A stretch of 64,000 bases of DNA. It comes from Chloroflexi bacterium OHK40. Its GTDB lineage: Bacteria > Chloroflexota > Chloroflexia > Chloroflexales > Chloroflexaceae. The position numbers were made by a program, and so were the translations under genes. Where the stretch lies: contig SFCB01000290.1 of NCBI GenBank assembly GCA_004367505.1, positions 1 through 64,000 on the forward strand, given 5' to 3'. The notes beneath the pieces are model-generated. The model was not told the DNA's origin and did not search any database. It was given only the letters and a program-made list of their open reading frames with translations. This document shows positions 1-64,000 of this stretch, one piece after another; positions within the stretch are counted from its first letter, which is position 1, and the number at the start of each line of letters is the position of its first letter.

Positions 1-90
1 CCATCCCCGCCGGGCGGCCCATCCCCGCCGGGCGGCCCATCCCCGCCGGGCGGCCCATCCCCGCCGGGCGACCCATCCCCGCCGGGCGAC
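1..90. repeat. 18-bp tandem repeat, five copies
   Basis: Five head-to-tail copies of CCATCCCCGCCGGGCGGC fill the first 90 bases. The last two copies end in GAC instead of GGC, and a decayed sixth start follows. The array may continue beyond the window edge. The period is a multiple of three, so the minus-strand sigma-factor reading frame passes through it without a stop, adding a run of repeated six-residue units. Confidence 0.95.
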
Positions 91-981
91 CCATCGCCAC
101 CCACGTAGAGACGCCCCAATGGGGCGTACCGTATTACCGTATACCGCCGCGCGAAAGGGCCCATTCAACTGCCGCCCGACCTCGCTCGCCGGCCGGGGGG
201 TCCCATCGTCCAGCCCGTACCGGAGCGCCAGCACTTGCCGCTCCTGCGGCGACAGGCGCGCGATCGTGGCGCGGATGTAGGCCTGCGCCAGCGTCCCGAT
301 CACCTGATCCTCGACCCTGTTGGCGTGTGGGTCGGCCACCAGATCGCCGAGGGTAATCTCATCATCCTCGGAGACTGGCCCGTCGAGCGAGAGCGGCGGC
401 TGCAGGAGTTGCTGCCACTCCGCGATTTCATGCTCCGGCAGCGCCAGCCGCTCGACAAGGTCGCGCTCAGTTGGCTCGCGGCCAAGCTGCTGCGCGAGTT
501 CGGCATACATCCGGCGCAGGTGCGCCAGCGTGCTACGGACGGTTGCTGGGAGCCGCAGGGGGTGGCTCTCGTCGGCCAGCGCCATCAGGATCGCGTGGCG
601 GATCCACCACGTGGCATAGGTGGCCAATCGCACCCCGCGCTCCGGCTCGAAGCGCTCGATCGCTTGCAGGAGCCCGATATTCCCCTCCTGAATGAGATCG
701 AGCAGCAGAACGCCGCGTTTTGCGTATAGGCGCGCGAGCTCAATGACGAGCCACAGATGGGCCGCGATCAGGCGCTCGCGCGCCGCCTCGGCAGCGGCGA
801 TCTGCTCCTGGAGCGCGGCATAGGCGGCAGAGGTACGCTCCCGATGCCGGAGTTGCTCGCGGGCCGCTCGGCCAGCCGCAAGCTGGGCAACGAGCTGGCG
901 CTCTTCCTCGGCGCTCATCCTCGCCGGCGCTGCGAGTGCGCGCAGGTAATCGCTCAGCGGATCGCGGTCGTGTGGTGCCAT
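1..981 (-). CDS. RpoD/SigA-like sigma-70 factor, C-terminus replaced by repeat-encoded residues; 3' end outside window
   Basis: Primary-type RNA polymerase sigma factor. The start at 981 gives MAPHDRDPLSDYLRAL, a region 1.2 start. Region 2 follows at about residues 70-135, with LLDLIQEGNIGLLQAIERF (2.2 core) and ATYATWWIRHAI (2.3/2.4, promoter melting and -10 recognition). Region 3 begins at RLPATVRSTL, and region 4.1 holds SPQERQVLALRYGLDDG. The family then normally continues with a helix-turn-helix ending in RERVRQIEA for -35 recognition. Here similarity stops near position 165 (about residue 272) and the frame runs on through a hairpin repeat and the 18-bp array to the window edge with no stop. 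The product either lacks -35 recognition or is a decaying gene. The start is chosen by family alignment; no strong Shine-Dalgarno (SD) sequence is visible. Confidence 0.8.
   Translation of the reverse strand, partial: MAPHDRDPLSDYLRALAAPARMSAEEERQLVAQLAAGRAAREQLRHRERTSAAYAALQEQIAAAEAARERLIAAHLWLVIELARLYAKRGVLLLDLIQEGNIGLLQAIERFEPERGVRLATYATWWIRHAILMALADESHPLRLPATVRSTLAHLRRMYAELAQQLGREPTERDLVERLALPEHEIAEWQQLLQPPLSLDGPVSEDDEITLGDLVADPHANRVEDQVIGTLAQAYIRATIARLSPQERQVLALRYGLDDGTPRPASEVGRQLNGPFRAAVYGNTVRPIGASLRGWRWVARRGWVARRGWAARRGWAARRGWAARRGW
105..129. repeat. GTAGAGACGC-type hairpin repeat
   Basis: GTAGAGACGCCCC is followed by AAT and GGGGCGTAC. The stem is ACGCCCC/GGGGCGT. The GTAGAGACGC arm is the same word that forms the inverted and tandem repeat at 63528-63598, so both ends of the window carry one repeat family. 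It lies inside the open frame of the sigma-factor gene. Confidence 0.75.
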
Positions 982-1077
982 ACGGTCGCCTGGATCACTT
1001 TGCCCGGAGGAGCGCAACGGGTTGAGCGGGCCGGGTGGCCCATCCGTTTCGTTGGAGCCGCGCCAGCGAATCAGTGC

Positions 1078-1110
1078 TGAGGCGACGGTGGCATGGCCAC
1101 CATCGCCTCA
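1078..1110 (-). terminator. Strong hairpin downstream of hsp20
   Basis: A 15-bp stem with one G-T wobble position (TGAGGCGACGGTGGC against GCCACCATCGCCTCA) and a 3-nt ATG loop lies between the hsp20 stop at 1183 and the sigma-factor start at 981. There is no T-run, so it may terminate weakly or stabilise the mRNA end rather than act as a classical intrinsic terminator. Confidence 0.5.
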
Positions 1111-1182
1111 ACGTGCAGCCCATCCGGCGCCTGTAAAGGAACGCGCCCTCGGACGACTCACCCACGCGCCGTCAGCCTGGCC

Positions 1183-1617
1183 TTAGCCAGCCTTGACAGC
1201 AATCCGCCTGGGACGAGCGGCCTCGACCTTGGGGGCGCGGATGGTCAGGATGCCGTCGGCCAGCCTGGCCTGGACCTTGTCCGCATGGACCGGGGAGGGG
1301 AAGCACACACTGCGGGTGAACTCGCCGAAGCGCCGCTCCTGGAGATGGTAGCGCGCCCCCTCTGGCTGCTCCGCCTCCGTGCGAGCGTGGATGGTCAACT
1401 CGTTCTCCCGCATCGTGATCTCAAAGCTGTCGGCTTTGAGCCCTGGCACGGCCAGCTTGACCACGAACTCCTGATCGGTCTCATACAGGTCCATCGCGGG
1501 CTGGCCGGCGAACGGCGCGCGACCGGGCCACACGAAGCTCTCCGCCAGCAGCTGGCTCATCGCATCGCGCAGGCTGGTCATCTCCTGAAACGGATCCCAA
1601 CGCACGAGATCTGTCAT
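1183..1617 (-). CDS. Small heat shock protein, Hsp20 family
   Basis: ATP-independent holdase chaperone of 144 residues, normal for the family. The start at 1617 (MTDLVRWDPFQEM) is preceded by GGAGG 8 nt upstream; a longer frame to 1677 has no such signal and adds a basic tail unlike the family. The N-terminal WDPF motif is followed by the alpha-crystallin domain, about residues 40-140, with LAVPGLKADSFEI, the RRFGEFTRSVCFP strand and the A-x-x-x-x-G-I-L motif (ARLADGILTIRAPK). It is the last chaperone gene of the minus-strand series kinase, regulator, receiver, thioredoxin, hsp20. A second Hsp20 lies at 15731-16144. Confidence 0.95.
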   Translation of the reverse strand: MTDLVRWDPFQEMTSLRDAMSQLLAESFVWPGRAPFAGQPAMDLYETDQEFVVKLAVPGLKADSFEITMRENELTIHARTEAEQPEGARYHLQERRFGEFTRSVCFPSPVHADKVQARLADGILTIRAPKVEAARPRRIAVKAG

Positions 1618-1777
1618 GGCGACACCTCCATCTGTGCTTGTGCGACGCCTTTTTGCGGCGTTTTGAGTTGCCGTCACGGCGGCGCATCTTCACGCCGCCC
1701 CGGGTGTGACGGTCAATGCCTCATGATCGTACACCGACGCTTGTGGCGGCGCATCCGGCAACTGGCGAAGCACCCCC

Positions 1778-1816
1778 ATAGCCACGTGGCCAGGGCGCCA
1801 ATGGCCACGTAGCCAT
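1778..1816. promoter_or_regulatory. Imperfect inverted repeat between thioredoxin and hsp20 genes
   Basis: ATAGCCACGTGGCC and GGCCACGTAGCCAT are 14-bp arms with two mismatches, separated by 11 bp, in the 281-bp gap between the thioredoxin stop and the hsp20 start. It could be a terminator for the thioredoxin gene or an operator for hsp20. No CIRCE element or clear sigma-70 promoter was seen in this gap. Confidence 0.4.
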
Positions 1817-1898
1817 GGACCGGCTGCATGGATTCGCGACCGGGTCGGGAGGGCAGCGTGGCGCCCTTGCTGGCGCCACCTCGGCACCACGCCCCCTG

Positions 1899-2687
1899 CT
1901 ACGCCGCCACGTGCTTCGCCAGCGCCTGCCGCAGCACCGGCGCGGGCTGGGCGCCGAAGAGCCGCTCGATCACCTGCCCGCGCCTGAACACAAAGAGCGC
2001 CGGGATGCTGCTGATCCCGAACCGCTGCGCGGTGCGCGGGTTCTCATCCACGTTCAGCTTGGCAACCACTGCGCGCCCGGCGAACTCCTGCGCCAGCCGA
2101 TCGACGGTTGGCGCGACCATGCGGCACGGCCCGCACCACGGCGCCCAGAAGTCCACCAACACCGGTGTATCGCCACCGACGATCTGGTCGAAGGTCGCGT
2201 CTGTCAGCACGATCGGCGTCGTGCTGGTGGTCTCCCGGGGGCGGGCCGCCCGCTCCGCCGGACGCTGAGGCGGAGATTGAGGCGGGGGCTGAGGCGCGGG
2301 CGGGGGGGAGCTCTCCAGCGGGACACTCGGGCCCTGGGGCAGCGCCGGGCGCGCCCCACCCGAAACGAGATAGTCCAGCCAGGCCCGCAGCGCCCCTTCC
2401 GGCGCGGCGCCGACGGCCTGCGCAACAACTGCCCGGTCTTTCGCAAACACCAGCGCTGGCAGGCGGGTGACACCGTAGCGCCGCAGTAGCACGGGGTTAT
2501 CCTGCGCGTCGATCCTGGCGATCAGCGCCTTGCCCGCATAGGCCGCCGCCAGCCGCTCCAGCGTGGGGGTGAGCTGCTCGCAGGGCGGGCAGGCTTTGCG
2601 CCAGAAGACCAGCAGCACCGGAAGCCCGGCCTGCAACACGCGCTCGATGCTCTGCTCGTTGGTGTGGATGGGCGTATCAAATACCAT
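1899..2687 (-). CDS. Tandem two-domain thioredoxin
   Basis: A thiol-disulfide oxidoreductase of 262 residues made of two thioredoxin folds joined by a proline-rich linker (about residues 112-155). Domain 1 has the unusual active site KACPPCEQ. Domain 2 has the canonical WAPWCGPCRM site and the cis-proline loop SSIPALFVF. No signal peptide is visible, so it is probably cytoplasmic. The start at 2687 has GAGAGGAG just upstream. CPPC in domain 1 suggests a redox potential different from CGPC, so the domains may relay electrons or act on different clients. It lies 43 bp downstream of a receiver gene and upstream of hsp20, consistent with a stress role. Confidence 0.93.
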   Translation of the reverse strand: MVFDTPIHTNEQSIERVLQAGLPVLLVFWRKACPPCEQLTPTLERLAAAYAGKALIARIDAQDNPVLLRRYGVTRLPALVFAKDRAVVAQAVGAAPEGALRAWLDYLVSGGARPALPQGPSVPLESSPPPAPQPPPQSPPQRPAERAARPRETTSTTPIVLTDATFDQIVGGDTPVLVDFWAPWCGPCRMVAPTVDRLAQEFAGRAVVAKLNVDENPRTAQRFGISSIPALFVFRRGQVIERLFGAQPAPVLRQALAKHVAA

Positions 2688-2730
2688 CTACTCTGCTCCT
2701 CTCGGGCCGTGAACCTATCGATCGTGAGCG

Positions 2731-3120
2731 TTATGCCGATGTCTCGATGCGGGCAATCAGCTCCCGGATCAGCGCGATGAGCCTGTCCGGCGGCTCACTC
2801 TTCAGGGCGAACCCATCGGCCCCGATGCGCCGCGCGCCGAGGCCATCTTCCGCCCGCTCGCTGAGCACAAGCACCTTCACCTCCGGCCACATGTGGCGGA
2901 TGACCCGCAGCAGCGGAGCTGGCCGCATACCGGGCAACCGCCAGTCGAGGAGCACCAGCGCAAAGGGCTTCTGGCCGGCCCGCACGAGGAAGGTCTCGGC
3001 ATCCGCGACGGTTTCGACATCACACGCGCCAATCTCGACTTCCAGAAGCACGCAGAGCGCGCTGCGCAACGCGGCGTTCGGAACAGCGACCAGGATTGTG
3101 CATACGGACTGCGACGACAT
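2731..3120 (-). CDS. Stand-alone receiver domain with degenerate acidic pocket
   Basis: A single CheY-like receiver of 129 residues with no output domain. The phospho-acceptor strand is present (LVLLDWRLPGM, Asp near residue 59), as are the Ser of VLVLSERA and the Lys of ALKSEPPD. The paired acidic residues that bind Mg2+ at the end of strand 1 (normally DD) are replaced by the VAVPNA segment. Phosphorylation is therefore expected to be weak or absent, and it may work by protein-protein contact. It follows the NarL-type regulator gene by 126 bp on the same strand. The start ATG at 3120 has only a weak SD. Confidence 0.8.
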   Translation of the reverse strand: MSSQSVCTILVAVPNAALRSALCVLLEVEIGACDVETVADAETFLVRAGQKPFALVLLDWRLPGMRPAPLLRVIRHMWPEVKVLVLSERAEDGLGARRIGADGFALKSEPPDRLIALIRELIARIETSA

Positions 3121-3246
3121 AGCACCCGGCTACTTCCGCGTGAAAGCGCCTTGATACTCTCGCACAGTGTACCGGAACCACGCTACACCCGCATCGGCTG
3201 CATCACAGGGAGCACACCCGGCCACATAGGTGGGTGGCCCACCTGG

Positions 3247-3894
3247 TCAGCCGACCAGGCCACGCTGCAGGGCCAGAGCAACCGCCTCGGTGCGGCTGGC
3301 GGCGCTGAGCTTGCCGAGGATACTGCTGACGTGGAACTTGACGGTAGCCTGGCTGATCCCCAGCTGCGCACCGATTTGGGCATTGGTCTGGCCACGCGCC
3401 ATGAGGGTGAGAATCTCACGCTCGCGGGCAGTCAGCTCTTCAGGCTGCTGCTCCGTCTCCGGATCGGTGTGCCGGGTCGTGCGCATGATCGTATCCAGCG
3501 CCTTGGCCGTAAGCGTTGGACGGCCGGCGTGAGCCGCGCGGATGGCCTCGGCGAGCTCGTGCGCCGAGGCATCCTTGAGCAGATAGCCGATCGCGCCGGC
3601 GCTCATAGCCCGCTGCACGAGATCATCCTCAACGAAACTCGTCAGCGCGAGCACGTGGACCTCAGGGTAGCGCCGGCGGATCGCGGCGGTTGCCTCGGCC
3701 CCATCCATCCCCGGCATGACCATATCCATCAGCACGACATCGGGCCGGACAGCCGCGCACAGGTCGAGCGCCTCGGCCCCGTTTTTCGCCTCGCCAACGA
3801 GCTCGAGGTCGTCGAATGCCAGGAGCAGCGTCGCCAGGCCGCGCCGCACAACCAGGTGATCATCGACGACCAGCACACGAATGGGGTGAGTCAT
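3247..3894 (-). CDS. NarL/LiaR-family response regulator
   Basis: A DNA-binding two-component regulator of 215 residues. The receiver spans about residues 4-120 with the acidic pair in VLVVDDH, phospho-acceptor Asp in VVLMDMVMPGMDG, conserved Thr/Ser in LALTSF and Lys in LLKDAS. A LuxR-type helix-turn-helix follows at about residues 150-212 (LTAREREILTLMARGQTNAQ and ATVKFHVSSIL). The start codon overlaps the stop of the kinase gene (ATGA at 3891-3894), so the pair is translationally coupled and forms one system. Targets cannot be read from the sequence; neighbouring chaperone and redox genes are candidates. Confidence 0.95.
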   Translation of the reverse strand: MTHPIRVLVVDDHLVVRRGLATLLLAFDDLELVGEAKNGAEALDLCAAVRPDVVLMDMVMPGMDGAEATAAIRRRYPEVHVLALTSFVEDDLVQRAMSAGAIGYLLKDASAHELAEAIRAAHAGRPTLTAKALDTIMRTTRHTDPETEQQPEELTAREREILTLMARGQTNAQIGAQLGISQATVKFHVSSILGKLSAASRTEAVALALQRGLVG

Positions 3895-6290
3895 ACCGCC
3901 TCGTCTATTGCGGCGCGCGTTGTGGCAGGCCAGGTCACCGTTACTTCAGTTCCGTGCTGATTCGCGCTGCGAATTTCCAGGCGCGCGCCGATCTCCTCCG
4001 CTCGCTCACGCATGATCCGCAGCCCCAGATGCTCCGAGGAGACCTGCTCGGCATCGAACCCGATCCCATTGTCACGGATGGTGAGTGTCAGGCCCCCCGG
4101 GTCGCCACGGAGCGCTAGCGTCGTCGCGTTGGCCTCGGCATGTTTGGCAACATTATTGAGCGCTTCCTGGGCGATGCGGTACAGCGCCGTCTTCACCGCG
4201 AGCGGAGGATCGGGGATGGCCTCGATCGTCACCGCGACTGGCGCCGGCAGACGCACGCTGACCGCCTCGGCCAGTTGGAGGAGCAGTTCGTTCAGGTGCG
4301 CCCGCTCCAGCGCTTCGGGGCGTAGCTCCAGCAGCAGCGTGCGCATTTCGGCCAGCGCGCCGCGCGCGAGCCCGCGTAGCTCCTCCAGGCTCCGCAGCGC
4401 CCGCTCACGATCGCGCTCCCAGAGGCGGGGCAGAACTTCGGCAACGATGCTGATCGTGAACAGGGTCTGCGTGACCGCATCGTGAAGCTCACGCGCAATA
4501 CGCCGTCGCTCATGCTGGGATGCCACGGCGCGGATATGGTCCACCATGCGCTGATGCTCGATCGCCAGATCGATCGCGTGGGCCAGGGACGAGAGCCGCG
4601 TCAGATGATCGGTGGAGAAGGCTCCGGGCTTCAGATGTGCGAGCAGCACGCCGCCGGAGAGCCGGGCGCGGCTGGCGATCGGATAGTAGAGCCACGCGCG
4701 TGGCTGTGGTGCACTTGTCCCCTCTTGTAGGGCGAGTGGGCGCTCCCCCCCGGCCATGCTATCGGCGATCACCAACGGCTCATGGGCGCCGGTGTCCTGT
4801 TCAACCAGCACCGACGCCATGGCAACAAGCTCGCCACTGTGGGATCCCCGCTGGCTCAGCACCACGAGATCGCCTTCAGCTATCGAAAAGATCAGCGCAT
4901 CGGTGAATGGCGCCAGGGTTTCGATCCGGTCCAGCATGACCGTGAGCGCCGCCGCCACATCCGATGCGGAAGCGATCGCCTCCGTCACCGCGAGCAGCGC
5001 AACCAGGTTCGCATTCTCGTGCCGGAGCTGCTCGGCCTGTTTCTCAGCCGTGATATCACGCGCGATCGTGGACACGCCGATCACCGCGCCGCTGAGATCC
5101 CTGATCGGCGATGCGCTCAACTCGACCGTCAGGCGCCGACCGTCCTTTGTGACGCGCTCGGTTTCGAACGGGCCGATCGATTGGCCGCGCTCCGCAGCCC
5201 CGAGCAGCAGCGCCCACTCTTCCGTCATCCGCCCCGGAGGAAAGAGCTCCGGCAGCTTCCGCCCGATAGTCTCGGCGGCGCGGTAGCCGTAGAAGCGCTC
5301 GGCGGCCGGGTTCCAGCTCATAATCGTGCCGTCGAGGTCGCGGCCGATCACGGCCTCGTTGACCGACGCGACGATCGCGGCGAGCAGGGCGCGTTCATGT
5401 TCGGCCCGGGCGCGGGCCATGGCTTCCGCCAGCAGGGCGGCAACTGCCTGGAGGAAGGCGTGATCGTGGGGCGCGAATGTGCGCGGGCGGCGGCTGTACA
5501 CACCAAGAAAGCCGAGCGGGCTGCGCGGATCGCCAATCGGTGCGCTCACGCCGCTGACGACGCCGTGGCGACGCAGCAGATCCGACGCCAGGATGCGCTG
5601 CTCTATCACCGCGTGCAGCGCGGTGTCGGGCTGCTCCGGAGCCGCCGCATCGTCCGGCACCACGAACCATTCCGCCGCGTTTGCCGCCCAACCGCTACCG
5701 GCCTGCACGCGCAGCCTGTCGCCACCAGGCGACAGCTCCAGAATGGCGCACAGGTCGGCGTCGAGCGTCCGCGCAACTCGCTGCGCCGCCAGGGGCAGGA
5801 AGGCATCGACGGTTGCCGTGGCGACCGCCTGCAGCCCCAGATCGGCGAGCGCAGCCTGCTGCCGCGCCTGGGACTCCCGCACGTGGGCGTCCGCCGTGCG
5901 CGCCGTTGTCTCGCGGCACACGGCGGCCGTCCCGATCCGTGTGCCGGCGGCGTCGCGGAGCGCCTCCAGTGACAGCGCGATCGTCACCAGGCGCCCGGTC
6001 GGGGTGGCGCGGATCACCTCGCCGCTCCAGCTCTCCCACTCGTTCAGTGCCAGCCACAACTCGCCATCCTCGGCGCCACCGAAGCGCCGCATAGTAGCGA
6101 GCAGCGCGTCCAGGCGCGCGCCCAGCGCCTCGTGCGCCGGCCAGCCGAACAACTCCTCTGCGGCACGGTTCCACCCTACGACCCGCGCGCCGCGGTCGGT
6201 GAGGAAAACAGCGTCCTGCACGCGCTGCAGGATGGTGAGCAGGTGCTCAGTCGTGAGGGCAATCGCCTGATCACTGATGCTCAGCAGCAT
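3891..6290 (-). CDS. Sensor histidine kinase, PAS-GAF-PAS-GAF-HisKA_3-HATPase
   Basis: A soluble sensor kinase of 799 residues from the start at 6290, where AGGAG lies 7 nt upstream. The open frame extends to 6905 but has no initiation signal there. Domains in order: PAS (about 15-135), GAF (150-300), PAS (310-430, with GRDLDGTIMSWNPAAERFYG), GAF (435-590), HisKA_3 dimerisation domain with phospho-His in RRIARELHDAVTQTL, and HATPase_c with EALNNVAKHA (N box), DNGIGFD (G1) and LGLRIMRERA. There is no transmembrane segment, so it senses cytoplasmic ligands or redox/light cofactors. The cognate regulator is the overlapping downstream gene. Confidence 0.94.
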   Translation of the reverse strand: MLLSISDQAIALTTEHLLTILQRVQDAVFLTDRGARVVGWNRAAEELFGWPAHEALGARLDALLATMRRFGGAEDGELWLALNEWESWSGEVIRATPTGRLVTIALSLEALRDAAGTRIGTAAVCRETTARTADAHVRESQARQQAALADLGLQAVATATVDAFLPLAAQRVARTLDADLCAILELSPGGDRLRVQAGSGWAANAAEWFVVPDDAAAPEQPDTALHAVIEQRILASDLLRRHGVVSGVSAPIGDPRSPLGFLGVYSRRPRTFAPHDHAFLQAVAALLAEAMARARAEHERALLAAIVASVNEAVIGRDLDGTIMSWNPAAERFYGYRAAETIGRKLPELFPPGRMTEEWALLLGAAERGQSIGPFETERVTKDGRRLTVELSASPIRDLSGAVIGVSTIARDITAEKQAEQLRHENANLVALLAVTEAIASASDVAAALTVMLDRIETLAPFTDALIFSIAEGDLVVLSQRGSHSGELVAMASVLVEQDTGAHEPLVIADSMAGGERPLALQEGTSAPQPRAWLYYPIASRARLSGGVLLAHLKPGAFSTDHLTRLSSLAHAIDLAIEHQRMVDHIRAVASQHERRRIARELHDAVTQTLFTISIVAEVLPRLWERDRERALRSLEELRGLARGALAEMRTLLLELRPEALERAHLNELLLQLAEAVSVRLPAPVAVTIEAIPDPPLAVKTALYRIAQEALNNVAKHAEANATTLALRGDPGGLTLTIRDNGIGFDAEQVSSEHLGLRIMRERAEEIGARLEIRSANQHGTEVTVTWPATTRAAIDEAV

Positions 6291-6738
6291 CAATCTGCTC
6301 CTACTCATGCAGGCGACATGGCGCCGAACACACGGTACAAACGCTGTCTCGTTTGTAGGAGCGCTCGCATCAGCGTTGGAAGCCATCTGTCTACGCAAAG
6401 TATACCACTTCGATGGTCGAGAGCCGCGCCGCCAGGTAGGACCTATCGTGCTGCCAGCCAGCACGCCGTGGGCGTCACCACCACGGCGCGCGCTGGGGGA
6501 AAGCCGCCACCGGCAGCCGCAGGAGCCCGCGCTGGCGGGCTTCGTGGACCGGGAGCCGCGCGCTTCAGTGCCACAGCACGGGGGGCAGGAACATCCATCA
6601 CACCCCGCCGCCACATGTCCAGGGGTCATGGCCGTCCATATGGCCAGCGGGGCGCTCGCCGCCCGCCGGATGTGCGCGCGCTGCGCATACGGTAGGCTGA
6701 AGGCAGGTACGCGCAACAGGAAGCGGGGTGACAGAACG
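6291..6738. other. Intergenic region between divergent kinase and PRC-barrel genes
   Basis: This 448-bp gap must hold the promoters of both divergent transcription units. A TATACT -10-like hexamer is present on the minus strand (6399-6404), but no good -35 lies at 16-18 bp. On the plus strand TTGGAA precedes TATACC with a 19-bp spacer, which is weak. No further gene is supported; the open frames crossing it lack family similarity or SD sites. Confidence 0.4.
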
Positions 6739-8421
6739 TTGGAGCCACGGTTCGAAATCGTGATCGGCGCGCCGGTTGAGTGCAGCGATGGACCGTTCGG
6801 CCATGTGCGCCAGGTGATCGTGAGCCCACGCCAGCGGCGCGTCCTGGCGCCAGTGGTGCGGGCTGGATTCCCGCCGCGCGATGTCGCAGTATCGATCGAA
6901 TACATTGCAGACGCCGACGATCGGCGCGTGAAACTGCGCCTCGATTGCGCTGAGCTTGAGTGCTTGCCGCCAATCGACTCATCCGGCTCTGTCGCGCGAG
7001 CGGAACACTCCCTGAGATATGGTGGGGACGAGGCCCTGGCTACGATTCACGGCGGCCTCGGCGACGAGGCTGCCCGCGCGCGCGTGGCGGCCCATCTGGG
7101 CGCGGCTGCGCGCATCGCCCACCAGGACGACCTGGCTGGCGAAACGCTTCCGCTTCGCCGTGGCCAGCCGGTCTGGGCAACCGACGGGCACGCCGGGCGG
7201 GTCGAGCTCCTGCTGGACCCGGCTACGCAGGTCTGCCATTTCGTGTTCCGCAAGGGCTGGCTGTTCGGCCACGACGTGATCGTGCCGATCGACTGGGTTC
7301 GCCAGATCGATGAGCGCGGCGTCTGGCTGGTCGTCGAGCGGGCAGCGCTCGAACGCCTGCCACCCTACCGGCCCGACAGCGTGATCGCTGCCGAGGTTGA
7401 TCAGGCGCTCTGGGACGACGAGATCATCCGCAGACTCGACTTCGAGACGATCGGGGCCACCGTGCGTGATGGCGTGGTCGTCCTGATCGGCTATGCCGCG
7501 ACTCCGATGAGCAGGGCACTGGCCGAGCATGCCGCGCGGCGCATCGCGGGCGTGCAGGGGGTTATCAACCAGATCGTGACCGACAGAGAGGTCGTGAGCG
7601 CTATGGCGCAGGCCCTGGCCCGCGACCCGCGCACGCACGCGCAACAGATCTTCGTCGCGTCCGACCACAGTGTGGTGACTTTGCGCGGTGAGGTGCCCAG
7701 CGCAACGATCCGTGCGACAGCTGAGGGGTTTGCCATCAGTGTTGGACAGGTGCGCGCGGTTGTCAACATGATCGAAGCGCCGAGTGGTGTGCCAGTTGCC
7801 GAGGAGCAACGGGTGGTGCAGCCTCGCGTCGGCCAGGAAGTGTACGCCACCGATACGCTCGTGGGGCGTGTCGAGCGCGTGATCATCAGCCCGCGCCATC
7901 GCCGGGTGACCGCGCTTGTCGTACACGGGGAGTTCCTGGATGCGGGGCGCGCCGGCCCGACCACGCAGCGTGATGAGCGGCCGAAGCTCGTGCGGCATGT
8001 TGTCATCCCCATCGACGCCGTGCGCCACGTCACTGTCGGCGGGGTATTCCTGAATGTGAGAGGGATCGAGGCTACACACTACCCGGACTTCGACCCCGGC
8101 GATGTTGTCACCCCCGACGCCGGCTGGCAGCCGCCCTACCCCTACACTTACGCCGACGTGCTGCTCGATCGGGGCCGCGCTGCGGCGGCACGGGGCGATC
8201 ATCACATTGTGAACAGCGGCGAGGTGCTGGCCGTCGAGCGCACCCCGGACGGTACGCCGATCTGGCAGCAGATACGCCACGGCACGCCGGTGCTGTTCCG
8301 CGATGGCATCGCCGGGACGATCGACCATCTCTGGCTCGATCCCGCCAGCGGCACTGTACGCCAGATCATTGTGCGTGCGGACGGCCCCCGGACAGAAAGT
8401 GCCTTCATTCCACTCGACTAG
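6739..8421 (+). CDS. PRC-barrel/BON domain array protein 1, last domain cut by in-frame TAG
   Basis: Multi-domain protein of about 560 residues made of PRC-barrel-like units (each with a V-x-A/C-x-D-G start, a VVV/ISPR..RRVT strand and an IPID.V..I...GV close) and BON-like modules. Approximate order: PRC, PRC (RRGQPVWATDGHAGRV), two BON units, PRC (GQEVYATDTLVGRVER), PRC (GTPVLFRDGIAGTIDH). The last unit stops at IPLD followed by TAG (8419-8421), where sister units read IPIDWVRQID or VPLEQVAEL. The frame continues after TAG with the expected VRHIDETGVFVDVG. The start is uncertain: TTG at 6739 sits 8 residues before the first PRC unit, like the sister gene; ATG at 6628 or 6670 are alternatives. 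Function unknown; such proteins are often stress-linked. Confidence 0.75.
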   Translation: MEPRFEIVIGAPVECSDGPFGHVRQVIVSPRQRRVLAPVVRAGFPPRDVAVSIEYIADADDRRVKLRLDCAELECLPPIDSSGSVARAEHSLRYGGDEALATIHGGLGDEAARARVAAHLGAAARIAHQDDLAGETLPLRRGQPVWATDGHAGRVELLLDPATQVCHFVFRKGWLFGHDVIVPIDWVRQIDERGVWLVVERAALERLPPYRPDSVIAAEVDQALWDDEIIRRLDFETIGATVRDGVVVLIGYAATPMSRALAEHAARRIAGVQGVINQIVTDREVVSAMAQALARDPRTHAQQIFVASDHSVVTLRGEVPSATIRATAEGFAISVGQVRAVVNMIEAPSGVPVAEEQRVVQPRVGQEVYATDTLVGRVERVIISPRHRRVTALVVHGEFLDAGRAGPTTQRDERPKLVRHVVIPIDAVRHVTVGGVFLNVRGIEATHYPDFDPGDVVTPDAGWQPPYPYTYADVLLDRGRAAAARGDHHIVNSGEVLAVERTPDGTPIWQQIRHGTPVLFRDGIAGTIDHLWLDPASGTVRQIIVRADGPRTESAFIPLD

Positions 8422-8555
8422 GTCCGGCATATCGATGAGACGGGCGTATTTGTGGATGTTGGCCTGCGGCAACTGACAGCCTTGCCCGCCGCGCCGGCGG
8501 TGGGCGTCCGATATCCCCCCAGCGCTCGCAGGAACAGGTGTAGGAGGTGGCAACA
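8422..8555 (+). pseudogene. Detached end of the final PRC-barrel unit of array protein 1
   Basis: Reading on in the frame of the upstream gene past the TAG at 8419-8421 gives VRHIDETGVFVDVGLRQLTA followed by LPAAP, which completes the PRC-barrel unit exactly as in the neighbouring copies. The frame then runs into the start of the next gene without another stop until after 8600. This shows the TAG is an interruption of a once longer gene or a base-call error, not a natural end. Confidence 0.7.
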
Positions 8556-10463
8556 ATGCTACTGCCAATCGGGGCGCAGGTGCGCTGCCTGGATGGCGCG
8601 GCCGGACGCCTGAGATTCATCGTCATCGACCCCGATGATAGCGAAGTGACCGATCTGATCGTCGAGCGCCGCGCTCTGCTACACCGCGACATCGTCGTGC
8701 CGATCGGCTGGGTCGAGCGTACCACCGAGGATGCGATCTTCCTCAACGCGTGCCTGGACGATCTCAACACGCTGCCGGAGTACAATGAGGTTGAGTTCGT
8801 CCAACCCGATCCGAGCTACCGCCCGCTGAGCGGGCACCGCGTCGAGGAGACCCGCATCTGGATCGGCTCCTACGAGACAGTCAGCGGCGGGCGGCCGTGG
8901 ATCCTTCGACAGGTACGTCTGGGCGTCGACGAGGGCGAGGTGTTGGTTCACCGGGGGTTACCGGTGCAGGCCAGCGATCATCGCTCTGTGGGCGTTGTCG
9001 ATCACCTGGTGATCGATCCAGCCAGCAAGCGTGTCACGCATCTGGTCGTCCGACACGGCTGGCTCTGGAGCCGGGAGGCGCACCTCGTGCCGCTGGAGCA
9101 GGTGGCGGAGTTGAACGAGTATGGGGTCCGGCTGAACCTGTCGGTGGATGCATTCGAACACCTGCCGCGCTATACGCCACCCACAAGCGATGGGCAGATC
9201 GCGGCAACTGTGCAGCGGGCACTGGAGACCGACCCGCGAACCCGCGAGGCCGGGCTGCACGTAGAGGTATGTGATGGCGTCGTCCGGCTAGCCGGCGCCC
9301 CGGTGGCGGAGAGCATCATGCAGGCGGCGCGTGCGATCGCCCGGCGCATCCGTGGCGTGATCGGCTTCGCCGATGAGTTGGAGGAGTTACCTGCCCCGCC
9401 GTTGCGGATCGGCACGCCAGTCTATGCGCGCAATGGGCGCTTCGGCACACTCGCTAGAGTCGTGGTCGACCCGCACGCGCGCCGCGTGACGCATCTGGTG
9501 GTGCACCAGGGCTGGCTGCTCACCGAGGATCGGGTGATCCCGATCGAGCGGGTGGCCCGCGCCGAGCCCGACGGCATCTACCTGGACGCCCCGTCGATCG
9601 ATCTGCAGGGCTACCCCCGCTATCGGGAGGAGGCCTTTATCGAGCCGCAGGCAGAGTGGGAGGAGATTGCGCCGTACCTCGTCGCCGACACGCTCTTCTG
9701 GGGCGGGCCGTACCCTGGCGTAGCGCCTCCAGTGCGGCCCGCCACAACGCATACGCTCTCCAGCGGCATGCCGGAGAGCGAGCTCATCCTGCGATGCGGC
9801 GATCCGATCTTCTCCAATGGGGCTCTGGTCGGTGTGCTGGATCACGTGCTGATCAACACGACGAATGGCATTATGACTCATCTGGTCGTGGAGGAGCATG
9901 GCACCAGGCGCAGAGTGATCGCTCCGGCCGAGTGGATCCGGGAGATCCAGCCCGGCTCAATCACGCTAGAGCGCTGGAACCCCTACCAGCCTGGCGTACC
10001 GGCGTTTTCGGCTGCCCGAGACGCCGCCGCGCTCGCCGCAGATCTCAATGCCTGCCTGCGGGCCAACCCGGCCTTCAGCGCGGTGCAGGTCAGCGTCGAC
10101 CGCAGCGTGGCGCAGCTTTCCGGCAACGTGGCGACGATTGCCGACAAGGCGGCGGCGGACGCAATCGCACGTGCGACGCCCGGCGTGATCGACACGGAGA
10201 ATGCCATCTCGGCGGACAGCGCGCTCTTTGGTCGCATCACCGCCGCCCTGGCCGATGACCAGCGCACCGCTCTCGTGCCGATTGAGGTGATCGTCGATCG
10301 GGGCATCGTCACGCTCAAGGGTGCGGTACCCACACCAGCGATCAGAGCGGCAGCGGAGACGATCGCCCGGTGCCAGCCGTGCGTCGTGGCGGTGATTAAC
10401 GAACTGGAGATTCGCCGCGAGGAGCCGAACCCGATGCTGGCCGCCGGGGCGCTCCTCCACTAA
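8556..10463 (+). CDS. PRC-barrel/BON domain array protein 2
   Basis: A 635-residue paralogue of the upstream gene. ATG at 8556 follows AGGAGG by 8 nt; the in-frame GTG at 8547 overlaps that SD and is less likely. Units in order: PRC (LLPIGAQVRCLDGAAGRL), PRC (VLVHRGLPVQASDHRSV), BON (about residues 210-285), PRC (RIGTPVYARNGRFGTL), PRC (LILRCGDPIFSNGALV), then two BON units to the end (VQVSVDRSVAQLSGNVAT; IEVIVDRGIVTLKGAVPT). No signal peptide or membrane segment is seen. PRC barrels bind protein or RNA partners and BON domains are associated with membrane or osmotic stress in other proteins; the array's role is unknown. Confidence 0.88.
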   Translation: MLLPIGAQVRCLDGAAGRLRFIVIDPDDSEVTDLIVERRALLHRDIVVPIGWVERTTEDAIFLNACLDDLNTLPEYNEVEFVQPDPSYRPLSGHRVEETRIWIGSYETVSGGRPWILRQVRLGVDEGEVLVHRGLPVQASDHRSVGVVDHLVIDPASKRVTHLVVRHGWLWSREAHLVPLEQVAELNEYGVRLNLSVDAFEHLPRYTPPTSDGQIAATVQRALETDPRTREAGLHVEVCDGVVRLAGAPVAESIMQAARAIARRIRGVIGFADELEELPAPPLRIGTPVYARNGRFGTLARVVVDPHARRVTHLVVHQGWLLTEDRVIPIERVARAEPDGIYLDAPSIDLQGYPRYREEAFIEPQAEWEEIAPYLVADTLFWGGPYPGVAPPVRPATTHTLSSGMPESELILRCGDPIFSNGALVGVLDHVLINTTNGIMTHLVVEEHGTRRRVIAPAEWIREIQPGSITLERWNPYQPGVPAFSAARDAAALAADLNACLRANPAFSAVQVSVDRSVAQLSGNVATIADKAAADAIARATPGVIDTENAISADSALFGRITAALADDQRTALVPIEVIVDRGIVTLKGAVPTPAIRAAAETIARCQPCVVAVINELEIRREEPNPMLAAGALLH

Positions 10464-10529
10464 GATGCTCGCGGACAGGCAACCGACGTGATGCGGCGCG
10501 AGGCATGTGCCCTCGGCCAGGAGGCGCCT

Positions 10530-11213
10530 ATGGAAACGCAACCTGAGCGATCCGGGCCGTAGCAGCTCGGAGCTCTGCACGCTGGCGAGCGCGCGCGCTT
10601 CATCACCGAACTGGAACACCAACTCGATGGGCTATACCGTTTCATCGCGCGCGAGCTGCGCTATCAGGAGGCACTTGGCAACCTGATTCCGGGTGAGATA
10701 GCGCCCGAAGAGATTGTGGATGAGGTAGCGCTGCGTGCGATTCGCCGCCTGCCGCGCCTTCCGCAGCGGGCCACGTTGCGTGGCTGGCTGCGCTTGCTGG
10801 CGCTGCGCGCGATCGAGGATCACATTCGCCGGCTGCAAGCGACGCGCAAGAGCGTGGCGCTATCGCTCGAAATGCCACTCCGAAGTGGCCAGCGGGCCGA
10901 CGTCTACTATCAGCCTGATCTGGCACTGAGCTGGGCCGACGTGCTGCCCGCCACCACGCCAACCCCGGAGGACGCGCTGCTGCTCCAGGAGACGCAAGAC
11001 GAGTTGGAGCGCGCGCTGAATTCGCTGCCGCCCGAGCAGCGCCTGGCCTTTGTGCTGCGCGCGATCGAAGGGCTGGGCTATGCGGAGATCGCGGCGGTGA
11101 CGCACCAGCCGCGTGAAGCTGTGAAGCAAGCCTACCACGCGGCGCGTGAGGCGCTCCGCCAGACGTTCGCCGATCGTTTCCTGGCGACGGACGGCGCTCT
11201 GCCCGCTAGATGA
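10530..11213 (+). CDS. Alternative sigma-70-family (ECF-like) factor with in-frame TAG at codon 11
   Basis: ATG at 10530 has AGGAGG 7 nt upstream and begins METQPERSGP, followed by TAG at 10560-10562. The same frame then runs uninterrupted for about 216 codons: ERARFITELEHQLDGLYRF and a region 2-like segment, then region 4 (LNSLPPEQRLAFVLRAIEGL, GYAEIAAVTHQPREAVKQAY). Between the TAG and position 10710 there is no ATG, GTG or TTG in frame, so a product starting at GTG 10716 (165 residues) would lose most of region 2. Expression needs readthrough, a CTG start, or the TAG is an error or lesion. The anti-sigma-like/baeRF gene follows 21 bp downstream, the usual sigma/anti-sigma order. Confidence 0.7.
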
Positions 11214-11234
11214 CATGCAAGCCTGAGGTGTGCT

Positions 11235-12620
11235 ATGGATGAGCGTGTGTTCTTGCGCTATCTCGACGGAGAGTTGGACCCGGACGCTGCGGCGGCAGTC
11301 GCAGCGGCGCTGCGGGATGATCCAGGGCGGCGCCGGCGCTTCGCCGAACTGCGCGCCATCGAGCACGCCTATCAGTCCGGACAGGAAACCCTACCCGAGG
11401 CACGGCGGGCCGCCCTGATGGAACGGCTACGCCGAGAGCCGCCCACTTCCCACTTTGATTTGGTTCGCAGGGCCGATCTGGAAGCCCTGGCCGAGGTGCA
11501 TAGCACGCACGGGCCAATTTTCAGCCTCTACCTCGATACGCGCCCGGAGCGCCGCGAGGCTGAGCCGCCACTGACGCGCCTCGCTCACCTGCTGCGCCAG
11601 ACCGAGCAGCAGGTGAGGCTGGATGAGCGCGCGCGGAGCTACCGCACGCACTGGGCCGAGGAGTCTGAGCACCTCCGCGCCTGGCTCGCCGAGCACACGC
11701 CACTGGAGGGGCACGGACTGGCCATCATCAGCTGCACCGCGATCGGCCTCTGGCGCGCCTTCCGCCTGCCGGTGCCGGTGCGCGATCAGCTGGTGGCCGG
11801 CGATCAGCCATACCTGCGCCCGCTTGCCACGCTGCTGGATGAGTTCGAGCGGTACCTGGTCGTGTTGATCGATGCCGGAAACGCGCGCCTGTTCGAGGTG
11901 TGCCTGGGCACGATCGAGGAGCTCGATGACGTGTGGGGCTACGTGCCGCCGGCCACCGGCCACTTCGTCGAGAAGACCGGCCACCGGCACGACGCCTATC
12001 TCCACCGGCACGCCAAACGGGTGGCCGAGCGCGCCGAAGCGCTCTGGCATGCGAATCACTGTCACTGGCTCGTGATCGGCGGCACCGAAGAGGCCCTGGG
12101 CGAGCTGCGGGAGCACCTTTCGAAGCCGCTCCGTGAGCGCCTGGCGGGCGAATTGCACCTCTCGCCGCAGGTTGAGCCGGGCCAGGTGCTTGAGCGCGTC
12201 CTGGAGATCGAACGCGATCAGGAGCAGCGCGTTGAGGCACAGCGCGTCGAGGAGGTTGTTACCGCCGCACACAAAGGTGGTGCGGCCGTGCTCGGGCTTG
12301 AGCCAACCCTCCTTGCGATCGTTGAGCAGCGCGTGCGGCTCCTGATCGTTGCCGAAGACGACCCTCGGCCCGGGTGGGTGTGCCAGAGCTGCGGCTTCCT
12401 TGGCGCGAACCGAACGGAGATCTGCCCGATCTGTGGCCTGACGCTCACCGAGGAGCCCGATAGTATCGATGTGGCCCTGGCGCGCGTGCTCGCACAGAAC
12501 GGTGAGATCGAAGTCGTGCGGAGCCGCGACGCGCGTCAGCTCCTGATGCTCCACGGGGGCATCGGCGCCATGCTCCGCTACAGCTATGGAGCGCCTCCAC
12601 CCCCTGAGAGCACACACTGA
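11235..12620 (+). CDS. Anti-sigma-like N-terminus fused to baeRF (eRF1/Pelota-like) release-factor domain
   Basis: A 461-residue protein starting at ATG 11235 with GAGGTG upstream. Residues 1-75 look like the N-terminal helical domain of anti-sigma factors (RYLDGELDPDAAAAVAAAL), but the zinc-binding His/Cys ligands are absent. From about residue 82 (ADLEALAEVHSTHGPIFSLY) the sequence follows the bacterial archaeo-eukaryotic release factor (baeRF family 10-type) pattern, including YLVVLIDAGNARLFEV, the HRHDAYLHRHAKRVAE segment and HWLVIGGTEEALGELREHL. A zinc ribbon closes it (CQSCGF and CPICG, about residues 385-410). baeRF proteins are predicted to act on stalled or terminating ribosomes. Next to a sigma-factor gene, the fusion could couple translation state to transcription (inference). 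Confidence 0.8.
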   Translation: MDERVFLRYLDGELDPDAAAAVAAALRDDPGRRRRFAELRAIEHAYQSGQETLPEARRAALMERLRREPPTSHFDLVRRADLEALAEVHSTHGPIFSLYLDTRPERREAEPPLTRLAHLLRQTEQQVRLDERARSYRTHWAEESEHLRAWLAEHTPLEGHGLAIISCTAIGLWRAFRLPVPVRDQLVAGDQPYLRPLATLLDEFERYLVVLIDAGNARLFEVCLGTIEELDDVWGYVPPATGHFVEKTGHRHDAYLHRHAKRVAERAEALWHANHCHWLVIGGTEEALGELREHLSKPLRERLAGELHLSPQVEPGQVLERVLEIERDQEQRVEAQRVEEVVTAAHKGGAAVLGLEPTLLAIVEQRVRLLIVAEDDPRPGWVCQSCGFLGANRTEICPICGLTLTEEPDSIDVALARVLAQNGEIEVVRSRDARQLLMLHGGIGAMLRYSYGAPPPPESTH

Positions 12621-12676
12621 CAAAGCGCTAATGCTCCGTTGACACCGATCTAGCACACGTGCGGCAAGATGCAACT

Positions 12677-12811
12677 GGCGAGCAGCGCCTGCAGAACCCG
12701 CTGGCCCTGAAGCTGCTTCAGGGTGAGTTCCGCGAGGGCGATACCGTGCTTGTGGATGTCGAGGATTCTGGACAGTTCACATTCCAGAAACGTCAGGCGG
12801 TGGCTGCATAA
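12677..12811 (+). pseudogene. Relic of clpB 3' end
   Basis: In the frame ending with TAA at 12809-12811, codons read GEQRLQNPLALKLLQGEFRE followed by GDTVLVDVED. This is the conserved small D2 domain at the C-terminus of ClpB/Hsp104 (family pattern I-Q-x-x-I-x-N-P-L-A-x-x-L-L-x-G-E-F-x-x-G-D-T). No AAA+ module precedes it: the baeRF gene ends at 12620 and only about 55 bp separate them. A clpB gene has been deleted to its last 45 codons. It sits 16 bp before dnaJ, which suggests an ancestral clpB-dnaJ order. Confidence 0.85.
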
Positions 12812-12827
12812 AGGTGCCAGAGTCATC

Positions 12828-13763
12828 ATGGAATTCAAAGACTACTATACGGTGCTGGGCGTGGCCCCTGACGCCGACGATCAGACGATCAAAAAGGCCT
12901 ACCGCACGCTCGCGCGTCAGTACCATCCCGATGTGAACCCGGGCGACAAGCAGGCCGAGGAGCGCTTCAAGGAGATCAACGAGGCCTATCAGGCGCTGAG
13001 CGACCCCGAGCGCCGTCGCAAGTACAATGAACTGCGCGAGCAATACCAGCGCTGGCAGCAGCGTGGCGGCGCCGGCGAGTTCAACTGGGGCCAGTGGCAG
13101 GCGACGCCTGGCCAGCAGGTGTATACCTACAACGTGACGCCCGAGGACCTCGAGGATCTCTTCGGCGATGCCAGCCCGTTCTCCGATTTCTTCGGTTCGA
13201 TCTTTGGCCAGACCCGCCGGGAGCAGGTGGCACGCCCCCGGCGCGGCCGCGACGCGGAACTACCCGTCGAGATCTCGCTGGAGGAGGCGTTCCACGGCAC
13301 CACGCGCTCGATCCAGATCGGCGAGCGCCGGATCGATGCAAAGATCCCGCCAGGCGCCCGCACCGGCACGCGGGTGCGGCTCGCAGGCCAGGGGAGCCCC
13401 GGTAGCGCCGGTGGGCCCGCCGGCGACCTCTACCTGGTTGTGCGGGTTGCGCCGCACCCGCTCTTTGAACGCGACGGCGACGATCTGACGACGGTAGTGC
13501 CTGTTGATTGTTATACGGCGGCGACAGGCGGTGAGGTGCCCGTGCCGACACTCGACGGTACGGTGCGCTTGAAGATCCCGCCGCGCACCCAGGCCGACCG
13601 CATCTTTCGCCTGAAGGGCAAGGGCATGCCGCACCTTGAACGGCCCTCCGAGCACGGCAATCTGTTCGCGCGGGTCAAGCTCGTGTTGCCCGAGCCCCTG
13701 AGCGACGCCGAGATCGCGGCGCTTCGGAAGCTGGCCAGTGAGCGCCCTGGCCGACAAGCATAA
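12828..13763 (+). CDS. cbpA: DnaJ-type co-chaperone, CbpA class (no zinc fingers)
   Basis: A 311-residue Hsp40. The J domain (residues 3-70) carries the HPD motif in YHPDVNPGD and begins DYYTVLGVAPDADDQTIKKA. A Gly/Phe-poor linker with DLFGDASPFSDFFGSIFG follows, then the two C-terminal client-binding beta domains (LPVEISLEEAFHGTTRSIQI onward). The four CxxCxGxG repeats of true DnaJ are absent, which places it in the CbpA class. ATG 12828 is chosen because the J domain begins there; the frame upstream is clpB-relic DNA in another phase. The cbpM-like gene two positions downstream supports the assignment. Confidence 0.93.
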   Translation: MEFKDYYTVLGVAPDADDQTIKKAYRTLARQYHPDVNPGDKQAEERFKEINEAYQALSDPERRRKYNELREQYQRWQQRGGAGEFNWGQWQATPGQQVYTYNVTPEDLEDLFGDASPFSDFFGSIFGQTRREQVARPRRGRDAELPVEISLEEAFHGTTRSIQIGERRIDAKIPPGARTGTRVRLAGQGSPGSAGGPAGDLYLVVRVAPHPLFERDGDDLTTVVPVDCYTAATGGEVPVPTLDGTVRLKIPPRTQADRIFRLKGKGMPHLERPSEHGNLFARVKLVLPEPLSDAEIAALRKLASERPGRQA

Positions 13764-13772
13764 GGACAGCCT

Positions 13773-15014
13773 ATGGAGTCACGCAATCCGTCCCGCCGGT
13801 GGCTCATCCCTGCGCTCATCGCCGCCCTGCTCAGCTTCGCCCTGCTGCTGGGTGGTATTGGCGGCGCCACGCTGATGTGGATGGGCCTGCGGGCTGAACG
13901 CTCGCCGGGCCAGCTATCGGCCGGCGCGGCACCGTTACCGACCGCGACGGCCACGGTCAGCCAGCCAACCGCGAGCGCGCCGGCAACCACGCCCGTACCC
14001 ACCAGCGAGCTCGAGGCCCAGATCGCGGCCGTTTATCAGCAGGCCGGGCCCGGGGTGGTGAATATCACTAACCGCTCGATGACCTATGACTTCTTTCTGA
14101 ACCCGATCCCCCGCGAGGGCACCGGTTCGGGCTTCTTCTATGACGCGCAGGGGCACATCGTAACGAACTACCACGTTGTGGCCGACGCCGAGGAGTTGCA
14201 GGTGACGCTGGCCGATGGGCGTAGCCTGCCTGCGCAGATCGTCGGGACGGATCCCTCCAATGATCTGGCCGTTATTCGCGTCGATCTGCCACCGGAGGCG
14301 ATCCACGTTGTGCCCCTCGGCGACTCGACCCGGCTGCGCGTTGGCCAGTTCGTTGTCGCGATCGGTAATCCCTTCGGCCTGGAGCGCACGCTTACGGTTG
14401 GAGTGGTCAGCGCGCTGGGGCGCGTGATCGAAAGCCCGGACCAGCGCTTTATCGGCGAGGCTATCCAGACCGATGCGCCGATCAATCCCGGTAACTCCGG
14501 CGGCCCGCTGCTCGACCTGTCCGGGGCGGTGATCGGTGTCAACTCCGCCATCCTCAGCCCGAGTGGCGCGAACGCCGGGATCGGCTTCGCGATCTCGGCC
14601 CGGACGGTGCAGCGCATCGTGCCGGAGCTGATCGCAAACGGGCGCTATCCACACCCCTCGCTCGGCGTCAGCATTCTCGAACTGACGCCGCAGCGCCTCC
14701 CGATCCTGCAGCGGGCCGGGATGGCCGTGCCGGTCGAGCAGGGCTTGCTGGTGGTGAACGTTGCGCCCGATGGGCCAGCTGCGCGCGCGGGTGTGCGCGG
14801 CGCGACACGATCGGTGCGCGTCGGCAATCTCGATGTTCCCGTCGGCGGGGATATCATCACGGCGATCAATGGCCAGCCGATCGCAACCCGTCAAGATCTG
14901 ATCGTCTATCTTGAGACCAGAACTCGCGTCGGCGAAACGGTGCAGGTGACGATCGTCCGCGATGGCCAGGAACAGGTTGTACCGGTAACGCTCGGCGAAC
15001 TGGCTGCTGGATGA
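13773..15014 (+). CDS. HtrA/DegP-type serine protease (S1C), membrane-anchored
   Basis: Envelope quality-control protease of 413 residues. An N-terminal transmembrane helix (about residues 13-35, ALIAALLSFALLLGGIGGAT) anchors it facing outward, followed by a Thr/Pro-rich linker. The trypsin-like domain has the catalytic His in TNYHVVAD, Asp in SNDLAVIRV and Ser in NPGNSGGPLLDL. One PDZ domain follows (about residues 300-410; GGDIITAINGQPIATRQDLI). It lies 9 bp after dnaJ, so the two are almost certainly cotranscribed. Confidence 0.95.
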   Translation: MESRNPSRRWLIPALIAALLSFALLLGGIGGATLMWMGLRAERSPGQLSAGAAPLPTATATVSQPTASAPATTPVPTSELEAQIAAVYQQAGPGVVNITNRSMTYDFFLNPIPREGTGSGFFYDAQGHIVTNYHVVADAEELQVTLADGRSLPAQIVGTDPSNDLAVIRVDLPPEAIHVVPLGDSTRLRVGQFVVAIGNPFGLERTLTVGVVSALGRVIESPDQRFIGEAIQTDAPINPGNSGGPLLDLSGAVIGVNSAILSPSGANAGIGFAISARTVQRIVPELIANGRYPHPSLGVSILELTPQRLPILQRAGMAVPVEQGLLVVNVAPDGPAARAGVRGATRSVRVGNLDVPVGGDIITAINGQPIATRQDLIVYLETRTRVGETVQVTIVRDGQEQVVPVTLGELAAG

Positions 15015-15026
15015 AGGAGAGCGCCC

Positions 15027-15347
15027 ATGATTGTCCGGCGGATACCCCTCGATGATCTCGCCGCGCGCGCCGGTCTGCCGGTGGAGACGGTGCGGCAACT
15101 CGCCGAGCTTGGATTGATCGGCGCCTGGCCAGAGGTGACCGACGCGGATCTGGTCGAGTTGCGCCGGGTGCGCCGGCTGATCGAAGATCTCGGCCTGGAG
15201 CACGAGGCGGTCGCCGTTGTGCTGCGGATGCGACGGCGGCTGATCGAGTTGCAGCAGGAGGTGGCACGGCTGCGCGTAGCACTCGCTGGTGGCCAACGCG
15301 CTGACCGTGTGACGGCCTGGGTTGAGGCGGAGTGGATCGAGCCCTAA
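15027..15347 (+). CDS. CbpM-like chaperone modulator (MerR-type helix-turn-helix)
   Basis: A 106-residue protein with an N-terminal MerR-like winged helix (DLAARAGLPVETVRQLAELG, then ELRRVRRLIEDLGL) and a C-terminal coiled-coil (LQQEVARLRVAL). This is the architecture of CbpM, which binds the J domain of CbpA and modulates it. Its position 12 bp after htrA, with cbpA-type dnaJ just upstream, supports that role over DNA binding. SD GGAGAG lies before ATG 15027. Confidence 0.8.
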   Translation: MIVRRIPLDDLAARAGLPVETVRQLAELGLIGAWPEVTDADLVELRRVRRLIEDLGLEHEAVAVVLRMRRRLIELQQEVARLRVALAGGQRADRVTAWVEAEWIEP

Positions 15348-15452
15348 CGCCTACCTCGCGCGCTGACCGTTCTGGCCGCACCTCGGCACGTCTCCAATCG
15401 AACGTTGCGTGGCCACCAGCATCGATCTTGACTCAGACAGGGGGCAACACCG

Positions 15453-15710
15453 ATGCACACCCGTTACGTCGATCTGCGGCCGCTCGACTACCTGACGGCC
15501 GAATTGTCCGCGCTCTGGTGGTATTATCTCTCTCAGGGCCTGGCGCTGATCCTTCTCGGCATCGCGGTGATCATCTGGCCCAACCTCCTGGCAGTGCTGG
15601 CGGCGGCGTTTTTCATCGCGATCGGGGTGGTCCTCATCACCCTCGGCTGGCGTATTCGCCGCGTCAAGCGCAGCTACGAGACGTTCAAGCGCACGTTAAT
15701 CGAGAGCTAA
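15453..15710 (+). CDS. Small membrane protein, HdeD/DUF308-like half-unit
   Basis: 85 residues with two transmembrane helices (about residues 25-44 and 47-66; SQGLALILLGIAVIIWPNLL and AFFIAIGVVLITLGW) and a basic cytoplasmic tail (RIRRVKRSYETFKRT). The pattern of a helix ending in I-x-W-P followed by a glycine-rich second helix resembles one repeat of the HdeD/DUF308 family, membrane proteins associated with acid and heat stress loci. The family call is tentative. It lies between cbpM and hsp20 in the same direction. Confidence 0.6.
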   Translation: MHTRYVDLRPLDYLTAELSALWWYYLSQGLALILLGIAVIIWPNLLAVLAAAFFIAIGVVLITLGWRIRRVKRSYETFKRTLIES

Positions 15711-15730
15711 ACCACCGGGGATGGTGATCT

Positions 15731-16140
15731 ATGGATAAGCTCCCGCCCGCGTCGATCCGGATCTTGCACACCCGTCTGCCCTACGCGCAGTTCGCAGTGC
15801 GCCCATGGTCGCCATCGCTCAACGTCTTCGAGACCGACCAGGGCATGCTGCTGGTGATCGAACTGGCCGGCGTCGATCCGGCAGAGCTGCGGATCGACGC
15901 GCACCCACAGGTGGTGCGCATCGAGGGCGCGCGGCAGATCGCGGTTCCAGAGCAACTCCGCCGCCTGCATCGCATGGAGATCGCCTCGGGCGCCTTCCAG
16001 ATCGAGGTGCCCTTCGAACGGCCGATCGACCCGGAGCAGACGAGCGCGCGGGCCCACAACGGGCTGCTGGAGGTCTGGCTGCCGTTCGCCGGCCAGAGCG
16101 CGCGCAACGTGGTGATCACCGTCCAGAAGGAGGGCCGCCC

Positions 16141-16144
<4 letters not shown>
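15731..16144 (+). CDS. Second Hsp20-family small heat shock protein
   Basis: A 137-residue holdase. The alpha-crystallin domain spans about residues 28-130 (PSLNVFETDQGMLLVIELAG; LRIDAHPQVVRIEGAR; FQIEVPFERPID), and the A-x-x-x-x-G-L-L motif is ARAHNGLLEVWLPF. It lacks the basic KR-rich C-terminus and a clear I-x-I/V anchor, ending VVITVQKEGRP. Its stop overlaps the lon start (ATGA at 16141-16144), which couples holdase and protease synthesis. It is clearly divergent from the Hsp20 at 1183-1617 and not a recent duplicate. Confidence 0.92.
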
Positions 16145-18516
<2,372 letters not shown>

Positions 18517-18558
18517 GCACCGTCGCGCAACGCCGATTGCCAGGGAGAATCACGCGCG

Positions 18559-19254
18559 ATGCTGCCGCTCTACGATACCGTCCAGGCACGCTCATTTCCG
18601 TTCGTCAACTGGGCCCTGATCGCGGCAAATGTGGCCTGCTTCCTATTCGAACTGGCGCTCGGCCCGCAGGTTGAGGCGCTGCTCGCCGCACTCGGCGTGG
18701 TGCCGGCCCGCCTGCTCGCCAGCCCCGATCCCGCGCAGCTCCTGACGCTCTTCAGCTCGATGTTCCTGCACGGGGGATGGGCCCATCTGTTCAGCAATAT
18801 GCTGGCGCTCTACATCTTCGGCGATAACGTCGAAGATCGTATGGGGCACGGCGGCTACCTGGCCTTTTACCTGCTGTGCGGCCTGGCGGCCGGGCTGACA
18901 CACGTGTGGTTCAACCCCACCTCCGCGCTCCCAACCGTCGGCGCCAGCGGCGCGATCAGCGGGGTTCTGGGCGCCTACCTCGTCCTCTTCCCCACCGCGC
19001 AGGTGATCACGCTCGTGCCGATCTTCTTCTTGCCCTGGTTCGTCGAGATCCCGGCGCTGGTCTATCTCGGCGTCTGGTTCCTGTCGCAGCTGTTCAGCGG
19101 CACCCTCGCGATCGCCACCGGCGCGCAGGAGTTCGGTGGCGTGGCCTGGTGGGCCCACGCTGGCGGGTTCATCGCCGGGGTACTGCTCGTCGGGCTCTTC
19201 GTGCGGCGGCGCCCCGTTCGCCGGGTGTACGTCGATGAGTACTGGCCCTGGTAG
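18559..19254 (+). CDS. Rhomboid-family intramembrane serine protease
   Basis: A 231-residue polytopic membrane protein with about seven hydrophobic segments. The catalytic Ser lies in VGASGAISGVLG, the catalytic His in the later helix WWAHAGGFIAG, and the helix 2 motif is LHGGWAHLFSNMLAL. The bacterial rhomboid pattern with a loop insertion (LVPIFFLPWFVEIPAL) is present. ATG 18559 has GGGAG upstream. It continues the operon-like row after lon; cleavage of single-pass membrane proteins would add membrane quality control. Confidence 0.95.
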   Translation: MLPLYDTVQARSFPFVNWALIAANVACFLFELALGPQVEALLAALGVVPARLLASPDPAQLLTLFSSMFLHGGWAHLFSNMLALYIFGDNVEDRMGHGGYLAFYLLCGLAAGLTHVWFNPTSALPTVGASGAISGVLGAYLVLFPTAQVITLVPIFFLPWFVEIPALVYLGVWFLSQLFSGTLAIATGAQEFGGVAWWAHAGGFIAGVLLVGLFVRRRPVRRVYVDEYWPW

Positions 19255-19269
19255 GCCGGGAGGAGACTG

Positions 19270-20109
19270 GTGGACTTCTTCTCGCTGCTCTGGATCTTCT
19301 TTATCATCTCATCGCTGCAACCGGTGATCCGCCAGAAGATGCTAGAAGCCGGGCGGTTGCAGCTGATGGAGCGCCTGGAGCGCCAGCGCAAGAGCCGGGT
19401 GATCACGCTGATCCATCGCCAGGAGACGCTGAGCCTGCTCGGCTTTCCGCTCGTCCGGTATATCGATATCGACGACTCGGAAGCCGTACTCCGCGCCGTC
19501 AAGATGACCGACGACGATGTGCCGATCGATCTCATCCTGCACACTCCGGGCGGCCTGGTGCTGGCGGCCGAGCAGATCGCCAATGCCCTGCGCAGGCACC
19601 CGGCCCGGGTGACGGTCTTCGTGCCCCACTACGCGATGTCCGGCGGCACCCTGATCGCGCTGGCCGCAGATGCGATCGTCCTGGACGAGAACGCCGTCCT
19701 GGGGCCCGTGGACCCACAGCTCGGCCAGCAGCCCGCTGCGTCCATCCTCAAGGTGCTCGAACGGAAGCCCATGAGCGAGATCGACGATGAGACGATCATC
19801 ATGGCCGATATCGCGGAGAAGGCGATCCGGCAGGTCAAGGCGACCGTGAGCGAGCTCCTGGCCGACCGGATGGGCGCCGAACGCGCCGAGCAGATCGCCA
19901 ACACCCTTGCGACTGGCACCTGGACGCACGATTACCCGATCAGTGTGCGTGAGGCGCAGGAACTGGGCTTGCCCGTGAGCACGGAGATGCCGAAAGAGAT
20001 CTACAAGCTCATGGGCCTCTATCCGCAGACCGCCCAGCGGCGCCCGTCGGTCGAATATATTCCGCTGCCGCGATCGCGCGAGGTTGAGCGGCAACGCCCG
20101 GCCCGCTGA
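19270..20109 (+). CDS. SDH_sah family serine protease (ClpP/crotonase fold)
   Basis: A 279-residue protein with an N-terminal membrane helix (SLLWIFFIISSLQPVI) followed by a ClpP-like fold. The oxyanion segment is LILHTPGGLVLAAEQIANAL, the putative nucleophile Ser lies in HYAMSGGTLIALAADAI, and DENAVLGPVDPQLG follows as in SppA/NfeD-related and serine dehydrogenase proteinase families. GTG 19270 is preceded by GGGAGGAG. It is 15 bp downstream of the rhomboid gene and closes the proteostasis island. The substrate is unknown. Confidence 0.9.
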   Translation: MDFFSLLWIFFIISSLQPVIRQKMLEAGRLQLMERLERQRKSRVITLIHRQETLSLLGFPLVRYIDIDDSEAVLRAVKMTDDDVPIDLILHTPGGLVLAAEQIANALRRHPARVTVFVPHYAMSGGTLIALAADAIVLDENAVLGPVDPQLGQQPAASILKVLERKPMSEIDDETIIMADIAEKAIRQVKATVSELLADRMGAERAEQIANTLATGTWTHDYPISVREAQELGLPVSTEMPKEIYKLMGLYPQTAQRRPSVEYIPLPRSREVERQRPAR

Positions 20110-20266
20110 CGGCTCTATCCGGGGCTCGCCCGCGCTCGTTGCACGACCTGGATCAGGCCGCCCGCACCCCGCAGGTAAACGTTATGCTGTCCGGGATGGT
20201 TGTGGTGCTGGCGGGTGATGGGCCGACTTCGCGTATGCCCGGGCTGCGTACGTTGTGGATGGCCGG

Positions 20267-20303
20267 GGGCGCTCCATAGGCCACCAAGAGCCTACGGGCG
20301 CCC
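20267..20303. terminator. Hairpin between convergent genes
   Basis: GGGCGC pairs with GCGCCC and, inside a small internal loop, TAGGC pairs with GCCTA around an 8-nt loop. The structure lies between the convergent SDH_sah protease gene and the membrane-protein gene, so it could end both transcripts. No strong T-tract is present. Confidence 0.5.
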
Positions 20304-20331
20304 GCTACCACCATCATCGCGCCAGATCCGA

Positions 20332-21006
20332 TCAGGTGAGCCGGGCCCCCGGCGTGCCGGGAACAATTCCCGCCGTCAGGGCACGGTGCTCAGACCAGAG
20401 GGCATAGCCTAGCCAGACCAGCGCAACACCCATCGGCACCGCCAGGATGCGGTCGAGAGGATGGGGGAGCAGCCCGGACAGGAGCAGGGGTGATACCGCC
20501 GCACCCGCCAGCAGGATGGCGGGCCAGCGCGGGAGAACGCCGGCCTGCACCGTCGCGACGCCGAACACCAGGCCGCCCAGTACATAGCCCCCCAACCCCG
20601 CAATGGCATAGAGCGCCGGCAGCGCGCCGAGGTCCATCGCGACGGAAGATCCGTTGAAGATCCCCAGAAAGCCCTGCACGAACGTCGGCGCCTCGGCGGC
20701 GAGCAGCGGCAGAAGCACGGCCTCGGCATAGGCGAAAGGCAGGGTGATCAGATAGAAGAGACTGAACAGCAGGTAGCCGGCCAGGCCGAGCCACCCTGCA
20801 TCGCTCGCCTGGCGGGCGTAGAGGCCCGTCAGCCCGAAGAGACCGAAGGCGCACATCGCCGTCTTCAAGGATTGGATGAGCACCCAGCGGGTGGTCGTGA
20901 CCGATTCGAGGACATCGAGGGGATGGAACGGCTGAATGGCCGCAAAAATCAATCCGGCCAGCATCATCGATACGCCGGCCCAGCGGATGAGTCTCCAGGT
21001 CTTCAT
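20332..21006 (-). CDS. Polytopic membrane protein of unknown function
   Basis: 224 residues from ATG 21006 (MKTWRLIRWAGVSMM), which has AGGAG 9 nt upstream; the frame extends further but without an SD. About six transmembrane helices can be drawn: WAGVSMMLAGLIFAAI, the segment around AMCAFGLFGLTGLY, GYLLFSLFYLITLPFAYAEA, YAIAGLGGYVLGGLVFG, PAILLAGAAVSPLLLSGLL and AVPMGVALVWLGYALW. There are no charged motifs typical of transporters or enzymes. It resembles the DUF4386-like membrane proteins often found near MalT-type regulators, but this family call is not firm. The MalT-type regulator gene lies upstream on the same strand. Confidence 0.75.
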   Translation of the reverse strand: MKTWRLIRWAGVSMMLAGLIFAAIQPFHPLDVLESVTTTRWVLIQSLKTAMCAFGLFGLTGLYARQASDAGWLGLAGYLLFSLFYLITLPFAYAEAVLLPLLAAEAPTFVQGFLGIFNGSSVAMDLGALPALYAIAGLGGYVLGGLVFGVATVQAGVLPRWPAILLAGAAVSPLLLSGLLPHPLDRILAVPMGVALVWLGYALWSEHRALTAGIVPGTPGARLT

Positions 21007-21181
21007 CTGAGGGAGCTCCTGAACTCGTCGTCGTCCTTCAAGCCCAGGATAGCAGCCCGGTCCGTGAGCAGGCATCACCAGATCTGGTGAGCGAGGTGGT
21101 GATCTGCGCAGCGCGAAGGCAGCACCCGGCGCTGGCCGGCCCCAGCGCGCCAAATGGGGCCGTAGACAGGCTCCGGGCCGG

Positions 21182-23863
21182 CTAGCGCAACCCGAGCTCC
21201 TCGGCGCGCCGCACCGCCGCCCGGCGGCTGCTCACGCCGAGCTTGGCGTAGATATTCCGGGTGTGCGTGCGCAGCGTATTCAGGGAGACAACCAGCGCGC
21301 GGGCGATCTCCGGCCCGCCCATATCTGTCTGGAGCAGCCGCAGCACCTCGCGCTCACGCACGCTCAGCGGCTCCATCAAAGGAGGCGGGAGGCGAGAGGT
21401 GGGATGCCCCGCTTGCCTTTCAAACGCGGTCAGCAGAGCTCCGACATACGCCTTCATCATCCCACCGGCGTTCTGCATCTTTTCCAGCAGGGCAGCCACG
21501 GCCACGCCCTCGTCCACAAACACGCGCACGTAACCCTCAGGCTCGGCGCGAGCGAGGGCGCGCGCGAGCGCTGCGATGGCCGCCGGAAGATCCCCCGCGA
21601 TCTGGTGCGCGAGCGAGCGCACCACCAGGATCTCGATCACGCTGCCCGTTCGCCCCCCGGCATCCGCCGCTGCGTGGAGCCGTTCGAGGAGCCCGAACGC
21701 CTCCTGGAGCGAACCACCAGCGGGATCACGCCGGGCTTCGGCCAGAAGCAGCCGGGCCAGAGTGAGGTGCTCGAACTCGCGCAGGTAGCTGAGTTCGTCC
21801 CGAGCGGATAGCCCCCCTTCTCTGGCCCAGGCGTGAGCCTCGCCGAGCCGCCCCTGTGCCACCCAGACCCGGGCTTTCCACGCCGCGATCGGCCGTACCT
21901 GCGGGAAGAAGTCACCCGTATAGCGGCGCTCGGCCTCATCCAGCAGTTCGAGCGCCCCATCCAGATCGCCCTGCGCCATACGGAGGCGCGCCAGCGCGAC
22001 GCGCCAGCGATACGGGTGTTGCGGAAAGCCGGTGTGCTCGCCCTGCTGCTGACACTGCTCCAGGTGCTCCCCGGCCACCTGCAGATCGCCCCGCTCACGG
22101 GCGAGCTCGCTCAAGCCCACGTGCATATCCGCCGTGCCGCGCAAACGCGGCGCACCGTGCTCTGCCGCACACTGCAAGCCCCGGATGTAGATCCCCAGCG
22201 CCTCGCGGAGCCGGCCCTGGGTGATGCGAATGTCTGCCAGGGCCACCGAGCCACCGATCGCGTCGGCGATATTCCCGGCCTTACGGAGCTGGTTGAGTCC
22301 GTCGGCGAACGATTGGTACGCAGCATCGAGGTCGCCGCCCCTCCAGTGGGCAAGGCCCAGAAGCGCCGTCGCCGCCCCCCACAGCACAGGATCGTCCTCA
22401 CCAGCATCGTCGAGCGCCTGCCCGGCGTAGCCCACCGTGGCTGCCACATTGCCCAGAGCCAGGGCGTGCGCGGCGCGGTACACCGCAATCCCGGCGCGAA
22501 GCGAGGCCGTCTCGGCTGAACTCCGGGCGTCGCACGCATCGAGCCACTGTTCGGCCACCCGCAGCCAGGGCTCCACGCCGGCCAGTTCGCCAACGGCCAG
22601 GAGCGCCCCGGCATATGCAAGGCCGAGTGCCGGCCGGGAAGCGATCAGCGCCTCGGGCAGTGCCTTGAGCCAGCCGAGCAGGAGGAGCTCCTCACGATCG
22701 CGACGCATTACCGGGGCAAGGCGCTCAATTAACTCCGCCGCCCGGGGAAACTCCTGAGCGGCCAGCGCGTGGCGAACCGCGTCGGGAAGCCGGCCGTGCT
22801 GCTCGTACCACAGGCTCGCCCGGCGATGCAGTGTCGTCACCTGATCCGGATACTCCGCCGCTAGCTGCGCCGCCAGCGCCTCGGCAAAGAGATGGTGGTA
22901 GCGATACCACTGGCGCCGATCGTCCAGCGCCACAACAAAGAAGTTGCCGCGATACAGCTCCTCCAGCCGCGCGCCGCCCTGCTCCTGGCCGGTCACCGCA
23001 TCGCAGAGTGGGCCATGAAGGCGGTCGAGAATGGCGGTCTGAAGAAGAAACCCGCGCACCGCCTCCGGCTGACGCTGGAGCACCTCCTCAACCAGGTAAT
23101 CCAGAATATAGCGGTGGTCGCCGGCGAAGGCGTGGAGAAAAGCAGGGATGTCCTGGTGGTTCCGCAGGGAGAGGGCGGCTAGTTGCAGGCCGGCGATCCA
23201 GCCCTCGGTGCGCGCTTCCAGCGTGCGGATAGCGTCGGCTGACAGGTTCAGGCCCATCACTTCGGTGAGAAATGCCGCCGTTTCAGTGGGGGTGAAGCGC
23301 AGATCGGCGGCCCGCAGCTCTGTGAGCTGGCCACGGGCGCGAAGCCGGGCCAGGGGCAGCGGCGGCTCCTCGCGGGTGGTGAGCACGAGGTGGAGCTGCG
23401 GCGGCAGGTGTTCCACTAGAAAGGTAAGGACCCGGGCGCTGGTCGTGGTGCCGAGCAGGTGAACGTCGTCGAGCACCAGGAGGGTAGGCTGCGGCAGTGT
23501 GGCGAGCTGGGTGACCAGCAGCGGCAGTAGCGCGTCGATAGCCGGGGGCTGGGTGGCACGGAGCAGGGCCACTACCTCAGCGCCCGTGTCCGGCGCGATC
23601 AGCTGTACAGCGGCCACGAGGGACAGCAGAAGACGCGGGGGGGCGCTATCCGCGTTGTCCAGTGAGAGCCAGGCGACCGGCCGGCCGCAACTGTAAGCCC
23701 AGGAACTGGCAAGGCTCGTCTTGCCGAAACCGGCAGGGGCCGCGATCAGCGTCAGCCTGCGGTGCAGCCCCGCATCCAGCCGCGCAATCAGGTCGGCGCG
23801 AAGCACCGCGTCTGGCCGTGGCGGCGGGATGGAGAGCTTGCTTGCGAGCAGAGGGGTCGGCAT
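21182..23863 (-). CDS. MalT-type LuxR transcriptional regulator (STAND ATPase)
   Basis: An 893-residue ATP-dependent activator. The N-terminal NTPase has Walker A AAPAGFGKTSLASSW (near residue 42) and Walker B LLVLDDVHLL, followed by a winged-helix region. A long TPR-like sensor section covers about residues 400-810, and a LuxR helix-turn-helix closes it (LSVREREVLRLLQTDMGGPE; SLNTLRTHTRNIYAKLGVSS). The start is set at ATG 23863 by family alignment (MPTPLLASKLSIPPPRPD). A perfect TATAAT lies 6 bp upstream, suggesting a leaderless mRNA; ATG 23881 is the alternative. The ligand is unknown. The downstream membrane protein may be its target. Confidence 0.92.
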   Translation of the reverse strand: MPTPLLASKLSIPPPRPDAVLRADLIARLDAGLHRRLTLIAAPAGFGKTSLASSWAYSCGRPVAWLSLDNADSAPPRLLLSLVAAVQLIAPDTGAEVVALLRATQPPAIDALLPLLVTQLATLPQPTLLVLDDVHLLGTTTSARVLTFLVEHLPPQLHLVLTTREEPPLPLARLRARGQLTELRAADLRFTPTETAAFLTEVMGLNLSADAIRTLEARTEGWIAGLQLAALSLRNHQDIPAFLHAFAGDHRYILDYLVEEVLQRQPEAVRGFLLQTAILDRLHGPLCDAVTGQEQGGARLEELYRGNFFVVALDDRRQWYRYHHLFAEALAAQLAAEYPDQVTTLHRRASLWYEQHGRLPDAVRHALAAQEFPRAAELIERLAPVMRRDREELLLLGWLKALPEALIASRPALGLAYAGALLAVGELAGVEPWLRVAEQWLDACDARSSAETASLRAGIAVYRAAHALALGNVAATVGYAGQALDDAGEDDPVLWGAATALLGLAHWRGGDLDAAYQSFADGLNQLRKAGNIADAIGGSVALADIRITQGRLREALGIYIRGLQCAAEHGAPRLRGTADMHVGLSELARERGDLQVAGEHLEQCQQQGEHTGFPQHPYRWRVALARLRMAQGDLDGALELLDEAERRYTGDFFPQVRPIAAWKARVWVAQGRLGEAHAWAREGGLSARDELSYLREFEHLTLARLLLAEARRDPAGGSLQEAFGLLERLHAAADAGGRTGSVIEILVVRSLAHQIAGDLPAAIAALARALARAEPEGYVRVFVDEGVAVAALLEKMQNAGGMMKAYVGALLTAFERQAGHPTSRLPPPLMEPLSVREREVLRLLQTDMGGPEIARALVVSLNTLRTHTRNIYAKLGVSSRRAAVRRAEELGLR

Positions 23864-23869
23864 AGCGTC

Positions 23870-23875
23870 ATTATA
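23870..23875 (-). promoter_or_regulatory. -10 box adjacent to start codon of the MalT-type regulator
   Basis: A perfect TATAAT hexamer on the minus strand ends 6 bp before ATG 23863. That places the transcription start at about the A of ATG, and no SD precedes the codon. No matching -35 hexamer is visible at 16-18 bp, so the promoter would rely on the -10 or on an activator. Confidence 0.4.
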
Positions 23876-24012
23876 GGGCATGCAGCCGCTCCGCCGGCGC
23901 GTACCGTAGCGTGCTGCGGCACGCCACACCACTGCCCGGCGCATCACACCCATACCGCGACCGTCGCACGCCGAACTGCCAGCGGTCAACGCTCATGGGC
24001 GGGACAGGTCAT

Positions 24013-24780
24013 TCACAAAGGGGCGAGCAGATGCCCGCCGTCGGCCACGAGAACGGAGCCGGTCATGAAGCTGCCCGCCTCGGAGGCCAGCAGCAAGAGC
24101 GGCCCCGCCAGATCCTGCGGGCGACCGAGGCGCCGCTGCGGGATGCGGCGGATAAGCGCCTGGCCTGAATCGGTGGCGAAGAAGTCGCGGTTCAGGTCCG
24201 TCTCCACATAGCCGGGCGCCAGCGCATTCACGCGGATGCCGTGGCGAGCCCATTCCAGCGCATGCTGCCTGGTCAGCTGGATCAGCGCCGCTTTCGAGGT
24301 CGCATAGGCCGAGAGCCCTGCCCCCTGCAGCAGCCCAAGGATCGAGGCGATGTTCACGATGGCGCCCGGACGCGCGCGCTCGATCAGACGGCGGGCGACG
24401 GCCACGGACATGCGCCGCGCGCCATTCAGGTTTACGTCCAGAACCCGCGCCCACTCCTCCTCGGACTGCTCCAGCGCGGCGCCGGGGATGGCGATGCCGC
24501 TGTTATTGATCAGGATGTCCACCGGCCCGCCGGCCCGCGCCTCGGCCCGGGCGACGGCCTCGGCCACACTGGCAGGCTCCGTCACGTCCAGCGCGACGAC
24601 ATGGGCCTGACCCAGCTCGGCGGCGAGCGCCTCCATCGGGGCGATCCGCCGGGCCGCCAGCACGACCTGCGCCCCCGCAGCCGCCAGGGTGCGCGCGAAC
24701 TCCGCACCAAACGTGCCGGAAGCGCCGGTCACCAGCGCCACGCGACCATCGAGCCGCCATGCCGCAATGGGATCAGTCAT
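24013..24780 (-). CDS. Short-chain dehydrogenase/reductase
   Basis: A 255-residue classical SDR from ATG 24780 with AGGAAG 8 nt upstream. The nucleotide-binding loop is TGASGTFG (the third Gly of TGxxxGxG is present), with VVLAARR after strand 2 and NNSG in place of NNAG. The catalytic Ser lies in NIASILG and the Y-x-x-x-K in YATSK, followed by NALAPGYVETD. It probably oxidises or reduces a sugar or hydroxy acid with NAD(P). The insertion sequence starts within 30 bp of its start codon, so its promoter must lie in or beyond the element. Confidence 0.92.
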   Translation of the reverse strand: MTDPIAAWRLDGRVALVTGASGTFGAEFARTLAAAGAQVVLAARRIAPMEALAAELGQAHVVALDVTEPASVAEAVARAEARAGGPVDILINNSGIAIPGAALEQSEEEWARVLDVNLNGARRMSVAVARRLIERARPGAIVNIASILGLLQGAGLSAYATSKAALIQLTRQHALEWARHGIRVNALAPGYVETDLNRDFFATDSGQALIRRIPQRRLGRPQDLAGPLLLLASEAGSFMTGSVLVADGGHLLAPL

Positions 24781-24783
24781 GGA

Positions 24784-26043
24784 GTGCTTCCTCAGCGGAG
24801 TACCCGATGGATCAGGCGCAGTATAGCACTCTGATGGACGGGCTCGCCGTTCTGCCCGACCCACGCAAGCCGCGTGGCAAACGCTTTTCCTGGCCGCTGC
24901 TGCTCACCTTGCTAGCTGCTGGCCTTGCCAGTGGCCAGCAAACCGCTCACGCTATCGCACATTGGATGACGCTTCCCGCCGCCGCATTGCGAGCCGCACT
25001 CCCAAACCTGACACGCCTACCAAGCGAGGCCACCCTGCGGCGCACCCTGCGACAGCTCGATGTTGGTCTGCTTGAAGCTGCGCTTGCCCGCCTGAGCGAC
25101 CCCCAAACCATCGAGGAAACGGCTCGCGGCGAAGTGCTGACGCCCTGTGGCACCCTTCTGCAAGCCCAGACGGTTGATGGCAAAACCCTGCGTGGCGCGA
25201 CTGCCTGTGGAGCGCCGACCCATCTCGTCAGCCTGGTGCAGCACAAAAGCGGGGTGACTATTGTTCAGCAGGCGGTCGCTCACAAGCGCAGCGAGCTTGC
25301 TGCTGTACCAGCCCTGCTCAAAGGTCGCGACTTGACGACACCATCATCACTATGGACGCGCTCTTGACCCAACGCACGCTGGCCGAGCAGATTGTCGCTC
25401 AGCAGGGCTACTACCTGATGATTGTGAAGGCCAATCAGCCGCAACTTCGTGACGACCTGCACTGGTTTTTTCAGTTCCCACCAATCGCTGCCGACCGTGA
25501 GCAGTGGAACCGGGTCACAACCATCAGCAAAGGGCATGGGCGCCTGGAGGTACGCACGCTCGAATGCACGACTGGTGACTGTGGCTATCTGGGCTGGCCT
25601 CACGCCCGCCAGATGATCCAGCGAACCTGTGAGCGGCACGTGTTCCGCACCGGCAAAACCACGACGACGATAACCTACGGGGTGACCAATGTGCCGCCAA
25701 AGGAGGCGAGTGCGGCGGTGTTGGAATGTTTGTGGCGGGGCTACTGGACGATCGAAAGTGGCTCGTACCACGTCCGCGACGTGACATTGGGCGAAGACCG
25801 CAACCACATGCGCACGGGTCAGGCGCCACAGGCGCTTGCCGCACTACGCAACGGTTTGCTCACCCTGTGGCGGCGTGCCGGTTGGACGAATATGGCTGAT
25901 GCGGTGTGCGCTACTGGTACCTCGTCTCCGCCGCCCTCGCGTTCATTGGCGCTGCCCGACTTTGACGGCGCCCTAGGTCCCCCCTCCCACCGCTCCAGCA
26001 TGCGCCAACGCCCGATGCAGAGGTGTGAGGGTTAAGGAAGCAG
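24784..26043 (+). mobile_element. ISAs1-family insertion sequence (approximate limits)
   Basis: The limits are set by the transposase frame and by a short inverted pair, TGCTTCCTCA (24784-24793) and TAAGGAAGCA (26034-26043), matching at 9 of 10 positions. This pair is shorter than usual ISAs1 ends and may be fortuitous. No flanking direct repeat was found. The left end lies between the SDR start codon and the transposase start, so the element now supplies the SDR's upstream region. Confidence 0.6.
24807..26035 (+). pseudogene. ISAs1-type DDE transposase, disrupted by a -1 frameshift
   Basis: The N-terminal part runs from ATG 24807 (MDQAQYSTLMDGLAVLPDPR) through the family signature TVDGKTLRGA to a stop at 25367. 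The remainder continues in another frame from about 25330 (DDTIITMDALLTQRTLAEQI) through YLMIVKANQPQLR, the GHGRLEVRT segment and HVRDVTLGEDRNHMRTG to 26035. Joining the frames needs a one-base shift at CGCGACTTGACGACACC, where one G appears to be missing. No A6G-like slippery site is present, so this is more likely inactivation than programmed frameshifting. Together the parts give a nearly full-length ISAs1 transposase. Confidence 0.85.
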
Positions 26044-26353
26044 CCATCATAGCGCTACTCGACGCTGTCGGGCGGACGACGCAGATCGACCGTGATCGTA
26101 CTGTCAAAGAATCCACCGCGATCATAAACGATCTGCGCCGGCGCCGATTCCTGATCGATCAGGTGGCCAGGAGACTGGTCAGCCAGGCGACAGCGCTTTC
26201 GCCTGGGCCAGTTTGTTGTCGGGGGCCAGGGCACGCCGCTGGGAGAGCTCCACGAGCGGGCGCTCCAGCGCCTCGGAGAGCTCAAGCCGTGGCTCTGCCG
26301 GGGCGTTCTGGCTCAGGCCGCCTGGCAGTTAGTTCATGGGTGTCGAACGCCGA
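26044..26353. other. Gap downstream of the IS with a possible gene relic
   Basis: No intact gene is supported. On the minus strand, two frames could be parts of one decayed coding sequence: one reads LERPLVELSQRRALAPDNK, and after a frame change near 26195 another reads QIVYDRGGFFDSTITVDLRR to a stop at 26055. I recognise no family. The stretch may be the remains of the gene interrupted or flanked by the insertion sequence. Confidence 0.3.
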
Positions 26354-27301
26354 TCATGCATGGCTACGCAGGGCATCACCCATCAGCGCGGCGGCTGCCC
26401 GGATGATCAGCCGTGCCGAAGGAATGGCCGCAGTCATCGAGCCGAAGCCATGCACCTGGCCGATTGCGCGTAGTGTGGCGACGGAAACCCCGGCCAGCCG
26501 CAGCGCGTGGCCGTACGCCTCGGCCTCATCACGCAGGGTGTCCGCATCGGCTGTCACGATCAGGCCCGGTGGCATGTCACTGAGGTCGGTCGCCAGGACC
26601 GGCGAGGCCAGCGGGTCCGCACGCCGATCACGGTCGGGGAGGTAGCAGTCGTCGAAGAAGGCAGCAACCTGGCGCGGGATGCCCACCTCACGGTTCTCGC
26701 TATGTGAAGGGTACTCGTTCACAAAGTCGAGTTTAGGGTAGAGCAGCAGCTGGAAGGCGATTGACGGCCCGCCCGGCGCCCGGGCAAGCCTGGCGACACC
26801 GGTTGCCAAATTCGCTCCGGCCGAGTCACCGGCGACGGCGAGCCGGCCCGGATCGGCGCCCAATGCGCCCGCCGTACTGGCAAGCCAGACAGTCGCATCG
26901 TAGGCATCCTCAAGCCCGGCCGGGAAGGGGTGTTCGGGGGCCAGCCGATAGGCAACGGCGAGCAGCAGGGCGCGGCTCGCGGTGGCCAACTCGCGGCAGA
27001 GTGCATCATGGGTATCAAGGTCACCAGCGATGAAACCACCACCGTGAAAGAATGCCACGACGGGAGCTCGCTCCCCGATGCCGTCGGGCCGATAGAGCCG
27101 GGCGGGCAGGGTACCCCAGCGCACGGGTACTGTGTGATCCTCAATCGCACCCTCAAACGGAACTGGCGGTGCTATCCCGGCCCGTGAGCGAAATGCCCGC
27201 GCAAGCTCAACCAACGGTGGTGAAGGGTTCGAGAGCTCGAACGGCGTCTGCGGTGTACGCCTGATGATCGCCAGGACGTCTGGGTCGAGTGGCTGTGGCA
27301 T
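26354..27301 (-). CDS. Alpha/beta-hydrolase, HSL-type carboxylesterase
   Basis: A 315-residue esterase of the hormone-sensitive lipase (family IV) group. The oxyanion motif is FFHGGGFIAGD, the nucleophile Ser lies in VAGDSAGANLATG, the acid is probably the Asp after LIVTADADTLRDEA, and the His is in IGQVHGFG. No signal peptide is visible. It is the last gene of the minus-strand operon led by the split transketolase, 147 bp after the DUF4038 hydrolase. It could deacetylate the imported sugar or glycoside. Confidence 0.9.
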   Translation of the reverse strand: MPQPLDPDVLAIIRRTPQTPFELSNPSPPLVELARAFRSRAGIAPPVPFEGAIEDHTVPVRWGTLPARLYRPDGIGERAPVVAFFHGGGFIAGDLDTHDALCRELATASRALLLAVAYRLAPEHPFPAGLEDAYDATVWLASTAGALGADPGRLAVAGDSAGANLATGVARLARAPGGPSIAFQLLLYPKLDFVNEYPSHSENREVGIPRQVAAFFDDCYLPDRDRRADPLASPVLATDLSDMPPGLIVTADADTLRDEAEAYGHALRLAGVSVATLRAIGQVHGFGSMTAAIPSARLIIRAAAALMGDALRSHA

Positions 27302-27448
27302 GGGTTCGCTCTCAGGTGGTGGCTCGCACTATCGCCTGGCGCTTTCCGTCGAGGCCTCACGAAGCCGTTCGACATCGCGCATCGGCGTGTTTCGCAGCTA
27401 TTGTACCGCGCCGTCTCGCTCCCTAAGACAGTCGGGCCCGCGCGCACA

Positions 27449-28786
27449 TCAGCTGGCCATGCGAGCGCCGGGTGCTGGGAATGCGCAGGCGGCGTCGTCC
27501 ACCACCAGCACCCAGTCCGGCCCACCGAGAGGCGGCCTGAAGCTCGCGCGGGGCACACGCTGCACGAGCCCGATCGCCCGCGCGATGCCTGTGCGAGGAT
27601 CGTACCACCACGCACGCAACCGCTCACCCGAAAGCATGGTAAGATCCAGTTCGAGTGGAGCAGGGTCCCGGTCGGCCGAGCCAAGCGGAGGGATTCGTGG
27701 GGCTGGGATGTAGACCATAGCATAGCGCCCGGCCAGGTCGCGGGTGGCGCGTACATGGTAGGTTCCCGCACCAGGATCGGAACGCAGCATCGACTGATCG
27801 GGGATACGGTCGAGGAATGGCCGGGAGAGCATCAAGTCGCGGGCGTAGCGCACCTGGCCCGAGCCCGGTAGATGTAGCGCCTCGTACCAGGGGCGGCGAG
27901 CGAGGATCGACGGCAGACCGGGGCGCCACATACACCAGATCGGCCAGCAGCCATACGTGTGGCCGTGAGCGCCCGCAAAGAGCGCCCAGTAGAGCGCCTT
28001 GCGGACCTCGTAGTCGTCCAGGTAGCCGCCGTCCAGGTTGATGATGTCGTCCTGGGCATCCTCGTAGCCGGGCTCGGCGTCCATCACCGGGCGCGTGGGG
28101 GTAAGCGCATAGTCGTGCTCGATGAAGCGCCAGTTCTCGCGGTTGCGCTTATGGCCACTCTGGCACATATGCAGATCCAGCCAGGGCTCGTCGTGGACAT
28201 ACTCCGACGAGGAGTGCGGCCCCCAGGTGTGGAAACCGATCAGATTCCGGCCACCATCACCCGCGCGCACACCCTCCGCCATAGCGCGCACGATCAGACG
28301 CTGTTCCTCACGTTCGATCGGCCGGTCGCCGCCGAGGATCCAGATGATCGGGCGCTCGGCGTAGCGTCGCCCGATGTACTCCCCATAAGCGCGGGCACTC
28401 TCCGGTGTAAAGATCTCTGGACCGACACCCCACTTCTGGTTCCATTTGTCGCCCCAGGTGGGTAGCATGCCGATGTGAAGCCCGAGGGATGCGGCCATGT
28501 CCACCACCGCATCAACGTGTGCGAAATAAGCCTCGTTTGGGCGCGTCGGGTCACCATCGATCAGCGGGAGATCTCCGCACATGTTCGGCGTGCGCAGGCC
28601 GTCCAGTTCGGCCAGGGCCACCGCCTGTATCACGGTGAAGCCCTTGGCCGCCCGGTCGCGCAGGTAACGCTCGGCCTCGGCCATTGTAAGGCGGTGGAAG
28701 AGCTCCCAGGCTGTGTCCCCCAAATAGAAGAATGGTGTGCCGTCGTCGTGAACGATGAAGCGACGATTGGTGCTTACGCGCAGCAT
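27449..28786 (-). CDS. DUF4038 (apiosidase-like, GH140-type) glycoside hydrolase
   Basis: A 445-residue TIM-barrel hydrolase. The DUF4038 signature starts at once (RFIVHDDGTPFFYLGDTAWE), with TVIQAVALAELDGLR on strand 2. Candidate catalytic residues are the acid in IIWILGGDRPIE and Glu in PVMDAEPGYED. A C-terminal beta domain (about residues 360-440) is like the putative collagen-binding domain of this family. No signal peptide is present, so it acts on imported oligosaccharides. It is cotranscribed (36 bp gap) with a second DUF4038 gene, an FGGY kinase and transketolase. GH140 enzymes release apiose from rhamnogalacturonan II; that specificity is inferred, not shown. Confidence 0.85.
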   Translation of the reverse strand: MLRVSTNRRFIVHDDGTPFFYLGDTAWELFHRLTMAEAERYLRDRAAKGFTVIQAVALAELDGLRTPNMCGDLPLIDGDPTRPNEAYFAHVDAVVDMAASLGLHIGMLPTWGDKWNQKWGVGPEIFTPESARAYGEYIGRRYAERPIIWILGGDRPIEREEQRLIVRAMAEGVRAGDGGRNLIGFHTWGPHSSSEYVHDEPWLDLHMCQSGHKRNRENWRFIEHDYALTPTRPVMDAEPGYEDAQDDIINLDGGYLDDYEVRKALYWALFAGAHGHTYGCWPIWCMWRPGLPSILARRPWYEALHLPGSGQVRYARDLMLSRPFLDRIPDQSMLRSDPGAGTYHVRATRDLAGRYAMVYIPAPRIPPLGSADRDPAPLELDLTMLSGERLRAWWYDPRTGIARAIGLVQRVPRASFRPPLGGPDWVLVVDDAACAFPAPGARMAS

Positions 28787-28821
28787 AGCAAGCCTTTGCC
28801 CTCGAGAGCAGCGAGCAGCCG

Positions 28822-30363
28822 CTACTCCAGTTCGTCACAGAAGATGTACACCCGCGGCGCACCGCCCTCGTCGGGAACCCACCCATCCCCAGAAGCGCGC
28901 ACACCCTCGCGCACCACCGCGCCGGTGCGTGGATCCATGATCCGGTAGCGGCGTGGCACCGCCTGATCGGCGAAGATCAGCAGCGGCCCCCCTTCAGCGG
29001 CATAGCTGAGGTAGAGCTTCCCCGGCACCGTCAGCCCACGCGGGACAAGGGCCAGATCCCAACATGGCCGCATATCGGTGAAGGGCAACCCTTCGAACAT
29101 GCGCGGCAGCAGCCCGACATAGCGCGAGCCCTCGAACTCCAGCGCCTCGCGCCAGCTGGCGCCCTCGGCCAGGAAGAAGGGTGCATGCCCCGGCTCGCCG
29201 GGGCGGAGAACCCACTGCCACAAGCTGCCTGCCCCGTAGACCACCCCCATCGTGCCACCGGCACACAGGTTCGACCACGCCTCATGCCCCTGCCACCAGC
29301 CTGCCGCCTTGCCACGTCGGCCGCCATGTTCGTAGGTCGGCTCACCATTCGCCACAGCTTTGACGGGGGTATTACGCCACATGTCGGCCACCCGCTCGGG
29401 GATGTGCTCACCGCCGTGGCCGGTCTGGCACCACTGGAAGTCGAGCCAGGGCGCATCCTGGTGAGCGCGGTTATCGGCGTGGGGGCGATAGTGGATGCCC
29501 GTCGGCTGGCTGTAGGCATCCCAGGCCTCTACCTCCACGCCACCGGCTGCTACCTGGAGCTCGTAGCCTGAACCATCGCCACCCACAAGGTAAATCACCG
29601 GGCGCGCACCGTAGCGGGCCACAAGGTAACGGCAGTAGCGGGCGTACTCTGCGGGCGGCACCACGGGCCCGGCTACGCTCAGGCCCTTCCAGCCGAAGCC
29701 GAAGAAGACCGGCTGCAACACCGGCACCAGTTCATGTTCCACCAGGACCCCGAGCAACTGGTCGAGCTCTTGAAAGTAGGCCGGGTTGAGCCGGGTGAGT
29801 CGGCCATCCCGCAGATCCTCGAAACCCACGTCGAAGCCTTCGTCTGCGGTACGGTCACGAGGGCCACGGGCGTGCATGTCGGGCTGCACGCTCATGAGCA
29901 GCACCGCGTTGAAGCCCCTGGCCTGCCGATTCGCGGCATAGACGCGCGCCTGCTCAACGGTGGCACGCCAGGGCAGGCCCCAGGCTGTATCCCCGGCGAG
30001 CAGGGCCGGCCTTCCGTCGGCATGGACGAGGTTGCGGCCACCAGGCGACATGCGCCAGAAGCCGTGACGATAGAAGCGGTGCATGACGTTCGGCTCGGGC
30101 ACACAGTTGATCGCGCCCGTCTGTCCTGCCAGGCCGCTATCATCGGTAGAGCTGTAGCTCCGCCAGTGCCAGCGCCCCTCGGCCATGGGCGAGGCAAACC
30201 GCACCCGCCAGGTACGCCCCCCGTCCCAAAAGGCGGGCCGTCGCAGCGTTACGCCGCTGTCGTGGGTAAACTCAACCCAGACATCGGCGTCGGTATAGCC
30301 GTTCGGGTAGTCACGGGCCGCAGTCAGCACGATCTCGCACTCGCGCCAGGGGTGGGTCTGCAT
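28822..30363 (-). CDS. DUF5060-DUF4038 glycoside hydrolase
   Basis: 513 residues. The N-terminal beta-sandwich DUF5060 covers residues 5-95 ([29 protein letters not shown]). The DUF4038 TIM barrel follows from about residue 110 ([44 protein letters not shown]) with a candidate catalytic Glu in [15 protein letters not shown]-terminal beta domain closes it. The protein has no signal peptide. It shares only family-level similarity with its downstream neighbour, so the two may cleave different linkages of the same glycan. Confidence 0.85.
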
Positions 30364-30449
30364 ACCAATCTCTCCTCAGCGGGGCACAGCCCGACCGCAA
30401 CGCCGCGACCCCGGTTGCGGCGCGCGCGCGGCCCGCGAAGAACGTATCC

Positions 30450-31937
30450 TTACCCTGCTGTGTGGAGCAGAGCCCGATCGACGGCGCGCCGCCAGCCGGC
30501 GTAGCGATCTTCACGCTCACCGGCGGTCATCCTGGGCTCGAACCGGTCGCGCGGCCTGGGCAACGCACCGATCTCCGCCTCCGAGGCCCAGATCCCCACC
30601 GTCATCCCGGCGAGATAGGCGGCGCCAAGGGCCGAGACATCGGACGAGGCGCTGCGAAGCACGGCGCGACCAAGGATGTCGGCCTGGAACTGCATCAACT
30701 GATCGTTCTGGCTGGCCCCACCATCCGCCAGGAGGGTGGTCAACTCGGCACCAGCCTCGGCCGCCATCTGGTCAAACACATCGCGCACCTGGTAGGCGAT
30801 GCTCTCGATGGCTGCCCGGGCCAGGTGGGCAGGGCCTGTCGCCTGGGTAAGGCCAGCGAAGATGCCACGGGCCGCATCGTTCCAGTAGGGCGCGCCCAGG
30901 CCCGCGAAGGCTGGCACGAGGTAGACACCCGCGCTCGAATCGACCTGCTCGGCCAGCGCCGCCACGGCCGCCGAGCCGCCCGCGAGCCCCAGCAGGCCGG
31001 CGAGCCAGCGCACAGCGGCGCCTGTTACCGTGATATTGCCCTCCAGGGCGAAGACCGGCCGTGGGGCCGCCCAGGCGATCGTCGTCGAGAGCCCACGGGC
31101 CGAGATCACCGGCGCGGCGGTAGGCATCATCAGCGACGAGCCTGTTCCGTAGGTAGCCTTGATCGACCCCGGCTCGAAGCCGCCCTGCCCGAAAAGCGCC
31201 GCATGCGAGTCACCGATCATCGCGCCGACTGGCACCCCTGCGGGAATGCGCCCGGCGGCTACCGTTGTGCCAAAGTACGACGCGGAAGGCTGGAGGCACG
31301 GTAACGCAGCCTGGGGGATACCAAAAAGCGCGCATAGCTCGGGGTCCCACGCCTGGGTGCGCAGGTCGAGGAGCTGGGTGCGCGCCGCATTGGTCAGATC
31401 GCAGGCGTGGGACCGCCCGCCCGTCAGGTTCCAGAGCAGCCAGCTATCCACGGTGCCGGCACAGATCTCCCCGGCGGCAGCACGGGCGGCGCCACCTGGC
31501 ACGTGATCGAGCAGCCAGCGCAGCTTCGAGGCGGAGAAGAGCGGGTCGAGGGCCAGGCCAGTGCGGGCGTGGAGAAGCTCCGCCACCCCTTGCGACCGCA
31601 AAGCCTCACAGAAGGCGGCGCTGCGCCGGCACTGCCAGACGACCGCCGGGCCAAGGGGCTCGCCGCTGCGCCGATCCCAGAGCAGCGCCGTCTCACGCTG
31701 ATTCGAGAGCGCCACCACGGCCAGGGGCGGGTCACCGGCCTGTTCCAGGCAGGCGTCGGCGGCCATGCGAACGCTATGCCACAGGGCACGCCCATCCTGC
31801 TCAACCCAGGCCGGCTGCGGGTAGGCCACCTCTACCGGCGCGGCGGCACGAGCCACGATCGCGCCCGATGCGCTCACCAGCAAGGCCTTGGTATTGGTCG
31901 TGCCCTGGTCGATCGCCAGGATGAGCTTGTCGTTCAT
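30450..31937 (-). CDS. FGGY-family carbohydrate kinase (glycerol kinase/apulose kinase-like)
   Basis: A 495-residue two-domain sugar kinase from ATG 31937 with GAGGAGC upstream. The ATP-binding start is LAIDQGTTNTKALLVS, the catalytic base Asp is in MIGDSHAALFGQGG, and the second FGGY-like ATP site includes KATYGTGSSLMM and LLADGGASQNDQLMQFQADI. The substrate loop WVEQDG and SNQRET resembles glycerol kinase and its relatives, which include apulose kinase. It lies 79 bp after the split transketolase genes, so the product is probably a ketose phosphate cleaved by that transketolase. Confidence 0.88.
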   Translation of the reverse strand: MNDKLILAIDQGTTNTKALLVSASGAIVARAAAPVEVAYPQPAWVEQDGRALWHSVRMAADACLEQAGDPPLAVVALSNQRETALLWDRRSGEPLGPAVVWQCRRSAAFCEALRSQGVAELLHARTGLALDPLFSASKLRWLLDHVPGGAARAAAGEICAGTVDSWLLWNLTGGRSHACDLTNAARTQLLDLRTQAWDPELCALFGIPQAALPCLQPSASYFGTTVAAGRIPAGVPVGAMIGDSHAALFGQGGFEPGSIKATYGTGSSLMMPTAAPVISARGLSTTIAWAAPRPVFALEGNITVTGAAVRWLAGLLGLAGGSAAVAALAEQVDSSAGVYLVPAFAGLGAPYWNDAARGIFAGLTQATGPAHLARAAIESIAYQVRDVFDQMAAEAGAELTTLLADGGASQNDQLMQFQADILGRAVLRSASSDVSALGAAYLAGMTVGIWASEAEIGALPRPRDRFEPRMTAGEREDRYAGWRRAVDRALLHTAG

Positions 31938-32016
31938 AGTGCTCCTCGTCGCTGAGGCAAGCTGGTTGCCATACCGCCTGACCGTCCCTCGGGTGCTCAC
32001 CTTCTCGCCCAAGCGC

Positions 32017-32964
32017 TCACGCTGCGCGACCCATCCGCACCAACTCCAGCGCGGCCGCCCTGATGCCCGCCGCCGTTATGCCAAAATACTCCAACAGCCA
32101 GCTGGCCGAGCCCGTCGGGGCAAAGACCCCTGGCACGCCGATGATGCGCATCGGTACGGGGTAGGCCGTACTAACGACCTCAGCGACCGCGCCGCCCAGG
32201 CCGCCATAGATCGTATGCTCCTCGACGGTTACGATCCGACCCGTCTCACGCGCCGCCGCGAGGATGGCCTCGCGATCGATCGGCCGCACTGTCGCCATGT
32301 TCAGCACCCGGGCGCTGATCCCGTCGGCCGCAAGCAGGACGGCAGCGTCCAGAGCCCTGGAAACTACCGTGCCATTGGCAATAATCGTCACGTCCGAGCC
32401 GGTGCGCAACAGAGCCGCCTGGCCTACCGCGAATTGATAGCCAGAGTCATGCACCGCCGGCACACCCATACGGCTCACTCGCAGGAAGACCGGGCCGTAG
32501 TGCGCGGCGGCAAAACGGAGCGCCTGCGCTGTCTCGATCGGATCGGCGGGGACAATCACGGTCAGATTGGCGATCGCCCGAGTCCAGGCCAGATCCTCAA
32601 TGGAGTGGTGTGTGGGGCCCAACTCTCCGTAGGCCATACCGGGGCTCATCCCGCACAGCTTGACATTCGCGTCGGAGTAGGCGACATCGGCCTTAATCTG
32701 CTCGAGGGCCCGGCCCGTCAGGAAGCACGAAGCGGCGCAGACGAAGGGCAACTTCCCGGCATTGGCCAACCCGGCGGCCACCCCGACCATGTTCTGCTCG
32801 GCGATACCAACGTTGATCAGGCGCCCGGGGAAGCGCTTCGCGAAATCGCCGACCTTGCTAGAGCCGATTGAGTCATTGGCGACGATACATGCTCGCGGGT
32901 CTTCGAGCGCGATCGCCTCCAGCGTCCTGGCGAAGGCATCCCGGCAGTCGTACAGGGTGGTCAT
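32017..32964 (-). CDS. Split transketolase, C-terminal subunit (Pyr plus C-terminal domains)
   Basis: 315 residues. ATG 32964 (MTTLYDCRDAFARTLEAIA) is preceded by GAGG at 6 nt; an in-frame GTG at 32976 overlaps the upstream stop and is less likely. It carries the pyrimidine-binding domain with the cofactor-activating Glu in NVGIAEQNMVGVAAGLA and the C-terminal domain from about residue 190 (VTIIANGTVVSRAL). It pairs with the N-terminal subunit gene 1 bp upstream. Split transketolases occur in specialised sugar pathways, including AptAB for apulose 4-phosphate. Confidence 0.92.
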   Translation of the reverse strand: MTTLYDCRDAFARTLEAIALEDPRACIVANDSIGSSKVGDFAKRFPGRLINVGIAEQNMVGVAAGLANAGKLPFVCAASCFLTGRALEQIKADVAYSDANVKLCGMSPGMAYGELGPTHHSIEDLAWTRAIANLTVIVPADPIETAQALRFAAAHYGPVFLRVSRMGVPAVHDSGYQFAVGQAALLRTGSDVTIIANGTVVSRALDAAVLLAADGISARVLNMATVRPIDREAILAAARETGRIVTVEEHTIYGGLGGAVAEVVSTAYPVPMRIIGVPGVFAPTGSASWLLEYFGITAAGIRAAALELVRMGRAA

Positions 32965-32965
32965 G

Positions 32966-33799
32966 CTAGTCCTCACCTCTCTCTAGCTCGCTGAGGGCCA
33001 GCGCGTACTCCTCGTCGTTCGGGACTTTATGGTGCCAGGCCACCTGGTCGCGCATAAAGGAGACTCCCTGCCCCTTGTGGGTGTTGGCAATGATACAGCT
33101 TGGCTGCCCGGGGTTGAAGGGCAGGCTCTGGAAGAGGTCCAGCAAGGCGCCATGGTCGTGGCCGTCCACCTCGCGCACGTACCAGCCGAAAGCGCGGAAC
33201 TTGTCGCCGAGAGGATCGAGGCCCATCGTACGCTCGGTCAGATCGCCTTGCTGGAGCCGGTTGCGGTCGACGATCAAGGTCAGGTTGTCGAGCCGGTAGT
33301 GAGCCGCAGCCATCGCCGCTTCCCAGTTGCTGCCCTCCTGGAGCTCGCCATCGCCGGTGAGCACGAACGTGCGCCAGGTAGCGTTACTCAGCTTAGCACC
33401 GATGGCGCAGCCGACCGCAACAGGGAAGCCGTGGCCGAGCGGCCCTGTATTGGTCTCTACACCTGGCACCTTCGTGCGGTTAGGGTGCCCATTCAGCCGC
33501 GAGAGGGGCTGCATGAAGGTGGCCAACTCCTCGATTGGCATAAAGCCAGCAACGGCCAGAGTCGTGTAGAGGGCGGCTGCGGCATGGCCTTTGCTAAGAA
33601 TGAAGCGGTCGCGGTCCGGCCAATCGGGACGGCTGGGGTCCACATTGAGGACGGCGAAATAGAGCGTGGTAAGGATGTCGATCGCGGATAACTCGCCGCC
33701 GATATGGCCGAGGCGGGCCCGGTGGACCATTGTAAGATCGTGGCGACGGATGGTAGCGGCCAGCTGCTGCAACTTATCGACCTGGACCGTATCGACCAT
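32966..33799 (-). CDS. Split transketolase, N-terminal (thiamine-PP binding) subunit
   Basis: 277 residues from ATG 33799 with GGAGAG upstream. It contains the PP domain of transketolase: substrate and phosphate contacts in HIGGELSAIDIL and SKGHAAAALY, the TPP motif in LTGDGELQEGSNWEAAMAAA (GDG...N pattern), and NTHKGQGVSFMRDQ. It is the first gene of the minus-strand operon, about 300 nt after the predicted transcription start. A separate housekeeping transketolase would normally be a single fused chain, so this pair is pathway-specific. Confidence 0.92.
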   Translation of the reverse strand: MVDTVQVDKLQQLAATIRRHDLTMVHRARLGHIGGELSAIDILTTLYFAVLNVDPSRPDWPDRDRFILSKGHAAAALYTTLAVAGFMPIEELATFMQPLSRLNGHPNRTKVPGVETNTGPLGHGFPVAVGCAIGAKLSNATWRTFVLTGDGELQEGSNWEAAMAAAHYRLDNLTLIVDRNRLQQGDLTERTMGLDPLGDKFRAFGWYVREVDGHDHGALLDLFQSLPFNPGQPSCIIANTHKGQGVSFMRDQVAWHHKVPNDEEYALALSELERGED

Positions 33800-34063
33800 G
33801 ACAGGTCTCTCCCCTAGTGCGATTGCACACAAGCATGCTGGTGGTCAGGAATGAGGGCGGGCTCAGAACCCGGGCGGGCCTCCAGCTCGCCCGGCGCTTC
33901 GGACATCCCCAGGGGGCAGCCACCGGGCCTCACAGCCTCGCGCCCATCGCAGGAGCGGAGGCGAGCGCCACGGGTAACGCTGGTTGGCCCTCCGCCACCT
34001 CCCTCCCTCCGAGGAAACGGTCGGCAGACTTGCGACAAACAGGATGAGCACACCGGCGAGATG
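33800..34063 (-). other. 5' leader of the transketolase operon
   Basis: About 260 nt between the operator at 34064-34093 and the first start codon. A 79-codon minus-strand frame (33814-34053) runs through it, but its composition (Gly/Arg/Pro-rich) and lack of SD argue against a real gene. No riboswitch class was recognised. Confidence 0.35.
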
Positions 34064-34093
34064 AATATTTATTCTTGTATGATAGTATATTCC
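34064..34093. promoter_or_regulatory. SorC-type operator, copy 1
   Basis: An AT-rich site which, read on the minus strand, is GAATATACTATCATACAAGAA then TAAATATTC. It aligns with copy 2 at 35558-35585 at most positions, sharing TCATAC-A-GAATAAATATTCA in the same orientation relative to its promoter. It begins 12 nt downstream of the -10 box of the minus-strand promoter, so a bound repressor would block initiation or early elongation. It also lies upstream of the SorC gene, which could give autoregulation. Confidence 0.8.
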
Positions 34094-34104
34094 TCAGTGG
34101 GACG

Positions 34105-34133
34105 AGTATAGTATGTGCAAGGCCCCCTGTCAA
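34105..34133 (-). promoter_or_regulatory. Near-consensus sigma-70 promoter of the transketolase operon
   Basis: On the minus strand TTGACA (34128-34133), a 17-bp spacer and TATACT (34105-34110). The predicted start is near 34098, directly before operator copy 1. A strong core promoter with a downstream operator indicates control by repression. Confidence 0.88.
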
Positions 34134-34377
34134 GGCATCACCGCTGTATCGGCTCCCGTGCTATGATTCACGCTCAAGTCCACTCGTGGGCCACGTGCCA
34201 CAAGCGGTGCCATTGGCTGCCGCAGCCCGCCCCCACCGCGAACGCGGCATTCCCCACTCCCTTGCACCGGAGCGAGGCCTGCCCTGTGAAAACGGTGGAG
34301 GAAGGGTATGGCTGGGGCCACACCAGGTGACCCACCGGTTGCTCAGAGGTTCGGCACGCACAGTTGAGAGGTGCCTC

Positions 34378-35358
34378 GTGGCTCGCAATGACGAACTCCG
34401 CCTGATTGCCAAAGTCGCCCGCCTGTACTACGAGCACAAGGCCCGCCAGGCCGATATTGCCTCCCAGCTCGACCTCTCGCAGGCGACGATCTCACGCTTG
34501 CTAAAGCGCGCCGAGGAGGAGCAGATCGTGCGCATCACGGTCAACGTCCCCCACGGGGCCTTCACGGAGCTCGAGGAGGAGCTCCAGGCGGCCTACGGGC
34601 TGAAGGAGGCGATCGTCGTCGAGAGCAGCGAGGACGAAGAACAGATCATGCGCGACATCGGCGCGGCAGCGGCCTACTACGTCGAGTCGACCCTGAAGCC
34701 CGGCGAGGTGATCGGCATCTCCTCATGGAGCTCCTCGCTCCTGGCCACAGTCGACGCCATGCACCCGCTCCCCCGCTCGACCACTGCGCAGGTTGTGCAG
34801 ATCCTCGGTGGCGTCGGCAATCCGGCGGCCGAAGGCCACGCGGCCCACCTCACGCGCCGCATGGCCACCCTCACCCGTGGCACCGCAACGTTTCTGCCCG
34901 CGCCAGGCATCACTGGTTCACCTGAGATGACCAGAGTTTATCTCGAAGACCCCTATGTTCGCCCGGCCATCGCCTGCTTTGAAAAAGTAACACTCGCCCT
35001 GGTCGGTATCGGCACGGTCGAACCCTCAAAGCTGCTGACCAGCAGCGGGAACATTTTCAACCTCGATGAGCTCGAGCTATTGCGCCAACGCGGCGCGGTT
35101 GGCGACATCTGCCTGCGCTTCTTTGATCAGAACGGTGCACCGGTACTTACCCCCCTCAACGACCGGGTGATCGGCATGCGTCTCGAGCAACTGCGCAAGG
35201 TGCCACGCTCGGTCGGCATCGCCGGAGGCCGGCGCAAACTCCAGGCCATCCAGGGCGCCCTCGCCGGTCGCTGGATCAATGTGCTCGTTACCGACAGTCG
35301 CACCGCTGCCGACCTCGTGGCGCACGTGCGTCAGGGAGCACCCGTCGATCGGCGCTAG
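34378..35358 (+). CDS. SorC-family sugar-responsive transcriptional regulator
   Basis: A 326-residue regulator. GTG 34378 with GAGAGG 7 nt upstream gives VARNDELRLIAKVARLYYEH; the longer open frame covers promoter DNA. The N-terminal helix-turn-helix is HKARQADIASQLDLSQATIS followed by RLLKRAEEEQIVRI. The sugar-binding domain (about residues 60-320) has VIGISSWSSSLLATVDAM, VQILGGVGN and LALVGIGTVEPSKLL, as in DeoR/SorC proteins that bind phosphosugars. It lies between the two divergent sugar operons, each with a near-identical site at its transcript start, so it is the likely repressor of both. The inducer may be a ketose phosphate made by the FGGY kinase. Confidence 0.92.
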   Translation: MARNDELRLIAKVARLYYEHKARQADIASQLDLSQATISRLLKRAEEEQIVRITVNVPHGAFTELEEELQAAYGLKEAIVVESSEDEEQIMRDIGAAAAYYVESTLKPGEVIGISSWSSSLLATVDAMHPLPRSTTAQVVQILGGVGNPAAEGHAAHLTRRMATLTRGTATFLPAPGITGSPEMTRVYLEDPYVRPAIACFEKVTLALVGIGTVEPSKLLTSSGNIFNLDELELLRQRGAVGDICLRFFDQNGAPVLTPLNDRVIGMRLEQLRKVPRSVGIAGGRRKLQAIQGALAGRWINVLVTDSRTAADLVAHVRQGAPVDRR

Positions 35359-35513
35359 CACGCGAAGCCTGCCATGCCCCAGCGGGCCTACCACCCATTC
35401 GAACGCGCTCGGTCTGGTAGAACCTGCTGAGCTTCCCATGGCTCTGGGTTGAGTCTGGCCAGGCACCAGCACAGACGGCGGTACCAGTTTCGACCGTTTT
35501 CAGCAAGATCATC

Positions 35514-35542
35514 TTGACAGGCCAGGTGAAGCCTCCTATAAT
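35514..35542 (+). promoter_or_regulatory. Consensus sigma-70 promoter of the ABC transporter operon
   Basis: Perfect TTGACA (35514-35519), a 17-bp spacer and perfect TATAAT (35537-35542). The predicted transcription start is near 35549. Such a perfect promoter needs repression, which the adjacent operator would provide. Confidence 0.92.
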
Positions 35543-35557
35543 CACGCCATTCCACAA

Positions 35558-35585
35558 AATATTTCTTCATACTAGAATAAATATT
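35558..35585. promoter_or_regulatory. SorC-type operator, copy 2
   Basis: AATATTTCTTCATACTAGAA then TAAATATT: AATATTT and AAATATT arms flank a conserved core. It lies about 10-36 nt into the transcript of the ABC operon. It matches copy 1 (34064-34093) in sequence, orientation and distance from the -10 box. Confidence 0.82.
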
Positions 35586-35796
35586 CAGAGCTGAACCGAA
35601 CAGAAAGGAGGTACTCAGGTAGCGGTGCCAACCGCTGCAAGCCCCTCAGCGTCGCTGTCAGACGGCAGCATAGCGTTGTGAGGAGCCTCACAGGAAATCA
35701 CAGTCGCAGGCAATGACTGTGGCTACGATCCCGCCAATGTTGGCAGGCAGCTATACATCGAGCAACCGCTCATAGCGCTCCATGGAGGAAACGACC
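35586..35796 (+). other. Structured 5' leader of the ABC transporter operon
   Basis: About 210 nt of untranslated leader with several short perfect stems: AGCGGT/ACCGCT (35621-35636), TGTGAGG/CCTCACA (35677-35692) and CACAGTC/GACTGTG (35699-35721). An SD-like AAAGGAGGT at 35604-35612 has no ATG at proper distance. No known riboswitch was recognised. The SD for the first gene is GGAGG at 35784-35788. Confidence 0.5.
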
Positions 35797-37833
<2,037 letters not shown>

Positions 37834-37898
37834 CACACGCGTGTCCGTAACGGGGGCTACCATGTGGTGGCCCCCACCCAGTAACGCAGAGGTGCGGT

Positions 37899-38900
37899 AT
37901 GGGGCTCCTACACTACGTCGGACAGCGCCTGATCACCTACGTGCTGGTGCTGTTCATCGGCATCTCGATCACCTTCTTCCTCCCACGGCTGATGCCAAAC
38001 GACCCGATCGACGGCTATATCGCCCAGATCCAGAGCCGGGCGGGACAGACGCTCAGCCCCGAGGCGGCGGCAGAGATCCGCGCAACGCTCTCGGAGCTCT
38101 ACGGCCTGGAGGGGAGCCTCTTCACCCAGTATCTCAACTATATGCGCCGGGTGGTGTTTGGCTTCGACTTCGGGCCCTCCTTCTCGGCCTTCCCACGGCC
38201 GGTCTCCGAGCTGATCGCGCTGGCGCTCCCCTGGACACTCGGACTGCTGACCACCACCACGGTGATCTCCTGGCTCTTAGGCAACCTGATCGGGCTGCTG
38301 GCCGGCTACTACCACAACCGCCGCCTTGCCACCGGCCTGGAGGTGCTGGGGGTGCTGATCTACCCGATCCCCTACTACATTCTGGCCCTCACGCTGATCC
38401 TGCTCCTGGCCTACACCTGGAAGATCTTCCCGATCTCTACCACCATCAGGCCGGCGCCCCTGAGCCTGGCTCAACTCGGCTCCATCCTCTACAACTCCGC
38501 ACTCCCAGCCCTCACGCTGGTGATCGCCGGCTTCGGCTGGAACATCCTCAGCATGAAGGCGCTGGCGGTGAGCACCAAGGAAGAGCCCTACGTCAGCTTT
38601 GCACGCCTCAAGGGTACCAGCGATGGCACGCGCATGTTCCGCTATGTCTTTCGCAACGCGCTGCTGCCCCAGGTAACGGCCCTGGCCCTCTCTCTCGGCA
38701 CGATCTTCAACGGCGCGCTGCTCACTGAGATGCTCTTCTCCTACCCGGGGCTGGGCCTGCTGATGCGTACTGCCGTTGGCAACGGCGACTACAACATGCT
38801 CTACGGCACCATCACCATGACGATCGTTGCCGTAGCCACCGCCGCCCTGGTGATCGACCTGATTTACCCGCTATTCGACCCGCGCATCCGCTACAGGTGA
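37899..38900 (+). CDS. ABC transporter permease, DppB-like
   Basis: A 333-residue inner-membrane permease with about six helices. The first is QRLITYVLVLFIGISITFFL followed by the DppB-type RLMPNDP motif. The cytoplasmic EAA-like loop is VSTKEEPYVSFARLKGTSD, where the ATPases dock. It forms a heterodimer with the next gene product, 4 bp downstream. Confidence 0.93.
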   Translation: MGLLHYVGQRLITYVLVLFIGISITFFLPRLMPNDPIDGYIAQIQSRAGQTLSPEAAAEIRATLSELYGLEGSLFTQYLNYMRRVVFGFDFGPSFSAFPRPVSELIALALPWTLGLLTTTTVISWLLGNLIGLLAGYYHNRRLATGLEVLGVLIYPIPYYILALTLILLLAYTWKIFPISTTIRPAPLSLAQLGSILYNSALPALTLVIAGFGWNILSMKALAVSTKEEPYVSFARLKGTSDGTRMFRYVFRNALLPQVTALALSLGTIFNGALLTEMLFSYPGLGLLMRTAVGNGDYNMLYGTITMTIVAVATAALVIDLIYPLFDPRIRYR

Positions 38901-38904
38901 ACCT

Positions 38905-39804
38905 ATGAAGCAACTCCTCCGTCTTCGCGGGGCCACAGCCCTGCCAGCTGGCGAGTCGGTCGAGGTGCAGCGCGGGCGCCTCAGGCTGAACCTGCGGCTG
39001 AAGTTCGGGCTGAGCATCCTGGCCTTTTTTATCGTCGCCAGCTTTACCCTGCCCTTCTTCACCGACGTCAACCCCGCCGAGCAGGGCACCTACCTGAAGA
39101 ACCTGCCGATGAGCTGGAAGCATCCGCTTGGCACCAATACGCAGGGCCAGAGCATCTTCTGGTACCTCGTCTTCGCGGTGCGCAACTCCCTGCTCCTCGG
39201 CATTGCGGTGGCCAGCTGCATCAGTGTGATCGCAACGCTGGTGGGCCTCAGCGCCGGTTACATCGGCGGTTGGTACGAGCGGCTCGTGATGCTGCTGATC
39301 GATGCGGTGATCACCATCCCGGTGCTGCCCATTCTGATTATCCTGGGCGCGCTGGTGCGCGGCAAGACCTCATTCTTCCTCGTCGGGCTGATCATCGTCT
39401 GTTTCGGGTGGGCCTGGGGCGCCCGCACGGTGCGCTCGCTTGCGCTCTCGCTACGCGAGCGTGAGTTTGTGAACATGGCCCGCTTCTCTGGCGCCAGTAC
39501 CTTCCAGATTATCACCCGCGAGATCTTCCCCTACGTTTACGCCTACATGGTCGTGAACTTCATCAACACCATCCTGTTCGCGATCAATACCGAAGCTGCT
39601 CTCGCCGTGCTCGGCCTCTCCAAAGTCGAGGTGCCAACGCTCGGCTCGATCCTCTTCTGGGCCCTGAACTACAACGCCCTCTTCATCGGCCAGCGCACAT
39701 GGGTGATCGCTCCGATCGTCGCCACTGTGCTCCTTTTCCTGGGTCTTTTCCTCACTTCCACCGGCTATAACGATCTCTTCGCCGCACGACGGGGGCGCGC
39801 ATGA
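38905..39804 (+). CDS. ABC transporter permease, DppC-like
   Basis: A 299-residue permease. The N-terminal region has LKFGLSILAFFIVASFTLPF, then the DppC-type signature HPLGTNTQGQSIFWYLVFAV at about residues 73-92. The EAA loop is LREREFVNMARFSGASTFQI with IITREIFPYVYAYMV. Its stop overlaps the next ATPase start (ATGA, 39801-39804). Confidence 0.93.
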   Translation: MKQLLRLRGATALPAGESVEVQRGRLRLNLRLKFGLSILAFFIVASFTLPFFTDVNPAEQGTYLKNLPMSWKHPLGTNTQGQSIFWYLVFAVRNSLLLGIAVASCISVIATLVGLSAGYIGGWYERLVMLLIDAVITIPVLPILIILGALVRGKTSFFLVGLIIVCFGWAWGARTVRSLALSLREREFVNMARFSGASTFQIITREIFPYVYAYMVVNFINTILFAINTEAALAVLGLSKVEVPTLGSILFWALNYNALFIGQRTWVIAPIVATVLLFLGLFLTSTGYNDLFAARRGRA

Positions 39805-40771
39805 TCAAGCTGAACAATATTGTCGCTACCTACACCACCCGGCGTGGCCAGGTGAATGCGGTAGACGGCGTGAGCCTGGAGATTCCCCGGGGAATTATCC
39901 TCGGCATTGCCGGCGAGTCGGGGTGCGGTAAGAGTACCCTGATGAAGGTGATCTACGGTGACATCGGCTATCCCCTCGCCCTGAGCAACGGCGGTGTTGA
40001 GTACGGCTTCGCAGACGAGAAGGGCCACCCCGTCACCAGCGCGACGATCCGCAAGCAGTGGTTCCGCCGTATCTCCTACATTCCCCAGAGCTCTATGAGC
40101 TCAATGAACCCTGTGGTGCGCATCCGCGAGCAGTTCGTAGATTTCCAGGGCCCTGGCCTGAACAAGGCGAAGGTGCTGGAGGAGGTGCGCGCATACATCA
40201 GGCAGCTCGATCTCCCCGCCGAAGCGATCGACGCCTACCCTCACCAACTCTCCGGCGGTATGCGCCAGCGGGTAATGGTGGCGATGGCAACCTTCTTTCA
40301 GCCCGATCTTATCCTTGCCGATGAGCCAACCACGGCCCTCGATGTGGTCGTGCAGAAGGGCATCCTGCTGCTACTGATGGAGCTGCAGGCAAAGATGCGG
40401 AATACGATCATCTTCGTCTCCCACGATATGGGTGTGCACTATCAGATCACCCACAAAATGCTGATTATGTACGCCGCCCGAGCCGTGGAGTACGGCGACT
40501 CGGAGGCGATCTTCAAGGCTCCACTGCATCCCTACACACGCATGCTGATCCGCTCGCTACCGACGATCGGCGATACCCAACTACGCGAGGGTGTGTCGGG
40601 CCGTCCGCCGAGCCTCTGGGAAAATCTCCAGGGCTGTCGCTTCGCTGCCCGCTGTCCCCTGGCCACCGAGCTCTGCCGTACCCGTGATCCGGCCTTCATC
40701 GAGCACCGCCCCGGGCAGTTCGCGGCCTGCCACTACCCTGGCGAGCAGTCCATCCCCCTGGAGGCCGCAGC

Positions 40772-40775
<4 letters not shown>
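39801..40775 (+). CDS. ABC transporter ATPase, DppD-like
   Basis: A 324-residue ATPase subunit. Walker A GIAGESGCGKSTLMK, Q-loop YIPQSSMSSMNPV, signature LSGGMRQRVMVAMA, Walker B LILADEPTTALD and H-loop FVSHDMGVH. The C-terminal oligopeptide/dipeptide extension carries the Cys-rich motif GCRFAARCPLATELC, seen in Dpp/Opp ATPases that bind an iron-sulfur cluster. The start overlaps the upstream permease and the stop overlaps the next ATPase. Confidence 0.95.
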
Positions 40776-41734
<959 letters not shown>

Positions 41735-41756
41735 CTTGCCTGAAGGAAGCCTAACA

Positions 41757-43256
41757 ATGACGTTCACCACCAATGGTGCGGAGATCGAGCAGTGGGATGT
41801 CTTCGAGTTGACGCTCCACGGGAGCGCCGAGGGCAATCCCTTCCTCGATGTGGCGCTCTCCGCCCGCTTCAGTTACAAGCACCGCACGATTGAAGTAGAC
41901 GGCTTCTACGACGGCGACGGTGTCTACAGGGTGCGCTTCATGCCCGACACGCCCGGCCCCTGGCGCTTCAGCACCCGCAGCAACCGCGAGGAGCTGAGCG
42001 GCCACGAGGGCGGCTTTAGCTGCGTTCCGGCCTCGGCCGGCAACCACGGCCCCGTGCGCGTGGTCAATACCTTCCACTTCGCCTACGCCGACGGCACGCC
42101 CTACAAGCAGATCGGCACCACCTGCTACGTCTGGAACCATCAGGGTGACGAACTGGAAGAGCAGACCCTCGCGACCCTGCGCGCTTCGCCCTTCAACAAG
42201 CTGCGCATGTGCGTCTTTCCCAAGCACTACGCCTACAACGAGAATGAGCCCGAGAGCTACCCTTTCCCCTGTCTCTCCAGGGGCAGTAGCAAATGGACCG
42301 GTAGCTGGAAGGTGGATGTGCAGGAGGGCTGGAGCTTCGACTTCACCCGCTTCGAGCCCGACTTCTTCCGCCACCTGGAACTGCGGGTGGGCCAGCTGCG
42401 CGACCTGGGTATCGAGGCTGATCTTATCCTTTTCCATCCCTACGACCGCTGGGGCTTCGCCACCATGGACGCCGCAACGGACGACCGCTACCTGCGCTAT
42501 GTGGTGGCGCGCCTGGCGGCCTACCGCAATGTGTGGTGGTCGCTGGCCAACGAGTTTGATTTCATGCACACGAAGCACATGGCCGATTGGGACCGCTTCT
42601 TCCGCATCGTGCAGGAGAGCGACCCCTACGGACACCTGCGTTCCATCCACAACGGCCACGTGCTCTACGACCACAGCAAGCCCTGGGTGACCCACCAGAG
42701 TATCCAGCGCCACGACCTGAGCCAGGTGAAGCTCTGGCGAGAGCAGCACGGCAAGCCGGTGGTGGTGGACGAGTGCTGCTACGAGGGTAATATCTGGCAG
42801 TTCTGGGGCAACATCTCGGCCCAGGAGCTGGTGCATCGCTTCTGGCTCGGCACAGCCAACGGCGGCTATGTGGGCCACGGCGAGACCTACGAACACCCCG
42901 ACGACATCCTCTGGTGGGCCAAGGGCGGCGTGCTGCACGGCGAGAGCGCCCCGCGCCTGGCCTTCCTGCGACGCATCCTGGAGGAGGGGCCTGCCGAGGG
43001 CCTCGAGCCAGCGGCGGAGGTGGCACGCTGGCTGCCTGTAGCGGGCAAGCACCACACCTATTACCTGGCCTACTTCGGGGTGCACCAACCCGCGCAGGTG
43101 AGCTTCAGCTTGCCCGACGGCGAACGCTACCGCGCCGAGATCATCGACACATGGGCGATGACGGTAACACCAGTGGCGGAACCGGTGGTAGGTGGCACAC
43201 CACTGCGGCTGCCCGGCAGGCCGTATCATGCGGTGGTCCTCCGCCGGATCCTCTGA
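41757..43256 (+). CDS. DUF5060-type glycoside hydrolase (DUF4038/DUF5605-like)
   Basis: A 499-residue intracellular hydrolase from ATG 41757 with GAAGGAAG upstream. The N-terminal DUF5060 beta-sandwich covers residues 8-85 ([31 protein letters not shown]). The TIM barrel follows ([31 protein letters not shown]) with a probable acid/base Glu in [11 protein letters not shown] and nucleophile Glu in [13 protein letters not shown]-terminal DUF5605-like beta domain closes it. It is cotranscribed with the importer and the isomerase, so it probably trims the imported oligosaccharide. Confidence 0.88.
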
Positions 43257-43282
43257 TATAGCAACAACACCAGGAGGTCCCC

Positions 43283-44692
43283 ATGGCACGCGCGACTCTC
43301 GGCGTGATCCTCGGCAACCGTGATTTCTTTCCCGACCGGCTCATCAGCGAAGCGCGCCGGGATCTGGTCGCCCTCTTCGAGGAGCTTGACATCGAGGCAG
43401 TACTACTCGAAGAACATGACACCAAGCTTGGATCCGTCGAGACCTTCCAGCACGCCCGCCGCTGCGCCGACCTGTTCCGCCAGCACCGTGACAGGATCGA
43501 GGGTGTGCTCGTCTGTTTGCCCAACTTCGGCGACGAGAAGGGCGTGGCCGACACCCTGCGCATGGCCGATCTCGGTGTGCCAGTGCTCGTACAGGGCTAC
43601 CCCGACGACCTGGACCAGCTGAGTGTCGAGCGACGCCGCGACGCCTTCTGCGGCAAGATCTCCGTCTGTAATAACCTGCGACAGTACGGCATCCCTTTCA
43701 GCCTCACCGAGGAGCATACCGTTCACCCCCTCTCGGATAGCTTCAAGGCCGACCTGAAGAAGTTCATCGGCATCTGCAAGGTGAAGGGTGGGATGAAAGG
43801 TCTGCGGCTTGGCGCGGTGGGCGCTCGCCCCGGTAATTTCAATACCGTGCGCTACAGCGAGAAATTGCTGGAGCAGGCCGGGATCACCGTAGTGACGGTC
43901 GACTTCTCGGAGATCCTTGGCAACGCTCAGCGCTTCAGCGATGATCACCCACGAGTGAGCGACAAACTCCGCGAGATCCAGGCTTACGCGCGTCACGGCA
44001 GCGTACCGACCAGGAAGATGGTGCTGATGGCGAAGCTCGGTCTCGCCCTGGGCGACTGGATGGCGGCCAATGAGATCAAGGCCACCGCGCTCCAGTGCTG
44101 GACGTCGCTCCAGCAGAACTATGGCGTCAACGCCTGCACGATCATGAGCATGATGAGCGAGAACCTGCTACCGAGCGCCTGCGAGGTCGATATCACCGGC
44201 GTGCTGGCGATGTACGCCCTGCAGCTGGCATCGGGTACGCCAAGCGCACTCGTCGACTGGAACAACAACTACGCTGGCGACCCCAATAAGTGCGTCTTCT
44301 TCCATTGTGGCAACTGGGCCAGGAGCTTCCTGCCTGATATCGAGATCTCGGTGGCGCCCATCCTCGGTTCGACACTCGGCGTTGAGAACACCTACGGCGC
44401 CCTGGCCGGCCGCACACCCGCCGGGCCGATGAGCTTCGCCCGCATCAGCACCGATGACCGCGAGGGCCGTATCAGGGCCTACGTCGGCGAGGGGCGCTTC
44501 ACCGATGATCCGTTGCAAACCTTCGGTAATCGCGCAGTGGTAGAGGTTCCCGGCCTCCAGAAGTTGATGAAGTATATCTGCAAGCAGGGCTTCGAGCATC
44601 ACGTCGCGATGAGTGGCGCGCATGTCGCCGATGTGCTGGTGGAGGCCTTTGAGAACTACCTCGGCTGGGAGACGTACCACCACCAGGGGTAG
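43283..44692 (+). CDS. L-fucose/L-arabinose isomerase-family protein
   Basis: A 469-residue aldose-ketose isomerase candidate; AGGAGG lies 6 nt before ATG 43283. The N-terminal Rossmann-like half ([38 protein letters not shown]) and the C-terminal FucI-type half ([40 protein letters not shown]) are both present. Conserved Glu, Asp and His in these segments are the expected Mn2+ ligands. It is shorter than FucI (about 590). As the only isomerase in the regulon, it probably makes the ketose phosphorylated by the FGGY kinase. The substrate cannot be read from sequence. Confidence 0.88.
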
Positions 44693-44721
44693 GTCATCCC
44701 CCACAGCCGCCCGACAACCAC

Positions 44722-44750
44722 GACGGCCCCTCCGTGTTGGAGGGGCCGTC
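44722..44750. terminator. Intrinsic-type hairpin between isomerase gene and tRNA-Cys
   Basis: A perfect 12-bp stem (GACGGCCCCTCC/GGAGGGGCCGTC) with loop GTGTT, 30 bp after the isomerase stop. It lacks a clear T-run on the plus strand (TGCTCGTG follows), but its stability and place between convergent units support a bidirectional terminator role. Confidence 0.75.
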
Positions 44751-44777
44751 TGCTCGTGCTGGATCGTAGCGCCTGAA

Positions 44778-44852
44778 TGGAGGCGACGGCGGGAATCGAA
44801 CCCGCGAATGGCGGTTTTGCAGACCGCTGCATTACCACTTTGCTACGTCGCC
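44778..44852 (-). tRNA. tRNA-Cys (anticodon GCA), CCA encoded
   Basis: The minus strand folds as a full cloverleaf of 75 nt. The acceptor stem GGCGACG pairs with CGTCGCC, followed by the discriminator T and an encoded CCA. The anticodon loop is CTGCAAA with GCA, flanked by GCGGT/ACCGC, and the T arm is CGCGG-GTTCGAT-CCCGC. Length and all invariant positions fit tRNA-Cys. Confidence 0.97.
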
Positions 44853-44864
44853 GCGCTGGGCCGC

Positions 44865-44893
44865 ATTGTAGCACGGGAGCCCGGGCCGCGCAA
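44865..44893 (-). promoter_or_regulatory. Promoter of tRNA-Cys
   Basis: On the minus strand TTGCGC (44888-44893), a 17-bp spacer and TACAAT (44865-44870). This places the start about 6 nt before the tRNA 5' end, which fits a short-leader tRNA transcript. Confidence 0.65.
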
Positions 44894-45042
44894 GGCGGGG
44901 GCAGGCACCAGCGCCGGGGTGCCTGCGGGTGTCCCCACGCTAGCGGGATCCCGGCAAGCGTACCAGCGCGGAGCCTGCGTGGGGAGGGGCTCCGCGCCAG
45001 TGGGCTTCTCCTCCGCGCAATAGTCGCGGGCGCCAGGGCCCC

Positions 45043-45273
45043 TCAGCTCGGGCGGTCGGGCGGCGGGAGCGTGACCGAACGCTCCTCCTCGACGGCCACC
45101 ACCCCCACGACACGCCGCAACTCCTCCAGTCTACCCGCCTCGATCCGCCCGGTAACGACCCCGAGCGGCTCCAGCCGCCGCTCCACGCTGAGGCCGGCCC
45201 GCTCACAGGCGCCAACAGTTGCCTCGTAGGGCTCCGTCGCCCCCAGCGTGACCACAACGCTGATCTCCGCCAT
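45043..45273 (-). CDS. Small protein resembling a stand-alone subtilase propeptide/inhibitor
   Basis: 76 residues from ATG 45273 with AGGAGG 8 nt upstream; the frame continues upstream into the protease gene but without an initiation signal. The sequence (MAEISVVVTLGATEPYEATV; VTGRIEAGRLEELRRVVGVV; AVEEERSVTLPPPD) has the beta-alpha-beta-beta-alpha-beta layout of inhibitor I9 propeptides, where the last strand enters the protease active site. It lies 59 bp downstream of a subtilisin-like gene on the same strand. Function as chaperone or inhibitor of that protease is inferred. Confidence 0.75.
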   Translation of the reverse strand: MAEISVVVTLGATEPYEATVGACERAGLSVERRLEPLGVVTGRIEAGRLEELRRVVGVVAVEEERSVTLPPPDRPS

Positions 45274-45332
45274 GTGCGCACCTCCTGTGGCGCCGCGCCC
45301 ATCGGCTGGCTCCTCACGGTAGCGTACCACGC

Positions 45333-46637
45333 TCAGGGCGCCTGCACCAGCCCCGCGCCAATGTCGCGGGCGGGCTGGGCCAGCCTGCGAGCAGACTGGA
45401 GCAGCAGCCAGCCGAGGGGCCCCCCGCGCATCGCCGGGTTGGCCTCCAGCAGTAGCGCGGCGATCCCGGCGACGTGTGGCGTGGCCATGCTCGTGCCCCG
45501 CAGGCGGATGTAGCGCTCGCCGTGGGGCCAACTCGAGAGCACGCCCACCCCGGGCGCCGCAAGGTCGATCTGGCCGCCCTGACCGGCGAGCCCTCCACAG
45601 GAGAAGGATGCCACCGCGAGCTGCTGATCGAGCGCGCCGACCGCGATGATCGAGGGGCAGTTGGCGGGGTGGCCAACAGGGTTGATCCGCGCCGGGCGCG
45701 CGCTCTCGTTCCCCGCCGCAGCGATGATCAGGCTGCCCCGAGCGAGCAGACGCCTGGCCACCGTCTCGTAGACCACCGAGAAGCTCTGACCGAGCTGGGC
45801 CGCCGCGCCGAGCGACATCGAGATGATCGCACAACCGTTGCCGAGAGCCCAGTTGATCCCGGCCAGAATCCCGCCGTCGCTCCCGCTCCCCTGGTTGCTT
45901 AGCACCTTGCCCGCGTAGAGCTCCGCCCCATAGGCGACCCCGTAGCGCGGTGCACGGGCGGGCCTGAGCGGGCCGCAGGCCGTGCCAATGCAGTGCGTGC
46001 CGTGCCCGTGGGCGTCCTGCACATCCTCTCCGGCGATGAACGAGGCGGTGGCGATCGGCCGGGTGAGAAAATCGGGGTGAGTCAGATCGATCCCGGTATC
46101 GAGCACGGCGAGGCGCACCCCCCTGCCGCTGTACTGCGAGCGGTGCGCGCCCGTGGCCTGAAGGCCCCAGGTATACTCCGTCTCCACCAGGGGCGGCTGC
46201 TCGGCCACGCTCGCCCGCAGGCTCGCCTGCTCGGCCAGAACCCGCTCCACCGCCTGGCTTACGCCGTCGCGGTAGCCGCGCAGGTAGCTGGCCAGGCCCC
46301 CGTCGTCCGCGATCGCGTGGACCATCCGCTCCGGCTCGACAACGATGATCCCCCCCGCGCGCTCCGCCGCCCCACCGAGCGCCCGGGTCTGCTCCGGGTC
46401 ACCCGCGAACACCGCGACACCCAGTTCGGCGAAGACGACGCTGGCGCCTGCGGCGAGCGCCGCCGCGACATCCTGGGGCGCGTCGCTCGCGCTGACCGCG
46501 CTCATCGAAACGCCCGTAGCGTCGTTGACCCCACGCGCGGCCTCATCCACGGCATCCTGGTCCATCAGGACGAGATAGCGTCCGGTCGTCTCCGGCGCGC
46601 GAGCGATTGCGCCGCTCAAGGTTCCATCCTGCTCCAT
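45333..46637 (-). CDS. Subtilisin-like serine protease (S8)
   Basis: A 434-residue protease from ATG 46637 with AGGAGG 8 nt upstream. Residues 1-135 form an N-terminal region with YLVLMDQDAVDEAARGVND that may replace a classical propeptide. The catalytic domain has Asp in LAVLDTGIDLTHPDF, His in HGHGTHCIGTACG, the oxyanion Asn in IIAAAGNESARP and Ser in LRGTSMATPHVAGIAALLLE. No signal peptide is recognisable, so it may be cytoplasmic or use another route. The small I9-like gene follows directly. Confidence 0.95.
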   Translation of the reverse strand: MEQDGTLSGAIARAPETTGRYLVLMDQDAVDEAARGVNDATGVSMSAVSASDAPQDVAAALAAGASVVFAELGVAVFAGDPEQTRALGGAAERAGGIIVVEPERMVHAIADDGGLASYLRGYRDGVSQAVERVLAEQASLRASVAEQPPLVETEYTWGLQATGAHRSQYSGRGVRLAVLDTGIDLTHPDFLTRPIATASFIAGEDVQDAHGHGTHCIGTACGPLRPARAPRYGVAYGAELYAGKVLSNQGSGSDGGILAGINWALGNGCAIISMSLGAAAQLGQSFSVVYETVARRLLARGSLIIAAAGNESARPARINPVGHPANCPSIIAVGALDQQLAVASFSCGGLAGQGGQIDLAAPGVGVLSSWPHGERYIRLRGTSMATPHVAGIAALLLEANPAMRGGPLGWLLLQSARRLAQPARDIGAGLVQAP

Positions 46638-46943
46638 AGCCTGATCCTCCTGGCCCCGCGCCACCACAGGCGACGAGGCGATGCATCAAGGGGCGCGGCG
46701 CGTTGCCTCTGTACGTGCGTCGTCCTGCCGCGCTGCGTCCCCAGGCGGCGCCAGATGCGCCGTGCGGCTCGCTCCTAAAAGAGCGTGCGGCAGCACGTTT
46801 CTTGTGCGATCCCGGCGGCCTGCGTCCGGCGTCAGATGCGGTATCATAGCCGGTGCCGCGCGCCGCCGAGCCTGCCCGGAGCGGGGCCGGCTAGCTTGTG
46901 GGGCGCCAGCCCGCCCTGCCCGCGCCATGACTACAGGAGAGGC
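46638..46943. other. Divergent intergenic region
   Basis: This 306-bp gap holds the upstream regions of the minus-strand protease and the plus-strand oxidoreductase. TATCAT near 46851 is a weak -10 candidate for the oxidoreductase, without a recognisable -35. No other gene or repeat is seen. Confidence 0.35.
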
Positions 46944-47996
46944 ATGACACCGCTGCGCATCGTTCAGGTGGGGATGGGCCGCTGGGGCCGCGATTGGGCC
47001 AGGCTCCTCTCCCAGCACCCCGAGCTCGTCCAGCCCGTCGCCTATGTCGATCTCGCGCCCGCCATGCTCGCGCAGCTCCAGGCCGACAACGGCGTGGACG
47101 CCGAGCGCTGCTTCCTCTCCCTTGCCGACGCACTCCAGGCCGTCGACGCCGATGCCGTGCTCATTACCACGGCGCTCGGCGGCCACGTCCCCACGGCGCT
47201 TGAGGCCCTGGAGGCCGGCAAGCACGTCCTGGTGGAGAAGCCCTTTGCCCCATCGCTGGCGGAAGGGCGTCGTGTCGTGGAGCTCGCGGCCAGACGCGGC
47301 CTCACCTTGATGGTCAGCCAGAACTACCGCTTCTTCCCCGCCGCCCGGACGGTCGCCGCCCTGATCCGCGAGGGTTCGCTCGGGCCAGTGGGCGGAGTGA
47401 GCATCCACTTCCGCAAGTACGCCAACGCCGCCCCACCGGGAACCAACTGGCACTATCAGCTCCGCCAGCCCCTGCTCGAAGATATGTCGATCCACCACTT
47501 CGACCTGATGCGCTTCGTGCTCGGCCATGAGCCGCAGGTGGTGACATGCCATGCCTGGAACCCGCCCTGGAGCAACTTTCGCGACCCGGCGAGCGCCGCC
47601 GCCATCATCCGCTTCACCGGCGGGGCCGTCGTCGATTACCGCGGGAGCTGGGTAAGCACCGGCGTGCCGACGCTCTGGTCCGGCGATTGGCAGATCGAGT
47701 GCGCAGAGGGGGTGATCTCCTGGAGCAGCCGCGATGACAGCGGCACCGCATCCGACGCCGTGACCATTCGGATGCGTGGTAAGCGCTCGCGGCGCGTGCC
47801 GCTACCGGAGCTGCTCTACCCCGATCGGGTGGGCGTGGTAGAGGCGTTTGCCACGGCCATCCGTGACCGCAGCGAGCCTCAGACAAGTGGCCGCGACAAC
47901 CTCGGCAGCCTGGCCCTGATGTTCGCCGCAATCGAGTCCGCCAGGTGTGGCCTCCCGCAGACGCTCAACACCCACCCTGGCACGCTTTCGGCGTAG
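46944..47996 (+). CDS. Gfo/Idh/MocA-family oxidoreductase
   Basis: A 350-residue NAD(P)-dependent sugar oxidoreductase. The start at 46944 has AGGAGAGG upstream and begins at the Rossmann fold (LRIVQVGMGRWGRDWARLL). The EKP signature is HVLVEKPFAPSLAEG, and MVSQNYRFFPA follows. The catalytic-domain segment DMSIHHFDLMRFVLG carries the usual His/Asp pair. A ThuA-like gene follows in the same direction, a common partnership in disaccharide or inositol-like sugar oxidation. The substrate is unknown. Confidence 0.92.
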   Translation: MTPLRIVQVGMGRWGRDWARLLSQHPELVQPVAYVDLAPAMLAQLQADNGVDAERCFLSLADALQAVDADAVLITTALGGHVPTALEALEAGKHVLVEKPFAPSLAEGRRVVELAARRGLTLMVSQNYRFFPAARTVAALIREGSLGPVGGVSIHFRKYANAAPPGTNWHYQLRQPLLEDMSIHHFDLMRFVLGHEPQVVTCHAWNPPWSNFRDPASAAAIIRFTGGAVVDYRGSWVSTGVPTLWSGDWQIECAEGVISWSSRDDSGTASDAVTIRMRGKRSRRVPLPELLYPDRVGVVEAFATAIRDRSEPQTSGRDNLGSLALMFAAIESARCGLPQTLNTHPGTLSA

Positions 47997-48031
47997 GGAT
48001 CGTAGCAATCGATGTGAGGGCCACGCACTGG

Positions 48032-48087
48032 CTCAGCTCCCAGCGCCACACAGCCCCGGGTGGGGTTTGTAGCGCTCTGGAGCTGAG
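48032..48087. terminator. Long inverted repeat after the oxidoreductase gene
   Basis: CTCAGCTCC (48032-48040) pairs with GGAGCTGAG (48079-48087), extended by AGCGC/GCGCT after small mismatches, around a GC-rich loop. It lies 36 bp after the oxidoreductase stop and before the ThuA-like gene. It may terminate or attenuate transcription between the two. Confidence 0.5.
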
Positions 48088-48217
48088 GCCGGATCACACG
48101 AGGCCGCCATTGGCATCAAGGCGCAGGAACCAGGAGCCCTGCGCCACCGCCTGAGGATGCGGCGCCAAACGCACGGTACAGCGCCGCGAAAGATTCTACC
48201 TCCAGGGAGCAGAACCC

Positions 48218-48943
48218 ATGACCACACCAGTACGCGTGACCGTCTGGAACGAGTATCGCCACGAGCGCCGCGACCCGAAGGTTGCCGCGATCTACCCCGA
48301 CGGCATCCACACCACGATCGCGGCCGGGCTACGCGAGCACGGGCTTGAGGCCCGCACGGCGACGCTCGATGAGCCGGAGCACGGCCTCACCGACGAGGTG
48401 CTGAACACCACCGATGTGCTGATCTGGTGGGGTCACAGTGCCCACGGCGAAGTTGCTGACGACGTGGTAGCCCGGGTGCAGCAGCGTGTCCTCGCCGGGA
48501 TGGGGCTGATCGTGCTGCACTCCGGCCACTTCTCGAAGATCTTCAGGGCCCTGATGGGCACGAGCTGCGACCTGAAATGGCGCGAGGGCAACGACCGCGA
48601 GCTGCTCTGGGTAGTGGCGCCAGGGCATCCCATCGCCGAGGGCCTCGGTGAACTGATCATGCTCGACCAGGAGGAGATGTACGGCGAGCACTTCGACATC
48701 CCACCCCCGGAGACGCTCGTGTTTATCAGTTGGTTCAGTGGCGGCGAGGTGTTCCGCAGCGGCGCCTGCTACACGCGCGGCGCCGGGCGCATCTTCTACT
48801 TCCGCCCCGGCCACGAGACCCACCCGACCTACCACCACCCCGAGGTGCAGCGGGTGATCGCCAATGCGGCCCGCTGGGCCGCCCCAGGGTACGTCGCCAC
48901 GCGATCGTATGGCAACCGGCCCCCCCACGTCCCCGGCTCCTGA
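48218..48943 (+). CDS. ThuA-like (glutamine amidotransferase-fold) protein
   Basis: 241 residues of the ThuA family, which share a class I amidotransferase-like fold without the catalytic Cys. Recognisable segments are [60 protein letters not shown] and [20 protein letters not shown]. ThuA proteins act with Gfo/Idh oxidoreductases in trehalose and related sugar utilisation. The upstream oxidoreductase fits that pattern despite the 221-bp gap. Confidence 0.92.
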
Positions 48944-49244
48944 TCGTAGCCACATCTCTTTCCCGGTACCGCGCCGGGGGCATGACATGTGTTCCTGCCC
49001 CCAGTGGGCAGAACGGTACAGCAATCCTAGGCTGGCGCCCCTTTGCCCCAGGGGTCTGCCGGATGGCCCTGCACCCCTGTCCGCTATCCCCTGTGCGCTC
49101 CCCTGTCCCCGCCAGGCCGTTGCCTGGCGCGGCCAAGTTTTCTGGTGCTGCCACCCGGTAGCCGCTTCACCCATCGGCCACTAGTCGCCGCCAGAGCGCA
49201 GTGCTAGAATAAGCGCCAACAGGCCACAGCCCTACGGAGGCCCC
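48944..49244. other. Intergenic region with a hairpin (48976-49002)
   Basis: GGGGGCA (48976-48982) pairs with TGCCCCC (48996-49002) around a 13-nt loop, 32 bp after the ThuA-like stop, and probably ends that transcript. TAGAAT at about 49204 is a weak -10 candidate for the transporter gene. No coding sequence is supported. Confidence 0.45.
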
Positions 49245-50687
49245 ATGGCAGACACCGCCGTCCGCGCCGCGCCCGCTACGTCCACCCACGAGCGCCTGCC
49301 CCTTGGCACAAAGCTCGCCTTCGGTGCAGGCGATCTCGGCCCCGCCATCGCCACGATCATCGCCTCGTTCTTCCAGCTCTTCTTCCTCACCACCGTAGCT
49401 GGCCTCCCCCCGGGCCTCGCGGGCACCATCCTGCTGGTCGTGAAAATCTGGGACTCGGTGAACGACCCGATCATCGGCTGGCTCACCGACCGCACCAGCA
49501 CCCGCTGGGGCCGGCGCCGCCCCTGGCTACTCTTCGGGGCGCTGCCCTTCGGCTTGCTCTTCTTTCTGCAGTGGGTCATTCCACCCCTCGGTACGACGGG
49601 GCTGTTCATCTACTACCTGCTGATCGCTCTGCTCTTCGATACCGCCTTCACGGTGGTGAATGTCCCCTATGCCGCGCTGACCCCCGAGCTCACCCGCGAC
49701 TATGACGAGCGCACGGCGCTCAACTCCTACCGCTTCGCCTTCAGCATCGGCGGCAGCATCGTGGGCGGCATCCTCCACCAGGTGATTGTCGGCCAGTTCC
49801 CCGACGATCCGCGCACGGGCTACCTCATTTCTGGCGCGGTGGTGGGCGCCCTGATCGCCCTCCCCTTCCTCTGGTGCTTCGCCGGCACGCGCGAGCGCTA
49901 CGAGCCCGAGCCCGGCGCCGAAGAGTTGAGCCTCCCCGAGCAGATCCGCTACGTCTTCAGCAACCGGCCCTTCCTCTTCGTCGTCGGCATCTACCTCTTC
50001 TCCTGGCTGGCTGTACAGGTCACCTCGGCCGTCCTCACTTTCTTCATCGTCTTCTGGCTTGGCAGCGTTCCCCAGTTCCCTGCCACCGTCTTCGGCCTCA
50101 GCTTCAGCCAGGCATCGGACATTATCCCGCTCATGCTCTTTGCGGTGCAGGGCTCAGCGCTGGTCTTTTTGTTCGTCTGGAGCGCTGTGAGCCGGCGGAT
50201 CGGTAAGAAGGCCGTCTACATGATCGGCTCGCTGATCTGGATCGCTGTCCAGGCCTTCCTCTACTTCCTGCGGCCGGAGCAGCTGGGGCTGGCGATCGTG
50301 CTCGGCGTCATCGCGGGTGCAGGCATCGCCACGGCCTACCTCATCCCCTGGAGCATGATGCCCGACGTGATCGAGCTGGACGAACTGGAGACAGGGCAGC
50401 GGCGCGAGGGGATGTTCTACGGCTTCATGGTGCTGCTACAAAAGCTGGGGCTGGCCCTCGGGCTCTTCCTGGTTGGCCTCGCATTGCAGGCCTCCGGCTT
50501 CGACCAGAACCTGGCAGCCGGGCAGCAGCCCGAGTCGGCCCTCACTACCATCCGGCTGATGATCGGCCCGGTGCCCACCGTCATCCTGATCTGCGGGATG
50601 GTTCTCACCTGGTTCTACCCGATCACCCGCGAGAAACACGCGCAGATCCTTGCCCAGCTTGCGGCCCGCCGTGCTGCCACCCCCTGA
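49245..50687 (+). CDS. GPH-family (MelB-like) sugar:cation symporter
   Basis: A 480-residue MFS-fold transporter with about 12 transmembrane helices. The family start is LPLGTKLAFGAGDLGPAIAT. The loop 2-3 motif DSVNDPIIGWLTDRTSTRWG, followed by RRRPWLLFGALPFG, is diagnostic of the glycoside-pentoside-hexuronide family, and VPYAALTPELTRDYDERTAL is the second conserved segment. It imports a glycoside or uronide. Its neighbours (enolase-family dehydratase, GH36) suggest a sugar-acid or galactoside substrate. Confidence 0.95.
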   Translation: MADTAVRAAPATSTHERLPLGTKLAFGAGDLGPAIATIIASFFQLFFLTTVAGLPPGLAGTILLVVKIWDSVNDPIIGWLTDRTSTRWGRRRPWLLFGALPFGLLFFLQWVIPPLGTTGLFIYYLLIALLFDTAFTVVNVPYAALTPELTRDYDERTALNSYRFAFSIGGSIVGGILHQVIVGQFPDDPRTGYLISGAVVGALIALPFLWCFAGTRERYEPEPGAEELSLPEQIRYVFSNRPFLFVVGIYLFSWLAVQVTSAVLTFFIVFWLGSVPQFPATVFGLSFSQASDIIPLMLFAVQGSALVFLFVWSAVSRRIGKKAVYMIGSLIWIAVQAFLYFLRPEQLGLAIVLGVIAGAGIATAYLIPWSMMPDVIELDELETGQRREGMFYGFMVLLQKLGLALGLFLVGLALQASGFDQNLAAGQQPESALTTIRLMIGPVPTVILICGMVLTWFYPITREKHAQILAQLAARRAATP

Positions 50688-50689
50688 GC

Positions 50690-50715
50690 AACCCCCTATC
50701 CACGATCCGGGGGTT
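50690..50715 (+). terminator. Hairpin after the GPH transporter gene
   Basis: AACCCCC pairs with GGGGGTT around a 12-nt loop, beginning directly after the TGA stop. It lies between convergent genes. No T-run is evident. Confidence 0.55.
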
Positions 50716-51093
50716 CGAGACCGCGCCGTAGCACCACCGCAGCCAGTGCCCGCGCCTGGCATCGCCCGGCGTCCGTGCTACCGCGCTACCACGCTTGCAC
50801 CCAACATCGTGGATGCCGCCCCGCTGGCCGCCGAGCCGTACCCGGCCATCCGGGTTGACCTGCCGGGGCGCATCGTCCACGACGTGCGTGCCGATCTGGA
50901 GCCATATGGCTTGCACCTGCCGGAGATCCTGATCACCTGCGCATGTGCGCCGGAGTTGCTCTTTGTAGTCTAGGATGATTGAGCCGATGGCCTGGGGACG
51001 CGACCGATCGTCAATCGCCTGCGAACAGGCGCTCTTCGCGGCGCCGCTGAGCGGCGTAGCCCGAACGCGATTCGGCCCCCCGGCACGGCATAT
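50716..51093. other. Gap between convergent transporter and dehydratase genes
   Basis: A plus-strand frame ending at 50973 (RVDLPGRIVHDVRADLEPYG; LPEILITCACAPELLFVV) has a protein-like composition but no start signal and no recognised family. It could be a 3' remnant of a lost gene. Nothing else is identified. Confidence 0.3.
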
Positions 51094-52269
51094 TTAGAGC
51101 GCGGGCGTGCGGTAGATCGTCTTGCCGCGCACGCGGATCTCCACATCCACAAGGTAGGGCGCAAAGCCAGCCGTGTTCACAGTGAGGCCCAGCCCGGGGC
51201 CTTCAGGCAGGTAGATGCGGCCGTCGGCGTCGGGCAGGATGTGCTCGGCGGTGATCGCTAGCGCGAGCTGGCGCGGCTCGACGGGGTACTCGCAGATCGC
51301 ATCGGGCTCGCTGGCGGCGTAGGGTTGCAGCGAGGCGCTCAAGGCGAGGTGCGAAGTAAAGGTGTGGTTGACGTATGTCACCCCCCGGGCGCGAGCCGCC
51401 GTCACAACCTTGCGGGCCACGGAGATCCCACCGATCCGCCCGGCGTCGATCTGGATGTAGCCGAGGCCGGCGTAGTCGAGGAGTTGCTCAGCCATGTGGT
51501 AGGTGTGGCAGCCCTCGCCCGCCGCGAGCCGAACCGGCCCCGCGTGGGCGGCGAGCTGCCGGTACGCGCCCAGGGCCCCGGAGACGAAGGGCTCCTCCAG
51601 CCACCTCACCCGGCAGGCCCGCAGCGCGTCGAGGCGCTGACGCGCGGCATCCACGTCGTCCAGCCAGACGGTCCCGGCGTCGATCAGGAGCACCCCGTCG
51701 TCGCCGAGGCCCTCGCGGGCCGCGAAGACCTGGTCGGCATCGGCGTCGGGAGTGCCGTGGCCGTACGGCCCCCACCCGAACTTGGCGGCCCGGTAGCCCT
51801 GGGCGCGCACAGCCCGCGCCTTCTGCAGGGTCTCTTCAGGCGTGTCGCCGAAGAGCTGCGAGGCGTAGGGCAGCTTCGGGGTGGCCCGTGCGTCGCCGAG
51901 CAGCCGGTAGACCGGCTCACCGAAGCGCCGGCCAAGGAGATCCCAGAGAGCCACGTCGATCCCGGAGAGGGTATGGTCGGCCTGGAGTAGATCGAGGCTC
52001 TGGGCGCGCACCAGATCGCCGATGCGGCGGATGTCGTCGGGGGTATCGATCGGTTGGCCGAGCACCGAGTCGCGCACGGGTTTGCAGGCGCTGTGGGACA
52101 TCGGGCAGACGAAGCTGGCGATCGAGACGAGGGGGGCAGCCTCGCACTCGCCCCAGCCCACGTACTCACCGGCCTGCACACGCACTAGCAGCGCGTCCTG
52201 GCTTCCATCGCCTATATCGAGCACCTCGGGCATCGAGAGATAGTAGAAGTCCACAGCATCGATGCGCAT
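51094..52269 (-). CDS. Mandelate racemase/muconate-lactonising-type enolase-superfamily enzyme
   Basis: A 391-residue member of the enolase superfamily from ATG 52269, with AAGGAA upstream. The N-terminal capping domain has VDFYYLSMPEVLDIGDGSQD. The barrel carries a catalytic Lys in YRAAKFGWGPYG (the KxK motif is reduced to one Lys), metal ligands Asp in LLIDAGTVWLDD, Glu in VRWLEEPF and Glu in LAAGEG, and a probable catalytic His in NHTFTSHLALS. Such enzymes dehydrate sugar acids or epimerise acids. It may act with the convergent GPH transporter. The substrate is unassigned. Confidence 0.9.
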   Translation of the reverse strand: MRIDAVDFYYLSMPEVLDIGDGSQDALLVRVQAGEYVGWGECEAAPLVSIASFVCPMSHSACKPVRDSVLGQPIDTPDDIRRIGDLVRAQSLDLLQADHTLSGIDVALWDLLGRRFGEPVYRLLGDARATPKLPYASQLFGDTPEETLQKARAVRAQGYRAAKFGWGPYGHGTPDADADQVFAAREGLGDDGVLLIDAGTVWLDDVDAARQRLDALRACRVRWLEEPFVSGALGAYRQLAAHAGPVRLAAGEGCHTYHMAEQLLDYAGLGYIQIDAGRIGGISVARKVVTAARARGVTYVNHTFTSHLALSASLQPYAASEPDAICEYPVEPRQLALAITAEHILPDADGRIYLPEGPGLGLTVNTAGFAPYLVDVEIRVRGKTIYRTPAL

Positions 52270-52452
52270 GGGAGTGGTTCCTTTGCTGATGGGTCTTTGC
52301 CGGCGCGGCCACCGGTAGGTGGAGCGCTGCCCCGGGCCGCAGCCGCATGCGATGGCATCGGGCGCGCCGCCTGAGACCGTCTTGATCCCCCCGTCGGAAC
52401 AGAGAGTATAATCGAGATTGTGCATGCGCTTCCAAGGTGCTGAAACGTGAGT

Positions 52453-52493
52453 GGGTGACGGATGTTCTTGCCCACCCGCGTGCCGTGGCGCGG
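52453..52493 (+). repeat. 41-bp dispersed repeat, copy 1
   Basis: GGGTGACGGATGTTCTTGCC and following bases to GGCGCGG. It recurs at 54942-54982 with a few substitutions. The two direct copies bracket the GH36 alpha-galactosidase gene. Confidence 0.8.
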
Positions 52494-52617
52494 AAGCGCG
52501 CGGCTACGGGGAGGGGAAGCCCGCCGGTGGCGGTCTGCCCCCCCGCTTGCGCGGGTTCAAGGGCGGACAGTACGCACGTGCGCGTGGCGATGTACCGCAT
52601 TCTGACGGGCTGCTTCC

Positions 52618-52643
52618 CCCCTCTCCCGCATGCGGGAGAGGGG
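52618..52643. terminator. Perfect 26-bp palindrome
   Basis: CCCTCTCCCGCA followed by TGCGGGAGAGGG and one further C/G pair: every base pairs about the centre, with no loop. As RNA it would form a stable hairpin; as DNA it could be a cruciform or a repeat-element end. It is not next to a stop codon, so a terminator role is uncertain. Confidence 0.35.
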
Positions 52644-52895
52644 ACAGGGGGTGAGGGCCTGCAGCGCGTCCCACGCTGTGAACTGCGGTTCCGACCAGAC
52701 GCGCTGCCCGCCCCTGAACTTGCGCGGGGGTGGAAGCAGCGCGCGCCGCGGCCGTGAGACCTAAGGCGTGCTGGCGTGCAAGATAGGACGCCGCACCCGG
52801 CCCCAGGAAGGTCGTTCCCGTGCGCGCAGGAGCCCGGCCCCCGTGTTCACGAAGTTCAAGGGCGAACGGCAATGCCGGGATGAACTGGAGCAATT

Positions 52896-54935
52896 GTGGT
52901 ACCCGAAACGATCGACCTCTCCACGCCCGCGTTCAGCTTTGAGTTCCGCGCCGCCGGCGGCCTTGCGCTCACTGCCTACGGCCTTCCCGACCTGCCCTGG
53001 GCGCTGCCCTCCTCGGGGCTATTCGCCGTTGAGGTTGCCGGACGGCGGATCGATGGGCGCGCAGCGGAACTGACCGTGGCCGGGGTCGCTCTGCGCGAGG
53101 AGCCCCCCGGCCGCCGTACGCTGAGCTTATCGCTACGCCACGACGAGCTCGGCCTGGCGATTGAGTACCACGCAGCTCTGTACGCCGGGACAGCGCTGAT
53201 GGAGTCGTGGCTCACTGTACGTAACATCGGCGCCGAGCCGCTGCACCTCACGCGGCTCGACTCGCTGGTGCTCGATTTGCCTGCCGGGAGTTACGAGCGG
53301 CTGAGTTTCACTGGCTCCTGGGGCCTGGAGTTCGAGCCCGAGCGGGCTCCGCTCACCGAGGCAGTTGTGCTGGAGAGCCGCGCGGGCCGCTCCTCGCATG
53401 GCCACGTCCCCTGGTTTGCCCTGATCCGCGATGGGCACTCCGTGCTCGCCGGGGCCGTGGCCTGGTCAGGCAACTGGGTGGTGCGCCTGGAGCCCGGCGC
53501 GGCGGGGGTGGCCCTCTCGGGCGGGCTCCACGACTGGGCGTTTACAGCCGAACTGGCCCCCGGCGCGGCGATCGAGGCACCGCCCGTCGTGGTGGCGCTC
53601 GCCGCAGGCAGCGCGCTCAACACGGTCGCGAGCCAGTACGCCCTGGTGGGGCGGCAGTACTGGTACCCCCACAATGCCCTGGCCGACCAGTTGCCCGTGG
53701 AGTGGAACCACTGGTGGAGCTACGAGGACAAAGATCTGGACGAGGCCGTCTTCCGGCGCAATGTGGACGTTGCGTCCGAACTGGGGATCGAGGTCTGCAC
53801 CCTGGACGCGGGCTGGTTCGGACAGAGCGACCCCGGCAGCCACTGGTACGAGCAACGTGGCGACTGGGACACCGTCAACGCCGCCCGTTTCCCCTCGGGC
53901 CTGCGGGCACTCTCTGACTACGTTCACGAGCGCGGGATGGCCTTCGGGCTCTGGTGCGAGATCGAGGCCGTGGGCAAGGCGGCCCGGCTCGCCCACGAGC
54001 GCCCTGATCTGCTAGCCACCCGCAACGGCGAGCCGCTCGGCTACGTCTGCCTTGGGAGCCCGGCCGGGCAGGCGTGGGCCCTGGCCACCCTGGACCAACT
54101 GATCAGCGCCTACCGCTGCGACTGGGTGAAGCTTGACTTCAACCTGGACCCTGGGGCAGGCTGTGACCGGGACGACCACGGTCACGGCCCGGGCGACGGG
54201 CTCTACGCACACTATCGCGGCTACTACGGAATGCTGGCGGCGCTGCGGGAGCGGCATCCACACGTTGTGCTGGAGAACTGCTCCTCGGGCGGCCTGCGGA
54301 TCGACCTGGGGCTCGCCAGGCAGACCCACATGGCCTTCCTCAGCGACCCGGACTGGCCAGAGCATAGCTTGCAGTGCTTCTGGGGTGCGAGCCTGATGCT
54401 AGCGCCCAGCGCCCTGTTACACTGGGGCTACGCCGAATGGAGCCACGCCGAGCATCGTTGCCAGCACTTCGACCCGCGCGACCCCGCCCTTCGCCCGCAC
54501 CAGGTCGATTACTATACCCGCATCTCGATGCTCCGGCGCTTCGGCTTCTCACAGCGCCTGCCCGATCTGCCCGGCTGGGTTGCGGCGCGCTACCAGGACC
54601 AGATCGCCGACTACAAAGCCCATGTGCGCCGCTTCGTTCGCGAGGCGGAGTTGCTGAGGCTGAGCGGCCAGCCCCGCCGCTTCGGCGAGGGCGAGCGCTG
54701 GGCCGCCTTCCAGTACCGCATGCCCGGCGGCGCGGAGCACCTGCTAGCGGTGTTCCGCCTCCCCGGAGGCGCACCGGCCTGGCATGTGGTGCCGGAAGGC
54801 ATGGACCCCGAGCGTGGCTACACGCTCACCTGGCTGGGCGAGGATCGAGCCGAAGCGCACAGCGGCGCCGAGCTGACCCGGGGGATACATTTTGAACTGC
54901 CCGAGGAGGGCTCGGCCCTCGTGCTGCTCCGGTAG
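52896..54935 (+). CDS. Alpha-galactosidase, glycoside hydrolase family 36
   Basis: A 679-residue retaining alpha-galactosidase. The start is GTG 52896 with GGAG 6 nt upstream. The N-terminal beta-supersandwich covers residues 1-250. The TIM barrel follows (PVEWNHWWSYEDKDLDEAVF; CTLDAGWFGQSD; AFGLWCEIEAVGK). The catalytic nucleophile Asp lies in CDWVKLDFNLDPG (near residue 415), ENCSSGGLRIDLG is a hallmark, and the acid/base Asp lies in MAFLSDPDWPEHSL (near residue 482). There is no signal peptide. Direct repeats lie on both sides. It is separated from the downstream ABC operon by about 460 bp with its own promoter. Confidence 0.95.
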   Translation: MVPETIDLSTPAFSFEFRAAGGLALTAYGLPDLPWALPSSGLFAVEVAGRRIDGRAAELTVAGVALREEPPGRRTLSLSLRHDELGLAIEYHAALYAGTALMESWLTVRNIGAEPLHLTRLDSLVLDLPAGSYERLSFTGSWGLEFEPERAPLTEAVVLESRAGRSSHGHVPWFALIRDGHSVLAGAVAWSGNWVVRLEPGAAGVALSGGLHDWAFTAELAPGAAIEAPPVVVALAAGSALNTVASQYALVGRQYWYPHNALADQLPVEWNHWWSYEDKDLDEAVFRRNVDVASELGIEVCTLDAGWFGQSDPGSHWYEQRGDWDTVNAARFPSGLRALSDYVHERGMAFGLWCEIEAVGKAARLAHERPDLLATRNGEPLGYVCLGSPAGQAWALATLDQLISAYRCDWVKLDFNLDPGAGCDRDDHGHGPGDGLYAHYRGYYGMLAALRERHPHVVLENCSSGGLRIDLGLARQTHMAFLSDPDWPEHSLQCFWGASLMLAPSALLHWGYAEWSHAEHRCQHFDPRDPALRPHQVDYYTRISMLRRFGFSQRLPDLPGWVAARYQDQIADYKAHVRRFVREAELLRLSGQPRRFGEGERWAAFQYRMPGGAEHLLAVFRLPGGAPAWHVVPEGMDPERGYTLTWLGEDRAEAHSGAELTRGIHFELPEEGSALVLLR

Positions 54936-54941
54936 GTCGGA

Positions 54942-54982
54942 GGGTGACGGATGTTCCTGCCCACCTGCGGGCCATAGCGCGG
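54942..54982 (+). repeat. 41-bp dispersed repeat, copy 2
   Basis: GGGTGACGGATGTTCCTGCC and following bases to AGCGCGG, 6 bp after the alpha-galactosidase stop. It matches copy 1 (52453-52493) at most positions and in the same orientation. Confidence 0.8.
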
Positions 54983-55026
54983 AGTCGCGTGGTGGGCATG
55001 GCGCGGAAGCGCGGCGATAGGGAGCG

Positions 55027-55066
55027 GTGTCGTTCCCGCGCAAGCGGGAACCCAGCCCCCGCGGGC
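55027..55066. repeat. Palindromic intergenic repeat, copy 1
   Basis: GTGTCGTTCCCGCGCAAGCG continuing GGAACCCAGCCCCCGCGGGC. The core TTCCCGC-(4 nt)-GCGGGAA is an inverted repeat of the type found as dispersed REP-like units in many genomes. A second copy lies 85 bp on. Confidence 0.85.
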
Positions 55067-55111
55067 GCCCCGCTCTAGACGCCCGCCTGCGCGGGCCACA
55101 CACGCGCCGCA

Positions 55112-55151
55112 GTGTCGTTCCCGCAAAAGCGGGAACCCAGCCCCCGCGGGC
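55112..55151. repeat. Palindromic intergenic repeat, copy 2
   Basis: The same 40-bp unit as at 55027-55066, differing only in the loop (AAAA instead of GCAA). The two form a direct-repeat pair between the alpha-galactosidase and the promoter of the ABC operon. Confidence 0.85.
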
Positions 55152-55252
55152 CCAGGGGCGTGCGCGGGCGCGGTGGTAGCGCCCACCGCCGCACAAGCGG
55201 GGGCAGGCTGGCCTGCACGACGGTACGCCGCATTCGGCAGATCGCGTCGTTC

Positions 55253-55282
55253 TTGACATCCCCCTGGCCCAACTGTTATACT
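55253..55282 (+). promoter_or_regulatory. Sigma-70 promoter of the MalFG-type ABC operon
   Basis: Perfect TTGACA (55253-55258), an 18-bp spacer and TATACT (55277-55282). The predicted transcription start is near 55289, about 108 nt before the first start codon. Confidence 0.85.
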
Positions 55283-55308
55283 GCGCTTATTCTTCCTCTA
55301 GAACGTCG

Positions 55309-55322
55309 TTCACATCTGTGAA
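55309..55322. promoter_or_regulatory. Palindromic operator TTCACATCTGTGAA
   Basis: A perfect 14-bp palindrome about 20 nt into the transcript of the ABC operon. A related word, TTCACAAGGATGAA, overlaps the start of the iclR transcript (63451-63464), matching at 10 of 14 positions. The IclR regulator encoded next to this operon is the likely ligand. Confidence 0.65.
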
Positions 55323-55396
55323 TATGCTTCACGCCCGACAGTACGGACGTGGGCGCTCGCATCGCTACCGGTTGTGCTCAGGGAGGAGCAACGCTG

Positions 55397-56350
55397 GTGC
55401 AAACTCACCCAACCGCAGGTGGCGCGGTCGTCGCGGAGACGGCCCCGGCGCAGCGCCCGTCGCGCCGCTGGACGCGGGACGCGCTGCATGGCTACGTCTT
55501 TATGGCGCCGGCCATCCTGGGCCTGCTGCTGTTCACACTGGGGCCAGTACTGGCCTCACTCTGGCTGAGCTTCACCGAGTACAACATCCTCACGCCGCCA
55601 CAGTGGATCGGCCTGGAGAACTACGCCCGGATGTTCCGGGAGCGGCTGTTCTGGCAGGCGCTCAAGGTGAGCACGATCTACTCGGTGGTGAGTGTGCCCC
55701 TGGGCCTGGTGCTCTCGCTGGGGTTAGCGGTGCTGCTGAACCACGGGATGCGCGGCATTCTCTTCTTTCGCTCGGTGTACTACATGCCCACGGTGATCTC
55801 GGGCGTGGGCGTGGCGATGCTCTGGCGCTGGCTGTTCAACGCCGAGTTCGGCGTGATCAACGTGCTCCTCAGCAAGGTGGGAATCCAGGGGCCAGCCTGG
55901 CTGCTAGACGAGAACTGGGCGCTCCCAGCACTGATCATCACCAGCGTGTGGGGTCTGGGTGGCACCACTCTCATCTTTCTGGCCGGCCTGCAGGGCATTC
56001 CCCAGGAGCTGTACGAGGCGGCTGAGATCGACGGCGCTGGCCGCTGGAGCCAGTTTCGCAACATCACACTGCCGCTGATCTCGAACGTTACCTTCTTCAA
56101 CCTGGTGCTTGGCATCATCGGCGCGCTCCAGGTCTTCACCGATGCCTTTGTGATCACGCGTGGCGGCCCAAACCACGCCACGCTCTTCCTCTCGGTCTAC
56201 CTCTACCAGCACGCCTTCCAGTACCTGAACATGGGCTACGCGGCGGCAATCGCCTGGTTCATCTTCATCGTGGTAATGCTGCTGACGCTGCTGGTCTTCA
56301 AGTCGTCACCGCTCTGGGTCTACTACGAGAATGAGCGGCAGGGGAGGTAA
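55397..56350 (+). CDS. Sugar ABC transporter permease, MalF-like
   Basis: A 317-residue permease of the carbohydrate uptake transporter-1 family. GTG 55397 follows GGAGGAG; the frame extends upstream to ATG 55349 with no such signal. About six helices: HGYVFMAPAILGLLLFTLGP first, and later YYMPTVISGVGVAMLWRWLF. The EAA loop is IPQELYEAAEIDGAGRWSQF followed by RNITLPLI. It works with the MalG-like gene 2 bp downstream. Confidence 0.93.
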   Translation: MQTHPTAGGAVVAETAPAQRPSRRWTRDALHGYVFMAPAILGLLLFTLGPVLASLWLSFTEYNILTPPQWIGLENYARMFRERLFWQALKVSTIYSVVSVPLGLVLSLGLAVLLNHGMRGILFFRSVYYMPTVISGVGVAMLWRWLFNAEFGVINVLLSKVGIQGPAWLLDENWALPALIITSVWGLGGTTLIFLAGLQGIPQELYEAAEIDGAGRWSQFRNITLPLISNVTFFNLVLGIIGALQVFTDAFVITRGGPNHATLFLSVYLYQHAFQYLNMGYAAAIAWFIFIVVMLLTLLVFKSSPLWVYYENERQGR

Positions 56351-56352
56351 GG

Positions 56353-57228
56353 ATGACCACCCGGCAGAGAACGCTGCCGTTCTGGCGCACCCGTCGGGGC
56401 CAGGATCGGGCCTTCACCGCGTTCGTCTTTGTGCTGCTCTGCGCGGGGGCGCTGCTGATCCTGCTGCCGTTCTTCTGGATGCTCTCCACCGCGCTCAAGG
56501 CGCCCGAGCAGGTCTACCTTTCGCCCCCGGTCTGGATTCCCATCCCACCCCAGTTCAGCAACTTCTGGGAGGCACTCACCAGGGTGCCTTTCCACGTCTA
56601 TGCCCTCAACACGGCGATCATCGTTTCGCTGGTGATGGTGGGCACGCTGCTGTCCTGCTCCTTCGCGGCCTATGGCTTTGCGAGGCTCAACGCCCCCGGT
56701 AAGAACCTGATCTTTATGCTGGTGCTCGCCACGCTGATGCTGCCGGGCGCGGTAACGCTGGTACCCACTTATCTGATGTTCAACGCGGTGGGCTGGGTGA
56801 ACACCTTTCTGCCACTGATCGTGCCGTCCTTCTTTGGCAGCGCATTTAACATCTTTCTGCTCCGGCAGTTCTACATGACGATCCCGGCGGAGCTAGAGGA
56901 GGCGGCAAAGATCGATGGCGCGAGCGTCTACCGGATCTGGTGGAGCATCATGCTGCCACTCAGCCAGCCGGTGCTCGCGACCGTGGCCGTGTTTACCTTT
57001 GTGGCCACCTATAACGACTTCCTGATGCCGCTGATCTACCTCGCCGACGAGGAGAAGTATACGATCGCGGTGGCGCTCTCGTTCTTCCAGGGCTCGCCAC
57101 GAATCGGGCCGCAGATGCACCTGATGATGGCGGCCGTGACGGTGTCGATCCTGCCGCCGCTGGCGCTCTTCCTGGCGGCACAGCGCTACTTCGTGCGCGG
57201 GATCGTGATGAGCGGTATCAAAGGGTAG
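56353..57228 (+). CDS. Sugar ABC transporter permease, MalG-like
   Basis: A 291-residue partner permease with about six helices (AFVFVLLCAGALLILLPFFW onward). The EAA motif is IPAELEEAAKIDGASVYRIW followed by WSIMLPLSQPVL. The ATPase subunit for this importer is not encoded nearby; CUT1 systems often share a general MsmK-type ATPase encoded elsewhere. Confidence 0.94.
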   Translation: MTTRQRTLPFWRTRRGQDRAFTAFVFVLLCAGALLILLPFFWMLSTALKAPEQVYLSPPVWIPIPPQFSNFWEALTRVPFHVYALNTAIIVSLVMVGTLLSCSFAAYGFARLNAPGKNLIFMLVLATLMLPGAVTLVPTYLMFNAVGWVNTFLPLIVPSFFGSAFNIFLLRQFYMTIPAELEEAAKIDGASVYRIWWSIMLPLSQPVLATVAVFTFVATYNDFLMPLIYLADEEKYTIAVALSFFQGSPRIGPQMHLMMAAVTVSILPPLALFLAAQRYFVRGIVMSGIKG

Positions 57229-57293
57229 CGGCGGGGCCGCCCCCGATACATTCCCCTCAGGATGCAGGTGTTCACACGGAGGAGTGCGTAGCC

Positions 57294-58664
57294 ATGTCGA
57301 TGGAGACAGACCAACCGAAGGCGCAGCTGAGCCGGCGCCAGTTCTTACGCCTGGCCGCCGCCAGCACCGCCAGCCTCGCGCTGGCCGCCTGCGGGGCTGG
57401 GAGCCAGTCGCCGGCCGCTGAGCCGAGTGCCACCCAGGCCCCGGCCCAGGTATCTGGCCAGCCGCAGAAGATCCGGGCGATGATGTGGAACAATAGCCCG
57501 GTGCTCGACGAGAACTTTAAGCTCCGCGCTCAGATGTTTAATGAGGTGCACCAGGGCCAGTACGAGATCGATCTCCAGCTCCTGCCCTATGACCAGTACT
57601 GGTCCCGGCTGGATCTGGCCTATGCCGCCAATGACCCGATCGATACCTATATGTGGGATGTGCAGGCCTACTCCCACTATAAGGCGGGGTTGCTCCGTAA
57701 CCTGCAGGCCGACTTCGCCGCCGTGGAGGCCTTCGCCGATGCCGAGCAGTACCCGTTGGAGCTCTATGACTACTGGCGCTTCGATGGGACCAACCTCTTC
57801 GGGCTGCCCGAGAATATCCAGATGATGGCCCTCTACTACAATAAGGATATTTTCGATGCGGCCGGGATCCCATACCCCGACGCGACATGGAGCTACGATA
57901 AGCTGCTCGAGGTGGCCAGGGAACTGACGATTACTGAGGGCGGCGAGACGACCCAGTGGGGCTTTGATAAGGGTGCCCTCGGCGCCTGGTGGGGCGCCCA
58001 GACCTTCGGCTGGGCCGCCGGGTCGGCCTTCTTCGATAAGGTGATCGAGCCCACGAAATTTACCGTCAGCGATCCGCGCAATGTCGAGGGCCTCCAATGG
58101 TTGCAGGATCTCGTCTATGTGCATAAGGTAGCCCCCGACGCTACCCAGGCCGCCGCGATTGCCCAGGATGTCTCGCTCTTCCAGACGGGGAAGCTGGCGA
58201 TGGTGGCCGATGGCACCTGGTATATGTCCAGCAACGCCAATTCGCCCTTCGCCTGGGATATGGCGCCCCTGCCCACCTGGAAGGGCGCCCGGGCGTTGCC
58301 CTTCTGGTTCGGTGGCTGGGTGGTGGCCAATGGCTCCAAAGCCCCCGAGGCGGCCATCGCCTGGGCCACCTGGTCGGCCACGGAGTACCAGAAGGAGCTC
58401 GTGAAGAACCGCGACTGGATCCCCATCCGCCGGGCCGAGCGCGAGGACCCGGCCTACCTTGAGGGGCTCCCAGGCGGCTTTAAGTCGGTGATGGATACGC
58501 TGCCCGATGCCCGCATCGGCGACCTGTACCACGGGAAATCGGCCCAGATCGTCAATGAGATAATGGGCCCGACCCTCGGCGAGGTCTGGAACAATAATAT
58601 GACACCGCAGGCCGCCGCTACCGATATCGACGAGAAGGCCAACGCGCTCCTCGCGGAGGGCTAA
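57294..58664 (+). CDS. Sugar ABC transporter substrate-binding lipoprotein, family 1
   Basis: A 456-residue extracellular binding protein. The N-terminus has a twin-arginine-like motif (LSRRQFLRLAAAS) and a lipobox ending LALAACGAG (Cys near residue 36), so it is probably Tat-exported and lipid-anchored. The mature sequence follows the SBP_bac_1 pattern (MMALYYNKDIFDAAGIPYPD; GKLAMVADGTWYMSSN). A GGAGGAG SD precedes ATG 57294. It is the third gene of the IclR-linked operon. Confidence 0.93.
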   Translation: MSMETDQPKAQLSRRQFLRLAAASTASLALAACGAGSQSPAAEPSATQAPAQVSGQPQKIRAMMWNNSPVLDENFKLRAQMFNEVHQGQYEIDLQLLPYDQYWSRLDLAYAANDPIDTYMWDVQAYSHYKAGLLRNLQADFAAVEAFADAEQYPLELYDYWRFDGTNLFGLPENIQMMALYYNKDIFDAAGIPYPDATWSYDKLLEVARELTITEGGETTQWGFDKGALGAWWGAQTFGWAAGSAFFDKVIEPTKFTVSDPRNVEGLQWLQDLVYVHKVAPDATQAAAIAQDVSLFQTGKLAMVADGTWYMSSNANSPFAWDMAPLPTWKGARALPFWFGGWVVANGSKAPEAAIAWATWSATEYQKELVKNRDWIPIRRAEREDPAYLEGLPGGFKSVMDTLPDARIGDLYHGKSAQIVNEIMGPTLGEVWNNNMTPQAAATDIDEKANALLAEG

Positions 58665-58852
58665 CGCTCGGAGACGGTGGTCCGGAGGGATGGGTGGGCC
58701 CATGCTCGGCGCCACCCGTCCCCCTGGCCTGATCCCGGAGGCCCGGTACGCCGTGCTTCGCACGGCACGCCGGGTCCTTGCTACGGCCCCGATCTCCCAG
58801 GGGCCTGGCACGTTGCGCCCCGCAGCCCTCGCTGTTGGACAGGAGAGTTTTG

Positions 58853-60847
58853 ATGACTGACGCCTGGACGATCGCCGCCGGTGGTGCGGTTTGCCACGTT
58901 GCGCTCAGCGATGGCGCCCTCACCTGGTGGCTCAGCGGCGAGGCCCCGGGCCTCGACACCGCCCCGGCACCGCTCTCGCCCCTCGCCGTTGATGGCCGGC
59001 CGCTGCGCTGGGCGAGCGCCAGGCAGGTGGCGCGAGAGGAGCCCGGCGGCGTGCCCACCCTGCGGATCGAGGCCCGCAGCGCCGACGGCATGCTAACGCT
59101 GCTGCAACAGCTTGAGCTCTTCCCCGACCGTCCCTTCCTGCGCCTGTCGGCGACGCTGACCAACCACGGTACGGCGCCGCTCACGGTGACCGCCTGCACC
59201 ATCCTTGCCTGTGATGTCGCGCGCGCGCCGCTCTACCTCTTCCATGTCGATCAGTTCAGCTGGGCTTACCGGCGCGACTTCTTTAGCGAACATCAGGCCC
59301 AGGTGTGGCCGAACCGCATCCCGCTGGAGGTGCGCATGGGCTCTTTCCCCTCGCACCATAACGGGCCGTCGAGCTGCGCCTGGTTTGCGCTGCGCCCGCC
59401 CCCCCACGACTACGATGAGGATCAGCCGCCCCACACCGGCCCCGGGCTCGTCTGCGGGATCGAGTTCAATGGCAAGAGCCGCCTGCGCGCCTGGGCCGAG
59501 CCGGAGCGCTGCTATTTCCGAAGCGACGTGGAGCAGCTGGCCCACACGCTCGCGCCCGGCGCTAGCTTCGCCGTGCCGGCCTGTTTCCTCGGCCGCTACC
59601 ACGGCGACTGGGACGAGGCGGGGTATGTGACGCAGCGCTTCGCTGAGGCTTATGTCCACCCACCCCGACCCGACGAGCGCTACCCCTGGGTGCAGTACAA
59701 CTCCTGGAAGTACGGCCAGGAGATCAGCGAGGCCCAGCAACTCGCTGTGATCGACCGCTGCGCCGAACTCGGCGTCGAGCTCGTGGTCGTTGACCTGGGG
59801 TGGGCCCGGGCGATCGGCGACTGGCGACCCGACCCGCAGAAGTTTCCCCGTGGCCTGGCACCCCTCACCGAGCGGGCCCACGCCTACGGCATGCGCTTCG
59901 GCGTGCATATGGCGCTGGCCCAATGTAGCCCTGAGGCGCCAGTGGCCATCGAGCACCCCGAGTGGCTCGCCAGCAGCTATGACGACTACTTCGGTGCCGG
60001 GTTCCTCTGCCTGGGGCATGCCCCCTGCCGCGAGTGGCTCACGAGTGCAATCCTGCGTCTCGTCGATGAAGAGCAGATCGACTATCTCATCCAGGACGGT
60101 GAGGATATGGTGAAGCTGTGCACCCGCAGCGACCATACCCACGCCCCCGGCGACAGCAACTATAGCGGCTCACAGCTCGGTCTCGACGTACTGATCGAGA
60201 CGCTTCGGCGTGAGCGGCCGGGCCTGGTGCTGGAGAACTGCGAAGACGGCGGCTGCATGCTAACCTACAAAATGGCGCGGCTTTACCACACCAGCATCAC
60301 CGTGGACAATATTGCCACCTACGCCACCCGCCAGGGGGTCTACGGTGCCTCCTACCCCTTCTCGCCCCGCTACAGCGTGCGCTACATGGAGGATGACCCT
60401 ACGCCCTATACGCTGCGCAGCTCGATCTTCGGTGGGCCGCTGATCCTGATGCAGCGGATCGGCGACTGGGACGAGCGTCAGATGGCCGATACAAAGGCTG
60501 CCATCGCCGAGTATAAGGCGCTGCGCGGCCTCATCCGCGATGCCAGAATTATCCACCTGCGCCGGCCCCGCGCGAATGTGGATGGTGGTGGCTGGGGCTG
60601 GGATGCCATTCAGGCCGTTGCGCCCGCGCAGGACCGCAGCGTGGTGATGGTCTACCGCGCCCAGGGCGATGCACCCACCCGAACTTTTCGCCCCCGTGGC
60701 CTGCTGCCCGAAGCGACCTACCGCGTGGCGTTCGCCGGAACGACAACCCTGCGCACGGGAGCCGCGCTCGCCAGCGAGGGGATCGCGGTGACACTGCCGG
60801 AGTTCGGGGCCGAGATCATTCAGATCGAGCGGAGCACAGACGCATGA
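58853..60847 (+). CDS. GH36-like (alpha-galactosidase superfamily) hydrolase, divergent
   Basis: A 664-residue protein from ATG 58853 with AGGAG 8 nt upstream. An N-terminal beta-sandwich is followed by a TIM barrel with the clan GH-D pattern (YPWVQYNSWKYGQEISEAQQ; VVVDLGWARAIGDW; GMRFGVHMALAQ). The nucleophile position is IDYLIQDGED, with Gln before Asp instead of the usual Lys, and the acid/base region is TSITVDNIATYA instead of SDxxD. It therefore differs from the nearby canonical GH36 and may cleave another alpha-glycoside. No signal peptide. Its stop overlaps the next gene (ATGA). Confidence 0.85.
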   Translation: MTDAWTIAAGGAVCHVALSDGALTWWLSGEAPGLDTAPAPLSPLAVDGRPLRWASARQVAREEPGGVPTLRIEARSADGMLTLLQQLELFPDRPFLRLSATLTNHGTAPLTVTACTILACDVARAPLYLFHVDQFSWAYRRDFFSEHQAQVWPNRIPLEVRMGSFPSHHNGPSSCAWFALRPPPHDYDEDQPPHTGPGLVCGIEFNGKSRLRAWAEPERCYFRSDVEQLAHTLAPGASFAVPACFLGRYHGDWDEAGYVTQRFAEAYVHPPRPDERYPWVQYNSWKYGQEISEAQQLAVIDRCAELGVELVVVDLGWARAIGDWRPDPQKFPRGLAPLTERAHAYGMRFGVHMALAQCSPEAPVAIEHPEWLASSYDDYFGAGFLCLGHAPCREWLTSAILRLVDEEQIDYLIQDGEDMVKLCTRSDHTHAPGDSNYSGSQLGLDVLIETLRRERPGLVLENCEDGGCMLTYKMARLYHTSITVDNIATYATRQGVYGASYPFSPRYSVRYMEDDPTPYTLRSSIFGGPLILMQRIGDWDERQMADTKAAIAEYKALRGLIRDARIIHLRRPRANVDGGGWGWDAIQAVAPAQDRSVVMVYRAQGDAPTRTFRPRGLLPEATYRVAFAGTTTLRTGAALASEGIAVTLPEFGAEIIQIERSTDA

Positions 60848-61827
60848 GCGATGTGACGATCGACCCGAACTGGGCCTACTACGGCTTCCGCGCCATCGTG
60901 TTGGAGAACCGCCACCTGCGGGCCGTTGTGCTGCCCGAACTGGGCGCCAAGCTCTGGTCGCTGGTGGATAAGGCCGCCGACCGCGAGGTGCTCTGGCATC
61001 ACCCCCGCGTACCGCCGCGCCTGGCCCACTTCGGCGCCACCTACGACGACTGGTTTTGCGGTGGGTGGGATGAGCTCTTTCCGAACGATGCCCCGGCGAC
61101 GGTGGGCGGCGATAGTTACCCCGACCACGGCGAGCTCTGGGCGATGCCCTTCGCCTGGGAGGTCAATGCCGCGGACGGCGCGGTAACCCTGCGGATGTGG
61201 CGCTCGGGCGTCGTGACGAACACAAGCATCGAGAAGCGCATCACGCTGCGGGCCGATGAGCCAATGCTACGATTCGGCTACCGGCTCGGCAACGGGGGGC
61301 CAGCGCCGCTAGATTTCCTCTGGAAGCTCCACCCGGCCCTGCGGATCAGCCCCGCCGCGCGGATTGACCTGCCCGCCGGTCGGGTCGAGGTAGACCCGGG
61401 CTTCCGCGATCGCCTGGCCGTGGAGGCGTTTCGCTGGCCCTACGCCGACACCCCTGGCGGTCGCGTGGATGTGCGGCAGGTGCCACCTCGGGAGGCCGCG
61501 CGCTGCGACTTCTACTACGCCGTCGAGCTGAGCGCCGGCTGGTGCGCGTTGACCGACACCACTACTCGGACCGGCTTCGGGCTGAGCTTCGACCCATCGG
61601 TCTTCCGGTCGGTCTGGGTCTTCGGGGCCTACGGTGGCTGGCGAGGGCTCTACACAACTATCCTCGAACCCTGCACCGGCTACCCCTACCGGCTTGAAGA
61701 TGCCATCGCCCGGGGCACCGCCAGCCGACTCGCGCCGGGCGCCACGCTGGAGACGGAGGTACTGGTGGTGCTCTACCGGGGCGTCGAGCGGGTGGCGCAG
61801 ATCAGTGCAGATGGGGAGGTGTCGTGA
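60844..61827 (+). CDS. Aldose 1-epimerase-like/DUF5107-type carbohydrate-binding protein
   Basis: 327 residues forming a galactose-mutarotase-like beta-sandwich: LRAVVLPELGAKLWSLVDKA, then the conserved FCGGWDELFPNDAP and SYPDHGELWAMPF segments, and later LWKLHPALRISPA. The HGELW and KLHPAL His residues match the catalytic region of mutarotase-like proteins. It overlaps the genes on both sides by 4 bp, so it is tightly co-expressed with the hydrolase and SDR. It may interconvert anomers of the released sugar. Confidence 0.82.
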   Translation: MSDVTIDPNWAYYGFRAIVLENRHLRAVVLPELGAKLWSLVDKAADREVLWHHPRVPPRLAHFGATYDDWFCGGWDELFPNDAPATVGGDSYPDHGELWAMPFAWEVNAADGAVTLRMWRSGVVTNTSIEKRITLRADEPMLRFGYRLGNGGPAPLDFLWKLHPALRISPAARIDLPAGRVEVDPGFRDRLAVEAFRWPYADTPGGRVDVRQVPPREAARCDFYYAVELSAGWCALTDTTTRTGFGLSFDPSVFRSVWVFGAYGGWRGLYTTILEPCTGYPYRLEDAIARGTASRLAPGATLETEVLVVLYRGVERVAQISADGEVS

Positions 61828-62597
61828 GCGGCGTGTGCGTGGGGATGGTGGCGCTGGTTACGGGCGCCGCAAGTGGGATCGGTCGGGCAACGGCGGTGGC
61901 CCTGGCTCGCGAGGGCGCGGCAGTGCTGATTGCCGACCTGCAACGTGAGGCGGGGGCGGCGGCGGCGGCGGCGATCAACGCGGGCGGCGGGCGAGCGGCC
62001 TTTGTTGAGGCCGATATCACCCGCGACGCCGAGGCGATGGTGGCGGCCGCCGTGGCACAGTACGGGCAGCTGGACATCCTGATCAACAACGCCGGGATCT
62101 TCTACGAGGCCGACTTTCTGGCCACACCCTTCGCGCAGTGGCGCCGGGCCGTGGATGTGATCTACTTCGGCACCTATCACGTTGCCCGGGCGGCCACCCA
62201 GGAGATGGTCCGGCGCGGCGCGGGCGGGCGGATCGTCAACATCTCCTCGGTGAACGCCTTCCTCGGCGCACCCCGCTCCTCCCATTACAACAGCGCCAAG
62301 GGCGCGGTGGATCAGCTCACCCGCTGCCTGGCGGTGGAACTGGCGCCCCACGGCATCCTTGTCAATGGCGTGGCTCCCGGCTTTGTCGACACCCCGATGG
62401 CGATCATTGACGGCGTGAGCGAGCACGAGACGCCCGACTTCAAAGCGTTCTACGTGGAGCGGCGGCGCATTCCGCTGGCGAGGCCAGCCCGACCCGAGGA
62501 GATCGCCGAGGCGGTCGTCTTCCTCGCCTCCTCACGCTGCACGTACCTCACCGGCCACACCATCGTGGTCGACGGAGGGCTCACGGCGACGTTCTGA
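61824..62597 (+). CDS. Short-chain dehydrogenase/reductase
   Basis: A 257-residue classical SDR beginning with GTG 61824 overlapping the upstream stop. The cofactor motif is TGAASGIGRA, then NNAGIF, catalytic Ser in NISSVNAF, Y-x-x-x-K in HYNSAKGAVDQL, then NGVAPGFVDTP. It is the last gene of the operon and probably oxidises the sugar released by the hydrolases. Confidence 0.93.
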   Translation: MSGVCVGMVALVTGAASGIGRATAVALAREGAAVLIADLQREAGAAAAAAINAGGGRAAFVEADITRDAEAMVAAAVAQYGQLDILINNAGIFYEADFLATPFAQWRRAVDVIYFGTYHVARAATQEMVRRGAGGRIVNISSVNAFLGAPRSSHYNSAKGAVDQLTRCLAVELAPHGILVNGVAPGFVDTPMAIIDGVSEHETPDFKAFYVERRRIPLARPARPEEIAEAVVFLASSRCTYLTGHTIVVDGGLTATF

Positions 62598-62605
62598 GCG
62601 AGCGA

Positions 62606-62627
62606 GGCGGCCTGCAAATGGGCCGCC
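62606..62627. terminator. Bidirectional hairpin between SDR and iclR genes
   Basis: GGCGGCC pairs with GGCCGCC around TGCAAATG, 9 bp after the SDR stop and 15 bp from the convergent regulator stop. It can end both transcripts. No T-run. Confidence 0.6.
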
Positions 62628-62641
62628 AGTATGCCAGGTGC

Positions 62642-63442
62642 TCAGTGCCCGTGAAAGCCGAGCAGGGTGGAGAGGCGCCGAGCCTGGGCCTGCACCAGCG
62701 CGAGCAACTCGTCGCGGCGGGCGGGGGTAAAACGCACGCTGGGCACCGCAATGCTCATAGCGGCGACCATCTCGCCCGTTGGCCCATACACTGGCGCCGC
62801 CACGCAGGAAAGCCCCGGGGTAGACTCCTCGCTATCGAAGGCGTACCCACGATCACGAATAGCTGCCAGCTCGGCCCGGAGCGCCTGCGGGTCGGTGATC
62901 GTGCGCGGGGTGAGCGCGGCCAGCGGCTGGCCGTCGGGAAAGCGCTCGGCGAGAGTAACGTCGTCCAGCGCGGAGAGCAGCATCTTGCCCACTCCCGTGC
63001 CGTGTGCAGGAAAGCGCTTGCCCACGGCGGAGACCATACGGACCGTGCGGGTACCCTCCTCCTTAACGACGTAGAGCACGTCGGCGCCATCCAGAACGGC
63101 GAGGTGGACCGTCTCATCGCACAGGCGGGCCACCTCCGACACGACGGCCTGGCCTTCAGCTACCAGGTCGGTACTGGCAATGTATGCGCTGCCAATCTCG
63201 AAGAGCGCCGGCCCGAGCCGGTACGTCCGCTCGCGGCGCCCCTCACGCAGGTAGCCCCGCCGGACGAGCGTCATCAGCAGGGCGTGGCCGCTGCTCTTCG
63301 GGAGCCCGAGCACCGCGCAGATCTCGGAGAGCGACATCCCGTCCCGGTGGCGCACCAGCAGTTCGAAGATGTCGAGCACCCGCGCGGCCGACTTCACGCC
63401 GCTCTGCGCGGCTTCAGCGTGGGAGGCCTGGTTCATGAGCAT
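62642..63442 (-). CDS. IclR-family transcriptional regulator
   Basis: A 266-residue regulator. The N-terminal winged helix ([40 protein letters not shown]) is followed by the IclR effector domain from about residue 90 ([60 protein letters not shown]). ATG 63442 or 63436 can serve as start; no strong SD is seen, and the transcript leader is only about 20 nt. It converges on the ABC/GH operon, and a common operator-like word suggests it controls both that operon and itself. Confidence 0.93.
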
Positions 63443-63450
63443 GAAAGGGT

Positions 63451-63464
63451 TTCACAAGGATGAA
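63451..63464. promoter_or_regulatory. Operator-like site at the iclR transcript start
   Basis: TTCACAAGGATGAA lies between the -10 box and the start codon of iclR, overlapping the predicted transcription start. It resembles TTCACATCTGTGAA at 55309-55322. This supports autoregulation. Confidence 0.55.
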
Positions 63465-63467
63465 CCG

Positions 63468-63496
63468 AGTATAGCAGCAGCGCCCGTCGCTGTCAA
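63468..63496 (-). promoter_or_regulatory. Near-consensus sigma-70 promoter of iclR
   Basis: On the minus strand TTGACA (63491-63496), a 17-bp spacer and TATACT (63468-63473). The predicted start is near 63461. Confidence 0.85.
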
Positions 63497-63527
63497 TGCG
63501 CTGGGATGCGACGGAGCCGCGCCCGGC

Positions 63528-63598
63528 GTAGAGACGCGCCACCGGCGCGTCTCTACTGGCGCGTCTCTACTGGCGCGTCTCTACTGGCGCGTCTCTAC
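63528..63598. repeat. GTAGAGACGC inverted repeat plus 14-bp tandem array
   Basis: GTAGAGACGCGCC pairs with GGCGCGTCTCTAC (63528-63556), followed by three perfect tandem copies of TGGCGCGTCTCTAC (63557-63598). The kinase stop codon (63595-63597) lies in the last copy. The same arm word occurs at 105-114. This is a dispersed repeat family, not a CRISPR array: there are no spacers. Confidence 0.95.
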
Positions 63599-64000
63599 GC
63601 CGGCGGTGCCAGCGGAAGGATAACCGTGAAGGTGCTCCCCTGGCCCTCAACGCTTTCAACCGAGATGGTGCCCTCATGGAGGGTCACAATCTCGCGCACG
63701 ACATAGAGGCCGATCCCCATCCCCTGCACCTGGCCCGCCTCCACGTTGCTCGCGCGGAAGAAGCGCTGGAAGAGCTGGGGCTGAGCGGCGGCAGGAATGC
63801 CAATGCCCCGGTCGCGCACGGATATCGCCACACGGTCGTGCTGCTGGCGCACCTCAATTGACACTGGCTCCGTCTCCGGGCTGTACTTGAACGCATTCTG
63901 CAGCAGGTTCTGGAACACCTGCTCCAGCCGTAGCGCATCGCCGAGGATCATGAGCGGGGAGGTCGGACACTGGAGATCGAGGATACGGCCTTCCAGGCTG
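63595..64000 (-). CDS. Sensor histidine kinase, C-terminal ATPase part (5' end outside window)
   Basis: The visible 134 residues are a HATPase_c domain: RLEQVFQNLLQNAFKYSPET (N box), VRDRGIGIPAAAQPQLFQRF (G1/F boxes), GMGIGLYVVREIVTLHEGTI (G2 box) and GSTFTVILPL. The frame continues past the ATG at 63951 to the window edge (SLEGRILDLQCPTSPL), so that ATG is internal. The upstream sensor and dimerisation domains are missing from the window. The last codons and stop lie in the tandem repeat. Confidence 0.93.
   Translation of the reverse strand, partial: SLEGRILDLQCPTSPLMILGDALRLEQVFQNLLQNAFKYSPETEPVSIEVRQQHDRVAISVRDRGIGIPAAAQPQLFQRFFRASNVEAGQVQGMGIGLYVVREIVTLHEGTISVESVEGQGSTFTVILPLAPPA

Follow-up and report, generated by a model that had tools for sequence, protein, structure and literature searches.

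What could a protein do that joins an N-terminus resembling an anti-sigma domain (ASD) to a relative of release factors, and whose gene lies directly behind a sigma factor gene? This question is raised by a 461-aa open reading frame (ORF) of Chloroflexi bacterium OHK40 (contig SFCB01000290.1), which we confirmed at positions 11235-12620 of the forward strand in the window, that is, the whole stretch of 64,000 nucleotides that was analysed. We delineated the following parts:

11235-12620, forward strand: fusion protein of 461 aa, predicted ASD joined to a Balon-type baeRF of family 10
11235-11450, forward strand: predicted zinc-less class I ASD, residues ~1-72, with four helices in a low-confidence model
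11451-11807, forward strand: N-terminal part of the baeRF (decoding-site side), residues ~73-191; its alignment to MSMEG_1130 begins at residue 75
11808-12215, forward strand: baeRF family 10 core, with Glu246 at the place of the GGWSQ glutamine of relatives
12234-12584, forward strand: C-terminal eRF1_3 (Pelota-like) domain with an inserted zinc ribbon (C383, C386, C397, C400)

By searching Pfam, we found that residues 192-327 match baeRF_family10 (PF18854) with an E-value of 7.9e-27 and 94.7 bits for a cut-off of 27.1, which bears out the family 10 identity proposed in the initial annotation. Residues 334-450 matched eRF1 domain 3 weakly, and other baeRF families gave weaker matches to the protein. 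It also shares with family 10 the three-domain aeRF1-like layout described by Burroughs and Aravind 2019 (PMC6514570). The zinc ribbon (CxxC...CxxC) had been taken for a terminal one; its four cysteines are instead internal, within the eRF1_3/Pelota-like domain. In NCBIfam, the protein matched two families of ribosome hibernation factors, MSMEG_1130 (E = 1.7e-19) and Rv2629, as well as archaeal RF1, staying under the equivalog cut-off in every case (70.1 bits versus 480 for the hibernation factor model), so that it should be regarded as a relative of Balon and not as an equivalog member. Among solved structures, the single chain matched was the ribosome-bound Balon MSMEG_1130 (8v9j_z, residues 75-448 of the fusion, E = 4.7e-8), and a profile built from 29 relatives matched the same Balon at E = 9.5e-36, followed by aeRF1/eRF1 and Pelota. 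Since the alignment with MSMEG_1130 starts at residue 75, the baeRF part begins at about this position and the N-terminus is an addition. A full-length AlphaFold model computed with three sequences (pLDDT 43.6) was too weak to be used. The OHK40 genome also holds a second, divergent baeRF-like gene (L002, G000:C292:15082-15381), which scored 22.4 bits, under the Pfam cut-off.

A genome from another family within the same order (G041) encodes an orthologue of the fusion that is 55% identical over its length, and both proteins form one clade with a support of 100/100. In both of them a glutamate (Glu246 in OHK40) occupies the column of the catalytic glutamine and the GGWSQ loop is gone, a loop that is present in many of the relatives examined. 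This distinguishes the fusion from family 10 at large, in which the catalytic glutamine is usually kept and peptidyl-tRNA hydrolysis is possible (PMC6514570). Balon, too, is devoid of GGQ, and it does not act as a release factor (PMC10901736). The glutamate and the relation to Balon favour occupation of the A site without peptide release, and the fusion protein is likely involved in ribosome hibernation rather than in release. The action at terminating ribosomes that had first been proposed for it therefore finds no backing, given the exchange of the catalytic glutamine for glutamate and the fact that the solved protein closest to it, Balon/MSMEG_1130, is a hibernation factor. Like Balon (Msmeg1130, Rv2629 and P. 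urativorans Balon; PMC10901736), with which it is homologous over its whole baeRF part, the fusion lacks a GGQ-type catalytic glutamine and is surrounded by stress genes; unlike Balon, it carries an N-terminal ASD and a zinc ribbon in the C-terminal domain, and it scores below the equivalog cut-offs of NCBIfam.

The N-terminus (RYLDGELDP...) has no cysteine in its first 76 residues and therefore lacks the Hx3Cx2C zinc motif. Given that ~44% of class I ASDs are without this motif (PMC7406223), its absence is no bar to membership. In Pfam, zf-HC2 alone matched the N-terminus, at sub-threshold E-values of 0.01 for OHK40 and 0.0043 for the best of the two orthologues. As this single-sequence support was weak, we made three further tests. 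When the N-terminal 74 residues were searched against 158 genomes of the class, 16 non-fusion matches were obtained at E-values up to 0.01, and in half of these (8/16) the ORF immediately followed an ECF sigma gene on the same strand (binomial p = 3e-10 or 3e-7 for an assumed background of 2% or 5%, respectively). Next to this, a profile of the two fusion N-termini was run against 2518 ORFs from 48 loci that had been fetched independently by sigma searches. The first seven places were all taken by anti-sigma ORFs located behind sigma genes (E = 5e-4 to 0.5); the best match among shuffled ORFs had an E-value of 0.18, so that only the top six are clear of the control. The proteins retrieved in this way are ordinary anti-sigma factors, whose genes adjoin sigma genes unrelated to the one studied here. 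Finally, hhalign aligned the fusion N-termini with five Chloroflexota ASDs with a probability of 97%.

With the joint ASD profile, the two best solved chains were the anti-sigma-W factor RsiW (5wuq_C) and 3hug_B, annotated merely as a membrane protein and which we take to be RslA, the partner of SigL. The fusion N-termini alone gave no significant match against solved anti-sigma factors. The chain of the G041 orthologue unites matches to two NCBIfam anti-sigma models with a match to the MSMEG_1130 hibernation model. A single-sequence AlphaFold model of the OHK40 N-terminus, of low confidence (pLDDT 63.8), placed helices at residues 4-10, 16-27, 30-47 and 55-67, in the order found in ASDs, which consist of a three-helix bundle and a fourth helix linked to it, and a fold search with this low-confidence model returned no solved relative. 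The core motif of ASDs is kept in the OHK40 protein. Judged by these sequence comparisons, the first ~70 residues of the fusion are a zinc-less class I ASD, and the anti-sigma identity initially proposed for them is upheld by the retrieval of sigma-adjacent ASDs, by hhalign and by the NCBIfam matches of the orthologue. The fusion resembles class I anti-sigma factors such as RskA, RseA and RsiW (PMC7406223) in its ASD motif, in the position of its gene directly after a sigma gene and, going by the low-confidence model, possibly in its four-helix order, zinc-less forms being common among these factors. Unlike in RskA, RseA and RsiW, what follows the ASD is a ribosome-binding-type baeRF and no membrane or redox module.

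Far from being an ordinary part of baeRF proteins, this N-terminus was present in 2 of the 75 homologues examined, namely the OHK40 fusion and its G041 orthologue. Homologues were detected in 58 of 158 genomes of the class (E up to 1e-10), two of them with the N-terminus, and in 59 genomes of a phylum sample of 400 (E up to 1e-20), in which the same two were again the only carriers. Running the ASD profile over all the loci collected revealed no fusion to other baeRFs. A search of plasmids gave one distant match and a scan of genome contigs two distant relatives only, all three without the N-terminus. We found no paper on an anti-sigma domain in a baeRF or Balon-type protein in the open-access literature, and the accessible text of the baeRF family 10 paper (PMC6514570) makes no mention of an ASD fusion. 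As far as sequences can tell, the domain fusion is real and rare, and it is a variant that combines anti-sigma and hibernation factors rather than a new kind of system.

The genes upstream of the fusion gene are the following:

8547-10463, forward strand: PRC-barrel/BON protein (Pfam), directly upstream of the sigma gene
10530-11213, forward strand: ECF-type sigma gene interrupted by a TAG; the open part, 10563-11213, contains regions 2 and 4

The sigma ORF (10563-11210, stop to stop) matched the sigma70-ECF model TIGR02937 with 66.9 bits in the frame from 10563 (cut-off 42.9), as well as the Pfam models for sigma regions 2 and 4, region 2 with 22.7 bits for a cut-off of 24. Its stop codon is separated from the ATG of the fusion by 21 nt, so that a sigma-70-family gene indeed stands directly before the fusion gene. 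The ATG at 10530 is preceded by AGGAGG and followed ten codons on by an in-frame TAG (10560-10562, codon 11). According to the ORF caller, the only standard in-frame start between this TAG and region 4 is a GTG at 10716, and a start there would lose the beginning of region 2. The frame after the TAG is open for 216 codons and 52% identical to the sigma factor of G041. As its conservation, along with a coding-like codon-position composition, reaches upstream of GTG 10716, the true sigma protein, if made, would start earlier than standard gene callers say. The G041 orthologue (L006 822-1505) begins at the matching ATG and has no stop. A sequence error, a recent loss and a non-standard start are all possible explanations of the TAG in OHK40. 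The gene order in G041 is Hsp20, Hsp20, PRC/BON, sigma, fusion, with an 11-nt overlap between the last two. The order PRC/BON, sigma, fusion is thus common to both genomes, and the pairing of sigma and fusion genes noticed at the outset is conserved as a unit in another family.

Together, these data suggest that the locus encodes a two-part regulator, in which a Balon-type hibernation protein carries an N-terminal class I ASD that partners with the product of the preceding sigma gene; we give this reading a probability of about 0.6. It is quite probable that this sigma factor is held by the ASD. In known ECF/ASD pairs, the ASD binds the sigma factor at two places, region 4 through helix 1 and region 2 through helix 4 (PMC7406223), and the ASD of the fusion would bind and inhibit the upstream sigma factor in the same manner. 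On ribosomes that are idle or stalled, the baeRF part would occupy the A site but would not release the peptide, and its binding to the ribosome may change the hold of the ASD on the sigma factor. In a possible, still tentative form of this model, the fusion would be an anti-sigma factor drawn off by vacant ribosomes, which would switch on a dedicated sigma factor. As long as the fusion protein is free, it would keep sigma bound; when idle ribosomes pile up, they would take the fusion protein and sigma would be released. The freed sigma would then produce more hibernation factor and stress proteins until the ribosomes are saturated, upon which free fusion protein would turn sigma off again. 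We prefer this sign because it closes a loop that fits the amount of the factor to the ribosomes; the opposite sign, in which the ribosome-bound fusion keeps sigma away from RNA polymerase, may also apply. The genes of the same transcription unit, including that of the fusion itself, are natural first candidates for the regulon.

A comparable logic operates for sigma-32, which is controlled through chaperone titration by DnaK/DnaJ. There as in our model, a product holds its own sigma factor until a client removes that product. The systems would differ in that the client would be idle ribosomes and the holder a fused ASD.

It had been suggested that the pair governs the chaperone/protease island downstream. 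This island (12828-20109) encodes DnaJ, HtrA, MerR, a small membrane protein, Hsp20 and Lon, ordered as in Chloroflexus, and is followed in OHK40 by genes for a rhomboid and an SDH-type serine protease. Between the fusion gene and dnaJ lies a mark of a breakpoint:

12662-12811, forward strand: relic of the 3' end of clpB

Its translation is 66% identical over 38 aa to the C-terminus of the ClpB of the same genome (E = 1.6e-11). In the two Chloroflexus genomes compared, presumably those of C. aurantiacus and C. aggregans, the order is DUF2905, baeRF, DnaJ, HtrA, MerR, small membrane protein, Hsp20 and Lon; this island contains neither a sigma nor an ASD gene, and its baeRF is distant from the fusion. 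The OHK40 island is thus of the Chloroflexus type from DnaJ on, whereas the position of the native baeRF is occupied by the sigma/fusion cassette. The existence of the island without the cassette in Chloroflexus and the ClpB relic indicate that cassette and island have separate histories. For these reasons, and because the pair lies elsewhere in G041, we dropped the idea that the sigma factor controls the downstream island.

A neighbourhood survey for sigma factors, as proposed in the initial annotation, revealed five further Chloroflexota loci in which a sigma gene of the same subfamily directly precedes a baeRF gene, the baeRFs being without an ASD. The names Hsp20, DnaK, GrpE and BON in loci without a Pfam scan were read from the sequence. 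The pair is followed by Hsp20s and BON in G223, accompanied by Hsp20 in G328, by Hsp20 and a GrpE-like gene nearby in G169, and arranged as DnaK-sigma-baeRF in G236. In G370, where the sigma ORF corresponds to the second half only, an HPF-like gene comes after the pair. The baeRFs of G169 and G236 have other N-terminal extensions. The sigma subfamily also occurs in the order Hsp20-sigma-Hsp20-Lon in G084, which we take to be Thermobaculum terrenum, and, in family f10 (L115 5735-6933, L118 4856-6021), immediately downstream of a weak HPF-like gene, close to Hsp20 and with no baeRF. Over the loci collected, the ASD profile found no ASD beside other sigmas of the subfamily. Since alternative sigma70 factors are, with Hsp20, DnaJ and DnaK, among the published neighbours of Balon (PMC10901736), a sigma-baeRF pairing is not new in itself. 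We did not retain the grouping of sigma-linked baeRFs and the fusion into one clade, as the tree does not resolve the deep branches.

Two side observations were made at these loci. A shared C-terminal extension of ~45 aa (EEYEE..G..P....) is found on the sigmas L168 636-1427, L171 8915-9673, L170 7537-7920 and L112 9318-10064, all from loci without an ASD, and is absent from the sigmas of the fusion pairs. In G370, a gene on the reverse strand (L170 5444-6121) encodes an HPF/S30AE-like protein whose C-terminal half matches models of sigma region 2 (NCBIfam, E = 3e-4); this protein is possibly another kind of fusion between a hibernation factor and a sigma domain, beside a sigma-baeRF pair.

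Several other explanations have to be weighed against a two-part regulator. The pair could be decaying or inactive in OHK40, with sigma as a pseudogene, the fusion as a hibernation factor only and its ASD as a leftover. The TAG lies ten codons past the sole ATG that has a good ribosome-binding site, region 2 is preceded by no further standard start, and the clpB relic testifies to a rearrangement of the locus. However, the 216 remaining codons are open and conserved with G041, coding-like composition and conservation are also seen before GTG 10716, the core motif of the ASD is kept, and a single base in a draft assembly could be an error, so that we consider decay rather unlikely. One could also question whether the upstream protein still works with RNA polymerase: it might be a sigma relative off such duty that works with hibernation factors, the ASD joining both. 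Its divergent region 2, below the Pfam cut-off, and the HPF-like protein of G370 with its sigma region 2-like stretch would fit this idea, which is nevertheless very unlikely given that region 4 is normal and that the protein as a whole scores above the cut-off of the ECF superfamily model.

Doubts about the fusion protein itself concern both of its parts. Short helical domains are easily matched by chance, and sigma-linked baeRFs with other N-terminal extensions do exist (G169 and G236); the N-terminus could therefore be a helical extension that helps the baeRF to bind ribosomes and merely resembles an ASD. Yet unbiased searches specifically retrieved sigma-adjacent ASDs, the G041 orthologue matches anti-sigma models and other baeRFs do not have this N-terminus, which makes a chance resemblance highly improbable. 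As for the baeRF part, a rescue factor that releases the peptide from stalled ribosomes, with the ASD coupling stalling to transcription, would agree with the catalytic glutamine usually found in family 10, whose members may hydrolyse peptidyl-tRNA (PMC6514570), and with GGWSQ in many relatives. Both fusions, though, have glutamate for glutamine and have lost the GGWSQ loop, and Balon, itself without GGQ, is not a release factor (PMC10901736). There is accordingly little chance that the protein acts in this way.

If the two-part regulator that we favour is correct, the fusion next to its sigma gene would be a direct wire from the state of the ribosomes to transcription. To our knowledge, how the amount of hibernation factor is matched to idle ribosomes is a largely open matter, the known control being indirect. 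Under the tentative titration model, the pair would let bacteria sense idle ribosomes directly, without a second messenger, and adjust hibernation and stress genes in response; the sigma-baeRF pairs without an ASD would then be the same circuit built from two separate proteins. The fusion thus also lends a possible meaning to the wider sigma-baeRF pairs of Chloroflexota.
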